A model generated the notes under the pieces. The model saw only the letters and a list, made by a program, of their open reading frames with translations, did no database searches and was not told where the DNA came from. Both the position numbers and the translations under genes were made by a program. A DNA stretch of 41,985 bases from a virus, in the IMG/VR virus record IMGVR_UViG_3300027743_000050, positions 1 through 41,985 of that record, one strand, 5' to 3'. Position 1 is the first letter of the stretch. Every line of letters starts with the position of its first letter. This document shows, in pieces, positions 1 through 41,985 of the stretch.

Positions 1-70
1 TCGGATAGGCGCGCTTGCCGGGGATCGCGAAGGATGACTTGCGCAGGCTGTTGCGCTTCGATGCTCTCAT
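1..70 (-). CDS. 5' end of a structural-module protein (partial)
   Basis: The minus strand opens with an ATG at 68-70 behind a strong AGGAGG ribosome-binding site (about 73-82). The reading frame stays open to the window edge, giving 23 codons that begin MRASKRNSLRKS and then SFAIPGKRAYP. A phrase of this kind (FAIPGxRxYPI) is, to my memory, common in phage head or prohead-protease proteins of the DUF6582 type; that link is inference from a short stretch. It lies downstream of the acidic 70-residue gene in the same leftward operon, so a capsid-side role is likely. Only the N-terminus is visible. Confidence 0.75.
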   Translation of the reverse strand, partial: MRASKRNSLRKSSFAIPGKRAYP

Positions 71-210
71 GATCCTTCCTCCTGCAGTGGCCCGTGGCGT
101 CGGGAAAAGGAATTAAACCGGCACCACGGGCGGCCGTTGTTATTGCGGACACCGACGGCTGGTCCGGTCGAAGCTGAGGACAGCCGCAAAGCCAGCCCGA
201 CCGCCGCAGC

Positions 211-423
211 TTAACAGTCGTCGTCGTCGTCGTCGCCTTCGGCAAAGTCCGGCGGCTCGTCCTCGATCTTGAGCGCGCCGGCTGCGAGCAGCTGCTTGAT
301 CTGATCCGTCGCCGTGTCCGCGAGATAGGCCGCAGTTTCGCCAGCCGGAATCTTGAGCGTGCCGCCCTGGCCGTCCTCGATCTCCAACTCGCTGCCGCTG
401 GTATTCGTAAGCAGTACCGACAT
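211..423 (-). CDS. Small acidic protein at the head of the leftward structural operon (70 aa)
   Basis: The protein begins MSVLLTNTSGSELEIEDGQGG and ends in a run of six aspartates and a cysteine. I chose the ATG at 421-423 because GGGAG sits eight bases upstream; a GTG three codons earlier is a poorer choice. The first half looks like a compact beta fold with alternating hydrophobic and polar residues, followed by an alanine-rich helix and the acidic tail. Function is not recognised. Its place as the first gene leftward from the divergent control region, just before a probable capsid-side gene, suggests a virion or assembly protein. Confidence 0.75.
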   Translation of the reverse strand: MSVLLTNTSGSELEIEDGQGGTLKIPAGETAAYLADTATDQIKQLLAAGALKIEDEPPDFAEGDDDDDDC

Positions 424-554
424 GGCCTGCACTCCCGTTTCCCTGATCCTGCGCCCCTGGAGCGCGGGGGATCAAGTCATGCACGAACGTGCAAATCCTG
501 GACTTTTCGGACGAAAAATCGGGCAAGTCATTGATATTGCAGGCAGAATGTGCC

Positions 555-583
555 TTGCAAGTCGCAAAATGCGACATTATAAT
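555..583 (+). promoter_or_regulatory. Sigma70-like early promoter
   Basis: TTGCAA at 555-560 and TATAAT at 578-583 are separated by exactly 17 bases, which is close to the sigma70 consensus. The spacer contains the perfect palindrome GTCGCAAAATGCGAC, so a bound repressor would occlude RNA polymerase. Transcription would run right into the 71-residue gene and the cassette-bearing module. Confidence 0.75.
561..575. promoter_or_regulatory. 15-bp operator, left copy
   Basis: GTCGCAAAATGCGAC is a perfect 6-bp dyad around AAA. Its exact reverse complement, GTCGCATTTTGCGAC, occurs at 7271-7285, directly upstream of a small HTH gene. The identical 15-mer at two control points is best explained as the binding site of that HTH protein; this is inference from position and symmetry. 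Confidence 0.7.
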
Positions 584-662
584 AGAGGCTCTATTGGGAG
601 TGACTGTTTAGACGACGTTCTGCACTCCCCCGCTGTTTGAAAATTCGATCGCCCTGGATCAC

Positions 663-878
663 GTGTCCACAACGGCCCAGGCTTTACCCGCTGATCGATC
701 CATAGTCGTCCTAAGTCGCAAGCGCAGAAGTCGCTCGCGTCCCGCAGTGATTGCGCGACGCAGCGAGGCAATCGGCATTGCCCATCTGGCCTATCGGAAT
801 TTCGCCCCGGCCATTCGAGGATTGAGCCCGACGCTTGCAGATGTGAGGAAGACCGAAAACGACTCCATGACAGTGTGA
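663..878 (+). CDS. Hypothetical basic protein (71 aa), first gene after the early promoter
   Basis: The frame starts with GTG at 663 and ends with TGA at 876-878, at the left edge of the first intergenic cassette, as several other genes in this module do. The protein has a basic stretch (RKRRSRSRP) at about residues 19-27 and no motif I recognise. There is only a weak GGA upstream. The main support is its position between the promoter and cassette 1. Confidence is moderate because the start is GTG and composition is not distinctive. Confidence 0.45.
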   Translation: MSTTAQALPADRSIVVLSRKRRSRSRPAVIARRSEAIGIAHLAYRNFAPAIRGLSPTLADVRKTENDSMTV

Positions 879-988
879 CAATACTTAGGGCGGCGAACGC
901 GACTCACGTTGCGCGCGCCGCCTCAGAGTGTTGCTGACGCAGCACTCGTCGCCTTGCAGCGACGTTTCTCGAAATGGAGTCACAACCA
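876..988 (+). repeat. Three-hairpin intergenic cassette 1 (diverged copy)
   Basis: Hairpin 1 pairs GGCGGCG (889-895) with CGCCGCC (916-922) around a 20-base loop. Hairpin 2 pairs AGTGTTGC (927-934) with GCAGCACT (939-946), including one G-T wobble. Hairpin 3 pairs CGTCGC (947-952) with GCGACG (959-964) around the loop CTTGCA. The ribosome-binding segment GGAGTCACA follows at 976-984 and the next gene starts at 989. The architecture matches cassettes 2-7, but all three stems have different sequences. Confidence 0.8.
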
Positions 989-1174
989 ATGGAAGTCAAC
1001 ACCCGAGAATTTGAATTCTCGCACGGCAAGAAACCCCGAGGCTCCGGCTTCTGGATTTTCTTTTTCGACAATGCGCGCACGTTCACGTTCGCCGGCAAAT
1101 ACGGCGATGCCGTTCGTGCCGCAAAGATCGAGGCCCGCCAGCAAGAAGTTTACGAGATCAAGGTGGGGCCGTGA
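989..1174 (+). CDS. Hypothetical protein (61 aa)
   Basis: I start at ATG 989 rather than the in-frame ATG at 974, because 974 lies inside the ATGGAGTCACA segment that acts as the ribosome-binding site in every cassette. The protein starts MEVNTREFEFSHGKKPRG, has an aromatic core (FWIFFFDNARTF), and ends with a helix-like AAKIEARQQEVYEI. This pattern suggests a small alpha/beta domain; no family recognised. The next gene starts three bases after its stop. Confidence 0.75.
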   Translation: MEVNTREFEFSHGKKPRGSGFWIFFFDNARTFTFAGKYGDAVRAAKIEARQQEVYEIKVGP

Positions 1175-1176
1175 TC

Positions 1177-1380
1177 ATGAGCACATCGATCGATCACATC
1201 AAACTGGCCGACGGCGCGCGCGTGCGCTGCGGCCTGATCGTTCACCGCGCGGATGATCCGTTCCACTTGGGACGGATCGAAGCCGTGCACGGCAACATGA
1301 AGCTGACAGTAAAGTGGGAAAACGGATGGCTTGAACTTGGATGCGAGCCGGACGAATTCGCACGCTGGAGCGGGGAGTGA
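1177..1380 (+). CDS. Hypothetical small beta-rich protein (67 aa)
   Basis: Starts at ATG 1177 (MSTSIDHIKLADGARVRCG) with GGTGGGG upstream; a GTG at 1171 overlapping the previous stop is an alternative. The sequence alternates short strands with glycines and ends WLELGCEPDEFARWSGE. It looks like a small SH3-like or beta-barrel domain, but that is only a visual impression. It is the second gene of the unit driven from cassette 1. Confidence 0.7.
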   Translation: MSTSIDHIKLADGARVRCGLIVHRADDPFHLGRIEAVHGNMKLTVKWENGWLELGCEPDEFARWSGE

Positions 1381-1385
1381 TCAGA

Positions 1386-1475
1386 ATGCTCGCCGTTTAC
1401 ATCACTGCAACGATCCTGGCCGTGCCGGCCGGAATATGGATCGGACTTAAACTTGCCGATCTGACTTACCGATGA
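1386..1475 (+). CDS. Single-span membrane peptide (29 aa)
   Basis: ATG at 1386 follows GGGGAG, formed by the end of the previous gene, at good spacing. The peptide MLAVYITATILAVPAGIWIGLKLADLTYR is almost entirely one hydrophobic span. Its TGA (1473-1475) is the first three bases of the TGATCACT that opens cassette 2, the same arrangement as the stops before cassettes 3, 5, 6 and 7. This shared boundary is the main reason to accept so short a gene. Function unknown. Confidence 0.6.
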   Translation: MLAVYITATILAVPAGIWIGLKLADLTYR

Positions 1476-1571
1476 TCACTAAGGACGGCGCCGCGTGCGC
1501 CGTCTCATAGTGTTCAATCGAACACTACGCTGCCTTGCATGCAGCGTTTCTCGAAACATGAGTCACACATC
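1473..1571 (+). repeat. Three-hairpin intergenic cassette 2
   Basis: Hairpin 1: outer CACTA (1477-1481) with TAGTG (1508-1512), inner GACGGCGC (1484-1491) with GCGCCGTC (1497-1504). Hairpin 2: AGTGTTC (1509-1515) with GAACACT (1520-1526). Hairpin 3: ACGCTGC (1527-1533) with GCAGCGT (1541-1547) around CTTGCAT. The bases AGTG at 1509-1512 belong to both hairpins 1 and 2. A GAGTCACACATC segment leads to the ATG at 1572. Confidence 0.85.
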
Positions 1572-2597
1572 ATGACAACTACCCAAGCGTCTAACCAGTC
1601 CGGCGTGACAATCGCGAAGGCAGCTGAGCTGCTGGAGGATTACACCGAAGCTGGCGACAACGTTTTCCTCTGGGGCGCTCCCGGTATCGGCAAAACCGAC
1701 ATCGCGCACCAACTCGCAGCGCGCAAGAAGCGGCGCCTGATCGAGTTTCACGCAGCGTTGCGTGAACCAGTGGACTTGCGCGGCATTCCTGCGGCCGATC
1801 ATAAGACGATGACCACGAAGTGGTTCACGCCGGATGAATTGCCGCAAGCCAAGCGCGATGGCGAGGAAGGCTACTTGTTCCTCGACGAATTCAATCAAGC
1901 CAGCCCGCAGATGCAGGCCGTGCTGGCAGGATTGGTGCTGTACGGAAACATTGGCGACTATCGTCTCCCGAAAGGCTGGCGATGCATCGCTGCAGGAAAC
2001 AGCGTTTCCGACCGTGCAGCCGCGCAACGAATGCCGACGCATATGCGAAACCGTTTCGCGCACGTTTACTGCGTGCCGGACGTGATCGCGTGGACGAATT
2101 GGGCGACCGCCAACGGCGTCGAGCCGGAAATGATCGCCTTCATTCGTTTGCGACGTGAGCTGATCCACCGCATGCCGCGCGGTGACGAGAATGCATTTCC
2201 CACGCCGAGGTCGCTGACCAAAGCCGCGAAATACATTCACCATCCGGACGATCGCCGCTTGCGATTGTTCGCGGGATTGATCGGGGATGACGTTGCAGCC
2301 GAGTTGAACGGCTTCATCCGCCTCTATCACTCGCTGGGAAGCCTGGAAGATATCGTCGCCAATCCTGATCGTGCGCCGATACCGACGCAAGCCTCCGAAC
2401 GCTGGGCCGTCTGCACTGGCCTTGCCCGTCTCGCGGATCGCAAAAACTTTCCGCAGATCATGAAGTATGCCGCGCGCCTCGACGGGGAGCCGGCCACGTT
2501 GCTTGTTCATGACGCAACGATGATCAAGCCGGAGCTGAAACAAACGTCTGCCTATTCAAAGTGGGCAGTCGAGCATGCCGACTTGATCCTGCAGTGA
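1572..2597 (+). CDS. MoxR-type AAA+ ATPase (341 aa)
   Basis: Walker A is GAPGIGKTD at residues 35-43, Walker B is LFLDE at 103-107 within GYLFLDEFNQASP, sensor 1 is AAGN at 141-144, and an arginine-finger-like RNRF follows at about 160-163. This order and the FLDEFNQA signature fit MoxR-family AAA+ ATPases, which work as chaperone-like remodelling motors with a VWA-domain partner. A DUF2201/VWA protein lies two genes downstream, matching that pairing. The start at 1572 follows the cassette's GAGTCACA segment; an upstream in-frame ATG at 1539 is inside hairpin 3 and is unlikely. The substrate in a phage is unknown. Confidence 0.9.
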   Translation: MTTTQASNQSGVTIAKAAELLEDYTEAGDNVFLWGAPGIGKTDIAHQLAARKKRRLIEFHAALREPVDLRGIPAADHKTMTTKWFTPDELPQAKRDGEEGYLFLDEFNQASPQMQAVLAGLVLYGNIGDYRLPKGWRCIAAGNSVSDRAAAQRMPTHMRNRFAHVYCVPDVIAWTNWATANGVEPEMIAFIRLRRELIHRMPRGDENAFPTPRSLTKAAKYIHHPDDRRLRLFAGLIGDDVAAELNGFIRLYHSLGSLEDIVANPDRAPIPTQASERWAVCTGLARLADRKNFPQIMKYAARLDGEPATLLVHDATMIKPELKQTSAYSKWAVEHADLILQ

Positions 2598-2694
2598 TCA
2601 CTAAGGACGGCCCCACGCGGGGCCGTCTCATAGTGTTCATGACGAACACTCCCGCCCTTGCAGCGGGATCATCTGCAAAATGGAGTCACACATC
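2595..2694 (+). repeat. Three-hairpin intergenic cassette 3
   Basis: Hairpin 1: CACTA (2599-2603) with TAGTG (2631-2635), inner GACGGCCCC (2606-2614) with GGGGCCGTC (2619-2627). Hairpin 2: AGTGTTC (2632-2638) with GAACACT (2644-2650), loop ATGAC. Hairpin 3: CCCGC (2651-2655) with GCGGG (2663-2667), loop CCTTGCA. GGAGTCACA follows at 2682-2690, before the ATG at 2695. The stop of the MoxR gene is the TGA of TGATCACT. Confidence 0.87.
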
Positions 2695-3786
2695 ATGCCT
2701 ACCAAGACCACAGGCGCGGCGAAACGCAACGCAAAGGGGCTTCCCCCGATCGTCGCGAAAAAGTCGAAGGCCAAGGCGCACACTTCCAAGGCTGCACCGC
2801 TGGCGATCGTGAAGGCTGACAAGCCCGCACCGAAGCCCGTCGCGCCGCCCGCGCCGAAGCCCGCTCCCGTGATCACTAAGACAGTCGTCGCCACGCCGCT
2901 CTCGCGGAAGGCCACGCTTGTCGCCGTAGTGATCTCGCAATGGACAGCCCGCAAGCTGGACAAGAAAGTGACCGATGAAGTCAATCGTTCACATGGAGCT
3001 GCAGCCGACGCCGGACGATTCAACAAGTTGCTGATCGAGGCCGCGCGCCTCGAAAAGCTCGGATCGCTCGTGTCGCAAGCCCGCCACGCACATTATCGCT
3101 ACACGAAGCCGTGGTGCGATGAAGGAATGAGAATCCTGCCGAACGCTCTGCATCAAAAGTTTGCCGAGGAGTTTCGCAGGATCAAACGGGAATTCCATAT
3201 CGCGGCCGATGAATTCTGCCGCGACTACCCGTCATTCGTGGCTGAACGCAAGAAGGCGTTGAATGGATTGTTCAACGCTGCCGACTATCCGGACGCAAAG
3301 GAAATTCGTGCCAAGTTTCAACTCGACACGAAAACATTCCCCGTGCCGGACGCTGGCGACTTCCGCAGCGACGTGCTCGATCATGACACGATCGAGGACA
3401 TCAAGCGGGAGCTGGCCGAGACGAACGAACAAGTGCTGGCCGACGCCACCCGCCACTCGATCGATCAGATCACGCGGATCGTTGGCCACATGTCGGAAAA
3501 GCTGTCGGAATACAAGCCGGGAGCGCCCGTCAAGAAAGGCAAGGGCGGCAAGCCGAAGAAAACATTCTTCACCGACTCGCTCGTGGAAAACGTCCGCGAG
3601 CTGGCCGACTTGTTGCCTGCGTTCAATCTGACGAATGATCCGAAGATGGATCACATCGCCAGTCGCATCAAAAAAGAGTTGTGCACCGAGGATGCCGCGG
3701 AATTGCGAGTGAGCGAACGTGCTCGCGATGCCGTGCAGAAGTCGGCAGACGACATTCTTAAAGATGTGAACAAGTTGCTCGGCTAA
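2695..3786 (+). CDS. Unknown protein between MoxR and VWA genes (363 aa)
   Basis: I use ATG 2695 after the GGAGTCACA segment; an ATG at 2680 lies inside the leader. Residues 1-65 are a Lys/Ala/Pro-rich low-complexity tail (for example KAHTSKAAPLAIVKADKPAPKP), probably disordered. The rest is strongly helical and charged, with no catalytic motif I recognise. The middle of the protein is aromatic and rich in Asp, Arg and Lys, and a second basic segment (KKGKGGKPKK) lies near residue 285. Sitting between the ATPase and its likely VWA partner, it is a candidate adaptor, substrate or third subunit; that role is inferred only from position. Confidence 0.85.
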   Translation: MPTKTTGAAKRNAKGLPPIVAKKSKAKAHTSKAAPLAIVKADKPAPKPVAPPAPKPAPVITKTVVATPLSRKATLVAVVISQWTARKLDKKVTDEVNRSHGAAADAGRFNKLLIEAARLEKLGSLVSQARHAHYRYTKPWCDEGMRILPNALHQKFAEEFRRIKREFHIAADEFCRDYPSFVAERKKALNGLFNAADYPDAKEIRAKFQLDTKTFPVPDAGDFRSDVLDHDTIEDIKRELAETNEQVLADATRHSIDQITRIVGHMSEKLSEYKPGAPVKKGKGGKPKKTFFTDSLVENVRELADLLPAFNLTNDPKMDHIASRIKKELCTEDAAELRVSERARDAVQKSADDILKDVNKLLG

Positions 3787-3890
3787 GACGAGCTGCAGCG
3801 TGATCAGCGACTCGAATCGAGTCGCTGATTGCAGTGGAGCTAGTCCACTCCCCGCCTTGCAGCGGGGCCTTTCCAAAATGGAGTCACATC
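3784..3890 (+). repeat. Three-hairpin intergenic cassette 4 (fully substituted stems)
   Basis: Hairpin 1: CTGCA (3793-3797) with TGCAG (3830-3834) outside a perfect 12-bp stem, ATCAGCGACTCG (3803-3814) with CGAGTCGCTGAT (3818-3829). Hairpin 2: AGTGGA (3833-3838) with TCCACT (3844-3849). Hairpin 3: CCCCGC (3850-3855) with GCGGGG (3862-3867), loop CTTGCA. GGAGTCACA follows at 3880-3888. Hairpins 1 and 2 differ in sequence from the other cassettes yet keep the same positions and pairing, which is the clearest compensatory change of the set. Confidence 0.87.
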
Positions 3891-5339
3891 ATGGAAACCA
3901 AAACCGACAAGGTTGCCGGCGATCGTGTCCGCAAGGCGCGCGCCGAGTTGATCTTGTCGCAAGTGTTCTACAGCGTGCTCGTTTCAAACGTTGATCCGAA
4001 GCCGTCGCGGGCGATCCCCACGATGGCAACGGATGGCCGGAACCACTTCTATAATCCGGACTTCATTGCGAAGCTGAATCAAACGCAGCTGCTCGCAGTG
4101 CAGGCGCACGAAAGCGAACACGATGCCCGTCGCCATCACAGCCGACGCAATGGCCGTGATCCTGCGAAGTGGAACGAAGCCTGCGACTACGCAATCAACG
4201 TTGATCTCGTGGACGCCGGCTTCCAGCTTCCAGATTGGGTGCTCCTCGATCCGAAATATCGCGGCATGTCTGCCGAGGATATCTATCGGACACGGGAGCT
4301 GGATCAGCAGAAGGAGGAGGAGGCCAAGAAGCCACCGCCCCCGGATGACGATCAAGACGAGCCCGAGGACGGCGAGGACGATCAGGAGCAAGACGATCAG
4401 TCGGAGGATGACAGCGACACCGGCGACGGTGACGACGAATCCGAGGACGACGCCGAGGACGATGACGCCGACGAAGGCGACAGCGACCAGGGCGGTGATG
4501 ATCAGTCCGAAGATGGCGCCGACGGCGACTCCGGAAACGGGGATGCCGAGGGCGAGGACGAAGCCGACGGACAGGGCGAAGGCCAAGCCGAAGGCGACGG
4601 CCAGGATCGCCCCGGCAAGTCGAGTGGCGATCCTGGCGGGATGGGCGAAGTGCTCGATGCCGCGACGGATGCAGCCGACATGGCCGCAGCCGATGCCCAA
4701 TGGGAGACAATCTTCCGACAGGCCGCGTTCCTCGCCGAGAAGCGGGGCACGGCTCCTGGGCACGTTACAAGAGAGATCAAGCGCGCGGACAATCCCCCGC
4801 AAGATTGGCGAGAGACGTTGCGCGCTTGGTTCGATCAGGGATCACTCAAAGTCGAAAGCTGGAACCGTCCGAACCGGCGCTTCGCCGGGGCGGGCATCTA
4901 TCTTCCTGGCCAGAGGCGGGACGGGATCAACCGTGCCGTGTTCCTGATCGACACGAGCGGATCAATGGACCCGATCGCGTTGGCCGCCATCAATAACGAA
5001 GCGCAAGCTGCGATGGACGATGGCGTGCTTGACGAAGTGATCGTGATCTATGGCGACGTTCGTGTGACGCGCGTCGATACCTACCGCCAAGGCGATGAAA
5101 TCGAATTCGATCCCCGAGGCGGGGGCGGCACTGATCTCAAGCCGCTGTTCAAACACGTTGCAGACGAGCTGGAAGATGTATCCTTGATCGTCTGCTTCAC
5201 CGACATGGAAATTGGCGATCCTGGCCCCGAGCCCGCGTGCCCCGTGCTGTTCGCAGCAACGGGATATCCGGAATCGGTGCGACGATATCTCGCCAACGCT
5301 CCGTGGAATTCTCCCGGCATCGATGTCGGGACGCATTGA
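3891..5339 (+). CDS. DUF2201-like metallopeptidase/VWA protein (482 aa)
   Basis: The N-terminal domain (about 1-140) contains HESEH at 73-77 followed by RRHH, an HExxH-type zinc site typical of the putative metallopeptidase domain of DUF2201 proteins. Residues about 141-245 are an extreme Asp/Glu/Gly-rich linker. The C-terminal VWA domain carries the MIDAS motif DTSGSM at 354-359, then GGGGTDL and FTDMEIG. DUF2201/VWA proteins are typically encoded beside MoxR ATPases, and one is present two genes upstream. The start at 3891 follows the cassette's GGAGTCACATC; an upstream in-frame GTG at 3834 lies in the cassette. The acidic linker could mimic nucleic acid or bind cations; this is inference. 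Confidence 0.88.
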   Translation: METKTDKVAGDRVRKARAELILSQVFYSVLVSNVDPKPSRAIPTMATDGRNHFYNPDFIAKLNQTQLLAVQAHESEHDARRHHSRRNGRDPAKWNEACDYAINVDLVDAGFQLPDWVLLDPKYRGMSAEDIYRTRELDQQKEEEAKKPPPPDDDQDEPEDGEDDQEQDDQSEDDSDTGDGDDESEDDAEDDDADEGDSDQGGDDQSEDGADGDSGNGDAEGEDEADGQGEGQAEGDGQDRPGKSSGDPGGMGEVLDAATDAADMAAADAQWETIFRQAAFLAEKRGTAPGHVTREIKRADNPPQDWRETLRAWFDQGSLKVESWNRPNRRFAGAGIYLPGQRRDGINRAVFLIDTSGSMDPIALAAINNEAQAAMDDGVLDEVIVIYGDVRVTRVDTYRQGDEIEFDPRGGGGTDLKPLFKHVADELEDVSLIVCFTDMEIGDPGPEPACPVLFAATGYPESVRRYLANAPWNSPGIDVGTH

Positions 5340-5430
5340 TCACTAAGGGCGGCCCTGCGGGGCCGCCTCGTAGTGTTCATTCCGAACACTCGCCCATCTT
5401 GCATGGGCGTTTCTCAGAAGGAGTCACGTC
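5337..5430 (+). repeat. Three-hairpin intergenic cassette 5
   Basis: Hairpin 1: CACTA (5341-5345) with TAGTG (5371-5375), inner GGCGGCCC (5348-5355) with GGGCCGCC (5360-5367). Hairpin 2: AGTGTTC (5372-5378) with GAACACT (5384-5390). Hairpin 3: CGCCCAT (5391-5397) with ATGGGCG (5403-5409) around CTTGC. GGAGTCACG precedes the ATG at 5431. The VWA gene stop is the TGA of TGATCACT. Hairpin 1 shows A-to-G and matching changes relative to cassette 3 (GACGG to GGCGG, CCGTC to CCGCC). Confidence 0.87.
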
Positions 5431-5607
5431 ATGGCTACGAAAGTTGGTCGCGCACGAGCGTTGCGAGCGTGGGAGACAATGCGCTCCCCGGTTTGGCAAC
5501 GGCAGCGACGGAAGATTGAGAATCTGCGGCAAGCCCTCGCCGCAGCGCGTCGCGAGCTGATCACTGCACTGTCCAATCTGGACAAAGTGATTAAGCAGTC
5601 ATCATGA
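5431..5607 (+). CDS. Small basic helical protein (58 aa)
   Basis: ATG 5431 lies directly after the cassette 5 ribosome-binding segment. The protein starts MATKVGRARALRAWETMRS, is rich in arginine, and its second half (KIENLRQALAAARRELITAL) would form a heptad-like amphipathic helix. Its TGA overlaps the ATG of the next gene (ATGA at 5604-5607), so the two are probably translationally coupled. No family recognised; a nucleic-acid or protein-binding helix is possible. Confidence 0.7.
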   Translation: MATKVGRARALRAWETMRSPVWQRQRRKIENLRQALAAARRELITALSNLDKVIKQSS

Positions 5608-5786
5608 ACCGCAGCGACTTCTTTGATCAAGGCTACGAACAACACGCTTCCGCCCCCGACATGTTGATGACGGAAGTCTGGCGTTTCGCTTGCATGTTCA
5701 TCACGGATCAAGAGAACGCCCGCGCCTTCGTTGAGGGTTACACCGCCGCGCGCAAGCAGCGCGACGAACGCAACGCAGAACAGTGA
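5604..5786 (+). CDS. Hypothetical protein (60 aa)
   Basis: Starts at ATG 5604 inside the previous gene's stop. The protein, MNRSDFFDQGYEQHASAP onward, is helical and contains EVWRFACMFITDQENARAFVEGY, which looks like one or two amphipathic helices rather than a transmembrane span. Its stop is the TGA of TGATCACT that opens cassette 6. Function unknown. Confidence 0.7.
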   Translation: MNRSDFFDQGYEQHASAPDMLMTEVWRFACMFITDQENARAFVEGYTAARKQRDERNAEQ

Positions 5787-5881
5787 TCACTGCAGGACGC
5801 CGCCGCTGTGCGGCGTCCGACAGTGTTCATGCCGAACACGCCCCGCCTTGCAGCGGGTTTTTCGAAAAAGGAGTCACAGTC
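5784..5881 (+). repeat. Three-hairpin intergenic cassette 6
   Basis: Hairpin 1: CACTG (5788-5792) with CAGTG (5821-5825), inner GACGCCGC (5796-5803) with GCGGCGTC (5810-5817). Hairpin 2: GTGTTC (5823-5828) with GAACAC (5834-5839). Hairpin 3: CCCGC (5842-5846) with GCGGG (5853-5857), loop CTTGCA. GGAGTCACA lies at 5870-5878. About 70 bases are nearly identical to cassette 7, so one probably arose from the other recently. Confidence 0.87.
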
Positions 5882-6130
5882 ATGTTACGAGTTTTGTTTG
5901 GCGTCATCCTCGCCAGCATCTTCGGCCGGTCAAGCGTATCGGTCGAAACGAACGTGCAAACGTTCACAGACGAGCTGCCGGACGACGAGCTGCCCGAGGA
6001 TGTCGGCGAAGTCGCCGAGGACTACGACTTGCTCGATGTCGATCTTGCCGACGGCCTGATCGATGACGTGAGCGATTCGCTGTTCGATGATCTCGGCGGA
6101 TCAGTCCTCGACTCATTCCTCGACTGCTGA
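5882..6130 (+). CDS. Acidic protein with a hydrophobic N-terminus (82 aa)
   Basis: ATG 5882 follows the cassette 6 GGAGTCACAGTC segment. Residues 1-15 (MLRVLFGVILASIFG) form a short hydrophobic segment that may be a membrane anchor or uncleaved signal. The remainder is very acidic, with repeated DELPDDELPED, DLLDVDLADGLIDDV and DLGGSVLDSF blocks. The many Asp and Leu residues suggest an amphipathic acidic surface, perhaps a DNA mimic or inhibitor; this is speculation. No family recognised. Confidence 0.7.
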   Translation: MLRVLFGVILASIFGRSSVSVETNVQTFTDELPDDELPEDVGEVAEDYDLLDVDLADGLIDDVSDSLFDDLGGSVLDSFLDC

Positions 6131-6141
6131 GGAGGCGAACG

Positions 6142-6288
6142 ATGGAATCATTATTGATGGGCATCCTCATGATCGCAGTCGGCGTCGGAGTGTGCTGGCT
6201 GGGAAATGCCAAAGCCAGAAGACGACGGCGGCTGATCATAGAACGCTACGAAATTCTCCGAGAGCACGCCGCGCGGAAGCGCAAGTGA
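6142..6288 (+). CDS. Single-span membrane protein with basic cytoplasmic tail (48 aa)
   Basis: ATG 6142 lies eight bases after GGAGG, the best ribosome-binding site in this module. Residues 4-20 (LLMGILMIAVGVGVCWL) form one transmembrane span, followed by KARRRRR and a helical RYEILREHAARKRK tail; by the positive-inside rule the tail is cytoplasmic. It is 11 bases downstream of the acidic membrane-like protein, so a charge-complementary pair is possible. Its TGA opens cassette 7. Confidence 0.65.
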   Translation: MESLLMGILMIAVGVGVCWLGNAKARRRRRLIIERYEILREHAARKRK

Positions 6289-6379
6289 TCACTGCAGGAC
6301 GCCGCCGCTGTGCGGCGTCCGACAGTGTTCATACCGAACACTCCCCGCCTTGCAGCGGGGCGATTGAATGGAGTCACAC
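6286..6379 (+). repeat. Three-hairpin intergenic cassette 7
   Basis: Hairpin 1: CACTG (6290-6294) with CAGTG (6323-6327), same inner stem as cassette 6. Hairpin 2: AGTGTTC (6324-6330) with GAACACT (6336-6342). Hairpin 3: CCCCGC (6343-6348) with GCGGGG (6355-6360), loop CTTGCA. GGAGTCACA is at 6370-6378 and the ATG at 6380 follows. This is the last copy; the downstream gene ends at an ordinary terminator. Confidence 0.87.
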
Positions 6380-7027
6380 ATGCCTAAGTTACCCAAGTGG
6401 CGGCCGTTGCAGCGCGCAACGACTGCCGGACGGGAGAATGCCGAAGCCGTCGCCACGGCCATGCAAACGTATGGCCTGGACGAAGCAGCGGCACGGGCAA
6501 AACTTGATGCCTACGCCGCCGAGTCTGAATACTGGATCAACGATCTCTATCAAGTCCAAGTCCGACGCTACGCCGATCTCACTCACATCAATATCCGACG
6601 ACGCGACGGCGGCCCGATCCTGCGAGACTGGCGACACTTCCAGCAGATCAAGAATGAGTTGGTCGGCACGGAGGCGGAAGCCGTCGAGCTGTATCCAGCT
6701 GAGAGTCGGAAGTGGGATGAAGCCAACAAGTATCATCTTTGGTGTCTGACGGACGGCTCGCGCTTTCCGTTCGGCTTCGATGATCGTCACGTCAGCTTCG
6801 ACAGCGGCAAGGCCCGTGGATTGCGGCAACGGGGCCGCACGATGGAATTCCCCGATGATGACAAGTCCACAGCGCAGGAGCTGGGACCGCAGAGACGCGC
6901 CTGCAGAATGTGCGGAGCGACCGAGGGCGAGCTGCATCACGATCAATCCGCGCGCGATCGAATGACGACGCTCGATCCGCGACTCGTCTGCATGCTCTGC
7001 GCAGAAGGACTGGCCGAGCTAGACTGA
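6380..7027 (+). CDS. Phage protein with DUF7694-like domain and zinc-finger tail (215 aa)
   Basis: ATG 6380 follows the cassette 7 leader; an upstream ATG at 6368 is within it. Residues about 50-122 (YWINDLYQVQVRRY, DWRHFQQIKNELVG, AVELYPAESRKWDEANKYHLW) match my memory of a widespread phage domain, DUF7694, of unknown function. The C-terminus holds C175-x2-C178, HH at 186-187 and C204-x2-C207, a likely zinc site. That combination is reminiscent of small nucleic-acid binding modules. It closes the cassette-bearing module and is followed by a strong terminator. Confidence 0.85.
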   Translation: MPKLPKWRPLQRATTAGRENAEAVATAMQTYGLDEAAARAKLDAYAAESEYWINDLYQVQVRRYADLTHINIRRRDGGPILRDWRHFQQIKNELVGTEAEAVELYPAESRKWDEANKYHLWCLTDGSRFPFGFDDRHVSFDSGKARGLRQRGRTMEFPDDDKSTAQELGPQRRACRMCGATEGELHHDQSARDRMTTLDPRLVCMLCAEGLAELD

Positions 7028-7032
7028 AACTC

Positions 7033-7068
7033 AAAACCCCGACCACTTGCGTGGCCGGGGTTTTTTTT
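7033..7068 (+). terminator. Rho-independent terminator
   Basis: CCCCG-A-CCAC (7037-7046) pairs with GTGG-C-CGGGG (7051-7060) around TTGC, followed by eight Ts at 7061-7068 and preceded by AAAA. It ends transcription of the cassette-bearing module six bases after the last stop codon. Confidence 0.93.
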
Positions 7069-7304
7069 GGCGTGGCAGTCTTGCATACAGCCAGCCCGCC
7101 GCGCGCTCTGCGAGTCACACGAGCACGGCACGCGCGATTGCGTGAAGTGGTATCCCGTTCGTATCGTCCGCACAACAAGCCGTTGCCCAAGTCCCGCACG
7201 TGCGGGCTCGACTTGACGCAGCAAGCTGTGCCCGATCGTGCGTCACTTGCAAAAGTTTATCTTGTGCAATGTCGCATTTTGCGACACGTTCAACGGAGTG
7301 AAAG
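7069..7304 (+). promoter_or_regulatory. Leader region of the HTH gene
   Basis: No gene is supported in this stretch. It separates the terminator from the HTH gene and contains the second copy of the 15-bp operator at its end. TTGCAA at 7247-7252 resembles the -35 of the left promoter, but I see no convincing -10 at the right distance. GGAGTG at 7295-7300 serves as ribosome-binding site. Confidence 0.5.
7271..7285. promoter_or_regulatory. 15-bp operator, right copy
   Basis: GTCGCATTTTGCGAC, the exact reverse complement of the operator at 561-575. It lies 20 bases before the start codon of the HTH protein, a position suited to autoregulation. Confidence 0.7.
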
Positions 7305-7493
7305 ATGCAAACGAAAACATTCGTCAGGCAAGTCCGCCAGGAGCTTGATCTGCGGCAGCTGGACTTCGCTGCCGCGCTTGGAGTCTCGCGTGCGACGATC
7401 GTTCGTTATGAGAACGGGGCATCCGTCCGCCCCATTGTCCTACGTGCGATCCGTCAACTGCGAGAACAACACAAGAGGAAAAGGAAGACATGA
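7305..7493 (+). CDS. Small XRE-type helix-turn-helix regulator (62 aa)
   Basis: The protein is essentially one HTH domain: VRQELDLRQLDFAAALGVSRATIVRYENGAS spans the recognition helix (about residues 10-40), followed by a basic tail KRKRKT. It belongs to the Cro/CI/XRE class. A perfect palindrome sits in its leader and an identical one in the early promoter at 555-583, so it probably represses both. The ATG at 7305 has GGAGTG upstream. Its TGA overlaps the next ATG. At 62 residues it has no effector or dimerisation domain beyond the HTH itself. Confidence 0.85.
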   Translation: MQTKTFVRQVRQELDLRQLDFAAALGVSRATIVRYENGASVRPIVLRAIRQLREQHKRKRKT

Positions 7494-7693
7494 GACGCCG
7501 ACGCATATCGAGGCTTAATCCCGCGAAGCCTCCTCCTCCTCCGATCGCATTGAACGCGCTCGGACTGCCGTTGTCTCCGTTGTTCGATCGCAAGTGGAAA
7601 CGCAAGATGCCGCTGACATCGATCCGGAGACTCCTTGTACCGCAGAACGGATTCCGTTTTGTGCAGGACGATCGAGGACACGATGGACCCTGA
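7490..7693 (+). CDS. Basic proline-rich hypothetical protein (67 aa)
   Basis: Starts at ATG 7490 overlapping the HTH stop (ATGA). It begins MRRRRISRLNPAKPPPPPIAL and contains several basic clusters; it has no recognisable domain. The tight overlap on both sides supports a real gene, while the composition is less convincing. Confidence 0.5.
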   Translation: MRRRRISRLNPAKPPPPPIALNALGLPLSPLFDRKWKRKMPLTSIRRLLVPQNGFRFVQDDRGHDGP

Positions 7694-7853
7694 CGCATGT
7701 TTGATCCGACTCCTCGAAGCGATCGGGGACAACGATTGGGATGAATCCCTCCATGCCCTGGACGATCTATTCCAGTGGCTCAGTCGTGGGGGCTTCGCCC
7801 CCAACACGCAAGCTGCAGCCGAGACGCTGCGAGAACGGATGCGTGATCGATGA
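7683..7853 (+). CDS. Hypothetical helical protein (56 aa)
   Basis: Starts at ATG 7683 (MDPDACLIRLLEAIGDNDW) and overlaps the previous gene by 11 bases; GAGGAC upstream is a usable ribosome-binding site. The sequence is two or three amphipathic helices with RLLEAIGD, ALDDLFQWL and AAETLRERM. Similar short helical proteins occur in many phages, but I recognise no named family. Its stop overlaps the ASCH gene start. Confidence 0.7.
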   Translation: MDPDACLIRLLEAIGDNDWDESLHALDDLFQWLSRGGFAPNTQAAAETLRERMRDR

Positions 7854-8206
7854 AGGCACTCTCCATCCAGCAGCCGTGGGCTCACTTGATCGTCGCGGGA
7901 TTGAAGCCGATCGAGAATCGGACGTGGACGACAGCCTATCGCGGCCCGCTCCTGATCCATGCGTCGCAGAAGATGTGCATTGCAGTCGAGTCGATCGAAG
8001 CCGCGTTCGGCATCAAGATCGATCGCCGACTTCTGCATTTCGGATGCGTGATCGGGCGCGTCGATCTTGTGGACGTGATCGAGGAATCGGACTCCCCATG
8101 GTTCGATGGCCCCTACGGCTTCGTCCTGCGCAATCCACGTCCGATCAAGCCGAGGCCGTGGCGTGGCCAGCTCAAACTCTTTGACGTGACGATGAAAATT
8201 CACTGA
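7850..8206 (+). CDS. ASCH-domain protein (118 aa)
   Basis: The N-terminus MKALSIQQPWAHLIVAGLKPIENRTW is the signature of ASCH-fold proteins, which bind RNA or modified nucleosides; some members hydrolyse modified cytidines. The rest keeps the expected strands (LLIHAS, CVIGRVDLVDVIEE) and the YGFVLRNPRPI region near the C-terminus. The length is normal for stand-alone phage ASCH proteins. It starts at an ATGA overlap with the preceding gene. In this phage it may act on RNA or modified nucleotides, which is of interest given the possible DNA-modification operon on the other strand. Confidence 0.9.
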   Translation: MKALSIQQPWAHLIVAGLKPIENRTWTTAYRGPLLIHASQKMCIAVESIEAAFGIKIDRRLLHFGCVIGRVDLVDVIEESDSPWFDGPYGFVLRNPRPIKPRPWRGQLKLFDVTMKIH

Positions 8207-8234
8207 CTCCAACCCAGAGTGAAAAGGAAAAGAC

Positions 8235-8423
8235 ATGACTCGACTACTGACTGCCGCTGCGATCCTCGCAGCGTTGACGCTGACGGCTCACGCCGAATCG
8301 CGTTCCTACTACAATGCGAAGGGCTCCTATGCGGGCTCCTCCTACACGCGCGGCAACTCCACGTCCTTCTATGACAGTCGCGGATCGTATGCCGGATCGA
8401 GCATCCGGACGGGGAGGCGATGA
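8235..8423 (+). CDS. Secreted small repeat protein (62 aa)
   Basis: Residues 1-20 (MTRLLTAAAILAALTLTAHA) are a clean Sec signal peptide with an AHA-E cleavage site. The mature part has two imperfect copies of S-Y/F-Y-N/D-A/S-K/R-G-SYAGSS, separated by YTRGNST. Periplasmic proteins with YDSRG-type repeats occur in alphaproteobacteria, so this is likely a host-derived cargo gene. GAAAAGGAAAAG precedes the ATG. Export of a phage protein to the periplasm suggests a role at the cell envelope, for instance altering the lysogen's surface; this is inference. Confidence 0.8.
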   Translation: MTRLLTAAAILAALTLTAHAESRSYYNAKGSYAGSSYTRGNSTSFYDSRGSYAGSSIRTGRR

Positions 8424-8599
8424 TGGCGCACAAGGTATCCCGCGACGATGATCTGATCCCCGAGCTGCGTAAATACGTCAGCGCGCATCCGCCCCACGCT
8501 GAGCTGATACGCGCGATCGATCGCTATCGTAAAGCGACGCGCGTGCAGCTGCAGCCTGCGCTGCGAATGATCCTGCAGGTACTTGAGGAGGCGGCGTGA
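8423..8599 (+). CDS. Hypothetical helical protein (58 aa)
   Basis: Two adjacent ATGs (8420 and 8423) are in frame behind GGGGAGG; I use 8423, at the previous stop. The protein, MAHKVSRDDDLIPELRKYVS onward, contains HAELIRAIDRYRKATRVQ and ends LQVLEEAA. It looks all-helical and basic in the middle. No family is recognised. Its TGA overlaps the next ATG. Confidence 0.7.
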   Translation: MAHKVSRDDDLIPELRKYVSAHPPHAELIRAIDRYRKATRVQLQPALRMILQVLEEAA

Positions 8600-8862
8600 T
8601 GGCAACTTTCAAAGTCCACGTGTCCCAATACGTGGAGGAAACGGCTGTGCTGGAAGTCGAGGCCGACACGGTTGAGGCTGCGCGCGCGCTGGCCGAGATC
8701 ACGTTGACCGAGGGCGAGATCGATTGGGAGGACGGCACGGACTGCTTTCCCGCAACGATCCAGCGCGTGGACAACGACAACAACGACACGCTGTGGGAGG
8801 CAGGCGACGACGATCGTCCCGATCGCCCGCGAGTTGGATCAAAATTGTTGCTGGAGGAATGA
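8599..8862 (+). CDS. Hypothetical acidic protein (87 aa)
   Basis: ATG 8599 overlaps the preceding TGA, with GGAGG at 8586-8590. The N-terminal half alternates strands (FKVHVSQYVEETAVLEVEAD) followed by a helix (VEAARALAEITL), a beta-beta-alpha pattern seen in small phage proteins. The C-terminal half is acidic and basic in patches (DNDNNDTLWEAGDDDRPDRPR). Function unknown. Confidence 0.75.
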   Translation: MATFKVHVSQYVEETAVLEVEADTVEAARALAEITLTEGEIDWEDGTDCFPATIQRVDNDNNDTLWEAGDDDRPDRPRVGSKLLLEE

Positions 8863-9044
8863 ACATGTGGGCGTTGCTGATCTATGTCGGAGAGGGCGCC
8901 GCGCGCGCACTCGTGATGGCCGTTGGGCCGTTCGATGACGAAGCCGACGCCTGGGTCTTCCACGAACAACATGCGGACGTTTGCAAGCACACGGTCGAAG
9001 TGCTGCGGCTTGCGCATCCGCTGCACGAGGTAGGTGCGGAATGA
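8859..9044 (+). CDS. Hypothetical protein (61 aa)
   Basis: Begins at ATG 8859 within the previous gene's end, behind GGAGG. The sequence MNMWALLIYVGEGAARALVM onward, then GPFDDEADAWVFHEQHAD, suggests a small ferredoxin-like alpha/beta domain. No family recognised. It overlaps the recombinase start by four bases. Confidence 0.7.
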   Translation: MNMWALLIYVGEGAARALVMAVGPFDDEADAWVFHEQHADVCKHTVEVLRLAHPLHEVGAE

Positions 9045-9592
9045 CCGCCTACGGCTATGCCCGCGTTTCGACGCGGGATCAGGACTTGACCGGCCAGCTC
9101 CACGAGCTGGCCGGTGCCGGGTGTGCGGAAGTTTTCCGCGAGAAGCTGTCTGGAGCGAAAACGGATCGGCCCCAGCTTGCGCACGTTCTGTCTAAACTTG
9201 GGGCCGGCGACGTGCTCGTGGTCACGCGGCTCGATCGACTGGCTCGATCGACGCGCGATCTCCTCAACGTCATCAACGAAGTGAGCGCGCGCGGGGCCGG
9301 CTTCCGCTCGCTGAAAGACGTGTGGGCAGACACGACGACTCCGCATGGACGTTTGATGCTCACGATCCTGGGCGGGCTCGCAGAGTTCGAACGCGAGCTG
9401 ATCCGCGCCAGGACCGGGGAGGGGCGACAACGGGCACAGGCCCGTGGCGTCAGCTTCGGCCGGCCGCGCAAAGTCACGCCAGACATCCGGCGCGAGATCG
9501 ATAGACGACTGCAACGCGGCGAGACGCAGCTTGCCATTGCGCAGGCTCTCGGCGTTCACGCCGCGACGATCAGCCGACGCAAACGGACATGA
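9041..9592 (+). CDS. Serine recombinase, resolvase/invertase family (183 aa)
   Basis: The N-terminal catalytic domain starts MTAYGYARVSTRDQD, with the nucleophilic serine at residue 10. It continues with LVVTRLDRLARSTRDL and GGLAEFERELIRARTGEG, both hallmark motifs of the Tn3-resolvase/Hin-invertase group. The C-terminal 40 residues (RREIDRRLQRGETQLAIAQALGVHAATISRR) are the usual HTH. The length is normal for the small serine recombinases. It could resolve genome multimers, invert a fibre gene or act in integration. I saw no obvious inverted target sites beside it. The ATG overlaps the previous stop. Confidence 0.92.
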   Translation: MTAYGYARVSTRDQDLTGQLHELAGAGCAEVFREKLSGAKTDRPQLAHVLSKLGAGDVLVVTRLDRLARSTRDLLNVINEVSARGAGFRSLKDVWADTTTPHGRLMLTILGGLAEFERELIRARTGEGRQRAQARGVSFGRPRKVTPDIRREIDRRLQRGETQLAIAQALGVHAATISRRKRT

Positions 9593-9690
9593 GAGAGTTG
9601 GTCAATTTCATCGGCGTGCTCATTCTGATCGTGCTCGCCTCAACCGTCGCCGTCCTGATCGGACTGGCGATCTATGCATGGACACACTGA
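9589..9690 (+). CDS. Single-span membrane peptide (33 aa)
   Basis: ATG 9589 overlaps the recombinase stop (ATGA). MRELVNFIGVLILIVLASTV continues as a hydrophobic helix to AIYAWTH. It is one transmembrane span with almost no loops. The coupling to the recombinase and the following GAGAGGGACC ribosome-binding site support it. Function unknown. Confidence 0.6.
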   Translation: MRELVNFIGVLILIVLASTVAVLIGLAIYAWTH

Positions 9691-9699
9691 GAGGGACCG

Positions 9700-9990
9700 A
9701 TGCTGAAACCTATTTGCGTGAAGTGCCAGCGGTTCTATCGGCCGCACTACAACGGCCGCTGGTTCGTGGAAGGAATGCCGAAGGGCGGCTCTGCCGACGC
9801 GCTTCCCGGCAAGGATCATCCCGAAGATTGGAAGCCGTACAAGGTCTGGGTCGGCGACGAATGGATATGCCACGGCTGCGGCCACTTGATCATCGTTGGC
9901 GTCGCTTGGTCGCCGGTGCGCGAACACTATCAGGACGACTTCGAACAAGCGCGAGAGCGCGCGACATATCTGCAAGTCAATGATTGCTGA
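9700..9990 (+). CDS. Zinc-ribbon-like protein (96 aa)
   Basis: MLKPICVKCQRFYRPHYNGR carries one CxxC pair at residues 6-9, and ICHGCGHLI near residue 57 carries the second, so a four-cysteine zinc ribbon is likely. An ERATYLQV helix ends the protein. GAGAGGGACC lies just upstream. Comparable two-CxxC proteins occur in rhizobial phages and genomes, but I cannot name the family. Confidence 0.8.
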   Translation: MLKPICVKCQRFYRPHYNGRWFVEGMPKGGSADALPGKDHPEDWKPYKVWVGDEWICHGCGHLIIVGVAWSPVREHYQDDFEQARERATYLQVNDC

Positions 9991-9998
9991 GAGGGACC

Positions 9999-10577
9999 AT
10001 GAGCAGAAACAACGCCAGCGCGAGGCGCACACGGCCGAGCGACATCGCCGCGTTCAAACACAAGCATCCGCTCGACTCGCACGTGGAGCGCACGATCGCC
10101 GAGTTTGGCAATCAGTATGTGGTGGAGATCAAGGGCACGTTCGAAATCTTCCGCTTCACTGCGCCGGAATACGGCGAGGTCATCTTCGATATCCGAGGGA
10201 TCAAGGACGCGCTGGCCGAAAACCGGCTGCCGTTCCAGATGATGCAGCTCAAGCTGGATGCCGGGCTGGTGGAGCACGTCCGCAGGAATAACGGCGTGGA
10301 GGCCAAGCGCATGGCCGAGCTGACGGCCGCCGATCTGGAACGTCCAGGGATCATGGCGCAATGGCCGGATCAGCACACCAGCTGCATCGACGGCAACAAT
10401 CGGCTGGTGCGGCGCTGGGATGACGGGCTGCGCACGTATCGCTTCGCGCTGATCTTGATGAACGAAACGATTCAGCCGTACATCTGCCGTCCTGGGCAAG
10501 AGGATCACTTCCTCGATCGCAAGAATCAGGAGCAGGGCGTGGTGTCGATCCGCCGCATGATCGCGCCGCACCAATGA
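9999..10577 (+). CDS. Possible ParB/sulfiredoxin-fold protein (192 aa)
   Basis: I use ATG 9999 behind GAGAGGGACC. The N-terminus is basic (MSRNNASARRTRPS). The central part includes EIFRFTAPEYGEVIFDIRGI, and CIDGNNRLVRRWDDGLRTYRF resembles the DGNHR-type core of ParB-like and sulfiredoxin-fold domains, where the motif lies before a helix. A full set of ParB motifs is not visible, so this is tentative. A clearer ParB-like protein is encoded at 16122-16658. Confidence 0.8.
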   Translation: MSRNNASARRTRPSDIAAFKHKHPLDSHVERTIAEFGNQYVVEIKGTFEIFRFTAPEYGEVIFDIRGIKDALAENRLPFQMMQLKLDAGLVEHVRRNNGVEAKRMAELTAADLERPGIMAQWPDQHTSCIDGNNRLVRRWDDGLRTYRFALILMNETIQPYICRPGQEDHFLDRKNQEQGVVSIRRMIAPHQ

Positions 10578-10583
10578 GGGGCA

Positions 10584-10772
10584 ATGGAACGACTGGACAG
10601 GCTGCAGCGGTGCGTGCTGAACGACTTCGGGGAATGTCTCAGCGTGAGCCCACCGATCGGCTGCATCTGTGCGCAGATGCCGCCCGACGTGCTGCGCGCG
10701 GCGCATCGCTATTTCGGGGGCGACGATGACGAAGCCGCTGGATATGTGGACGATCTACCACAAGCCCGATGA
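10584..10772 (+). CDS. Hypothetical protein (62 aa)
   Basis: ATG 10584 follows GAGGGGC and starts six bases after the previous stop. The protein has four cysteines, three of them in the first half (RCVLNDFGEC, PPIGCIC), a DVLRAAHRYF helix and an acidic GGDDDEAAGY end. The last 47 bases overlap the next gene, longer than usual here, so either this gene's end or the next start may be misplaced. Confidence 0.55.
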   Translation: MERLDRLQRCVLNDFGECLSVSPPIGCICAQMPPDVLRAAHRYFGGDDDEAAGYVDDLPQAR

Positions 10773-10947
10773 CTACCCCGACGAATTCGTGGCGCGGCGC
10801 TGGGAAATTCTCATCGATATCACGGCGACCAATGACATGTTCGTGGCCGACACCCTGGAGGAGCTGCGCGCGCTGCTGCCGCCGGGGCTGGTCTGTCTGC
10901 ACCGGCAGCCGCTCGATGATCCGAGGATCGTGGAGGTTTGGTTATAG
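10726..10947 (+). CDS. Small alpha/beta hypothetical protein (73 aa)
   Basis: ATG 10726 follows GGGGGCGACG; an internal ATG at 10744 would reduce the overlap. The protein contains WTIYHKPDDYPDEFVARRWE, DTLEELRALLPPGL and CLHRQPLDDPRIVEVWL. I recall this kind of domain (W-x-hydrophobic-Y, then P-FVAR, then LEELR, then IVEVWL) from small proteins common in alphaproteobacteria and their phages. It is the last gene of the rightward block and ends at a shared terminator. Confidence 0.78.
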   Translation: MTKPLDMWTIYHKPDDYPDEFVARRWEILIDITATNDMFVADTLEELRALLPPGLVCLHRQPLDDPRIVEVWL

Positions 10948-10964
10948 GGCGGCTTTAGCCGCCC
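10947..10964. terminator. Convergent hairpin terminator
   Basis: GGGCGGC (10947-10953) pairs perfectly with GCCGCCC (10958-10964) around TTTA. It overlaps the stop codons of the rightward gene ending at 10947 and of the leftward gene ending at 10955. No long T tract follows on either strand, so it may act as a barrier between converging transcripts rather than a strong intrinsic terminator. Confidence 0.65.
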
Positions 10965-11056
10965 CACCACCACCCGATGATCACCAGCCAGAGCAGGGCC
11001 GCCGCCACGATCAAGTAGCCGCAGCCCTGCAGCGTCTCGTCGCCGTTGTCAGCCAT
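10955..11056 (-). CDS. Single-span membrane peptide (33 aa)
   Basis: ATG at 11054-11056, behind CGGAGC, overlaps the preceding gene by eight bases. MADNGDETLQGCGYLIVAAA is followed by LLWLVIIGWWWGG, one hydrophobic span with a tryptophan-rich end. It is the last gene of the long leftward operon, and its stop lies inside the convergent hairpin. Function unknown. Confidence 0.6.
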   Translation of the reverse strand: MADNGDETLQGCGYLIVAAALLWLVIIGWWWGG

Positions 11057-11297
11057 GCTCCGGCAATGGCGGCTGCGTGTTCACGAGATCGGCGAATGCG
11101 CCCCGCGTCTTTGACAGTTTGAAGTTGCACATCTGCATCGCCAGCCCGCCGTTCACGTTGGCCGGAAAGCCGCGATATATCCCGCGCTTGGCGTAGGCGT
11201 TGGCGGCCGTGGTGTCGAAGATGCCCGACGATGGAATGTCGGCGGTCTTCAACTCAAGTGATGCGAACTCCATATCCACTTTGCTTGCTAGGGTCAT
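11049..11297 (-). CDS. Hypothetical protein (82 aa)
   Basis: The start is ATG 11295-11297, overlapping the previous stop (ATGA) with AAGGA nine bases upstream. MTLASKVDMEFASLELKTAD is followed by IFDTTAANAYAKRGIYRGFPANVNGG and ends NTQPPLPEHG. Predicted strands and helices are mixed; no family recognised. Confidence 0.7.
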   Translation of the reverse strand: MTLASKVDMEFASLELKTADIPSSGIFDTTAANAYAKRGIYRGFPANVNGGLAMQMCNFKLSKTRGAFADLVNTQPPLPEHG

Positions 11298-11318
11298 GGT
11301 GTGGTGTCCTTGAGGGCG
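11293..11318. repeat. Gene-junction repeat, copy 1
   Basis: The string TCATGGTGTGGTGTCCTTGA plus GGGC is shared with 11508-11533. On the minus strand it encodes the shared C-terminus ALKDTTP of two unrelated genes, supplies the AAGGACACC ribosome-binding segment, and forms the ATGA stop-start overlap. It looks like a duplicated translational-coupling junction. Confidence 0.7.
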
Positions 11319-11512
11319 TGGCTGGCGGTTTCGTGCTGATCCCGACATGCACTCGACCTGCAGACGTGGACGCTGTGTCCGGTTTTGATAGCGCAATCCG
11401 AGCAAGCCAATATAGTGTCCTGTCCGCAGATGACACATGGGGCGGTTGTGAATGGGCACCGTGTAGAACCGATGTGCATCCCGCCGCAGGTCGGACAGTT
11501 CTGAATAATCAT
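11294..11512 (-). CDS. Cysteine-rich zinc-binding protein (72 aa)
   Basis: Starts at ATG 11510-11512 inside the repeated junction. Four pairs or near-pairs of cysteines are seen: CPTCG, CVICG, ACSDC, and a C-x5-C pair in VCRSSACRDQ, consistent with one or two zinc-ribbon units. It ends HALKDTTP, identical to the C-terminus of the upstream gene because of the junction repeat. Role unknown; a nucleic-acid or protein-binding adaptor is plausible. Confidence 0.72.
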   Translation of the reverse strand: MIIQNCPTCGGMHIGSTRCPFTTAPCVICGQDTILACSDCAIKTGHSVHVCRSSACRDQHETASHALKDTTP

Positions 11513-11533
11513 GGTGTGGTGTCCTTGAGGGCG
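11508..11533. repeat. Gene-junction repeat, copy 2
   Basis: Second copy of the junction at 11293-11318, 215 bases away. It links the 113-residue coiled-coil gene to the cysteine-rich gene. Confidence 0.7.
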
Positions 11534-11850
11534 GCGCGGGCAGCGTTTACCCGCTCGTTCGCAGCCTTGGCCATCGGGCTCCCATATTTGGTCAGCTTGT
11601 CCCACTCCATCAGCAATCCTTCGACTGCCGCCGTCAGCCGCTCGATCTCGGCTTCTGCCTTGTGCGCACGTTCATGCCAATATTCCCATGCGTCGGCGCA
11701 CTCTTCTTCTTCGGTTGGCGCGGGTAATGGCTCATCGCCGAGGTCGGGCTCTTGATCCATTCTGCTCATGACACGACGCACATAGCCCATTTCCGTCATC
11801 CATATCCGCAGCGCAGCGCCCAGCTTACTGTCAGAGTCGTTGTTGCTCAT
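11509..11850 (-). CDS. Coiled-coil hypothetical protein (113 aa)
   Basis: I use ATG 11848-11850 (MSNNDSDS) behind GGGGAG. The middle (about 45-90) is acidic with EEEECADAWEYWHERAHKAEAEIERLTAAVEGLL, a probable coiled coil. The tail AALKDTTP comes from the junction repeat. It may oligomerise; no family is recognised. Confidence 0.75.
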   Translation of the reverse strand: MSNNDSDSKLGAALRIWMTEMGYVRRVMSRMDQEPDLGDEPLPAPTEEEECADAWEYWHERAHKAEAEIERLTAAVEGLLMEWDKLTKYGSPMAKAANERVNAARAALKDTTP

Positions 11851-12004
11851 TCTCCCCTCCAATGGGATCGATCGGCGCTGTCCGCTTCTGAAAGCGGCGG
11901 ATCAGCTCCTCCAACAGCAGCAAGTCTGAATTCTTGAACCACACCCCGGCCGCGCGCCGCAGCTGCTCGATCAGCTCGGCTTCGCTCATGTCTCGCGGTC
12001 CCAT
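11831..12004 (-). CDS. Hypothetical helical protein (57 aa)
   Basis: Starts MGPRDMSEAELIEQLRRAAG at ATG 12002-12004, behind GGGAG; an ATG five codons later is possible. SEAELIEQLRRAAGVWFKNSDLLLLEELIRRF looks like two amphipathic helices. The last 20 bases overlap the next gene. Confidence 0.65.
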   Translation of the reverse strand: MGPRDMSEAELIEQLRRAAGVWFKNSDLLLLEELIRRFQKRTAPIDPIGGENEQQRL

Positions 12005-12006
12005 GA

Positions 12007-12126
12007 TCACTCCCAATCGCGACGGCGATAATCCCGCGTCACCCACCACGCCGCCAGCAGCGTCAGCAGCATGAAGATCACCGCGACGACTCCGACGATG
12101 ATCAGGACGCTTGCGAGCGTGCCCAT
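12007..12126 (-). CDS. Single-span membrane protein (39 aa)
   Basis: ATG at 12124-12126 overlaps the end of the HTH gene. MGTLASVLIIVGVVAVIFML continues as one span to LAAWWVT and then a basic RDYRRRDWE tail. Small membrane proteins of this type occur five times in the window. Function unknown. Confidence 0.62.
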   Translation of the reverse strand: MGTLASVLIIVGVVAVIFMLLTLLAAWWVTRDYRRRDWE

Positions 12127-12281
12127 TTGAGAATGATCTCGACCCGCTTGATGGAAAGCCGGAAACGTCGCGCAATCTGCAGCAACGGTACTCCGGCGGC
12201 AGCCCGTCTCACAATCTCGGCGTCACGTTCTTTGCGTTGCTGCGACGATAACGACGGCTTGCCGGTCGCCGTGCGCTTCAA
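12102..12281 (-). CDS. Putative helix-turn-helix protein (59 aa)
   Basis: The likely start is TTG at 12279-12281, which overlaps the SDR stop as TTGA; there is no in-frame ATG before the conserved part. The protein has a basic N-terminus, then ERDAEIVRRAAAGVPLLQIARRFRLSIKRVEIIL, a good HTH of the resolvase/sigma-like type. It could regulate this operon. The unusual start lowers confidence, though a second TTGA overlap occurs at 16871. Confidence 0.6.
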   Translation of the reverse strand: MKRTATGKPSLSSQQRKERDAEIVRRAAAGVPLLQIARRFRLSIKRVEIILKWARSQAS

Positions 12282-13147
12282 TAATCGAAGCTGGCACCCA
12301 GCTCCTCCGCGTCCACGAGTGGCGGCTTGGCCTTCTCCTTCGGCTTGACCGGCGGCCCGTCCCGCATGCCGAGCGACAGCCCGCCGTCGATCGTGAGCAC
12401 CGCGCCGTTGATGTAGCGGCCGAGATCGGACACGAGCAGGAGGAGTGCGCCATCGAGATCGGCCGGATGCCCGAACCGGCGCAGCGGAATGTCCTGCACG
12501 ATCCCCGCGCCGCGCTCGCTCTGCAGGAAGGCTTGCGTCATTGGAGTCAGTGACCAGCCAGGGGCGAGCGCGTTGACGCGGATGCCCAGCTCGCCCCACT
12601 CCAGGGCCAGACACTTCGTCAGCTGGATCAGGCCAGCCTTGGCCACGGCGTAGGCCACCATGTTTTTGGTCGGCAGCTGCCCGAAGTTCGAGGCGATGTT
12701 GACGATCGAGCCGCCGATCGGCTGCGGGGCGCTGGTCATCCGATTGGCCGCCTCCTGCGCCAGCAGGAACGGCGCGATCAGGTCCACGTCGAGCACGTCG
12801 CGGAATGTCGCGGCCGAACACTTGTGCGCCTTGTCGGCGTGGCCGATGCCGGCGTTGTTGATCAGGATCGAGGCCGGCCGCCTGAATATCCGCTCGACTT
12901 CATCGAACAACGGCCCCGGCTCGTCGCGCACGTCATGCGGAAAGAATACCACCCGGCCGCCTATGCCTGTGAGCTCCTCCGCCAGCTTCTCCATGCGATC
13001 GAGATCACGCGCCACGATCGCAACGTCGGCTTGGCACGCCAGCAGCAGCCGGCACATGCGTTTGCCAAAGCCGCCGGTGGCGCCGGTGACGATCGCGAGC
13101 TGATCCTCCAGATTGTAGGCCGGCGGCCGCATCATGATCTTGATCAT
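12278..13147 (-). CDS. Short-chain dehydrogenase/reductase (289 aa)
   Basis: A complete classical SDR: nucleotide-binding TGATGGFG at 21-28, NNAG at 97-100, a serine at 153 in NIASNFG, and the catalytic YAVAK with Tyr166 and Lys170. The Gly-rich loop and LALEWGELGIRVNALAPG follow the usual order, and the C-terminal 30 residues form a charged extension beyond the SDR core. SDRs reduce or oxidise small carbonyl or alcohol substrates with NAD(P). The substrate cannot be read from sequence. It lies between two small genes in an operon headed toward the ABC-GNAT gene, which is unusual for a phage. The start overlaps the previous stop. Confidence 0.92.
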   Translation of the reverse strand: MIKIMMRPPAYNLEDQLAIVTGATGGFGKRMCRLLLACQADVAIVARDLDRMEKLAEELTGIGGRVVFFPHDVRDEPGPLFDEVERIFRRPASILINNAGIGHADKAHKCSAATFRDVLDVDLIAPFLLAQEAANRMTSAPQPIGGSIVNIASNFGQLPTKNMVAYAVAKAGLIQLTKCLALEWGELGIRVNALAPGWSLTPMTQAFLQSERGAGIVQDIPLRRFGHPADLDGALLLLVSDLGRYINGAVLTIDGGLSLGMRDGPPVKPKEKAKPPLVDAEELGASFDY

Positions 13148-13365
13148 GACTGCGCCTTGCCGCATGTCGGACACACCGGCGATGCCGGCGGGGAGCCGAA
13201 CACCTTCTCGGCCGGCAGCGTCTTCCATGTCGGATTGCCGCGCTCGATCACGCCAGACGCCAGCAGATTGAGCCGGTCGAATTCCGGCGTGCGCGCCAGC
13301 CGCGAGTCCGCGATCATGTTGAGCGCGCTGCGCAAGCCGGCGCGGAGTTCGTCCACTTCGCTCAT
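13144..13365 (-). CDS. Hypothetical protein with C-terminal CPTCG (73 aa)
   Basis: Starts at ATG 13363-13365 (MSEVDELRAGLRSALNMIAD) at an ATGA overlap. The N-terminal half is helical; the C-terminus VCPTCGKAQS holds one CxxC pair, which is half a zinc site, so a dimeric or shared zinc site is possible. Its neighbours are the ABC-GNAT protein upstream and the SDR downstream. Confidence 0.72.
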   Translation of the reverse strand: MSEVDELRAGLRSALNMIADSRLARTPEFDRLNLLASGVIERGNPTWKTLPAEKVFGSPPASPVCPTCGKAQS

Positions 13366-14492
13366 CCCAATGCTCCCTCGATCCCGAGCAGCGCCTTGGC
13401 CACGTCCTTGTCGATCGCCGGCCCGCAGAATTCGAACATCGCACACGGCCGCCCGCCCCAGTGGCCGACGAACGTCTTGCGCTGCGTGCGCTGATTGGAC
13501 TTGGCGAAGCTGCCCGGTTTTTTCAGCAAGCGCCAGTCCGGCGAACGGTCCAGGCTGCGGATGTGAGACGGATGCGCCGGGAAGCCGTGCACGTCAATGC
13601 CGAGCGCGCGATAGGCCCCGCACACCTTGCTCTCCAGAAACATCACCAGCCCCATGCCCTGATAATCCGGCAGCGTCACCGCGCGGCTGATCGCTCGCAG
13701 ATTTTTCCGCTTGGGATGTGGAATGTTGATCATCGCGATGAAACTGGCCGGCGTCCCGTTGACGAATAGGCAGAAACATCGCGCCGCGCGGTGCAGCTCG
13801 GCAGTCAGATAGTGAAAGGGAGCGAACAAGCGCCAAGTCGGGTAATCGACCCGCGAAATCTCGACGGCGAGTGCCGGTCGTCGTTGAACCGACCTCCATT
13901 GAAACGTCATCGTGGCCGGCTCCAGCAGCCAGTCCGGCTGCAGCCATTCGATGATGTCATAGTGACAGCTGGCGGCGACGAGTTTTTTGTTGGGATGCTT
14001 GCGCACATACTTCTGCACCGCATGACTGCCGATCTGCGCCACCTGACGATCAACCACGCTGGTGAATTCATCGATCGGCACCGTGTCGCCGCCCTCCAGC
14101 AGCTGCCTTGCCACTTCGACGCGGAATTTCTCGCCCGTGGACAACACGCTATGCGGCTTGCACCAGCTCGGAATGGTGTTGAAGCCCACGGCACTGCATA
14201 TCTCGGCGATCTTCTCGATGCCGTGCTCGCTGCCGAAGTCGTCAATGACCGAGCCAGCATTCCATTGCAGCTGGGCTGGCTCGCCGAACACGTGGCGCAG
14301 GATCGAGGACTTGCCGCAGCCACTTGGGCCGACGATCAGACCGAGCTGCCACGGTTTTTGCTCGAGCGGAATGTCGCCCTGCCAGCGATGCGTCAGCTTG
14401 TCGGCCAACGGCACGTCGAACATGCCGGACAGCTGCTTCACTCGTGGAGTGGCGACGAGGTTGGAGGCGACTTCAAGATCGATCGTGGTCAC
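13362..14492 (-). CDS. ABC-ATPase/GNAT fusion, Mom-like DNA modification candidate (376 aa)
   Basis: The N-terminal ABC domain has Walker A GPSGCGKSS at 55-63, a signature-like LSTGE at 117-121, Walker B with D141-E142, and an H-switch candidate His177. The C-terminal half (about 205-376) has the acyl-CoA-binding LPDYQGMGL at 274-282 and then HPSHIRSLDRSPDWRLL. The order ABC then GNAT matches COG2401, and the HP-x-IRS...RSPDWR segment resembles what I recall of Mom-family adenine-modifying proteins of phage Mu. A role in DNA base hypermodification is therefore plausible but unproven. It heads a sub-cluster with the SDR and small zinc proteins. Confidence 0.87.
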   Translation of the reverse strand: MTTIDLEVASNLVATPRVKQLSGMFDVPLADKLTHRWQGDIPLEQKPWQLGLIVGPSGCGKSSILRHVFGEPAQLQWNAGSVIDDFGSEHGIEKIAEICSAVGFNTIPSWCKPHSVLSTGEKFRVEVARQLLEGGDTVPIDEFTSVVDRQVAQIGSHAVQKYVRKHPNKKLVAASCHYDIIEWLQPDWLLEPATMTFQWRSVQRRPALAVEISRVDYPTWRLFAPFHYLTAELHRAARCFCLFVNGTPASFIAMINIPHPKRKNLRAISRAVTLPDYQGMGLVMFLESKVCGAYRALGIDVHGFPAHPSHIRSLDRSPDWRLLKKPGSFAKSNQRTQRKTFVGHWGGRPCAMFEFCGPAIDKDVAKALLGIEGALG

Positions 14493-15343
14493 AGCGATGC
14501 GCCGGTTGCTTTGTTGTCTGGCTTTGGCCGCGACGGCTCGTCGTCGGGAAAGTCGTAGCCGTTGGCTTCCAGCCAGAGCTTGAGGCCGCGCCGCAATACC
14601 TCCTGCATCGTTATTCTTTTATCAAAGGCGGCCTGCCGCATGACGGCATGAACCTCCTCCTTGATCAGGAAAACCACCTGCTTCATGTTGGCGCGGTCCT
14701 TGCGCTCAAGCGTGATGCCAACATCCCTCATCGCAACAGCCGCGGCTTCTGCCAGCTCATCGAAGTGTCTGTCCTCCCGCGCCCGCTGCTTCGCGTCTTC
14801 AGCCTGCTGCTTCGCGAATTCAGCCTGCTGCCCTTTTGCATACTGCTCGTTCTGCTTGGCAGCCGCCGCCGTGGCCCGATGATTCGCCGCCACCCAGGCT
14901 TCATGGGCGGGCGTGCGCCGCAGCAGATCAACGATGCTGCCGTTGATCTCCTGCTGTATGGCATGCTCAAAATCGGCGTCGGATATCTCCATCAGCCTCA
15001 TGATCTCGATGATGCGCGCGTCGCTCATGTCCGCCACGGTCGAATCGTCGGGAAAGGCCGCTCTGACCTTCTTGACCCTGGCAACCTGCGTTTCGCCGTC
15101 ATAAAACTTCACCGCCGACGCAACCAACTCCCCGATCCGCCGCCATGCACGGGCGCGGACACGATGAAACATCAGCACCGTCTTGCTGTCATTGATCTGC
15201 TTGTAATAGGCCGCCATCGCCACCGACTTGTCGACGATATCCTTGCATTCATCGAAGCCGTGGCAGACGGCGATCGCCTTGCACATCTGCTTGTATTGAA
15301 CCAGATGCTTGTCGGCCTTGCTCAGCACGATGTCCCTGTCCAT
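14489..15343 (-). CDS. Coiled-coil hypothetical protein upstream of ABC-GNAT (284 aa)
   Basis: The ATG at 15341-15343 follows AAAGGACAGC. The first third contains DIVDKSVAMAAYYKQINDSKTVLMFHRVRARAWRRIGELV, reminiscent of the N-terminal helical module of phage ParB- or methyltransferase-linked proteins. A central Gln/Ala/Lys-rich coiled coil (about 150-200) follows, and the tail is basic. No catalytic motif is visible. It is translationally coupled (ATGA) to the ABC-GNAT gene, so a partner role is the simplest guess. Confidence 0.82.
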   Translation of the reverse strand: MDRDIVLSKADKHLVQYKQMCKAIAVCHGFDECKDIVDKSVAMAAYYKQINDSKTVLMFHRVRARAWRRIGELVASAVKFYDGETQVARVKKVRAAFPDDSTVADMSDARIIEIMRLMEISDADFEHAIQQEINGSIVDLLRRTPAHEAWVAANHRATAAAAKQNEQYAKGQQAEFAKQQAEDAKQRAREDRHFDELAEAAAVAMRDVGITLERKDRANMKQVVFLIKEEVHAVMRQAAFDKRITMQEVLRRGLKLWLEANGYDFPDDEPSRPKPDNKATGASL

Positions 15344-15371
15344 TGCTGCTGTCCTTTTGGTTGTGGAAGGC

Positions 15372-15614
15372 TCATCGTGCCCCCCGGCCGGCGCAGTTGT
15401 CGCCGCGCGCGGTCATCGTCTTGGATTGTACACGCTGATCGAGGAGGGCGGCTAAGCCGGTGTGCTTGGCACAGCTCCAGCCCTCGGGAGCCATCGTCAG
15501 ATAACGGCAGCAGGCGTGGCCCTGGCCCAGCTTGCAAACGCCCTTGGCCCATTCCGGCGTCGGCGGATCAAAGCTCTGATACGTCCGCAGCAGCGCGGCA
15601 CGATCGTCCATCAC
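15372..15614 (-). CDS. Cysteine-containing hypothetical protein (80 aa)
   Basis: Two adjacent ATGs (15612-15614 and 15609-15611) follow GAGGGG. The protein reads MMDDRAALLRTYQSFDPPTP and then WAKGVCKLGQGHACCRYLTM, with a cysteine in WSCAKH. The Cys/His arrangement (C, H, CC, C-x2-H) suggests a small metal site. Function unknown. Confidence 0.7.
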   Translation of the reverse strand: MMDDRAALLRTYQSFDPPTPEWAKGVCKLGQGHACCRYLTMAPEGWSCAKHTGLAALLDQRVQSKTMTARGDNCAGRGAR

Positions 15615-15633
15615 TGGCCCCTCGCAGTTGTTG

Positions 15634-15825
15634 TTAGTCGCCTCCCTGGATGGCCTGGATGATGTCGGCGATCGTCTCGGTCACCGTGAACGTCAACACC
15701 CCGTTGCCGGCCGCGATCGACAGCCGAACATGCTCAATGTTCGGCAGCTGCTCGATCGTGATCACTCGCTCCAGATCGATGATCACTTGCTGGCCGTCGA
15801 TCTTCTTGAGCAACAGCGGATTCAT
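15634..15825 (-). CDS. Small beta-rich hypothetical protein (63 aa)
   Basis: Starts at ATG 15823-15825 (MNPLLLKKIDGQQVIIDLER), with GAGG upstream at longer spacing. The sequence alternates strands: QQVIIDLERVITIEQL, VRLSIAAGNGVLTFTVTE, then a short helix ADIIQAIQGG. No family recognised. It overlaps the 3' end of the frame on the same strand at 15734-15919 by 92 bases. Confidence 0.7.
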   Translation of the reverse strand: MNPLLLKKIDGQQVIIDLERVITIEQLPNIEHVRLSIAAGNGVLTFTVTETIADIIQAIQGGD

Positions 15826-15919
15826 GGATTTTTTCCTCGGCCTCAAATTGACGCACACGCGCGATCATTTTGCAAACCGGACAGGCTTGCGGGGAGACGA
15901 AGCCGTGATGGCACGTCAT
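15734..15919 (-). CDS. Zinc-knuckle-like protein overlapping the next gene (61 aa)
   Basis: Starts at ATG 15917-15919, overlapping the previous TGA (ATGA). The N-terminus MTCHHGFVSPQACPVCKMI has a C-HH and CPVC arrangement typical of a small zinc finger, then a charged helix. It overlaps the next gene by 92 bases, which is unusually long, so it could end earlier by frameshift or be real overlapping coding. Confidence 0.5.
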   Translation of the reverse strand: MTCHHGFVSPQACPVCKMIARVRQFEAEEKIHESAVAQEDRRPASDHRSGASDHDRAAAEH

Positions 15920-16125
15920 CGGTGCCCACTCGCAACATGCGCGCGCCGCACGTGCTTGATCCGGGGATGATCGACCGCGTGGCCGCTGCGATGCACGGCA
16001 TGGCGCAGATGATGCGAGATCGAATGCCACAGCGCCTCGTTGTCACGATCGCGGCGCAACGCACGGAAATCCTCCCAGGCATGACAGGCATGACGATGCA
16101 GCGCGTCGCGGTTGCTCCACGTCAT
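15916..16125 (-). CDS. Histidine/arginine-rich hypothetical protein (69 aa)
   Basis: Starts MTWSNRDALHRHACHAWEDF at ATG 16123-16125, coupled to the ParB-like gene by ATGA. It is very rich in His and Arg (HSISHHLRHAVHRSGHAVDH), which may bind metal or nucleic acid, though the composition could also be a by-product of coding frame. No family recognised. Confidence 0.6.
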   Translation of the reverse strand: MTWSNRDALHRHACHAWEDFRALRRDRDNEALWHSISHHLRHAVHRSGHAVDHPRIKHVRRAHVASGHR

Positions 16126-16658
16126 GAGATCAGCGCCTCGCATTGCAGACCCTCCTGGCCGAACTTCTGCAGGAGCTGCGTCTGCTGATGCTCGTCACGG
16201 CAGCGGATCACGATCGAATACTGCAGCCCGTCCAAGAGCTGCGGCGTCGGCGGCTGCGCGTCGGTGAATAACTTCATCAGCTCCTTGTCCTCGAAACCCA
16301 GGCTCGATGCGTCGAAGTCGTCCTTGATCGCAAGCAGCTCCTCCAGCAGCGCGTCGTCGTGCCAGTTCGAGCCGTCACCAATCTTGTTGTCGGCAATGGT
16401 GTAGGCACGGCATTGGCTCTCGGTCCAGTCGGTCGCGATGATCACCGGAACGTCGGCCATGCGCTCCAGCTGCGCCGCTTGCAAGCGCGCGTGGCCCGCA
16501 ATGATCGTGCCGTCCTCTCGCACGAGAATGGGCATCGTCCAGCCAAACTGCTTGAGGCTCGCTCGCAGCTGGTCAATCTGCTTGGTCGGATGAATGCGGC
16601 TGTTGCGGGCGTAGGGTTTCAGTTTGTCGATCGGCCAGCGTTCGATCTGCGTCGTCAT
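16122..16658 (-). CDS. ParB-like N-terminal domain protein (178 aa)
   Basis: The order is classic: WPIDKLKPYARNSRIHP, then IDQLRASLKQFGWTMPILVREDGTIIAGHARLQAA with the GHxR core at 55-58, then IIATDWTESQCRAYTIADNKIG. This is the ParB/Srx-fold domain that phages often attach to DNA methyltransferases or use alone; some are nucleases or CTPases. No methyltransferase motifs follow; the remaining 80 residues are helical. Start at ATG 16656-16658, since the longer in-frame version reads through the preceding gene. Its presence in the same operon as the ABC-GNAT protein is suggestive for a DNA-modification pathway. Confidence 0.9.
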   Translation of the reverse strand: MTTQIERWPIDKLKPYARNSRIHPTKQIDQLRASLKQFGWTMPILVREDGTIIAGHARLQAAQLERMADVPVIIATDWTESQCRAYTIADNKIGDGSNWHDDALLEELLAIKDDFDASSLGFEDKELMKLFTDAQPPTPQLLDGLQYSIVIRCRDEHQQTQLLQKFGQEGLQCEALIS

Positions 16659-16873
16659 TGCCAGCGCCTCGGCGGCGAGGAAATGCAGGCCAGCCGCTGC
16701 ATCAATGGACACTCGGGACCGGGAGCCTTGCCGCAGCCGGGCCGGAACGGACAGCGCGGCGGCGCGTCGCGATCCATCTCCCCAGCACAGTCAAAGCCGG
16801 TCAGATCAAGATCGAAACCGTTCAACACGGCGTGCATGTTGATGTCCATGCACCCCATGCTGTCACAGCTCAA
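16655..16873 (-). CDS. Cysteine-rich small protein, TTG start (72 aa)
   Basis: TTG at 16871-16873 overlaps the previous stop (TTGA). The protein has C3, C8 and C29, then RCPFRPGCGKAPGPECPLMQRLAC, a C-x6-C-x6-C-x6-C series (C41, C48, C55, C62) that resembles a small zinc or disulfide fold. An internal ATG (residue 6) is an alternative start. Function unknown. Confidence 0.65.
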   Translation of the reverse strand: MSCDSMGCMDINMHAVLNGFDLDLTGFDCAGEMDRDAPPRCPFRPGCGKAPGPECPLMQRLACISSPPRRWQ

Positions 16874-17043
16874 CGACGCTTGCCACCTTTGCTGCGGCCA
16901 GACTTGCCGCGCTTGCCCTTGGCACCGCCCGCAGCCATCCAGTTGCTGATCGCAGCGGCAGAGGACTTGCTGAAGCCGTGACGCTTCAGCCCCTCATAAG
17001 CACTCGGCTTCTTGATCGACGGCCCATGATTGTGCCCCGGCAT
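16870..17043 (-). CDS. Small basic protein at the head of the leftward operon (57 aa)
   Basis: ATG 17041-17043 lies behind GGGAGGAACGG. MPGHNHGPSIKKPSAYEGLK is followed by RHGFSKSSAAAISNW, a pattern I recognise from small rhizobial proteins of the MPGHNHGPSIK type whose role is unknown. The C-terminus is glycine- and lysine-rich (GAKGKRGKSGRSKGGKRR), suited to nucleic-acid binding. It is the first gene of the operon, so the promoter must lie upstream of 17043. Confidence 0.75.
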   Translation of the reverse strand: MPGHNHGPSIKKPSAYEGLKRHGFSKSSAAAISNWMAAGGAKGKRGKSGRSKGGKRR

Positions 17044-17529
17044 CCGTTCCTCCCGTGCGCTGAACTTCCTGCCATGCTAAACGTTGATCCGCGCAACGTG
17101 ATCCACGTCCCCCCCGAACGGATCACAACCGCAACCAGCCGGGACGCATCCCCCAAGCCCCCCATTGGCCCCGCGTCCCGACTGGACTTCCCCCGATCGA
17201 TCCCCGCCAGAACGTAGTCCAAGGCACGTCCAGGGCGCGCCTGTGGGCGCTTCACGGTTTTTCCGTGTCAGATGTCCCCCGGACGCCGTTTGACGCACCA
17301 GCGGACGCTGTAGGGGATTTTTGGGGACTTTGTTCCCGTACCGTTCACAAAGGGAAACCGGGGGGAGTGCATCGCCGGGGGGGAGCCGTGGGGGATGCCG
17401 CCTCGGCTCACGTCGGCGCAGAAAAAGCTGGGCCTAAAATGCCTTTGCTGCCAATAGGTTGCGCCGGTCAAGGCTAGGCAGTGCGACATAAACCTTGAGC
17501 GAGATTGTGCAATGATTTCAAAGGCTTAT

Positions 17530-17548
17530 GAGAGAAAAACATTCTCTC
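17530..17548. repeat. Inverted repeat in AT-rich segment
   Basis: GAGAGAA (17530-17536) and TTCTCTC (17542-17548) around AAACA form a perfect 7-bp dyad in the most AT-rich part of the non-coding region. It could be an operator or a hairpin. Confidence 0.6.
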
Positions 17549-17603
17549 TGATCCAGATTGCATAAATGTTGATTAATGCACCGACTGGAATCCGAGCGGC
17601 AGC

Positions 17604-17634
17604 ACGCGAAGCTCCGGCGAGGCGACGCGAAGCT
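17604..17634. repeat. Direct repeat ACGCGAAGCT
   Basis: ACGCGAAGCT occurs at 17604-17613 and again at 17625-17634, a spacing of 21 bases, or two DNA helical turns. It may be a pair of protein sites; two copies alone are weak evidence. Confidence 0.45.
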
Positions 17635-18010
17635 GCGAGCGCAGCCACGCGACGCAGCTGCAGGAGTGCAGAAGCCGTACGGCAGCTGCTGCCTAAGCCG
17701 CTGAGATCATTAGCCGAATAACTGGACACAGCAGCACGGCCAGCGGCTGGCGGCAGGCGGCAGCGGCACAGCGGCGGCGTGGATGCAGGAGGAGCTGATC
17801 GACGGCGGTGCGGCGGCGGTGATTCCAGGGGCGCGGCTCAGTCTCGGCGCGGCCGGGGCTGGAGGCGGCGACCGCCGGGCGGGTCGGTTCTTCGGAAGCC
17901 CGGCGTGGATCAGAGCGGCAAGCTTAAAACCAAATTCGAAACGGCTGACGTATCTGACATTGATTTCGACCATCAGTGTTATGTGCGTGCGTACTACATA
18001 TGATGTAAGT

Positions 18011-18205
18011 CCGTCAGGTATGTCAGGATCGTCAAGACCAGCATGGCAGCAGGGTTGTCGGCCTGACATGTCTGACGAGCCTGACAATTTTGCTGCTGAA
18101 TGGTGGCATGCAGAACGCCACTCATGTTGCGAAGTCCCGTCAGGCATGACAGGCATGGCAGTGCCTGACGTTGCTCAGGAGCAACCCGTCAGGATTTTGT
18201 CAGGT
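18011..18205. repeat. Cluster of GTCAGG/CCTGAC repeats (iteron-like)
   Basis: GTCAGG or its complement occurs near 18013, 18022, 18062, 18080, 18139, 18164, 18188 and 18199, with near-copies (CTGAC) at 17945, 17954 and 18072. Both orientations are present. GTCAGGC (18139-18145) and GCCTGAC (18163-18169) form a dyad, and GTTGCTC-AG-GAGCAAC (18170-18185) is a perfect palindrome. This density is far above chance for a 195-base segment. It lies just past the helicase gene, a common place for phage replication origins; an operator array is an alternative. Confidence 0.7.
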
Positions 18206-18286
18206 TCACTTAGCGGCCAGTTGCTAGAAACGACTTTAAGATTGAGCTATGCCGCATGGACGCATGGCTGGCACAACTTGTGCGGC

Positions 18287-19711
18287 TTAATCGACCGTCT
18301 CGCGCTCCAGAATGGTGAGCGTTCTGATACCGACGAAGCCGCGTGCTTTGTCGGTTCGGTCGCGGACGATCCCCTTGGCTTCCAGCCGCTCGACAAACGC
18401 CTTTCGGGTTCCGTGGCGTTCGCCTGCGGCTTCGCAGAACAGCTTCCAGCTGCCGTACAGCTCGGTCGAGGATGCGAAGGCGTTGACGTCGGTGGTGCTG
18501 CACCACTTATCGAGCCACTGCTGCAGCGCATCTTGGTTTTCGAAGTAGTCGTCGGTTGCGCCGGTGACGGCGGCTGGCGGATCGAGGCCGCGCTCGCGCC
18601 ACTGGTCGAAGCCTTGCATGATCCAGGCGAGGATGCCGGGGTATTCCGGCTTGAGCCGTTCGAACAGGCCGAGATCGCGGTCGGCTTCGGCGATCTCGAC
18701 GGTGAACGGGATCAGCTGGAGTCGCCGGCGCATGGCGCGATCGGCGTTGCGGATGACCGGCTTATTGTTGCCGACGACGATGATCTTGTACTGCGGCAGG
18801 TACTCGAAAGAGTTTTGCCGCATGAAGTTGGCGCGCACCATGTCGCCGCCGGTGAGCTGCTTGAGCTTGGCTTCATCCCAGGACTGGTTCTGTGCCGTCT
18901 CGGCGGTGAGCACGAGGCGCGTGCCGACCAGGGAGGCCAGCTCCTCATTGTGCTTGGGGTGATTGGTGGCCTGCAGCAGTTCCAGCGAGGCTTGTGCGGC
19001 GTAGTCGCCGAGCACGGCCTTGACCGTGTTGAGGAAGGTGCCCTTGCCGTTCTGTCCGGTGCCGTAGCAAAAGAAAAACGCTTGCTCGGTGATGAACGGT
19101 GTTGCGCAATAGCCGACGACACGTTGCAGATATGCCACCAGCTCCTGATCGCCGGCTGTGATCTGATCGAGGAACGTGAGCCAGACCGGGCACTCCATCC
19201 GCTCGGCGGTGACCGCCGTGATCCTTGAGCAGTAATCCTCCCGCCGCTGCGCCCCGAGTTGCCAGGGGCCCGGCCGATCGAGCCGCACGCTGGCGGTCGC
19301 CATGTTCAAGACCGGGGCCTGATCGAACAGCCCGACCGGCCGCGCCGTCTCGTCCTTCACCCGATCGGCACATCGCTTGACCAAGCCGGCGCTCTCGGCC
19401 GTGCGCTTGTCGCCCTTCTTCTTGAGGCGCGCGCCGATCTCGCGGCAGAGATCACCCATGCGCCGATTGATCGTGCGCTGCTGATCGTATTTCCAGACAT
19501 GGCCGGTCCACTCGAACACCCCGATCGGCTCCAAGAATACGAACCGATCGCCGTGCCGCTGCAGGAATATCTGCAGCACAGCGTCGTCAGTCAGCAGCCA
19601 ATTCGCTGCCAGCCAGGGGTCCGGCTGCGCCGAGTGCACGACATGCAACCGTGGCTGTGGCCGCTCGCCTATGTCATGTTCGTCTCGATCGCGCCCATCG
19701 TCATCCGCCAT
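18287..19711 (-). CDS. SF3-type phage replicative helicase/primase-like protein (474 aa)
   Basis: I use ATG 19709-19711 behind GAGGGATCA; a TTG 48 bases earlier lacks a good site. The C-terminal half is an SF3/D5-type helicase: Walker A GTGQNGKGTF at 217-226, Walker B RLVLTAE around 265-271, sensor VGNNKP at 313-318 and arginines at 328-330. The N-terminal half resembles the D5-N region of P4-type primase-helicases, without clear primase motifs, consistent with priming by the separate CHC2 and Toprim proteins upstream. It would unwind DNA at the origin. It is the last gene of the replication operon. Confidence 0.92.
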   Translation of the reverse strand: MADDDGRDRDEHDIGERPQPRLHVVHSAQPDPWLAANWLLTDDAVLQIFLQRHGDRFVFLEPIGVFEWTGHVWKYDQQRTINRRMGDLCREIGARLKKKGDKRTAESAGLVKRCADRVKDETARPVGLFDQAPVLNMATASVRLDRPGPWQLGAQRREDYCSRITAVTAERMECPVWLTFLDQITAGDQELVAYLQRVVGYCATPFITEQAFFFCYGTGQNGKGTFLNTVKAVLGDYAAQASLELLQATNHPKHNEELASLVGTRLVLTAETAQNQSWDEAKLKQLTGGDMVRANFMRQNSFEYLPQYKIIVVGNNKPVIRNADRAMRRRLQLIPFTVEIAEADRDLGLFERLKPEYPGILAWIMQGFDQWRERGLDPPAAVTGATDDYFENQDALQQWLDKWCSTTDVNAFASSTELYGSWKLFCEAAGERHGTRKAFVERLEAKGIVRDRTDKARGFVGIRTLTILERETVD

Positions 19712-19718
19712 TGATCCC

Positions 19719-19949
19719 TCATAGCAGCCGCTCTCCAGCTGCCAGTTGCTGTTGCTCAAGGTCTTCTTGGATCGCTTCCATGATCTCGATCTGCAGCTTC
19801 GCCACGTGCGGCTTCATCTTGCCCAGCTCGATCTGGCGCCGGTAGAATGGCCGCCGCAGCGCCAGCTCGCGCTTCACTTCGTTGAGCTTGTCCGTCACGC
19901 TAAACCGCTGCATCGCCGTCGCTTTCGTCAGATGCTTCACGTGAAACAT
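19719..19949 (-). CDS. Helical hypothetical protein containing a parS-like start (76 aa)
   Basis: The reading frame begins MFHVKHLTKATAMQRF at ATG 19947-19949. MFHVKH is exactly what a parS sequence encodes at a start codon. Residues 20-70 are helical with LNEVKRELALRRP and IEIMEAIQEDLEQQQLA. The 5' 50 bases overlap the preceding gene; an internal ATG at 19911-19913 would cut this to 14. No family recognised. Confidence 0.68.
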   Translation of the reverse strand: MFHVKHLTKATAMQRFSVTDKLNEVKRELALRRPFYRRQIELGKMKPHVAKLQIEIMEAIQEDLEQQQLAAGERLL

Positions 19950-20220
19950 CGTCCAGCTCGCGCCGCTGGATCAGGCCCGCGCCGCGCCGTGAACGCACCG
20001 CCGTGCCGTAGGCCGTGACGCGATAGACCGCCGGGGATGATCCGATCCGCTCCACCCATCGCTTGCGCAGCAGCGAACGCAAGACGCCGCGATGAAAAAC
20101 CTTCGGCAGCTGGCCGTCGCCGAACGTCAACCAGTCCAAGAGCCGCAGCTGCTGCGCCGACACCGGCTCCTGCCGTGGACGCGGCAGGCGAAACAACTCC
20201 CGTCGGAACCGCGAGGTCAT
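19900..20220 (-). CDS. Winged-helix-like DNA-binding protein (106 aa)
   Basis: ATG at 20218-20220 overlaps the Toprim gene stop. The core VSAQQLRLLDWLTFGDGQLPKVFHRGVLRSLLRKRWVERIGSSPAVYRVTAYG has the helix-helix-wing flow of a winged helix, with strand pairs at the end and an acidic C-terminal tail (DVSREASDESDGD). It may recognise the origin or help the helicase load; position in the replication operon supports this, but it is inference. Confidence 0.75.
   Translation of the reverse strand: MTSRFRRELFRLPRPRQEPVSAQQLRLLDWLTFGDGQLPKVFHRGVLRSLLRKRWVERIGSSPAVYRVTAYGTAVRSRRGAGLIQRRELDDVSREASDESDGDAAV
19933..19948. promoter_or_regulatory. Near-consensus parS site
   Basis: TGCTTCACGTGAAACA differs from the bacterial ParB-binding consensus TGTTTCACGTGAAACA at one base. 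It sits at the 5' end of the 76-residue gene. A 15-of-16 match to a palindromic site is unlikely by chance in 42 kb. Host ParB could load and spread here, affecting segregation, replication or transcription of the phage. Confidence 0.72.
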
Positions 20221-20894
20221 AGCCGCCCCTCCTGGCTTTGCTCGAGCACGAGATCAGCGAAGTCGGTCCCGACCCGGCTGGTGCTGATGCAGGACGCCCG
20301 CCAGCCCCACGTCAGCCGCGCCGCAGCCGCCGCCGCGTCACCCGCCCGGCTCACGTCGTTGTCGATCGCGATCACCAGCTGGCCGACGAACCACAGCAGC
20401 GGTAGCCGTTCGATCGCGCCCGCGGAACCCAGCGCCCAGGCCGGCGTGTAGCCGAGCTGCAACAAGGCCAGCCCCGTCTCAAAGCCCTCGCACACGTGCA
20501 GGCGGGGCATGAACCACGTCTGAGCTCCAGTGCAGCACGCGCGATGCGAGATCAGCTTCATCGCCGCGCCGCGCACCGGCCCCAGCATCATGGGCTGGCC
20601 GTCCTTCTGGAAGTCCTGGCCGATGAAGATGCGCTGCAGCGCGGTCGGGGTGTCACCCTCGATCGTGCGCAGCAGCGCGATTAGGGCCGGAGCGGCCCCA
20701 TCGCGCCGTGGGCAGCTGGGATGGAAGCGCGCCTCGACGCCGGTGGGCAGCTCCAGGCCACGCAACGCGAGGTAATATTCTGCCGGCGTCCCGGCGATCG
20801 GCACGCCCTGATCCCACACCTTGAGCGCATAGGCCGTCTTGCGCTTGCGCTCGGCGCGCTCCTCCTCCAGCTCGCGGCGCTCGTCCTCGGTCAT
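20217..20894 (-). CDS. Toprim-domain primase subunit (225 aa)
   Basis: Starts at ATG 20892-20894, coupled by ATGA to the preceding small gene. The N-terminal 40 residues are a charged coiled coil (EERAERKRKTAYALKVW). The Toprim core shows CEGFETGLALLQLG at 135-148, with the catalytic glutamate, and IDND at 177-180. Between them lie substrate-contacting segments such as YLALRGLEL and GPVRGAAMKL. Members of this group synthesise RNA primers with a CHC2 zinc finger, here encoded on a separate protein two genes upstream. Confidence 0.9.
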   Translation of the reverse strand: MTEDERRELEEERAERKRKTAYALKVWDQGVPIAGTPAEYYLALRGLELPTGVEARFHPSCPRRDGAAPALIALLRTIEGDTPTALQRIFIGQDFQKDGQPMMLGPVRGAAMKLISHRACCTGAQTWFMPRLHVCEGFETGLALLQLGYTPAWALGSAGAIERLPLLWFVGQLVIAIDNDVSRAGDAAAAAARLTWGWRASCISTSRVGTDFADLVLEQSQEGRL

Positions 20895-21049
20895 AGCGGC
20901 GGCTCTGGATCGCAGATCGGACAGCCTGCCCGGCCGCACGGCGAGACGCCCTCACGGGGCCACTCCCAGCGCATGAACCGCGAGCGCAGCCAGCCCGGCG
21001 CGGCATAGCCCAGCTCGCGCTCCGGCAATTTCAGGATTCCGGATTTCAT
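20891..21049 (-). CDS. Small CxxC protein in the primase cluster (52 aa)
   Basis: Starts at ATG 21047-21049 (MKSGILKLPERELGY). It ends SPCGRAGCPICDPEPPL with C-x4-C-x2-C, which could bind zinc. It is locked between the CHC2 and Toprim genes by stop-start overlaps on both sides, so a structural or accessory role in the primase assembly is likely. No family recognised. Confidence 0.72.
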   Translation of the reverse strand: MKSGILKLPERELGYAAPGWLRSRFMRWEWPREGVSPCGRAGCPICDPEPPL

Positions 21050-21273
21050 GCCCGCCTCCGCTTGCGCTCGGGCTCGTCCCACAAGCCGCGCGCGCGGAAA
21101 GCCGCGATGATGTCGGCTGGATCACAGCCGGCGAAGCAGTGCAGGAGAATGGTGCTGTGGCCCTGCGTGATCGACAGCGACGGATCGCGATCGTTGTGCG
21201 CCGGGCAGCATGCTAGAAATGATCGTCCAGATTTTCGTGCGCGCAGACGCGCAGCCAAGTCTGCCGCTCGCAT
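21046..21273 (-). CDS. CHC2-type primase zinc finger protein (75 aa)
   Basis: GRSFLACCPAHNDRDPSLSIT (about 16-36) and LHCFAGCDPADIIAAF (44-59) form the C-x2-H and C-x3-C zinc site of DnaG-type primase zinc domains. The Arg/Lys-rich C-terminus follows. In most primases this domain is fused to a Toprim catalytic domain; here it is a separate 75-residue protein, with the Toprim domain two genes downstream. ATG 21271-21273 has a strong GGGAGGAGG site. Confidence 0.9.
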   Translation of the reverse strand: MRAADLAARLRARKSGRSFLACCPAHNDRDPSLSITQGHSTILLHCFAGCDPADIIAAFRARGLWDEPERKRRRA

Positions 21274-21328
21274 GGGGCCTCCTCCCTTTGGTTGTTGTTG
21301 CTCCCGCCGCCGAGAGTGTTACATGCGC

Positions 21329-21742
21329 TCACACTCCGATCGACACTCGCACCACGCGCCAATCGCGCAGCGCATCCATGACATCCTCGAAGCGATCGGT
21401 GATCAGATAGCCGGCACCGCCGTGCATAAGACGGAACGCCAGCGCCTTCTGCTCATCCGTCGGCTGTTCGCCGCGTCGCTTCAATTCGATAAACGCCAGC
21501 AGGCCGCAGACGTGGAATAGCTGGAAGTCGGGCCAGCCCTTCTGCACGCCCATGCGCTTGAGCCGCTGCGCCGTCGCGGGATGCCGCCACTCACCGGCAG
21601 GGAAATGCGTCCAGCTCCACTCCGGCACACACCAGCGCCGCAGCACGTCGGCCGTCATGCAGTGCAGATTGAATTCAGGAGCCGGCGGCGGCTTCACGCC
21701 GCGCTGTCGCTTGCCTTTGAATAACGACAGCTGCCCCGGCAT
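21329..21742 (-). CDS. VRR-NUC domain nuclease (137 aa)
   Basis: The core HFPAGEWRHPATAQRLKRMGVQKGWPDFQLFHV with the aspartate of GWPDF, followed by LLAFIELKRRG and TDEQKAL, matches VRR-NUC (PD-(D/E)xK) nucleases of phages; the ELK segment carries the second catalytic residues. Such enzymes process structured DNA during replication or recombination. The N-terminus (MPGQLSLFKGKRQRG) is basic. It stands between the Cro-like gene and the primase genes. Confidence 0.88.
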   Translation of the reverse strand: MPGQLSLFKGKRQRGVKPPPAPEFNLHCMTADVLRRWCVPEWSWTHFPAGEWRHPATAQRLKRMGVQKGWPDFQLFHVCGLLAFIELKRRGEQPTDEQKALAFRLMHGGAGYLITDRFEDVMDALRDWRVVRVSIGV

Positions 21743-21748
21743 CGATCA

Positions 21749-22015
21749 TCACCGCTGCGCTTTGCGCGTGCGCTTGCTGTTGACGTGAGCAACGGTCAAC
21801 ACCCGCTGCAGACGTTCGTTGCCCTGCGGACACAAGAGTCGCGCCGGGAATTCTCCGTTGGTCACTTGCTCGATCAGCACCGCCATTTCCCACGACGCCC
21901 AGCCGCGATGCTTGGCGACGTGCACACTGTTCTGGCTGTAGCCGATCGCCGTCGCCAACTTCGCTTCCGAGCCGTAATGGGCAATGGCTCGCTCCATGAG
22001 CTTGCGTGCGCTCAT
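21749..22015 (-). CDS. Cro/YdaS-like regulator (88 aa)
   Basis: ATG 22013-22015 follows GGAGTGTG. The HTH reads MERAIAHYGSEAKLATAIGYSQNSVHVAKHRGW, of the YdaS/Cro-like class found opposite phage repressors, followed by a helix and a basic tail (NSKRTRKAQR). It is divergent from the CI-like gene, with a 127-base interval, and is the first gene of the leftward replication operon, exactly the place of cro in lambdoid phages. Confidence 0.87.
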   Translation of the reverse strand: MSARKLMERAIAHYGSEAKLATAIGYSQNSVHVAKHRGWASWEMAVLIEQVTNGEFPARLLCPQGNERLQRVLTVAHVNSKRTRKAQR

Positions 22016-22142
22016 TCCACACTCCAGATTCAAGGAAACGAAGATGCCGCCGTCCGGATTATCAAGGCACAACTCGCTGCCGATTTCAACAATAGACAGT
22101 CGTTCGCAAAAGTTGGATTGTAGGATCAGAGGGACTGCCACC
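22016..22142. promoter_or_regulatory. CI/Cro switch region
   Basis: This 127-base interval lies between divergent regulator genes and must hold both promoters and operators. TTCAAC at 22085-22090 and TAGGAT near 22120 are weak promoter-like matches. I see no strong dyad, so the operator sequences are not established from inspection. Confidence 0.6.
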
Positions 22143-22769
22143 ATGGACGCCACGCCGCGCGCTGACATCAAGGACCGCCGCAAGCAGCTCGGCTTGTCGC
22201 AGCGCGAGCTGGCCGCGATCGTCGGTTCCCATGCCCAGACGGTAGACAAGATCGAGCGCGGGCACATCAGCTTTTCGCGCTATCTGGCCGGCATCGAACA
22301 GCATCTTGGCATCAAGCCGGCGGCCGTGGAGTTCAAGGACGCCGAGCAAGGCGTTGAAAAAATTCCGCTTTACGCTACAACGGCCGCGACGCTGCGAGCG
22401 GTGAGGATGAACCACGACATTGCCCCCGTGCATCACGTGATGCCGCCGGAATGCCTGCGCGGCAAACGATCGAGCTATGGCGGCATGGTTTCCACCGACG
22501 CCATGGCCCCGATCTTCGCCGTTGGTGATTCGTTCTACTGCAACCCGCATCTAGCCCCGGCTCCCGGTAAATTCGTGCTGCTGCGGCAGAAGCCCCCATG
22601 GCAGCGCGGGCAGATCATCCTCTGCCAGCTGATCTCGTTCACTGAGCGAGAATGGACAGTGATGCTGCTCAATTCCGGCGGCAAGAAACGCGGCTATGAG
22701 GAGCGGCTGGTGCTGTCGCGCGCCGACTTCCCGATCGCCCATCGTGTCGTGGCGAAGGATTTCAGTTGA
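22143..22769 (+). CDS. CI-like repressor with S24-type fold (208 aa)
   Basis: The start is ATG 22143 behind AGAGGGACT; an upstream in-frame ATG would overlap the cro-like gene. Residues 8-57 form an XRE HTH (LGLSQRELAAIVGSHAQTVDKIERG). Residues about 95-208 have an S24/LexA-like fold, with the segment MVSTDAMAPIFAVGDSFYCNP at 115-135. In self-cleaving members this segment has a nucleophilic serine before the Met-x-Pro; here it is Ala120, and no catalytic lysine stands in the equivalent position. The protein is therefore likely a repressor that is not induced by RecA-driven self-cleavage. It governs lysogeny. Confidence 0.9.
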   Translation: MDATPRADIKDRRKQLGLSQRELAAIVGSHAQTVDKIERGHISFSRYLAGIEQHLGIKPAAVEFKDAEQGVEKIPLYATTAATLRAVRMNHDIAPVHHVMPPECLRGKRSSYGGMVSTDAMAPIFAVGDSFYCNPHLAPAPGKFVLLRQKPPWQRGQIILCQLISFTEREWTVMLLNSGGKKRGYEERLVLSRADFPIAHRVVAKDFS

Positions 22770-22785
22770 TCTAATCGAGCGTCTA

Positions 22786-22815
22786 TTGACCGGCTTTCCC
22801 TGGACCGGCTACGCT
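22786..22815 (+). promoter_or_regulatory. Candidate promoter for the recombination operon
   Basis: TTGACC at 22786-22791 and TACGCT at 22810-22815 are 18 bases apart, resembling alphaproteobacterial housekeeping promoters with a weak -10. It lies in the short gap between the repressor and exonuclease genes. Confidence 0.4.
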
Positions 22816-22837
22816 GCCGCAGGCCCAGGGGATTACG

Positions 22838-23665
22838 ATGGCTTTGACGGCTGCCCAACTCGCGGCACGCGAGGGAAAGATCACTGCATCGTTCGCGCCG
22901 CAGCTAATGGCCGGCGATCTCCCCGCTATCCACAACAAGTGGCTTGAGCTGATCGGCGATCCGTCCTGGCAGCCGGAGGACATGACCAACAACTGGCCGG
23001 TGTATCACGGCACCGTCATGGAGCCGCACGTCATCGACTGGCACGAGCGATTGACCGGCGTGCCGCTGACACGGCGCGGCGAAGTCGTTGTGCATCCGCA
23101 CCGGCCCAACGTCTGCGCCACGCTCGACTGCTACCGCGCATTCGATCAGTGCGTGATCGATGCAAAATGCCCCGGCGCGTGGATGAAGCTGGACGACATC
23201 CTCGCCTACTACCAGCCGCAGCTGATCGTGCAACGCGGCTGCGTCGAGTGCATCAACGCCAGCCTGCTGATCTCGCACGGCGGTGCCGCGCCGCACGAAT
23301 ATGCGATCACGATCGATCCGGACTACGAAGCCAAGGTCTGGCAGCGCGTCGATCAATTCTGGCGCTGCGTGGAAATGATGATCCCGCCGGTCGAGACGAT
23401 GGCGCTGCAGCCGCTCACGGCGCCGGAGGAATGGCGCACGGTCGATCTCAGCCGCGATGGCGAGATCAATCTGCACAACTGGGCACCGGAAATGGTGCTG
23501 CAGCTGGTGACGTGGAACGAAACGCGCGACAACGCAGTGGCGCACGAATTCGCGCGCGAGCAGATCAAGGCGTTGTTGCCGGAAAATGTCGGCGTGCTGC
23601 GCGGTGCCGGCCTGATAGTGAAACGCAACCGTGCGCGCGCCGTCTCGATCAAGCGTGACGAGTGA
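22838..23665 (+). CDS. YqaJ-like viral recombinase exonuclease (275 aa)
   Basis: The protein runs MALTAAQLAAREGKITASFA, with the N-terminal ITAS segment, then YHGTVMEPHVIDWHERLTGVPL with its acidic residue, and VIDAKCPGAWMKLDDILAYYQPQLIVQRGCVECINASLLI, which holds the D-x-K pair and the glutamine helix of the YqaJ/lambda-exo fold. Such exonucleases resect double-stranded DNA 5'-to-3' and hand single strands to a RecT/Bet annealing protein, present here at 25477. AGGGG precedes the ATG. Confidence 0.88.
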   Translation: MALTAAQLAAREGKITASFAPQLMAGDLPAIHNKWLELIGDPSWQPEDMTNNWPVYHGTVMEPHVIDWHERLTGVPLTRRGEVVVHPHRPNVCATLDCYRAFDQCVIDAKCPGAWMKLDDILAYYQPQLIVQRGCVECINASLLISHGGAAPHEYAITIDPDYEAKVWQRVDQFWRCVEMMIPPVETMALQPLTAPEEWRTVDLSRDGEINLHNWAPEMVLQLVTWNETRDNAVAHEFAREQIKALLPENVGVLRGAGLIVKRNRARAVSIKRDE

Positions 23666-23690
23666 TCAACCAGCGAAAGGAAAGCGACCG

Positions 23691-23891
23691 ATGAAAAACA
23701 AGTCCACGACCAGCGTCACCACCAGCGAGGAGAGTCCGCCGGCCACCATCAGCGTGCGCGAGTCGCTGGAGCAAATTCGCTCCGAGCATCTGCGCATACG
23801 CAACGATGCCCACGACACCATCACCCGGCTGGAACGCTGGCGCGACGAGATCGACGCCACCATCGCCTTCCTGCGAGCGCAACGGAAATGA
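23691..23891 (+). CDS. Coiled-coil hypothetical protein (66 aa)
   Basis: ATG 23691 follows AAGGAAAG. A Ser/Thr-rich N-terminus (MKNKSTTSVTTSEESPP) is followed by SVRESLEQIRSEHLRIRNDAHDTITRLERWRDEIDATIAFL, a clear coiled coil. The stop overlaps the next gene. A structural or accessory role in recombination is possible; no family recognised. Confidence 0.75.
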   Translation: MKNKSTTSVTTSEESPPATISVRESLEQIRSEHLRIRNDAHDTITRLERWRDEIDATIAFLRAQRK

Positions 23892-24181
23892 GAAAGAGCG
23901 ACGCGAAGTTGTCGGCGGCTCTGCAGGAGGCGGGGCTGGACGACATGGCGAAGCGCGCGGCGGCTGGACACTACAACGAATTTTTCGGGCCGCTCGACAC
24001 GCCAATGCTGACGTTGATCGAGGAGCTGCACAAGGCCGGCAGTGCGCCGGCACTTGCGCTGCGGCTGCGTGTGATGGATGGCGACTATGATGCCGACTTT
24101 GAGGAGTCGGAGGAATGGGCGGCGTCGGAGGGCGGGCAGAATGCGTTCAACAGCTTGCTGGGGAGGAAGCACGATGACTGA
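23888..24181 (+). CDS. Hypothetical helical protein (97 aa)
   Basis: Starts at ATG 23888 (ATGA overlap). MRKSDAKLSAALQEAGLDDM leads to YNEFFGPLDTPMLTLIEELHKAG, all-helical, with an acidic part (DGDYDADFEESEEW). I recall similar short proteins in rhizobial phages near exonuclease genes, without a named function. Confidence 0.75.
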   Translation: MRKSDAKLSAALQEAGLDDMAKRAAAGHYNEFFGPLDTPMLTLIEELHKAGSAPALALRLRVMDGDYDADFEESEEWAASEGGQNAFNSLLGRKHDD

Positions 24182-24830
24182 CAAGGAATACAACATCGCG
24201 ATCCAGCGGCTCAAGCTGCCGCCGCGCATGCAGAAGCTGCCCGTGGATGATCGCGGCTATCCGGTGCCGAAGTTCGTGCAGTGGATCGACGGCAAGCCGG
24301 ACTTCCGCGTGGTCAATCGATCGTTCATGGCAAATGCGGTGCGGATCAAGTTGTGCTGGCTGTGCGGCGAACCACTCGGCCGCTTCCAGGCATTTGTCAT
24401 AGGCCCTATGTGCTCGATTAACCGTGTCAGCTCGGAGCCGCCGTCGCATCTGGAGTGTGCGCGCTTCGCGGTGCAGGCGTGTCCGTTTTTGACGCAGCCG
24501 AATCGCAAGCGCAACGAAGATGGACTGCCGGAGGAAGCCGAACAACCGGCTGGCATCATGATCCCGCGCAATCCCGGCGTGTCCATGATCTGGGTCACGG
24601 AATCCTATACGCCGTTCAAAGCGCACGGCGGCGCGTTGTTTCGGATCGGCGAGCCGACCAGCGTGGAGTGGTGGGCGCACGGCCGCGAGGCGACGCGGCA
24701 GGAAGTGATCGACTCGATCGCCAGCGGACTGCCGCTGCTGGTGGACGTGGCGGCGAAGGAAGGGCCGGACGCGATCGACGCGCTCAACCGCGAGATCAGA
24801 CGCGGGCTCGCATTGGTGCCGGCGATATGA
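24174..24830 (+). CDS. Zinc-binding hypothetical protein (218 aa)
   Basis: ATG 24174 overlaps the previous stop by eight bases. Cysteines at IKLCWLCGEPLG form one CxxC pair; MCSINRVSSEPPSHLECARFAVQACPF supplies further Cys and His residues typical of a zinc-bearing domain. The C-terminal half has MIWVTESYTPFKAHGGALFRIGEPTSVEWW and HGREATRQEVIDSIASG. The combination CWLCGEPLGRFQAFVIGPMC is, from memory, a recurring motif in alphaproteobacterial prophage proteins of unknown role. Confidence 0.82.
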   Translation: MTDKEYNIAIQRLKLPPRMQKLPVDDRGYPVPKFVQWIDGKPDFRVVNRSFMANAVRIKLCWLCGEPLGRFQAFVIGPMCSINRVSSEPPSHLECARFAVQACPFLTQPNRKRNEDGLPEEAEQPAGIMIPRNPGVSMIWVTESYTPFKAHGGALFRIGEPTSVEWWAHGREATRQEVIDSIASGLPLLVDVAAKEGPDAIDALNREIRRGLALVPAI

Positions 24831-24994
24831 ACGAAGAATATCTGGGCGATGGCCTCTACGCGTCGTTCGATGGCTATGCCATCACGTTGCGCGCGCCGCG
24901 CGAAAACGGCGATCACTACGTCGTGCTGGAACCGCTCCAGTACGACGCGCTGCTGGAATACGCCATGCGGATGTACGCGAAGGAAACGTCATGA
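24827..24994 (+). CDS. Small hypothetical protein (55 aa)
   Basis: Starts at ATG 24827 (ATGA overlap). MNEEYLGDGLYASFDGYAIT, then LRAPRENGDHYVVLEP and a terminal helix ALLEYAMRMY. I recall this small domain (YLGDGLYxSFDGYxIxLRAPRENGDHxVxLEP) in many phages and rhizobial genomes. Function unknown. Confidence 0.82.
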   Translation: MNEEYLGDGLYASFDGYAITLRAPRENGDHYVVLEPLQYDALLEYAMRMYAKETS

Positions 24995-25311
24995 GCGACG
25001 AATATTCCGTCTGCCAGTTTTTCGTCAACGGCACCTATGAATACGTTCGCCGCTACGTGTCGGAGGAGGAGGCGGTCAAGGCGTTTGCTCACTACACGAA
25101 CAACGTTGCCACGGCAGCGGGCGTCGTGGAGCGCGTGATCATCACCGACGGCGGCGACTTCACCAATCTCGAATGGGTAAGAGGCAAAGGCTACAGCTAC
25201 GACGGCGTGCACTACGCCGCGACGGCGCACACTGACGCGCATCCGAATCTAAACCGAGAGGACAGCGAAGATGAAAGCGACGATCGAAGTGAAGGACAGA
25301 AAGGAAGCTGA
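24991..25311 (+). CDS. Hypothetical protein (106 aa)
   Basis: ATG 24991 overlaps the previous stop. The N-terminal 85 residues are an alpha/beta domain (CQFFVNGTYEYVRRYVSEEEAVKAFAHYTNN, VVERVIITDGGDFTNLEW). The C-terminus is acidic and serine-rich (REDSEDESDDRSEGQKGS), probably disordered. The last 41 bases overlap the next gene. No family recognised. Confidence 0.78.
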   Translation: MSDEYSVCQFFVNGTYEYVRRYVSEEEAVKAFAHYTNNVATAAGVVERVIITDGGDFTNLEWVRGKGYSYDGVHYAATAHTDAHPNLNREDSEDESDDRSEGQKGS

Positions 25312-25480
25312 CGCCGTGCGCGTTGGACTCGAAGACCCGGCGGTGCGCGCGTTCGTAGTCATCATCGGCTTGCTGTTGCCGATGACACAGCGCCAGCGCA
25401 AGCGTGTGCTGCAATACGTGATGGATAAGATCGACGAGGACGCCGAAGGCAAAATCGAGAACGGCGGGCAAGCAGCATGA
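25271..25480 (+). CDS. Hypothetical protein with one hydrophobic segment (69 aa)
   Basis: ATG 25271 follows GAGAGGACAGCG. The protein begins MKATIEVKDRKEADAVRVGL, has a hydrophobic stretch (FVVIIGLLLPM), then a helical basic part (QRQRKRVLQYVMDKI) and an acidic end. Coupled to the Bet gene by ATGA. Possibly a small helper of the recombinase; no family recognised. Confidence 0.72.
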   Translation: MKATIEVKDRKEADAVRVGLEDPAVRAFVVIIGLLLPMTQRQRKRVLQYVMDKIDEDAEGKIENGGQAA

Positions 25481-26505
25481 ACGTCCCCGCCTTGCGTCCT
25501 GCCCGGCTGCCGATGCCGCCGGGCATAGACGATCCCGGCAAGTGGCGCGTGCTGGTGGAAGCGATCTTTCCCGCTGCGCAGAGCGTGGAGTCGGTGTTGC
25601 TCGCACTCGACTACTGCCGCGCGCGCGGGCTCGACGTGCTCAAGAAGCCCGTCAATATCGTGCCGATGTGGAACAACAAGCTGGGCCGCTATGTCGAGAC
25701 GGTCTGGCCCTCGATCAATGAGATCGAGGTCACGGCGGCACGCACCGGCCAGTGGGCGGGCATGGACGAACCGAAATGGGGACCGACGATCGAGGAGACA
25801 TTCAGAGGCCGCAAGAAAGATCGCGGCGGCTGGGTGGATGCCGAAGTCACCCTGAAATATCCGGAGTGGGTTGCCGTCACCGTGTACCGAATGATCCACG
25901 GCAATCGCTGCGCCTTCACCGAGCCGGTCTACTGGCTGGAAGCCTACGGACGGCTGGGCGGCAGCGTGTTGCCCAATGACATGTGGTCGAAACGTCCGCG
26001 CGGCCAGCTGCACAAGGTCGGCAAGGCTGCGTCGCTGCGTGCGGCATTCCCAGAGGAAGGCGACTATGCCTCCGACGAAATGGAAGGCGCAGTGATTGAC
26101 GTGCAGGCGACGCCGGAAGCGCCGACGCCAACCGACAACTGGAAACCGCCCGACACGATTCCTGACGAGCCCGCCGAGGAGCAGATCGATCCGGAGACGG
26201 GCGAAGTCACGACGGCAGCGCCATCGCCTCCTCCGACGCCGCGTCTGCTGGCGCGCGGTGATGACGAGCAGGCCCGCGACTGGTGCTCGCGCTTCCTGAC
26301 CGAGCTGCGCAAGTCGAAGACGATCGGCGAAGTCGACCAGTGGGAGGCGCTTAATCTGGAGATCAGCGACGCGATCAAGATCGACGCGCCCAAGCTGCAT
26401 GTCCAGTTGAAGGCGGCGATCGGGCGGCATCGTGTGGAGCTGGCAGGGGCGGAGCAGAAGTCGGAGACGGGGAAGCCGGCCGACGAGCAGGCACCGCCAC
26501 CGTGA
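25477..26505 (+). CDS. Phage recombination protein Bet/RecT family (342 aa)
   Basis: The N-terminal 200 residues have the RecT/Bet pattern: VEAIFPAAQSVESVLLALDYCRARGLDVLKKPVNIVPMWN, then VETVWPSINEIEVTAARTGQWAGMDEPKWGP and KYPEWVAVTVYRMIHGNRCAFTEPVYW. The C-terminal 140 residues are proline-rich and acidic, then a helical stretch (DWCSRFLTELRKSKTIGEVD). These proteins anneal single strands generated by a partner exonuclease, here at 22838-23665. The ATG overlaps the previous stop. Confidence 0.9.
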   Translation: MNVPALRPARLPMPPGIDDPGKWRVLVEAIFPAAQSVESVLLALDYCRARGLDVLKKPVNIVPMWNNKLGRYVETVWPSINEIEVTAARTGQWAGMDEPKWGPTIEETFRGRKKDRGGWVDAEVTLKYPEWVAVTVYRMIHGNRCAFTEPVYWLEAYGRLGGSVLPNDMWSKRPRGQLHKVGKAASLRAAFPEEGDYASDEMEGAVIDVQATPEAPTPTDNWKPPDTIPDEPAEEQIDPETGEVTTAAPSPPPTPRLLARGDDEQARDWCSRFLTELRKSKTIGEVDQWEALNLEISDAIKIDAPKLHVQLKAAIGRHRVELAGAEQKSETGKPADEQAPPP

Positions 26506-26960
26506 AGCGCGCCAACTATATCGTGGGCGATATGCTGTTGTTCCCCGACGACACCGACGCCCGCCTGCAGCTCGGCACGCTCGATCCCGGCGAGAAAGTC
26601 GGGGTCGAGATCACCCGGCCGCGCCGATCGGAGGCGGTCAAGTTCAACGCCCATGTGCATCTGACTCTGGAACGTGTCGCCGCCGCCATGGCGCACAAGA
26701 CCAGCGGCGTGTGGACCGTGCGCAATCTGCGCAGCTGGCTATGCATCCGCACCGGCCGCGTTGACGTGGTGAGCTGGCCGCCGCGTTCTGCCGTGATCCC
26801 GCATTCGATCGGGGACATGAACGCGATGGAGCTGGACCTATGGTGGCAGGAGGCGCAGCGCGTGATCATCACCGACGTGCTGCCGATGCTGGCGCGCGAT
26901 GAAGCCGACGATATCCGCAGTCGTTTGAGATCATGGAAGGAGTCCGAAGATGGTGATTAG
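26502..26960 (+). CDS. NinB/DUF1367-like hypothetical protein (152 aa)
   Basis: Starts with GTG at 26502, overlapping the Bet stop. The part KVGVEITRPRRSEAVKFNAHVHLTLERVAAAMAH and WTVRNLRSWLCIRTGRVDVV resembles the architecture of NinB-like or DUF1367 phage recombination proteins, in which a PRxxxxxxxxH segment precedes helices. The match is by eye and tentative. It lies directly after Bet, which suits a recombination accessory. Confidence 0.75.
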   Translation: MKRANYIVGDMLLFPDDTDARLQLGTLDPGEKVGVEITRPRRSEAVKFNAHVHLTLERVAAAMAHKTSGVWTVRNLRSWLCIRTGRVDVVSWPPRSAVIPHSIGDMNAMELDLWWQEAQRVIITDVLPMLARDEADDIRSRLRSWKESEDGD

Positions 26961-27198
26961 TCGTGGCGGTGGTGGTTTCAATCCGTGGCAACGCCGGCCG
27001 CAGCAAGCGCAACGCGGCGTGTCGCGGATGCCGAGCGCCAATCCACGCGCGATCGCCGCGCTCAAGGCATACGAGCAGCAATCCAGGGTGCCGGTGAATT
27101 TCGACATGCTCTACCGGCATTTGATGGAGAGCGGCTTCACGCCGAACGATGCACATCTGGCAGCGGAGAGCTACTGGCGCGGGAGGCCGAAGCGATGA
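26950..27198 (+). CDS. Hypothetical basic protein (82 aa)
   Basis: ATG 26950 follows AAGGAGTCCG. A glycine- and glutamine-rich N-terminus (MVISRGGGGFNPWQRRPQQAQ) leads into a helical part (RAIAALKAYEQQS, FDMLYRHLMESGFTPNDAHLAAESY). The second half looks like a small helical domain; no family recognised. Confidence 0.72.
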   Translation: MVISRGGGGFNPWQRRPQQAQRGVSRMPSANPRAIAALKAYEQQSRVPVNFDMLYRHLMESGFTPNDAHLAAESYWRGRPKR

Positions 27199-27413
27199 CC
27201 GAGGAACAGGATCAGTTGCTGCGATTGATGGCGGCGACCGACAACATGGATGACCACAGCATCTGGCAGTATTCCTGCGTTGCCGTTGCGCTTGCCGGCA
27301 TGCGTGCGCGCAAGATCGGCCGCGAGGACATCGAGAAAATCTGCGTCCGATATATCGAGACGATGGCCAAGACCGCCGGCACAACGCCGATGCAATACGA
27401 GCTGGACTCATGA
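27195..27413 (+). CDS. Hypothetical helical protein (72 aa)
   Basis: ATG 27195 overlaps the previous stop. MTEEQDQLLRLMAATDNMDD is followed by SIWQYSCVAVALAGMRARKI and EDIEKICVRYIETMAKTAG, three helices in all. The stop overlaps the next gene. Function unknown. Confidence 0.75.
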   Translation: MTEEQDQLLRLMAATDNMDDHSIWQYSCVAVALAGMRARKIGREDIEKICVRYIETMAKTAGTTPMQYELDS

Positions 27414-27913
27414 CGCGCGCATTGATCCTCAGCGAGGTTGAAGTCGCGGCGATCCGTGAGGCATTCGCGAAAGCGTGCGCCAAACCGATCTCGACGAAAG
27501 AATTTATGGCCTTGGTGGTGCCGCAGCAGAACGTGGATGTGCTCACGCTCGACAATCGCGCGCCAGGGCAGGAGAACGTCCGACCGCCCAGCCATCAAGT
27601 CCTGATCCCGCACGGCTACCGCATGGCGATCAGCGTGGAGGAGCAGCCGGCTGGAATGGTGGGGCATTTCTCATTCTCGGTCGAAGCCGCCGGCAAGACA
27701 CCGAATCCAGTCGCCGTGGAAATGCTGCTGGCGGTGCTCGGCTTCGAATTGCGCGATGCAAATGCGCAATGGGTCGAGGAGTTTCTGATTGACGACAAGT
27801 CCGGAGGCTTGGCGGTCAATCTGTTGTTCGTATTAAACGACTCCCAGAGGGAGCGGCGGCAGCACGAACCATCGTTCCCCCGGCCAGTGCTGCCGTCGTC
27901 ACTCAAACACTGA
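27410..27913 (+). CDS. Hypothetical protein (167 aa)
   Basis: Starts at ATG 27410 (ATGA). The N-terminal third is helical (LSEVEVAAIREAFAKACAKPIS), the middle alternates strands (YRMAISVEEQPAGMVGHFSFSVEAAG), and the C-terminus is rich in Arg and Pro. I recognise no family; the length and strand pattern suggest a stable domain. Confidence 0.78.
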   Translation: MTRALILSEVEVAAIREAFAKACAKPISTKEFMALVVPQQNVDVLTLDNRAPGQENVRPPSHQVLIPHGYRMAISVEEQPAGMVGHFSFSVEAAGKTPNPVAVEMLLAVLGFELRDANAQWVEEFLIDDKSGGLAVNLLFVLNDSQRERRQHEPSFPRPVLPSSLKH

Positions 27914-27925
27914 AAAGGAAAGCTA

Positions 27926-28186
27926 ATGGCAGAACGTTCTGAGGTTTTGCGTGTCCAGAATGATGCGCTGCTGAATGAATATCACCAGCTGATCGCCGCG
28001 CAGGTCAGACGCATTGACGAGGCGATCGCTGTGCTGGATCGCGAGCGCAACAATCTGATGGTGGAGCGCGATCATCTGCTTAAACATCTGCCGCAGGCAA
28101 TCGAGCAGGAGCAGCAGCATCGCATGCCGAAGTCGGAGCCGATGCCGAAGCTGGTACAGAAAGGCCCGGCGAATAGCCATGGCTAA
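27926..28186 (+). CDS. Coiled-coil hypothetical protein (86 aa)
   Basis: ATG 27926 follows AAAAGGAAAGC. Most of the protein is a coiled coil: LRVQNDALLNEYHQLIAAQVRRIDEAIAVLDRERNNLMVERDHLLKHL. A basic, proline-containing tail ends it. Function unknown. Confidence 0.78.
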   Translation: MAERSEVLRVQNDALLNEYHQLIAAQVRRIDEAIAVLDRERNNLMVERDHLLKHLPQAIEQEQQHRMPKSEPMPKLVQKGPANSHG

Positions 28187-28493
28187 GATCGGGGTCGGCG
28201 ACAGCGTGCGGACGCCGGAGGACAACTGCCGCTCCTGCGGCAAGTCTCTCACCGGCGCGTTCGCTGTGGGCGATATCGATCGCAAGATGCCGAAGGCCGG
28301 CGATGTGAGCCTGTGTCGTTACTGCGGGCACATTGCCGTCTTCGGCGATGATCTCAAGTTGCGCGAGCCGAACGGCGAGGAGATCAGGGAGATCGCCGGC
28401 AACCCGCTCATTCTCTTGATGCAGCGGATTCGCGGGCAGCTCGCAAAAGAGGAAGCCCCCGATCGGAGGGACCAACCAACGACCGAGGGCTAA
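28179..28493 (+). CDS. Zinc-ribbon hypothetical protein (104 aa)
   Basis: ATG 28179 lies inside the previous gene's end. NCRSCGKSL and LCRYCGHIAVF form a two-CxxC zinc ribbon. A helical part (IREIAGNPLILLMQRIRGQLA) and an acidic-basic tail follow. Such ribbons are common in small phage and rhizobial proteins. Function unknown. Confidence 0.8.
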   Translation: MAKIGVGDSVRTPEDNCRSCGKSLTGAFAVGDIDRKMPKAGDVSLCRYCGHIAVFGDDLKLREPNGEEIREIAGNPLILLMQRIRGQLAKEEAPDRRDQPTTEG

Positions 28494-28764
28494 CGTGCGG
28501 CTGGGATGGACTTGGGACCGCATCCCAGGCGCGGCACGCTGTCCGATTCGGACGCCGGAGGCAACCGGCACAGGTGGGGATTGAACGCAAGTGAGCAAGA
28601 TAACGCGAGTGGAGCTGATGGCTGTTGCGCATGAAAGATTGCCACGCATTCCAGAGCGCGCGAGCGCGAAGGTTGGGACCAGAGCGATAGCAACGTCGCC
28701 GGGTTCGGCCAAGTGATGGACGCTGCTCTCGCGGCGTTTGCCGCCACTGAATGCAGGTCAGACG
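28494..28764 (+). other. Intergenic segment with hairpins and a possible tiny gene
   Basis: CTGGGATG (28501-28508) and CATCCCAG (28521-28528) form an 8-bp hairpin just after the preceding stop, and GTCCGA-T-TCGGAC (about 28541-28553) is another small dyad. A 32-codon frame from ATG 28618 to TGA 28716 follows GGAGCTG but has nothing to confirm it. No other gene is visible. Confidence 0.4.
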
Positions 28765-28992
28765 ATGCGTGAATGGCTTGTGATCGATAGCACCTACAAG
28801 AACGCGGTGTTCCGGGGTGATGATGCCAAGAAGCCGCGCGGCTATATCCCGCGCGACGTTGCCGAGAGACTTCTTGGACGTGATCTTGGCGGAACCGTTT
28901 GGTTCACCAAGGACGACAGCAAACGAATGCGCGAGCATCCAGATTGGCGAGATACGGAGCCCGGATGGACTCCGCTGGGGTTCTGGTCATGA
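28765..28992 (+). CDS. Hypothetical protein (75 aa)
   Basis: ATG 28765 (MREWLVIDSTYKNAVFRGDD) follows AGGTCAG. The protein has strands (EWLVIDS, GGTVWFTKD), a helix (RDVAERLL) and an aromatic end (EPGWTPLGFWS), consistent with a compact domain. No family recognised. Coupled by ATGA to the next gene. Confidence 0.7.
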   Translation: MREWLVIDSTYKNAVFRGDDAKKPRGYIPRDVAERLLGRDLGGTVWFTKDDSKRMREHPDWRDTEPGWTPLGFWS

Positions 28993-29210
28993 AACCTGCT
29001 CAGAAGCCCGATGAACGCGGATGGGCATGGCCGGACCCGCCGACAACACCGCGCGAGGTCATAGCGGGACATCTCAGAAGCTGGGGACCGAAGCTGGCAT
29101 ACGACCTTGCAGACACCCTGCTTATCGAATTGGCATGTCGCGGGTTTAGTGTGACCCGCACTGACGACGAATCAGCTCAAGAGAATCACGAGCGTGATCG
29201 CCCACAATAG
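28989..29210 (+). CDS. Hypothetical protein (73 aa)
   Basis: Starts at ATG 28989 overlapping the previous stop. It contains GWAWPDPPTTPREVIAGHLRSWGPKLAYDLADTLLIELACRGF, a helical domain, and a charged tail. It is the last gene of the rightward recombination block and overlaps by 39 bases the 3' end of a convergent gene on the other strand. Confidence 0.68.
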   Translation: MKPAQKPDERGWAWPDPPTTPREVIAGHLRSWGPKLAYDLADTLLIELACRGFSVTRTDDESAQENHERDRPQ

Positions 29211-29465
29211 CAACGGCGGCAACGCGCCGATCGTGATGCCGCGCCACAGCAAACAACACGGGCAATCGGTCGCGAGATACTGCGTCAGCCGGCTCGTAAA
29301 ATGCTCGGGCGTCTGACACCATGTCGGCAGCAATTTGTGCGAGGCCCAGGCGAAAGCATTGGACAGCCAATTATCCGCCCACTCGGTCGGGCCGCCGGGA
29401 CGGCGATCGTGCTCCGCTTCGACCACGGCTCGAATGCGGGGATCGTGCTCGGGACGGAAGCGCAT
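29172..29465 (-). CDS. Hypothetical protein with C-terminal membrane span (97 aa)
   Basis: ATG 29463-29465, with only a weak GGGA site. The first half contains HDPRIRAVVEAEHDRRPGGPTEWADNWLSNAFAW, and the C-terminus WRGITIGALPPLLLWAITLVILLS is a clear transmembrane segment. It converges on the rightward gene ending at 29210, with a 39-base overlap, and its start meets the rightward gene beginning at 29464. It could be the last gene of the leftward late operon, perhaps concerned with lysis; this is inference. Confidence 0.62.
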   Translation of the reverse strand: MRFRPEHDPRIRAVVEAEHDRRPGGPTEWADNWLSNAFAWASHKLLPTWCQTPEHFTSRLTQYLATDCPCCLLWRGITIGALPPLLLWAITLVILLS

Positions 29466-29667
29466 GACGAATCCCGCACCGACTTTTCATTTCCGCGAGG
29501 GCTTTTGGACCGGCGTTGCGTGGGGTGCACCGGATAGTCCGGTGCACCCGCTTTGTTCGAAGTGTCAGGGCGCGCTGCCCGATGTGCCGCTGATGCTGTG
29601 GATCGAGAACGGCGCCATGATCCAGCTATGCGATGACTGCATCGAACGCTGGCTGATCGCGAGTTAA
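29464..29667 (+). CDS. Four-cysteine zinc-binding small protein on the plus strand (67 aa)
   Basis: ATG 29464 follows GGACGGAAGCG. LCSKCQGALPDVPLMLWIENG and LCDDCIERWLIAS hold two CxxC pairs, so a zinc ribbon is likely. It is coded on the strand opposite to the surrounding late genes. A 12-bp perfect inverted repeat lies within its coding sequence (29523-29549). Confidence 0.68.
   Translation: MTNPAPTFHFREGFWTGVAWGAPDSPVHPLCSKCQGALPDVPLMLWIENGAMIQLCDDCIERWLIAS
29523..29549. terminator. Long perfect hairpin near the end of the late operon
   Basis: GGGTGCACCGGA (29523-29534) and TCCGGTGCACCC (29538-29549) pair perfectly around TAG. It follows the leftward late genes, 115 bases past the stop at 29664, and precedes the next leftward start. 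There is no T tract on either strand, so it may stop or pause late transcription, or be a protein site, while also encoding part of the rightward gene. Confidence 0.55.
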
Positions 29668-30305
29668 CGGCGACCCTTCGGCTGTGCCTCACCTTCCGGC
29701 AAGCCCTGATCCGGGCTGCTGCCCACGTCGATTGGATTGCGGCGGCCTGAAACCGGAATGTACATCCAGCCGTAGTTCGGCACCCACGCGAGCACCCATC
29801 CGGGACCGCCCTCGGGCCGTGGCAAGGTGTTGTCGACCCCCGGCTGGCTCCCCGGCAGGCTGTTGTCCGGCCGAGCGCCGCTTCCTCCACCACCCGGCAG
29901 GGTGTTGTCTGGCCGCCCAGGACGGCCGCCCGGCAGCGTGTTGTCGATCCCCGGCTGACTGCCCGGCAGTCCGATATCCGGATGCACTGGCGCCCACGGC
30001 AGGCCGTTGTCGGGATACACTGGAGCCGGCGGCAGGCCGATGTCTGGCCGGCCAGGGGCGATCGGGAGGCTGTTGTCGGGACGGCCACCGCCTGGACGGC
30101 CATAGCCTGGATCGACCGGCGGGCGGTTGCCGAAGCCGGGATCGACCGGGGACCAGCCTGGGCGGCCGTAGCCTGGATCGATCGGTGGGCGCACGCCCCA
30201 GCCAGGATCAACGGCACCGCCACCGAGGCCCGGCGGCAGCGAATTGTCGGGGCGGCCGTCACCGCCGCCCAGCGGTACGATCATAGCGAAAGTCGGTTGC
30301 GTCAT
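29664..30305 (-). CDS. Pro/Gly-rich repeat protein (213 aa)
   Basis: Residues about 15-165 are built from short repeats of the type RPDNSLP/PDNTLPG/HPDIGLPG and VDPGYGRPG, at least nine units in all. The C-terminal part (GWVLAWVPNYGWMYIPVSG) is ordinary folded sequence. The repeats would form an extended, flexible or polyproline-like rod. ATG 30303-30305 follows GGAGGATAGC. It lies at the 3' end of the late operon, so a virion decoration or fibre role is possible, though no family is recognised. Confidence 0.85.
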   Translation of the reverse strand: MTQPTFAMIVPLGGGDGRPDNSLPPGLGGGAVDPGWGVRPPIDPGYGRPGWSPVDPGFGNRPPVDPGYGRPGGGRPDNSLPIAPGRPDIGLPPAPVYPDNGLPWAPVHPDIGLPGSQPGIDNTLPGGRPGRPDNTLPGGGGSGARPDNSLPGSQPGVDNTLPRPEGGPGWVLAWVPNYGWMYIPVSGRRNPIDVGSSPDQGLPEGEAQPKGRR

Positions 30306-30328
30306 CGGCTATCCTCCGGTTGCAGCTC

Positions 30329-30631
30329 TCAGTTGATACGCCGCCCCAGCGTCTCGGGGATCATGATGCTCGGCGTTGGCGCCAGCTCGGCGCCGATCGG
30401 TGCCCGTTGGTGATAGCTGATCACGCGGATCGTCGCGAGCCCGAACAGCAGCGCCACGACCATGTAGAGCGCAATCAACGCGACCACGAGCAAGTAGAGT
30501 CGCTGGACGTTCCAGTCGATCGGCCACTGCATCCACTTTGCAAACATGACGATGACAGCACCGACCAGCACGAGGATTGCCACCACGATCGCAACATTGA
30601 TCAGGCCGAGAACTATGCCGCTGAGTGTCAT
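30329..30631 (-). CDS. Two-span membrane protein, holin candidate (100 aa)
   Basis: Starts at ATG 30629-30631 behind AAGGAG. Two hydrophobic spans are seen: GIVLGLINVAIVVAILVLVGAVIVMF (about 5-30) and LYLLVVALIALYMVVALLFGLAT (about 43-65), with a charged C-terminal tail. Two-span membrane proteins of 90-120 residues near an endolysin are typical holins; the amidase is encoded about 600 bases upstream, with one small gene between. A pore-forming lysis role is the best guess. Confidence 0.72.
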   Translation of the reverse strand: MTLSGIVLGLINVAIVVAILVLVGAVIVMFAKWMQWPIDWNVQRLYLLVVALIALYMVVALLFGLATIRVISYHQRAPIGAELAPTPSIMIPETLGRRIN

Positions 30632-30658
30632 GGCTTTTCTCCTTCTAGGAACTATAGA

Positions 30659-30690
30659 GTTCAGCGCCGAGTTATTCTCGGCAACTGAAC
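30659..30690. promoter_or_regulatory. Strong hairpin in the divergent gap
   Basis: GTTCAG (30659-30664) and CTGAAC (30685-30690) enclose a second stem, GCCGAG (30666-30671) and CTCGGC (30677-30682), around TTATT. It lies between a leftward gene start (30631) and a rightward start (30707), with a small dyad GAACT-ATAG-AGTTC just before it. It could be a terminator for leftward late transcription arriving from the right, or an operator. Confidence 0.55.
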
Positions 30691-30706
30691 CAGCGAGGAA
30701 ACGACC

Positions 30707-30913
30707 ATGGCGAACGAACGACCGGAAGACGACAAGCAGAACCAGCAGCAACGCCGCGATCAGAAGCCGGGCCAGCAGAAGGATCAGGACGAGCAGCCGG
30801 TGTCGCAGCCGCACTATCCGAATCCCGGTGCCGGCGGGCATCAACCCGGCCAGCAGAACCCGCAGCAACGTGAGCCCGGCAAGAATCAAACCGAGCGGCA
30901 GCCGGGCCGCTAA
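30707..30913 (+). CDS. Gln/Pro-rich disordered protein on the plus strand (68 aa)
   Basis: ATG 30707 follows GCGAGGAAACG. Nearly half of the residues are Gln, Pro, Lys or Asp (MANERPEDDKQNQQQRRDQK and HQPGQQNPQQREPGKNQ), so it is probably disordered. It is an isolated rightward gene among late genes and probably an accessory (moron-like) insertion. No family recognised. Confidence 0.65.
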   Translation: MANERPEDDKQNQQQRRDQKPGQQKDQDEQPVSQPHYPNPGAGGHQPGQQNPQQREPGKNQTERQPGR

Positions 30914-31251
30914 TTCGGTCGCGACGATGGGAGCGGCACGTCGCAAGCCGGCGGCTCCCATTTCATCGCCAGATTGCGTGCGCGGATGTAGGCACTGATC
31001 GCCTGCTGATTACCAGTCTGCGCCCGCCTTGGCTGCTCGTGCGGGTCTTGCACCCAGATCACGAACAATTTGGCGACGTGCTCCACGAACGCCTCATCAT
31101 AAGCCCGCAATGACAACGCACGAATACGATCGCGCGTCTCAGGATCAGCACACACCGCCGCAGCTTCCGAGCTCGACTGCCGCGCGATCACCACGATGAT
31201 CGCCAGGATCAGCAACGTGCCGACAGCTCCTATGAGAATGCCGAGCCTCAT
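30910..31251 (-). CDS. Membrane-anchored hypothetical protein (113 aa)
   Basis: Starts at ATG 31249-31251 (ATGA overlap with the endolysin). MRLGILIGAVGTLLILAIIV is an N-terminal anchor, followed by a helical domain (DRIRALSLRAYDEAFVEHVAKLFVIWV, AISAYIRARNLAMKW). An anchored periplasmic or cytoplasmic protein directly after an endolysin may be a spanin-like component, but its sequence is not diagnostic. Confidence 0.72.
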   Translation of the reverse strand: MRLGILIGAVGTLLILAIIVVIARQSSSEAAAVCADPETRDRIRALSLRAYDEAFVEHVAKLFVIWVQDPHEQPRRAQTGNQQAISAYIRARNLAMKWEPPACDVPLPSSRPN

Positions 31252-32864
31252 GATGTCGGAGTCGGCACCATCGCCACGATCATTTCGACGGTCTGCAGCA
31301 GCACCATCGCATCCGTAGACAGCGTGACCGCCTTTTCGTTGATCGGTCCCCAGTGCTTGCGGCGTGCGCGCAAGCCGATCGCCGTGGTCATCACCGCAAA
31401 GGCGGGCGAGTATTTTGCCAGCCATTGATAGGCGGCGCCGTTGCCGCTGCCATAAACGTCCAGATTGTCGGCCGTCGGATTGATGCCGAGAGCAAACGTC
31501 GGCAGGAAGCCGTTGGGATCATCCCAGTACATTTCGAACAGCCGAGCCATTTCATCGCTGGCCGTCTCCATGTTCCAGCTGGTTTGGAATAGGCCGGCTT
31601 CGCACGTGTCCGACTCGATATTGCTGGCCGACATGTCGCGGCCTTCACAATATTTGCCAGACGACTCCCGCATGCCCAGGCCGATCATCAGCACGAACAA
31701 TGCGCGCAACGCCTCCACGCCGGGCGCGTCCACTCTGAGGCCGAGATCGCGCAGCTCCGACCCGTACCAACTCAGCGCATCATAGTCTTCGCCGTTGGGC
31801 GCGGCCTCCTGCGCCATTTCCTCGGCCCAGGACTCGCCTTGAGCGAGCCACATCAGGACCAGCGCGTAGCAAAGCGCCATGCCGGGGATGTAGCCGGCGG
31901 GTGCGCGACCGCGATCGGGCCACGAATAGAACATGAGCGGCGATGCTTTCGCCAACAGCGTCACAACGGCGGCGACGCTCTCGGGTAGATCGGTGCCGCC
32001 CTTGGCCATGCGCACCACAAGCCGGTCGATCTCCTCCCACGTCTGCGGACCCACCACGCCGTCGGCCGACAGTCCATTGGCGCGCTGGAATGACTCGACT
32101 TGAGTCGCCGTCACGGTGCCGAAGGCACCGTCTGCAGGGACCGCCAGGACGGCCTGGACCACGGCCACGTCCGGCCCGTCATCGCCCTTGCCGAGCACAC
32201 GGCGATCCTCCGGCGGGGGAGGACGATCCACCAGCTCCGGCGGCTCTGGCGGCTGGATCGGTTCGATCGGCGGCCGGTCGATTGGTGGCCGCGTGGGCGG
32301 TGGCTGTGTAGCCAGCTCCTCATCTGCGATCGCCTCGGCGATTGCGACGCAGATCAAGTCGAAGTTCTGCCGGTACAGCCCGACATCGGCTTCCGAATTT
32401 ACGAAGCAGATTTCGAGCAGCACGGCAGTTTCATCGGTGTTGTTGAGGAACGCCAGATTGCCCGTGTACTTTGGTCCGCGGTTGATGAAGTCGCCGGCAT
32501 CAGCGATGGCATTGACCACTTGCACCGCGACGGCTTCGCCGCTGTCGGACTTGTAGAAAACCTCGGTGCCGACCGGATTGCTGGTTTGATTGGAGCCGTT
32601 GAACGTGGCGCTATTGAAGTGCACGCTCACGTCCAGATCGCGCTGCTGATCGTTGTGGAATCGAACGATGCGATCTAAATTTTCGCTCTGATCATTGCTC
32701 ACGTCGTCGTGGAATACGACGGTGCCAACGCCGAGCGTGCGCAGATGCTTGGCGGTCTGATCTACCACGCGGCGGGCTTCGTCCACTTCGTCCAGACCCC
32801 AGGGCGATGGGCCTTCGGCGCCGCGAATATAGAGGCCGTGGCCGGACGAAATGACGATATCCAT
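31248..32864 (-). CDS. Modular endolysin: amidase, peptidoglycan-binding and lysozyme-like domains (538 aa)
   Basis: Start at ATG 32862-32864 behind AGGAGGGC. Residues 1-182 are an Amidase_3-type N-acetylmuramoyl-L-alanine amidase with zinc ligands His9 (SSGHG), Glu29 and His82 (VHFN) and catalytic Glu151 (LLEICFVN). A Pro-rich linker (188-220) leads to a PG-binding_1 domain (about 225-282, GPDVAVVQAVL... VGPQTW). The remaining 250 residues include MRESSGKYCEGRD at 398-410 and CEAGLFQTSW, which resemble a lysozyme or transglycosylase active site with Glu400. Two peptidoglycan-cutting activities in one protein would be unusual. It releases progeny by cutting the cell wall. Confidence 0.9.
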   Translation of the reverse strand: MDIVISSGHGLYIRGAEGPSPWGLDEVDEARRVVDQTAKHLRTLGVGTVVFHDDVSNDQSENLDRIVRFHNDQQRDLDVSVHFNSATFNGSNQTSNPVGTEVFYKSDSGEAVAVQVVNAIADAGDFINRGPKYTGNLAFLNNTDETAVLLEICFVNSEADVGLYRQNFDLICVAIAEAIADEELATQPPPTRPPIDRPPIEPIQPPEPPELVDRPPPPEDRRVLGKGDDGPDVAVVQAVLAVPADGAFGTVTATQVESFQRANGLSADGVVGPQTWEEIDRLVVRMAKGGTDLPESVAAVVTLLAKASPLMFYSWPDRGRAPAGYIPGMALCYALVLMWLAQGESWAEEMAQEAAPNGEDYDALSWYGSELRDLGLRVDAPGVEALRALFVLMIGLGMRESSGKYCEGRDMSASNIESDTCEAGLFQTSWNMETASDEMARLFEMYWDDPNGFLPTFALGINPTADNLDVYGSGNGAAYQWLAKYSPAFAVMTTAIGLRARRKHWGPINEKAVTLSTDAMVLLQTVEMIVAMVPTPTS

Positions 32865-32887
32865 GGGCGTGCCCTCCTGGGCAGCGA

Positions 32888-33163
32888 CTAGGCCGGAAAC
32901 CATGGGTGTATGTACGGAACGACTCGACCTTCTGGGTCCGGCGGTGGCTCGTAAGGCGGCTCTGGAGTGACTTGTCCCGGCAACTCTGGGAACGGCGCGC
33001 CCTCCATCCGCTTCATCATTTTCACCATGATGTAATCGAGCTGCGGGCCGACGAATCCGGCGGCGACGCAGCGATCGTACAGCGCCATTCCCTTTTCCTC
33101 GCCGAGATAGGCAATGACAGTATTGAGCGCGTCGATGGTCGATTGGTCGGTCGGTAGCGCCAT
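32888..33163 (-). CDS. Hypothetical late protein (91 aa)
   Basis: ATG 33161-33163 follows AAGGAAATGATGC. The first half is helical (MALPTDQSTIDALNTVIAYL, GMALYDRCVAAG), the second half is proline-rich with acidic spacing (PGQVTPEPPYEPPPDPEGR). The Pro-rich tail hints at an interaction or linker function in the particle. No family recognised. Confidence 0.75.
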   Translation of the reverse strand: MALPTDQSTIDALNTVIAYLGEEKGMALYDRCVAAGFVGPQLDYIMVKMMKRMEGAPFPELPGQVTPEPPYEPPPDPEGRVVPYIHPWFPA

Positions 33164-33178
33164 TGCATCATTTCCTTT

Positions 33179-34567
33179 TTATCCGATTATTTGCCCGCCG
33201 TTGCTCGCATAGCCGGCGACGTTGCCGGGAAGCTGCTTGCCTTGCTTGTAGAGAACGGAATTGCCGTCAATGATGTACTGCGTCGCCGGCACCGCCCCGC
33301 CCACGTTGAAGTTGATATATTGCAGGCTGCACACCGAGACGCCGGTGGCGATCATGTATGCCCCGACGCAATTCAGATCGGTGGTGCTGAATGTGCCGCC
33401 AGCCACGTCGGCGCAGCCGGTGTATTGACTGTTTCCGGTGATCGCAAAAGCGGCATTCACGAAGGCGCTGTTGCCCTGAATGTTCACGTCGCCCGTGTAC
33501 TGGAACAGCGTCGACGACGCCTGCAAGCTCATCAGATACGTGCCGGTGTTTGAGGTCACGATCTGAAATCCGACGCGATCCAGCGCCACGACGCTGCGCA
33601 CCGCAGTCAAAACGTGGGAATAGTTTGGCGGGCCAATCTCTTGATACAGGGTGAGATTGCTAAGGCGCGCGCTGCATGAATTGAAGGCCATGGCGGCGTA
33701 GTTTGCGCCGCCGCCGTAGAACTCATGGATGCGATACTGCCAGCGATCCCCGCCGCCCGCGCCTTCGACCGACACGCTGCCGCCGAACGGTCCAAGCTGG
33801 GCACCAACATAGTCGCCAGGAATGCCGAGCTTGATGTTGAGGGTGAACAGCGGCGTGACCATGAACCGCGTTGCGGCGGCATAGAACGCGCCGGAAATGG
33901 TGCGGAATGCATGTTGCGGATCGTTGCTGGTGCCGTCGCCGGTGGTGTCGTTGCCGTCGGTACGCACCCACATATCCAGCGCGCCGATTTTCAGCTGCGG
34001 CACCTGCGAGGCGACGAGGCCGATCATGTAGAACGCATCTTGCCAGTACGCGCACAGGAACGGCCGGTCGCGCAGAATGTCGCCGGACTGCAGCTCTTGC
34101 CCGTCATTGCGATAGAGCGGGACGTAGCCCAGACCATTAAAGTTGAGCCGCACGTGCTTCTGATTTTTCGCCACGTTCTGCAGCGTCAGCACCGGCGCGA
34201 GGAAGTTGTTGTAGCGCGTGGTCGGCGGATCGAGCGCGACGGTGAAGTGAAAGGCGTCGACGACTGCGGGCAGCATGGTGCTGCCCTTGGGCAAGCCGCG
34301 CTGGATCAGGTAGCGCGTGGCCAATTCCAGATTGCGCAACGACGCCATCCGATAGGCCAGCTCGGCGCGATCAACGACGGATTCGACTTCGCTGATCAGC
34401 GAGTTGATAACGTGCGGCCGCAGTCTGACATCGCAGCCATTGCCGTAGTACAGCGCGGAGGTATCGACCGGCACGATCGCCGGGGGGTACGCCTGGGCGG
34501 GATTGTTCGGTGTCCCCGCATTGGGCGGGAGGCCGCCGTCATATTGATATGGAAAGATGCCGCCCAT
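33179..34567 (-). CDS. Tail fibre or tailspike with beta-helix domain (462 aa)
   Basis: The N-terminus MGGIFPYQYDGGLPPNAGTP resembles that of the fibre at 35109-36566 (both start with MxGIFP and contain a YY-N/D-C motif near residue 40), so a shared baseplate attachment is likely. MWVRTDGNDTTGDGTSNDPQHAFRTISGAFYAA, at about residues 195-230, is the usual entry into a right-handed beta-helix of pectate-lyase-like tailspikes. The C-terminal part is rich in strands with G/N turns (VVALDRVGFQIVTSNTGTY). It probably binds or cleaves a host polysaccharide. Confidence 0.85.
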   Translation of the reverse strand: MGGIFPYQYDGGLPPNAGTPNNPAQAYPPAIVPVDTSALYYGNGCDVRLRPHVINSLISEVESVVDRAELAYRMASLRNLELATRYLIQRGLPKGSTMLPAVVDAFHFTVALDPPTTRYNNFLAPVLTLQNVAKNQKHVRLNFNGLGYVPLYRNDGQELQSGDILRDRPFLCAYWQDAFYMIGLVASQVPQLKIGALDMWVRTDGNDTTGDGTSNDPQHAFRTISGAFYAAATRFMVTPLFTLNIKLGIPGDYVGAQLGPFGGSVSVEGAGGGDRWQYRIHEFYGGGANYAAMAFNSCSARLSNLTLYQEIGPPNYSHVLTAVRSVVALDRVGFQIVTSNTGTYLMSLQASSTLFQYTGDVNIQGNSAFVNAAFAITGNSQYTGCADVAGGTFSTTDLNCVGAYMIATGVSVCSLQYINFNVGGAVPATQYIIDGNSVLYKQGKQLPGNVAGYASNGGQIIG

Positions 34568-34579
34568 TGCGTGCTCCGA

Positions 34580-35098
34580 TTACTTCTGCGGCGGGGAGGG
34601 CCACAGCCCCTCGATGATCTCCTGCACGTCTTGATCGTTGCCGCCTGCCTTGCGCAGAAGCGCGGACAGCTTGTCGAGGGCGGCGGCGCGGCGCGCGCGC
34701 AGCGGGATCAGTGCGTCATTTGCCTTTTTGAGTTCATCGGCAATCCTGGCGTTTTCCGCCTGTACGAACGCCTCCCGCTTTTCGTTTACGGCCGCCACCT
34801 GTGCGTCGATCAGCTCCTGCTGTTGCTCCAGCTCGGCTTGCATGACGACATCGGCGCGCGCGAGGACGGCATCAGCGAATGGCCACGGCATCGGGCCGCC
34901 GTCGATCACATTGCCGTCGGCATCGATCAGCGGGTGGCGCTTGTCTTGTTCGTAAATCCGTTGCGCGAAGCGTTGCTCCAACTGCGGGAAAGGTTGGCCG
35001 AACAATTTAGAAAATTGGTCCGGCGTAAGCGAATAGTGCCCGGCGGCAGTCCGCAGCCAAACGAGGGCATCGGGGAATGTGAGCTGATGAAACATCAT
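34580..35098 (-). CDS. Putative tail fibre assembly protein (172 aa)
   Basis: The first half reads MMFHQLTFPDALVWLRTAAG and YEQDKRHPLIDADGNVIDGG; the second half is a long alpha-helical coiled coil (AELEQQQELIDAQVAAVNEKREAF... ALDKLSALLRKAGG). It stands between two fibre genes, the common position of fibre chaperones, though sequence similarity to known chaperones is not clear. A structural hinge is an alternative. Confidence 0.72.
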   Translation of the reverse strand: MMFHQLTFPDALVWLRTAAGHYSLTPDQFSKLFGQPFPQLEQRFAQRIYEQDKRHPLIDADGNVIDGGPMPWPFADAVLARADVVMQAELEQQQELIDAQVAAVNEKREAFVQAENARIADELKKANDALIPLRARRAAALDKLSALLRKAGGNDQDVQEIIEGLWPSPPQK

Positions 35099-35108
35099 GG
35101 GCGCGCCC

Positions 35109-36566
35109 TCACAGCTTGATCATGATGTTTAAGAAGGTGGTCGGCTGCACGATCGAGAATGGGACGTTGCCGCCCTGGTTGCCGAGGACGATTCCGGTCG
35201 GGGAGGCATTGACGGTGACTTGCTGCGAGTAGCCGCCCCATAGGCCGACGTTGTAGGTGCTGCCGCCCTCGATCGAAACATAGCTCGCGGTGATGTTGTA
35301 GTTGTAGTTGCCCTGCGCGAAATGGGTATGATTCGGATCGGTGACACCGTGGGTGTGCGCGGCGTGCTCGCCGCCGCTGAAGGTGTAGGTTTCCGCGCCC
35401 TGGACGTTGCCGAGTGGACGAGCGGTGAGGCCGAGCCCGCTGCCGGCAACCGCCAGCGCGCGGCCCAGCATTTTGGTTAGGCCGATCTTTTTATGCGCGT
35501 CGAAATCCGCCTTCGCGCCAGTGCCGCGACCGCCCGGCGTCACCGGCGCATTGGTGTTGTTGATATTGGTCCAGATCAGAATGAACAGAGCTTCGCAATC
35601 GGCATTGGCGCGCGTGGTCGCGCCTGACGTGGCATCGCCGATGGTGCCATCGTTCGCCATCACCCAACCGGGATCGGCGACGGTCTTTAGTGTCAGCTTG
35701 GCGTCGCCGGTCGAAAAGTTGGCGGTGGCCAACAGCGCCTTGACGAACTCGACCGTCACCAGCTGCTTGTTGTCGGCGGGCTCGACTGGCGTGGGCGCTT
35801 TCGGTACGCCGGTGAACACCGGCGAGGCCAGCGGAGCGTAGGCCGAGAGATCGACACCGCCGCCACCGCCGGAGCCCATGGCGATGTCTACATAGTTCTT
35901 GGTGGCGACCTCGGTTGGTCCGAGCGGATCACGGTACGCGAACAGCGGCCCTCCCAGATTGCCGCCGCCGAGTGGAAGCACCCGCAGCCAAGTCCCCTCA
36001 AAGCGGCCATAGGCGAACGTGTCGTGAGGCGCGTCGCCGAATTGCGGCGCGTGGGCATCCACGTAACTCTTGGTTGCCGCCTGGGAATCGAGGGTCGGAT
36101 CGCCCGGCAGGACCAGTGGCCCCGTCATGGTGTCGCCGGCACGATCGACCTTGGCGTTGTTGATTGGGACGACCGCCGCAGCGGCGGTGGCGTCAACGTA
36201 GCCCTTGGTCGCCGCCTCGAGCGGCGCTTCTGGGTCGCCGGCCAGGACCAGCGTGCCGGTCATGGTGTCGCCGGCACGCAGCACCCGTTCGTCAATGCTC
36301 GCGTCGTAGGTTTGGAACGTGTCGCGGATCGCTTGACCGAGATTGTCAACGCGGTTGGCGTTGTAGGGCACGCCGAGATAATCCACGGCCGCCAGAATCT
36401 CGGAAATGCCGGCGTTCACCGCGCAGTCGGTGAGGATCGTGGTGCAGTCGTTTTTGTAGTAGAGCGGCCCCTCGCCGATGACGGCATTCTGCGGACTGTA
36501 GCCGTTGCAGACGTTGCCACCGGGCGGCGCGCCGTTCTTGTCGCTCGCTGGGAATATGCCGGCCAC
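35109..36566 (-). CDS. Tail fibre with TMTG repeats and collar-like C-terminus (485 aa)
   Basis: Residues about 100-260 hold three or four copies of the repeat AGDTMTGxLVLxGDPxxxxxAATKxYVD, typical of phage tail fibre shafts. The C-terminus has GGEHAAHTHGVTDPNHTHFAQGN, the metal-binding HxH pattern of tail-collar receptor-binding domains, and then repeats of G/N residues. The N-terminus MAGIFPASDKNGAPP is shared with the neighbouring spike. It recognises the host surface. Confidence 0.9.
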   Translation of the reverse strand: MAGIFPASDKNGAPPGGNVCNGYSPQNAVIGEGPLYYKNDCTTILTDCAVNAGISEILAAVDYLGVPYNANRVDNLGQAIRDTFQTYDASIDERVLRAGDTMTGTLVLAGDPEAPLEAATKGYVDATAAAAVVPINNAKVDRAGDTMTGPLVLPGDPTLDSQAATKSYVDAHAPQFGDAPHDTFAYGRFEGTWLRVLPLGGGNLGGPLFAYRDPLGPTEVATKNYVDIAMGSGGGGGVDLSAYAPLASPVFTGVPKAPTPVEPADNKQLVTVEFVKALLATANFSTGDAKLTLKTVADPGWVMANDGTIGDATSGATTRANADCEALFILIWTNINNTNAPVTPGGRGTGAKADFDAHKKIGLTKMLGRALAVAGSGLGLTARPLGNVQGAETYTFSGGEHAAHTHGVTDPNHTHFAQGNYNYNITASYVSIEGGSTYNVGLWGGYSQQVTVNASPTGIVLGNQGGNVPFSIVQPTTFLNIMIKL

Positions 36567-36631
36567 GGGCGCGCCCTCCAGATTGCGGTTTTATACGATC
36601 CGGGGCGTTCCGGCTATAGTTTAGGGTTGAC

Positions 36632-37609
36632 CTAGAGCGTGATGCAGTCCTCGGGATTGCATTCGTAGACGCACCAGAACACGCCGCGAAGGCCCTCTAA
36701 CAGCTTGGGCAGCAGCCATTTCGTGAAGGCTTCGTACAGCTCTGGATCGTGCGGCAGCGTCTGCGCCTGGGTCGGAATGTTGCAATTTTCCGGTATCTGA
36801 ACTTCGGCCGGGCAGTAGACGATATTGAGCGACGGCCACACCCCGAAGCAGGCCGCCGGCTTGATCACCGGGTTGTTCATGATGGTCGGATCGGGCGGGC
36901 AGGCGAAGACCGGCGGGCACGTGCCCTCGTCACGCGCCATGCTCCACCAGCCGATCGGTCCGCAGTTCATGTCGCCGGCATAGTGCATCGTCATGTCCAC
37001 GCCGAAGCGGGCGGCAACCTTGGTCAGAAATTCCCAGTTGATCGGGCCGCCGTAGTACCGCAGCTGCAGCATGAAGCAGATCAGGAACTTGAGCATCGGC
37101 TCGGAGAAGCCGGGGCCGCACGGATCGGGATGCTTGATCCCCATGCGATCGGCCCAGCGCCGAACCAGCTGCTCGGCGGTGCAGGGATTGAGCTCGCGAA
37201 GCATGGCACACAACGCCTGCAGCATGGTGTAGGCGCCGGTTGCAAAGCAGTCGACCACGGCGAGCTGCGGCGCGACTGGATCGATCTGGCACGGGATGTT
37301 GCGTTCCTCGCAGCAGCCGCCGAAGATCAGCTGCTCGCATCCCACCTTTGAACATCCGACCGTGATCGATGTGTAAACCGCCGAGACTTCGATCGCCGGC
37401 ACCAGCGTGGTGTTGTACGGATCGCCTTCCGGCAGCAGCTGCCGCACCTGACAAACCAAGTCCCACTCCGTGAAGTCGCACGGCGACGGCCCGCAGCAGC
37501 CGTCTGGGATGTAGCACTGAATCGCCGGCTCATCCGGCCCGCTGAAATTCTTTTCCGGCGGCAGCGGACAGCAGTACGGCGCTTCGTTGGGAACGGTGGG
37601 GGCTAACAT
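36632..37609 (-). CDS. Cysteine-rich gp48-like (YmfQ) baseplate/tail protein (325 aa)
   Basis: It directly follows the gp47-like gene and overlaps it by seven bases, the position of Mu gp48 and P2 I. The sequence contains GAYTMLQALCAMLRELNPCTAEQLVRRWADRMGIKHPDPCG, matching the helical core of DUF2313-like tail proteins. I count 26 cysteines in 325 residues (8%), many in pairs (CC, CxxxxC), which is extraordinary for a cytoplasmically assembled virion protein. They might bind metal or form disulfides in the mature particle. The final residues (WCVYECNPEDC) also carry four closely spaced cysteines. Confidence 0.83.
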   Translation of the reverse strand: MLAPTVPNEAPYCCPLPPEKNFSGPDEPAIQCYIPDGCCGPSPCDFTEWDLVCQVRQLLPEGDPYNTTLVPAIEVSAVYTSITVGCSKVGCEQLIFGGCCEERNIPCQIDPVAPQLAVVDCFATGAYTMLQALCAMLRELNPCTAEQLVRRWADRMGIKHPDPCGPGFSEPMLKFLICFMLQLRYYGGPINWEFLTKVAARFGVDMTMHYAGDMNCGPIGWWSMARDEGTCPPVFACPPDPTIMNNPVIKPAACFGVWPSLNIVYCPAEVQIPENCNIPTQAQTLPHDPELYEAFTKWLLPKLLEGLRGVFWCVYECNPEDCITL

Positions 37610-38952
37610 CGTTCTGGCGGCTCGTTGCGCAGTGCCAGCGCGTTGATGGTGCCGAGCCGCTGCATCAGCTCGGCGGCTTTGCGGATGGTTTCAAGTTCGT
37701 CTTGCGTCAGCTGCGGCGCGAGCGGTGGCGCGAGCTGCGGCAATGGATTGATTTCGGGAGCGGGCGCATCGGTGACCACGACTTCGCCGAGCACCGGGAA
37801 CACGCCGCATTCCAGCACGATGTAGGCGTCATCTTGCCGGCGCACGGCCTCGGGCGGATCGAATGTGAACGTCACCGTGGAGAAGCATGGATCGCCAACA
37901 GCGCCGTACACCGCCGCACGCAGATGCTCGCGGCAGATCGGCGAGCCGACGCAATACATGATCCGAATGTACGTGTTGAGCGCCTTGATGATGCGGTCGA
38001 TCGCGATGTCATCGCAGCCACGGAAGCAATAGCCGGTGACGTTGATCTTGACCGGCGCGCCGCAACGATAGGTGCCCTGCACTCCGACTGGCGCGAGCCC
38101 TTCGCCCTTGCCGACGTTCCTGCCCCACATCCACCAATTCATTTCGTCGATCACTTCTCCCGGCGGCACGCCATAGGGAGCGGTGACAGCATCGCCGTAG
38201 ACGCCCTCGAAAAACGGATAGATGACCAAGTAGGTCGGATCGCAGCAGCCCTCGCATTCATCGGTGCAGGCGCGCGTGACGCCGGGATAGCGCAGCGTCT
38301 CGGTGATGTACCATTTTTCGTTCGTGGACAGGATCATCGAGCTTTCAGCGGCCAGCACCCGCGCGCGCAGCATGTCGCACGTCTCGTTGCTGGTGCCGCC
38401 GATCATGCCGTTGCCGATGACAAGGCCCTCGGGATCGATCCCCGGCAGCGTGGTCGCCACCGTCAGGGGCGAGCCAACGCCCAGATTGAACTCGCCGCCG
38501 GGGAGTGCAGCGACAATCCGGAGCACGGCCCGGCCGGTGCTGTCGAGCAGCGTTGGATTGAACGTCACGCCAGGATCGAGCTTGTATTCCCGCGAGGAGG
38601 CGCCGACGAAACGGATATTCGGCGGGATCGGTGCCGCTGGCGTCCCGCTGATCGAGACGTAGCCCTTGGCGCGCGTTGCGCCGCGCAAGTTGATGCCAAT
38701 GCGCGCGGCGTAGCGAATGAGATTGTCGCAGCACATGGTAGCGGCGTCGTTTTCTTTCAGCGCCTGCGTGACCCAGCCGTGCATGAGATTGACGGTGCCG
38801 GCCATCACGAAGGCCAGCACGTCCTCGGTGGTCATCGGCAATACCGGCGCACCGCCCAGGAGTCGCCGGCTCAACTCGGTGGAGATGTCGTCGTGCAGCT
38901 CGGCGATCGAGGGGCGCGGCAGAACACAAGTGATGTCAGTCATAACCGGCAT
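37603..38952 (-). CDS. Cysteine-rich gp47/baseplate J-like protein (449 aa)
   Basis: Residues about 100-300 match the baseplate J fold: TRAKGYVSISGTPAAPIPPNIRFVGASSREYKLDPGVTF, then GSPLTVATTLPGIDPEGLVI and ETCDMLRARVLAAE. Sixteen cysteines are present, including ACTDECEGCCDP, more than usual for this family. The gene lies between gp46-like and gp48-like genes, as in Mu. Baseplate J forms the wedge that organises the contractile tail. ATG 38950-38952 follows AGGGGGTGAGCC. Confidence 0.9.
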   Translation of the reverse strand: MPVMTDITCVLPRPSIAELHDDISTELSRRLLGGAPVLPMTTEDVLAFVMAGTVNLMHGWVTQALKENDAATMCCDNLIRYAARIGINLRGATRAKGYVSISGTPAAPIPPNIRFVGASSREYKLDPGVTFNPTLLDSTGRAVLRIVAALPGGEFNLGVGSPLTVATTLPGIDPEGLVIGNGMIGGTSNETCDMLRARVLAAESSMILSTNEKWYITETLRYPGVTRACTDECEGCCDPTYLVIYPFFEGVYGDAVTAPYGVPPGEVIDEMNWWMWGRNVGKGEGLAPVGVQGTYRCGAPVKINVTGYCFRGCDDIAIDRIIKALNTYIRIMYCVGSPICREHLRAAVYGAVGDPCFSTVTFTFDPPEAVRRQDDAYIVLECGVFPVLGEVVVTDAPAPEINPLPQLAPPLAPQLTQDELETIRKAAELMQRLGTINALALRNEPPERC

Positions 38953-38955
38953 GGC

Positions 38956-39672
38956 TCACCCCCTGATGTTTCGGTCGTATGGATCATTGCCAAACCAATC
39001 GGGACCGACGCGCAGGCGCGGATAATGCCACACCGGAGGCACCGTGGTCTTGCCGGTATATTCCTCCCAAAGATAGGTCGAGTCCGGCAACGCCGAGCCC
39101 TGCACCACTAGCGACGCCGTGCCCAGGCCGGGGCCTTTGAGCACGACTTCCAGCCGCATCACGTGGCGCGAAATATACCACGGCATGACATCGATCTTTG
39201 AGGCGATGCCCCAGGTCAGCAGGTAGGAGATCGCTTCGAGTGCATACTGTCTGGCCATCATCAGCGTCTGGTTGTTGACGTGATTCCATTGCAACGCCCA
39301 CAGTTTCGAGCCGCTGATAAAGGACGAGCCGCGACTGCCGACATAATCGCCGCCACGAAAAGAGTCTGCCCACCAGCCGCCGGCCCGGCTGTGATCGATG
39401 AACGGCGGCGCTTCGTTGCACTCAACTTGCCCGCGCGTGAACAGCTGAGTGATCACCCATCCACGCAACCAGTCACGGCGATCGAGCGTGCCGCTGGCGG
39501 TGACGTTGAGATTGGGATCGCCCTCCTGAATGCCCTCGCAATTCCCCGGCCGGCACAACGGAATCCGGCGGCTGGAAATTGGCGGCTGGAACAGCGGGAA
39601 GTTCGCGGTGCGGCAGCGTGTCGGCGCTGGCTCGCAGAGATTCTGCGGCGGGCTGTATGTGATCATCGTCAT
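38956..39672 (-). CDS. gp46-like baseplate protein (238 aa)
   Basis: The core GWVITQLFTRGQVECNEAPPF... GGWWADSFRGGDYVGSRGSSFISGSKLWALQWNHVNNQTLMMARQYALEAISYLLTWGIAS follows the Mu gp46 pattern: a strand, RxGWW, GSKLW and a helix. The N-terminus has CEPAPTRCR and CRPGNCEG, again cysteine-rich. It is a baseplate wedge component of contractile tails. The start is ATGACGATG, where the first ATG (39670-39672) is used. Confidence 0.85.
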   Translation of the reverse strand: MTMITYSPPQNLCEPAPTRCRTANFPLFQPPISSRRIPLCRPGNCEGIQEGDPNLNVTASGTLDRRDWLRGWVITQLFTRGQVECNEAPPFIDHSRAGGWWADSFRGGDYVGSRGSSFISGSKLWALQWNHVNNQTLMMARQYALEAISYLLTWGIASKIDVMPWYISRHVMRLEVVLKGPGLGTASLVVQGSALPDSTYLWEEYTGKTTVPPVWHYPRLRVGPDWFGNDPYDRNIRG

Positions 39673-39684
39673 GGCCGGTCGTCC

Positions 39685-40083
39685 CTATGCGAAGATTTCA
39701 TTGGCGCGTTCCTGCGTGAGCACGCCGGCAGCGACAAGATCGATCTTAAAATTTTTCACCTTGGTTCGCGTCATATCAATAACGGCATCGGAGGTGATGA
39801 CGGCTAAATCCTTTCCGGTCTTGCCGTTGTCGGACATGCATCGATCTTGCAGCAGGCGATATTCTGCATTCGTCCACCGCGCCAGCCATTCCGTCGTCGC
39901 CGGCCTCCCCGGCACCGAGATCGGAATGGTGGCAATCACGTTGTCGGCGGCGGTGATTTGCGACGGCACGGCTTCCGGCGCCGCCGCATAGGACCAGCTG
40001 CTGCGTTCGTCGGAGATCGGAACGAAGGCAGATATGATCGGGCAGACTTTGGCGATCTCCTGGCGCAGATAGCCGGCGTCCAT
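39685..40083 (-). CDS. Hypothetical late protein (132 aa)
   Basis: MDAGYLRQEIAKVCPIISAF starts helical; the middle alternates strands (VIATIPISVPGRPATTEWLARW), and the C-terminus is helical (SDAVIDMTRTKVKNFKIDLVAAGVLTQERANEIF). It is packed between a fibre and the gp46 gene, suggesting a baseplate or fibre-linker protein. No family recognised. Confidence 0.75.
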   Translation of the reverse strand: MDAGYLRQEIAKVCPIISAFVPISDERSSWSYAAAPEAVPSQITAADNVIATIPISVPGRPATTEWLARWTNAEYRLLQDRCMSDNGKTGKDLAVITSDAVIDMTRTKVKNFKIDLVAAGVLTQERANEIFA

Positions 40084-40094
40084 AATCTATACCC

Positions 40095-41985
40095 TCATGC
40101 CATGATCTCACTTGCGCGCAACGAGCCGTAGTTGGCGGGAGTCGACATGCTGTTGCCGTTCACACTGGTGGCGATAGCGAGGAAGTAAGTCGTTGTTGCC
40201 GTGGTAAACGGCGCGTCCATCGCTGCAGCTGATCCCGCGCTTGACGTATAGCTCGACACCCCGCCTGGGCCGGCATTCGTGTAAGCGCCGACGATCGTGC
40301 TGGTGATAGCGTTTGGATTCGACGTAGTATTCCTATTAAGCCTAGCCATCGGCTGCGTGGATGCGCTCGGAACGTACGAGTCGTAATCCGAACGAACATC
40401 GAAAAAATTGCAGACGCAAGTCGGCGTGATCGAAACCGAAAGCCCGGAGTTTGTCCACGCACTCGTGGATATGGACGTTCCCGCCTTTGAGGCCATCGCC
40501 GTCTGGATAACCTCACCCGGCATCGGCGTCTTCGCGCCAACCGGAAGGATGCGAGTCGGCGACACGCCCCACGTCCCCGCCGTGGTCAGCCCAGAATCAT
40601 AGTCGGCAAATGCAATGACACGAAACGGCTTGGCCGATATGGCAGCGTCGCTGTAGTTCGTCGCGACGGCGTTGCCTCCTGTAATTGTTGAAGCTGACAA
40701 TACCCCGATGACAGGGAAGCCGGAGATGACGGCAGAACCAACCCCAACCATGCTAACAAAGTCACTGCATCGTCGAACCACCAGCCGTGGCGTGCCCGCG
40801 TCATTCGCTAGTGCGAACCACAACCGAAATGGTTGAGTGTTGCGCGCGCCGATCGTCGTTGCGGACGGGATGGTGAGCGAAAGCGCAGCGGTCAGCGTGA
40901 CCGTGGTCCAATCCGGCATGATCGCGTACACCGGATCGCCAGCACTCGGATCGTTGCCGCTGATGGTCTTGACTGCGAACGTCGCGGCATTACCGGCGTG
41001 CGTTTCGACGATCTTGCCATTGACGAGATTGAACTGCGCCGCTGCCGCTGCGCCGCCGCCACCGCCCGCCGCAACCGCTGCGCCCACGAACGCCGTCGTA
41101 GCCACCTTGTTGGAGGAGTCGCCAGCAGTCGGCGTTACTGCGATCGGTGCGCCGGATAGGTTGGCGTCAATGATGTTGACCATGCCGCCGCCAACGGCAT
41201 CGATGATGGCTTGGCCAACTGCCCCACGAAGACGGAGATAGGTCGAGGCGCCCGCGACGTTGCCAATCTGTGCTTGCCGCACACCTTGACCGTAGAAGTC
41301 AATGACGCCGGTGCCTTTGCCTTTGATCGCAAGCGAAATGTCGGTGTCGATCCCGGTGGCATTGATGGCCGGAACGCCGCCGGTCACCGCTGGAATGATA
41401 TCGACGCCGTTGGCCGGCAGCGCGACGGTGCTGCGGAAGCTGGTTGTGCCGTAAAGTCCGGTCGCTGCGGCAAACGAATTGTTGCCGGTAAAAGCATTGT
41501 TGGCGGCCAGGAACACATCGCCGCCGACGCCGGGGATGCCTTGCGCGCCGGTGTCACCCTTGTCGCCTTTGTCTCCCTTTGGTCCCTGGATGCCCTGCGG
41601 CCCCTGGATGCCCTGCGGTCCGATCGGGCCTTGTGCTCCGGGCGGTCCCTGGATCGAGCCGCCGCTGATCCAGGCCGTGCCGTCCCATATCCACAGCGAG
41701 TCGTCGGCCTGGACAATGTAGGCGTCGCCCTGGTTGTTGCCGGTCGGCGGCAGATTGCCCGACGTGGCAACCGATCCCTTCATGGTGATGCCGCTGCCGG
41801 CAACGCCCTGCGCTCCCTGGACGCCCTGCGGGCCTTGTGGACCTTGCGCGCCGGGTGCGCCGGCCGGCCCGTCGGCTCCCTGAATTCCCTGCGGACCTTG
41901 CGGCCCTGCTGGGCCAGTTGGTCCCGCTGGTCCGGCCGGTCCGGCCGGGCCGGTGGTGATGCGCGCCGTCAGAAAGCCGTTGCCG
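40095..41985 (-). CDS. Collagen-like tail fibre (partial, over 620 aa)
   Basis: The frame is open to the window edge; the ATG at 41781-41783 is internal, not a start. Two Gly-x-y collagen-like stretches (41590-41690 and about 41800-41950, for example [10 protein letters not shown]) flank a module with [21 protein letters not shown], which resembles carbohydrate-binding modules in phage fibres. The remaining 450 residues are strand- and Gly-rich, with a C-terminus [15 protein letters not shown]. The triple-helical collagen parts would form a rigid shaft. It is upstream of the baseplate genes in the late operon. Confidence 0.87.

Follow-up and report, generated by a model that had tools for sequence, protein, structure and literature searches.

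Phage antisense RNAs usually silence one message; the c4 RNA acts within one immunity operon, which it precedes on the same strand. The early region of phage T7 carries RNase III sites in the intergenic gaps of the early operon, each an irregular hairpin of two helices and an internal loop, and we know of no shared-strand alternative hairpin, conserved loop/ribosome-binding site (RBS) module or antisense RNA at these sites. The c4 antisense RNA of phages P1 and P7 targets the ant mRNA and blocks its translation by pairing around the RBS (PMC12197685, PMC8198154), and phage mRNA is likewise repressed through pairing by two phage RNAs encoded on the opposite strand, sar of P22 and OOP of lambda (PMC12197685). 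The SAS and ESAS of cluster K mycobacteriophages are repeated start-associated sequences with a Shine-Dalgarno (SD) core that precede a subset of genes, and half of the SAS have upstream inverted repeats (PMC3203893). Pope et al. found no support for RNA pairing in the arm changes of the ESAS and proposed that these are DNA-binding sites (PMC3203893).

Here, we analyzed a 41,985-nucleotide (nt) stretch of viral DNA (IMG/VR record IMGVR_UViG_3300027743_000050), referred to as the window, in which an earlier note had described repeated intergenic cassettes of three hairpins. Judging from the sequence, these cassettes are probably translational leaders of one polycistronic phage operon, all controlled by one convergent trans-acting antisense RNA. 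The nearest precedent is the P1 c4 RNA, which has in common with the predicted small RNA (sRNA) that it is a phage-encoded antisense RNA presenting complementary sequences in loops and pairing around the RBS. As in c4, two loop segments are complementary to RBS sites of the same phage, by computed complementarity with own-phage specificity. Unlike c4, however, the predicted sRNA is convergent, lies past the operon, with promoter and fold evidence favoring the opposite strand, and would hit every cistron via the repeated cassettes. Neither the window nor five relatives matched c4 in Rfam by sequence or structure; at the gathering threshold they gave no Rfam match at all, and at E ≤ 1 positions 500-7400 of the window yielded nothing relevant. 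The sar and OOP RNAs are antisense to an overlapping locus with long complementarity, whereas the predicted sRNA would use two short loops against several distant sites. Like SAS/ESAS, the cassettes are repeated, bear an SD sequence and lie 5′ of starts; in contrast to them, they have strongly conserved pairing, three hairpins and a matching RNA locus. Their sequence is also unrelated: the cassettes lack the 13-bp SAS consensus GGGATAGGAGCCC and carry (A/T)GGAGTCAC and variants, and, unlike the ESAS inverted repeats without RNA covariation, they covary strongly. Hairpin 1 resembles the T7 early sites as an irregular two-helix intergenic hairpin with an internal loop, but the cassettes differ from these in their shared-strand alternative hairpin, conserved loop/RBS module and predicted antisense RNA.

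Repeated leaders in a single operon

The predicted operon promoter (TTGCAA-17-TATAAT; 555-583, plus strand) contains the palindrome GTCGCAAAATGCGAC at 561-575. All seven cassettes claimed between 876 and 6379 are present on the plus strand, and all seven were scored by R1, a covariance model derived from these cassettes and their relatives (40-92 bits, E values of 2 × 10−8 to 3 × 10−23). Each displays the described order of hairpin 1, hairpin 2, hairpin 3 (H3) with its CTTGC loop and RBS segment, with ATG next. Below, A, M and C denote the three strands that form hairpins 1 and 2. Upstream of cassette C1 (879-991) lies only a weakly supported open reading frame (ORF; 663-878); the cassette comprises A CAATACTT (879-886), M GAGTGTTGC (926-934), C GCAGCACTC (939-947), H3 (947-964), the RBS segment (976-984) and ATG at 989. 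Cassette C2 (1473-1574) precedes the AAA ATPase gene (phrog_1297, Pfam AAA_5; 1572-2597, plus strand), and its A strand TGATCACTA (1473-1481) includes the upstream stop codon; M (1508-1516), C (1519-1527), H3 (1527-1547), the RBS segment TGAGTCACA (1559-1567) and ATG at 1572 follow. Cassette C3 (2595-2697), 5′ of the DUF3150-like gene (2695-3786, plus strand; sub-threshold Pfam match, E value of 3 × 10−4), has A at 2595-2603 with the stop codon TGA, M at 2631-2639, C at 2643-2650, H3 at 2651-2667, RBS at 2682-2690 and ATG at 2695. Cassette C4 (~3791-3893), 5′ of the gene for the DUF2201 metallopeptidase-like/vWA-like protein (phrog_1314; 3891-5339, plus strand), is divergent, with A AGCTGCAGCG (3791-3800), M GCAGTGGAGCT (3831-3841), C TCCACT (3844-3849), H3 (3850-3867), RBS (3880-3888) and ATG at 3891. 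In the last three cassettes the stop codon TGA again falls in A: C5 (5337-5433) has A at 5337-5345, M at 5371-5379, C at 5383-5390, H3 at 5391-5409, RBS at 5420-5428 and ATG at 5431; C6 (5784-5884) has A TGATCACTG at 5784-5792, M at 5821-5829, C at 5833-5840, H3 at 5842-5857, RBS at 5870-5878 and ATG at 5882; and C7 (6286-6382), 5′ of the operon's last gene (DUF7694 protein; 6380-7027, plus strand), has A TGATCACTG at 6286-6294, M at 6323-6331, C at 6335-6342, H3 at 6343-6360, RBS at 6370-6378 and ATG at 6380.

The hairpin 2 stems had been quoted correctly (AGTGTTGC/GCAGCACT in cassette 1, AGTGGA/TCCACT in cassette 4), hairpin 1 of cassette 4 is indeed unrelated in sequence to the other copies, and hairpin 1 of the window cassettes lacks the T tract that would follow the stem of an intrinsic terminator. 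The RBS segment between H3 and ATG, (G/T)GAGTCAC in the window, had been called fixed; it and loop 3 are the invariant parts, but cassette 2 reads TGAGTCACA, not GGAGTCACA. By folding, the unpaired probability of the RBS segment ranges from 0.08 to 0.85 across the window cassettes, most of which leave it accessible only in part.

The earlier note had also asked for a covariance-model search. In this family of uncultured bacterial viruses, R1 matched 21 of 27 related viral records, every match lying inside a single operon type that contains the AAA ATPase, DUF3150-like and DUF2201 genes plus variable small genes; the element stands directly 5′ of each of these three genes in 13 phage versions, which bears out its confinement to one gene module. 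No R1 match was obtained on 100 control viral contigs (812 kb, E ≤ 0.1) or on 10 loci with distant versions of the same operon genes, and cassettes are absent from named phages whose ATPase/DUF2201 gene versions are 30% identical. The relatives were gathered by protein queries, together with a few DNA-pattern matches later confirmed by R1; loose DNA patterns against IMG/VR and GTDB contigs gave mostly chance matches, and a search of bacterial genomes for the host yielded nothing beyond distant relatives of the DUF3150 protein. In a Rhizobium phage, the ATPase and DUF2201 genes overlap.

Hairpins 1 and 2 compete for a shared strand

Across 75 element sequences, 93.1% of stem cells were paired, versus 67.8 ± 0.8% after shuffling, with 283 two-sided changes versus 72 ± 7 (0/500 shuffles). 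Selection on RNA structure, as originally proposed, is upheld by compensatory and three-way changes, frequent G·U pairs on the mRNA strand and an exclusively sense orientation before genes. Hairpin 1 is, however, longer than reported, with TGAnCACTA...TAGTGTTCA at its base. Since nucleotides of the hairpin 2 left arm are also needed for this base, the two hairpins cannot coexist, and the two-state switch had been missed because they were described as independent. M (AGTGTTC) pairs either with the upstream A (TGAnCACTA) or with the downstream C (GAACACT).

Comparative sequence analysis showed that both helices, A:M and M:C, are maintained through compensatory change. M pairs with the upstream A in 72 of 73 parsed elements, the single exception being the misparsed cassette 6, which does fold A:M. 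Own A:M duplexes averaged −9.8 kcal/mol versus −7.1 ± 0.25 with M swapped between elements, and own M:C duplexes −9.8 kcal/mol versus −6.3 ± 0.23 (0/1000 in both cases); among the 33 divergent elements alone, the swap gave 0/5000 for either helix. The A:M helix (8-12 bp, below an upper stem of mostly 7-13 bp) is 88.8% paired, with two-sided change at all five pairs and a closing pair that is A-U in 34/74 and G-C in 34/74; M:C is 97.4% paired. All three strands have changed together in, for example, L403 (TTGTTGC/GCAGCAA/TGCTGC), L387 (TTCTA/TAGAGAA/TTCTCT) and L382 (CATCA/TGATG/GCATCA). Hairpin 2 directly abuts hairpin 3 (gap of 0 in 64/71). Sequestration of the SD sequence by a CTC(C) 3′ of hairpin 2 was considered and dropped, as the triplet is not conserved.

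The upstream stop codon lies at −9 to +2 relative to A in 48/56 elements, and among elements whose upstream ORF is clear, TGA falls inside the A helix in roughly half. Because the UGA sits in or beside A, the choice between A:M and M:C might, as a weaker inference, report translation of the preceding gene: a ribosome at the UGA would melt A:M, so that M:C forms and stacks on hairpin 3. In addition or instead, the ~20-bp A:M/hairpin 1 rod may act as an RNase III-type site, the cut leaving M:C at the new 5′ end.

A matching locus beyond the operon terminator

The system extends past the originally given span of 876-6379, which does hold the seven cassettes, to about 7142, where a putative antisense sRNA locus is situated. 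The predicted sRNA (7027-7142, minus strand) has an uncertain 5′ end, with a weak −10 sequence (GATACC, 7154-7149) and a −35 sequence (TTGTTG, 7178-7173). Its hairpin Hb (7099-7131) presents the loop TGTGACTCGC (7119-7110), complementary to the cassettes' GAGTCACA(C), with CTCG in place of the SD complement CTCC; hairpin Ha (7069-7096) presents TATGCAAGA (7087-7079), complementary to the hairpin 3 loop CTTGCA(T). A bidirectional terminator follows (7027-7068; stem at 7037-7060), with T8 at 7061-7068 on the plus strand and TTTTGAGTTT at 7036-7027 on the minus strand.

Two-hairpin loci just beyond the operon terminator were identified in 11 phages, and their loops match the hairpin 3 loop and RBS segment of the same phage, which are near-constant within a phage and different between phages. 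Own-phage hybridization was best in these 11 phages (0/200,000 permutations) and in the 7 distinct ones (P = 2 × 10−4), with paralogous elements treated as independent in the permutations. Phages L412 and L415 have different loops (CGCAAC) and RBS segments (AAATGGAGA, GGAGATTTCCAA), and matching Ha/Hb loops, predicted beforehand, are present in both; in L415 the complement is perfect over 12 nt. A non-exhaustive search found no matching locus in some phages whose sequence covers the operon end, e.g., L386 and L429 (RBS GAGCAAG).

Several features point to transcription of the minus strand, the promoter and post-terminator searches being partly post hoc. An initial promoter scan, in which the bounds were wider, returned only P = 0.02; after this look the bounds were changed, and a scan anchored at Hb, with L412 and L415 added and the plus strand as control, found sigma70-like promoters enriched upstream of Hb on the minus strand (Fisher P = 2 × 10−5; plus strand, 0.13), the window's own minus-strand promoter being unremarkable (P = 0.57). 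The minus strand of the post-terminator loci is also the more structured (Wilcoxon P = 0.016), and in L412 the T tail occurs on the minus strand only. Strand assignment from G·U versus A·C pairs in the terminators, although suggestive by eye, did not tell the strands apart when counted (4 versus 6).

We infer that the locus is transcribed on the strand opposite to the operon into an sRNA of ~100 nt composed of Hb, Ha and the terminator. The Ha loop would kiss hairpin 3 while the Hb loop covers GGAGUCAC, the SD sequence, and ribosome loading would therefore be blocked at every cistron. Since the sRNA loops match the leaders, one RNA might be enough to switch off all genes of the operon together. 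The earlier note had suggested a role in processing, mRNA stability or translational control without naming a mechanism; of these the data favor the third, exerted via a phage antisense RNA and a two-state switch. A fuller model, plausible if slightly short of probable, is that the bistable three-strand switch of each cistron responds to translation (or processing) of the cistron before it, that all are silenced by one coevolving antisense RNA sharing the operon terminator convergently, and that loops and RBS drift jointly as a private phage code, insulating relatives from each other's RNA. The homogeneity of loop and RBS within a phage could also be due to a protein ligand or to gene conversion.

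If the antisense model is true, one RNA addresses all genes of an operon by way of a tag repeated in front of them, and tag and RNA coevolve as a phage-specific code. Natural series of helices that exclude one another, with three strands changing together, are rare, and the one provided by the leaders can serve to test covariation methods and the design of RNA switches. As the operon encodes a widespread, functionally uncharacterized ATPase/vWA-like module, the antisense RNA would provide a handle on the timing of its use, and a repeated leader with one RNA would lend itself directly to the synthetic control of several genes.

Alternative explanations

A rather less likely reading of the sequences is that the cassettes serve primarily in RNA processing, the ~20-bp A:M/hairpin 1 rod with its small internal loop being an intercistronic RNase III site and cleavage freeing M to pair with C as a 5′-terminal hairpin on each mRNA. 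In geometry, hairpin 1 is such a ~20-bp irregular intergenic duplex, with a 1x2 or 2x2 internal loop between two helices of ~9-10 bp and 18-28 nt (mode 21-22) from the outer pair to the apical loop. This reading accounts for M having to pair both ways and, as hairpins 1 and 2 would be relevant only between genes, it predicts promoter-initiated leaders that begin at hairpin 3 without them, such as those of L124 and L403; yet it leaves the fixed hairpin 3 loop and RBS and the coevolving post-operon locus unexplained. A search for a phage-encoded RNase III found none, so processing would depend on the host enzyme. A processing role for hairpin 1 is possible and can coexist with antisense control.

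It is unlikely that the leaders act by translational coupling only, with hairpins 1 to 3 relaying terminating ribosomes from the UGA to the next start without any trans factor. The stop codons at −9 to +2 of A (48/56) and the presence of TGA within the helix in roughly half of the elements whose upstream ORF is clear agree with coupling, but not only do the phage-specific loops and their coevolution with the post-operon locus go unexplained, the first cassette also follows only the weakly supported ORF at 663-878.

We give still less credence to a phage- or host-encoded RNA-binding protein that would recognize the hairpin 3 loop and RBS, the post-terminator copy serving as a sense decoy that titrates it upon read-through. 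Protein-bound hairpins typically combine a variable stem with a fixed loop, the copy does carry the same sense sequence, and a coevolving protein would likewise fit the within-phage homogeneity. The sense-strand decoy was nevertheless ranked below antisense: the interval from the terminator T run to Ha is too short to hold a plus-strand promoter, promoter enrichment is restricted to the minus strand, which also folds better and alone carries the L412 T tail, and the duplicated RBS segment of L415, at 12 nt, is well above a typical protein site.

DNA-level sites (operators or ESAS-like dyads) are scarcely credible: hairpin 2 does form a dyad of 6-7 bp whose spacing is conserved in many copies, but spacer length is variable, sequence turns over fully while pairing persists, all copies are sense oriented immediately 5′ of start codons, and sense-strand G·U pairs are common. 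An IS200/REP-like single-stranded DNA site was dropped in view of the sense-only orientation and these sense-strand pairs, as exemplified by the U-G present at one hairpin 2 pair in 16 elements.

A family of three-hairpin leaders in one phage operon

The window derives from a tailed phage, with baseplate wedge, tail fibre, endolysin and RecT-type genes present; the analysis of it is computational throughout. Positions 450-7400 contain a single operon with a strong predicted sigma70-like promoter at 555-583 and a terminator at 7037-7068; its products are an AAA ATPase (phrog_1297), a DUF3150-like protein, a DUF2201 protein (phrog_1314), a DUF7694 protein and small unknown proteins. The seven intergenic cassettes described in the earlier note, each consisting of three hairpins followed by a ribosome-binding (RBS) segment and ATG, were all recovered by reading of the window sequence and by R1, a covariance model trained on 16 cassettes, while Rfam yielded no match at gathering threshold within the window. 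A palindrome, GTCGCAAAATGCGAC, occurs twice, at 561-575 inside the predicted operon promoter's spacer and at 7270-7286 upstream of an HTH-like gene at 7305; it is a likely operator for the regulator that this gene encodes.

Related contigs, metagenomic and mostly incomplete, were gathered through searches with protein sequences and from a small number of pattern matches, and about ten more phages joined the set at a later stage. The covariance-model search suggested in the earlier note detected the R1 element in 21 of 27 related records, where the matches were always clustered on the same strand in one operon per record. No element was found in 100 control contigs, nor in 10 loci that carry distantly related versions of the operon genes. 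The gene directly 3′ of the element encoded the ATPase, the DUF3150-like protein or the DUF2201 protein in 13 cases each, and the remaining elements preceded variable small genes. Named phages (L406, L407, L408 and L409; Schitoviridae and others) carry the ATPase/DUF2201 genes at approximately 30% identity, and cassette-type leaders are absent from these genes; these two genes overlap each other in Rhizobium phage RHEph24. The literature searched contained no description of the three-hairpin leader.

Two helices compete for a shared strand

In the aligned copies, the base of hairpin 1 extends into TGAnCACTA...TAGTGTTCA, and the right strand of this base is at the same time the left arm of hairpin 2. 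We refer to the 5′, shared and 3′ strands as A, M and C; A nearly duplicates C, and each is complementary to M. Of 73 parsed elements, 72 folded in their 5′ part with M bound to A; the remaining one, cassette 6 (5784-5884, plus strand), had been misparsed and folds with M:A like the others in a separate folding. Counts of paired cells support both helices: A:M is 88.8% paired, with two-sided changes at all five pairs (the closing pair is A-U in 34 copies and G-C in 34), and M:C is 97.4% paired, with two-sided changes at 6 of 7 pairs. Sliding the partners by 1 to 3 columns as a control lowered the paired cells to 25-54% for A:M and M:C. The mean duplex energy of −9.8 kcal/mol for own strands weakened to −7.1 kcal/mol for A:M and −6.3 kcal/mol for M:C when M was swapped between elements (0/1000 for each), and swaps among the 33 elements lacking GTGTTC gave 0/5000 for either helix. 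Own A:M and own M:C have equal mean energy. In several elements, all three strands changed simultaneously, a sequence pattern that only two selected pairings would explain well. Comparison of the alternative folds favoured A:M by 1.8 ± 2.7 kcal/mol, and therefore the choice between A:M and M:C is finely balanced.

The A:M helix spans 8-12 bp and is joined to an upper stem of mostly 7-13 bp, most often by a 1×2 or 2×2 internal loop. Hairpin 3 follows hairpin 2 without a gap in 64 of 71 elements. Among the 56 elements preceded by a clear ORF, 48 have the upstream stop codon within −9 to +2 of strand A. One gene in each of the related records L124 and L403 is preceded by a separate promoter; of the leader elements it has just hairpin 3 and the RBS segment, which start at or close to the predicted transcript start. 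Hairpins 1 and 2 are therefore part of the intercistronic state, and hairpin 3 with the RBS segment forms a separate module.

A matching, predicted antisense locus follows the operon

The stems of hairpin 3 are variable. Within any one phage, its loop and the RBS segment hardly change, but they differ from phage to phage, with pairs including CTTGCA with GGAGTCAC, CTTGCT with GAGGAGTC, CTAGCA with GGAGTCTACAATG and CGCAAC with AAATGGAGA. An extra copy of both, devoid of a start codon, is located directly 3′ of the operon terminator and forms two hairpins, Ha and Hb, the second of which holds the RBS segment in its loop. L412 and L415, checked once this had been noted in nine phages, revealed the same arrangement in their own, quite different sequences, including a 12-nt perfect match of the L415 locus to its RBS. 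In the predicted minus-strand sRNA of the window (7027-7142), the Hb loop is perfectly complementary over 7-9 nt to the RBS segments of all cassettes, and CTTGCA(T) is the pairing partner of the Ha loop. In row- and column-centred hybridisation energies of opposite-strand RNAs with cassettes, own-phage pairs stood out (0/200,000 permutations with 11 phages; P = 1e-5 with nine phages and P = 2e-4 with seven distinct ones), although these values are optimistic because elements within one phage are not independent. In some phages whose RBS differs, a non-exhaustive search found no matching locus. The loop region of the window's operon terminator (7037-7060) also contains CTTGCG, similar to the hairpin-3 loop; the terminator of the close relative L370 does not.

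The terminator and the first hairpin are too close together on the operon strand to accommodate a promoter, and promoter-like sequences occur on the opposite strand just upstream of Hb (TTGAAA-16-TTAAAT in L412, TTGCGC-17-TAGATT in L375, TTGCGC-17-TAGAAT in L403 and TTGCTT-17-TACCAT in L378). The combined P value of the promoter scan was 2e-5 on the opposite strand and 0.13 on the operon strand; a previous scan, run with different bounds, had yielded P = 0.02. The opposite strand is also more structured (Wilcoxon P = 0.016), and in L412 only this strand has a T tail; G·U counts in the terminator stems do not decide between the strands. The window's own sRNA promoter is weak (P = 0.57), and that of L370 is better (P = 0.04).

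Proposed mechanism and comparison with known systems

We propose that the predicted sRNA would first make a loop-to-loop contact with hairpin 3 and then cover GAGUCAC, which would block ribosome loading at every cistron; direct sequence evidence points to the sRNA-leader pairing. Judging from its anatomy, the A/M/C switch probably links this control to translation of the gene before it: termination of a ribosome at the UGA would melt A:M and allow M:C to form and stack under hairpin 3. The switch may also be a processing site because the rod of A:M and hairpin 1 has RNase III-like geometry. In L124 (~8393) and L403 (~9169, reverse strand), the next operon, that of the HTH-like gene, starts with a promoter, TTGCGC-17-TATGTT, and hairpin 3 and ATGGAGTCACC-ATG come nearly immediately after it; the same antisense RNA would therefore target that operon.

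The nearest functional precedent for the predicted sRNA is the c4 RNA of P1/P7, an antisense RNA that acts around the ribosome-binding site through complementary sequences in loops (PMC12197685; PMC8198154). The two differ in placement, number of targets and sequence, and there is no Rfam match; we therefore consider the sRNA c4-like in its proposed action and do not class it as a c4 member. The nearest start-associated repeats are SAS/ESAS of cluster K mycobacteriophages, for which RNA pairing is unsupported according to their authors (PMC3203893). In L421 (5758-15426), an SAS-like GGAGTC(A) segment lies shortly 5′ of ATG at many genes, often without the three-hairpin element.

Other leader types occur in relatives. 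A second family without hairpin 3 (L386 at 12246, 13120, 13634, 14219 and 15208; L422 at 12597-15152) consists of an upstream GTTTCG, a GC hairpin, CGAAGCGCC and GGCGACTTC directly before a GAGCA-type start. It precedes six or more genes and, although unrelated in sequence, seems to work by the same principle of a shared strand. CGGAAATGGAGATTTCCAA is common to all five leaders of L415 (8866, 9990, 10938, 12946 and 13584) and places the RBS itself within a palindrome.
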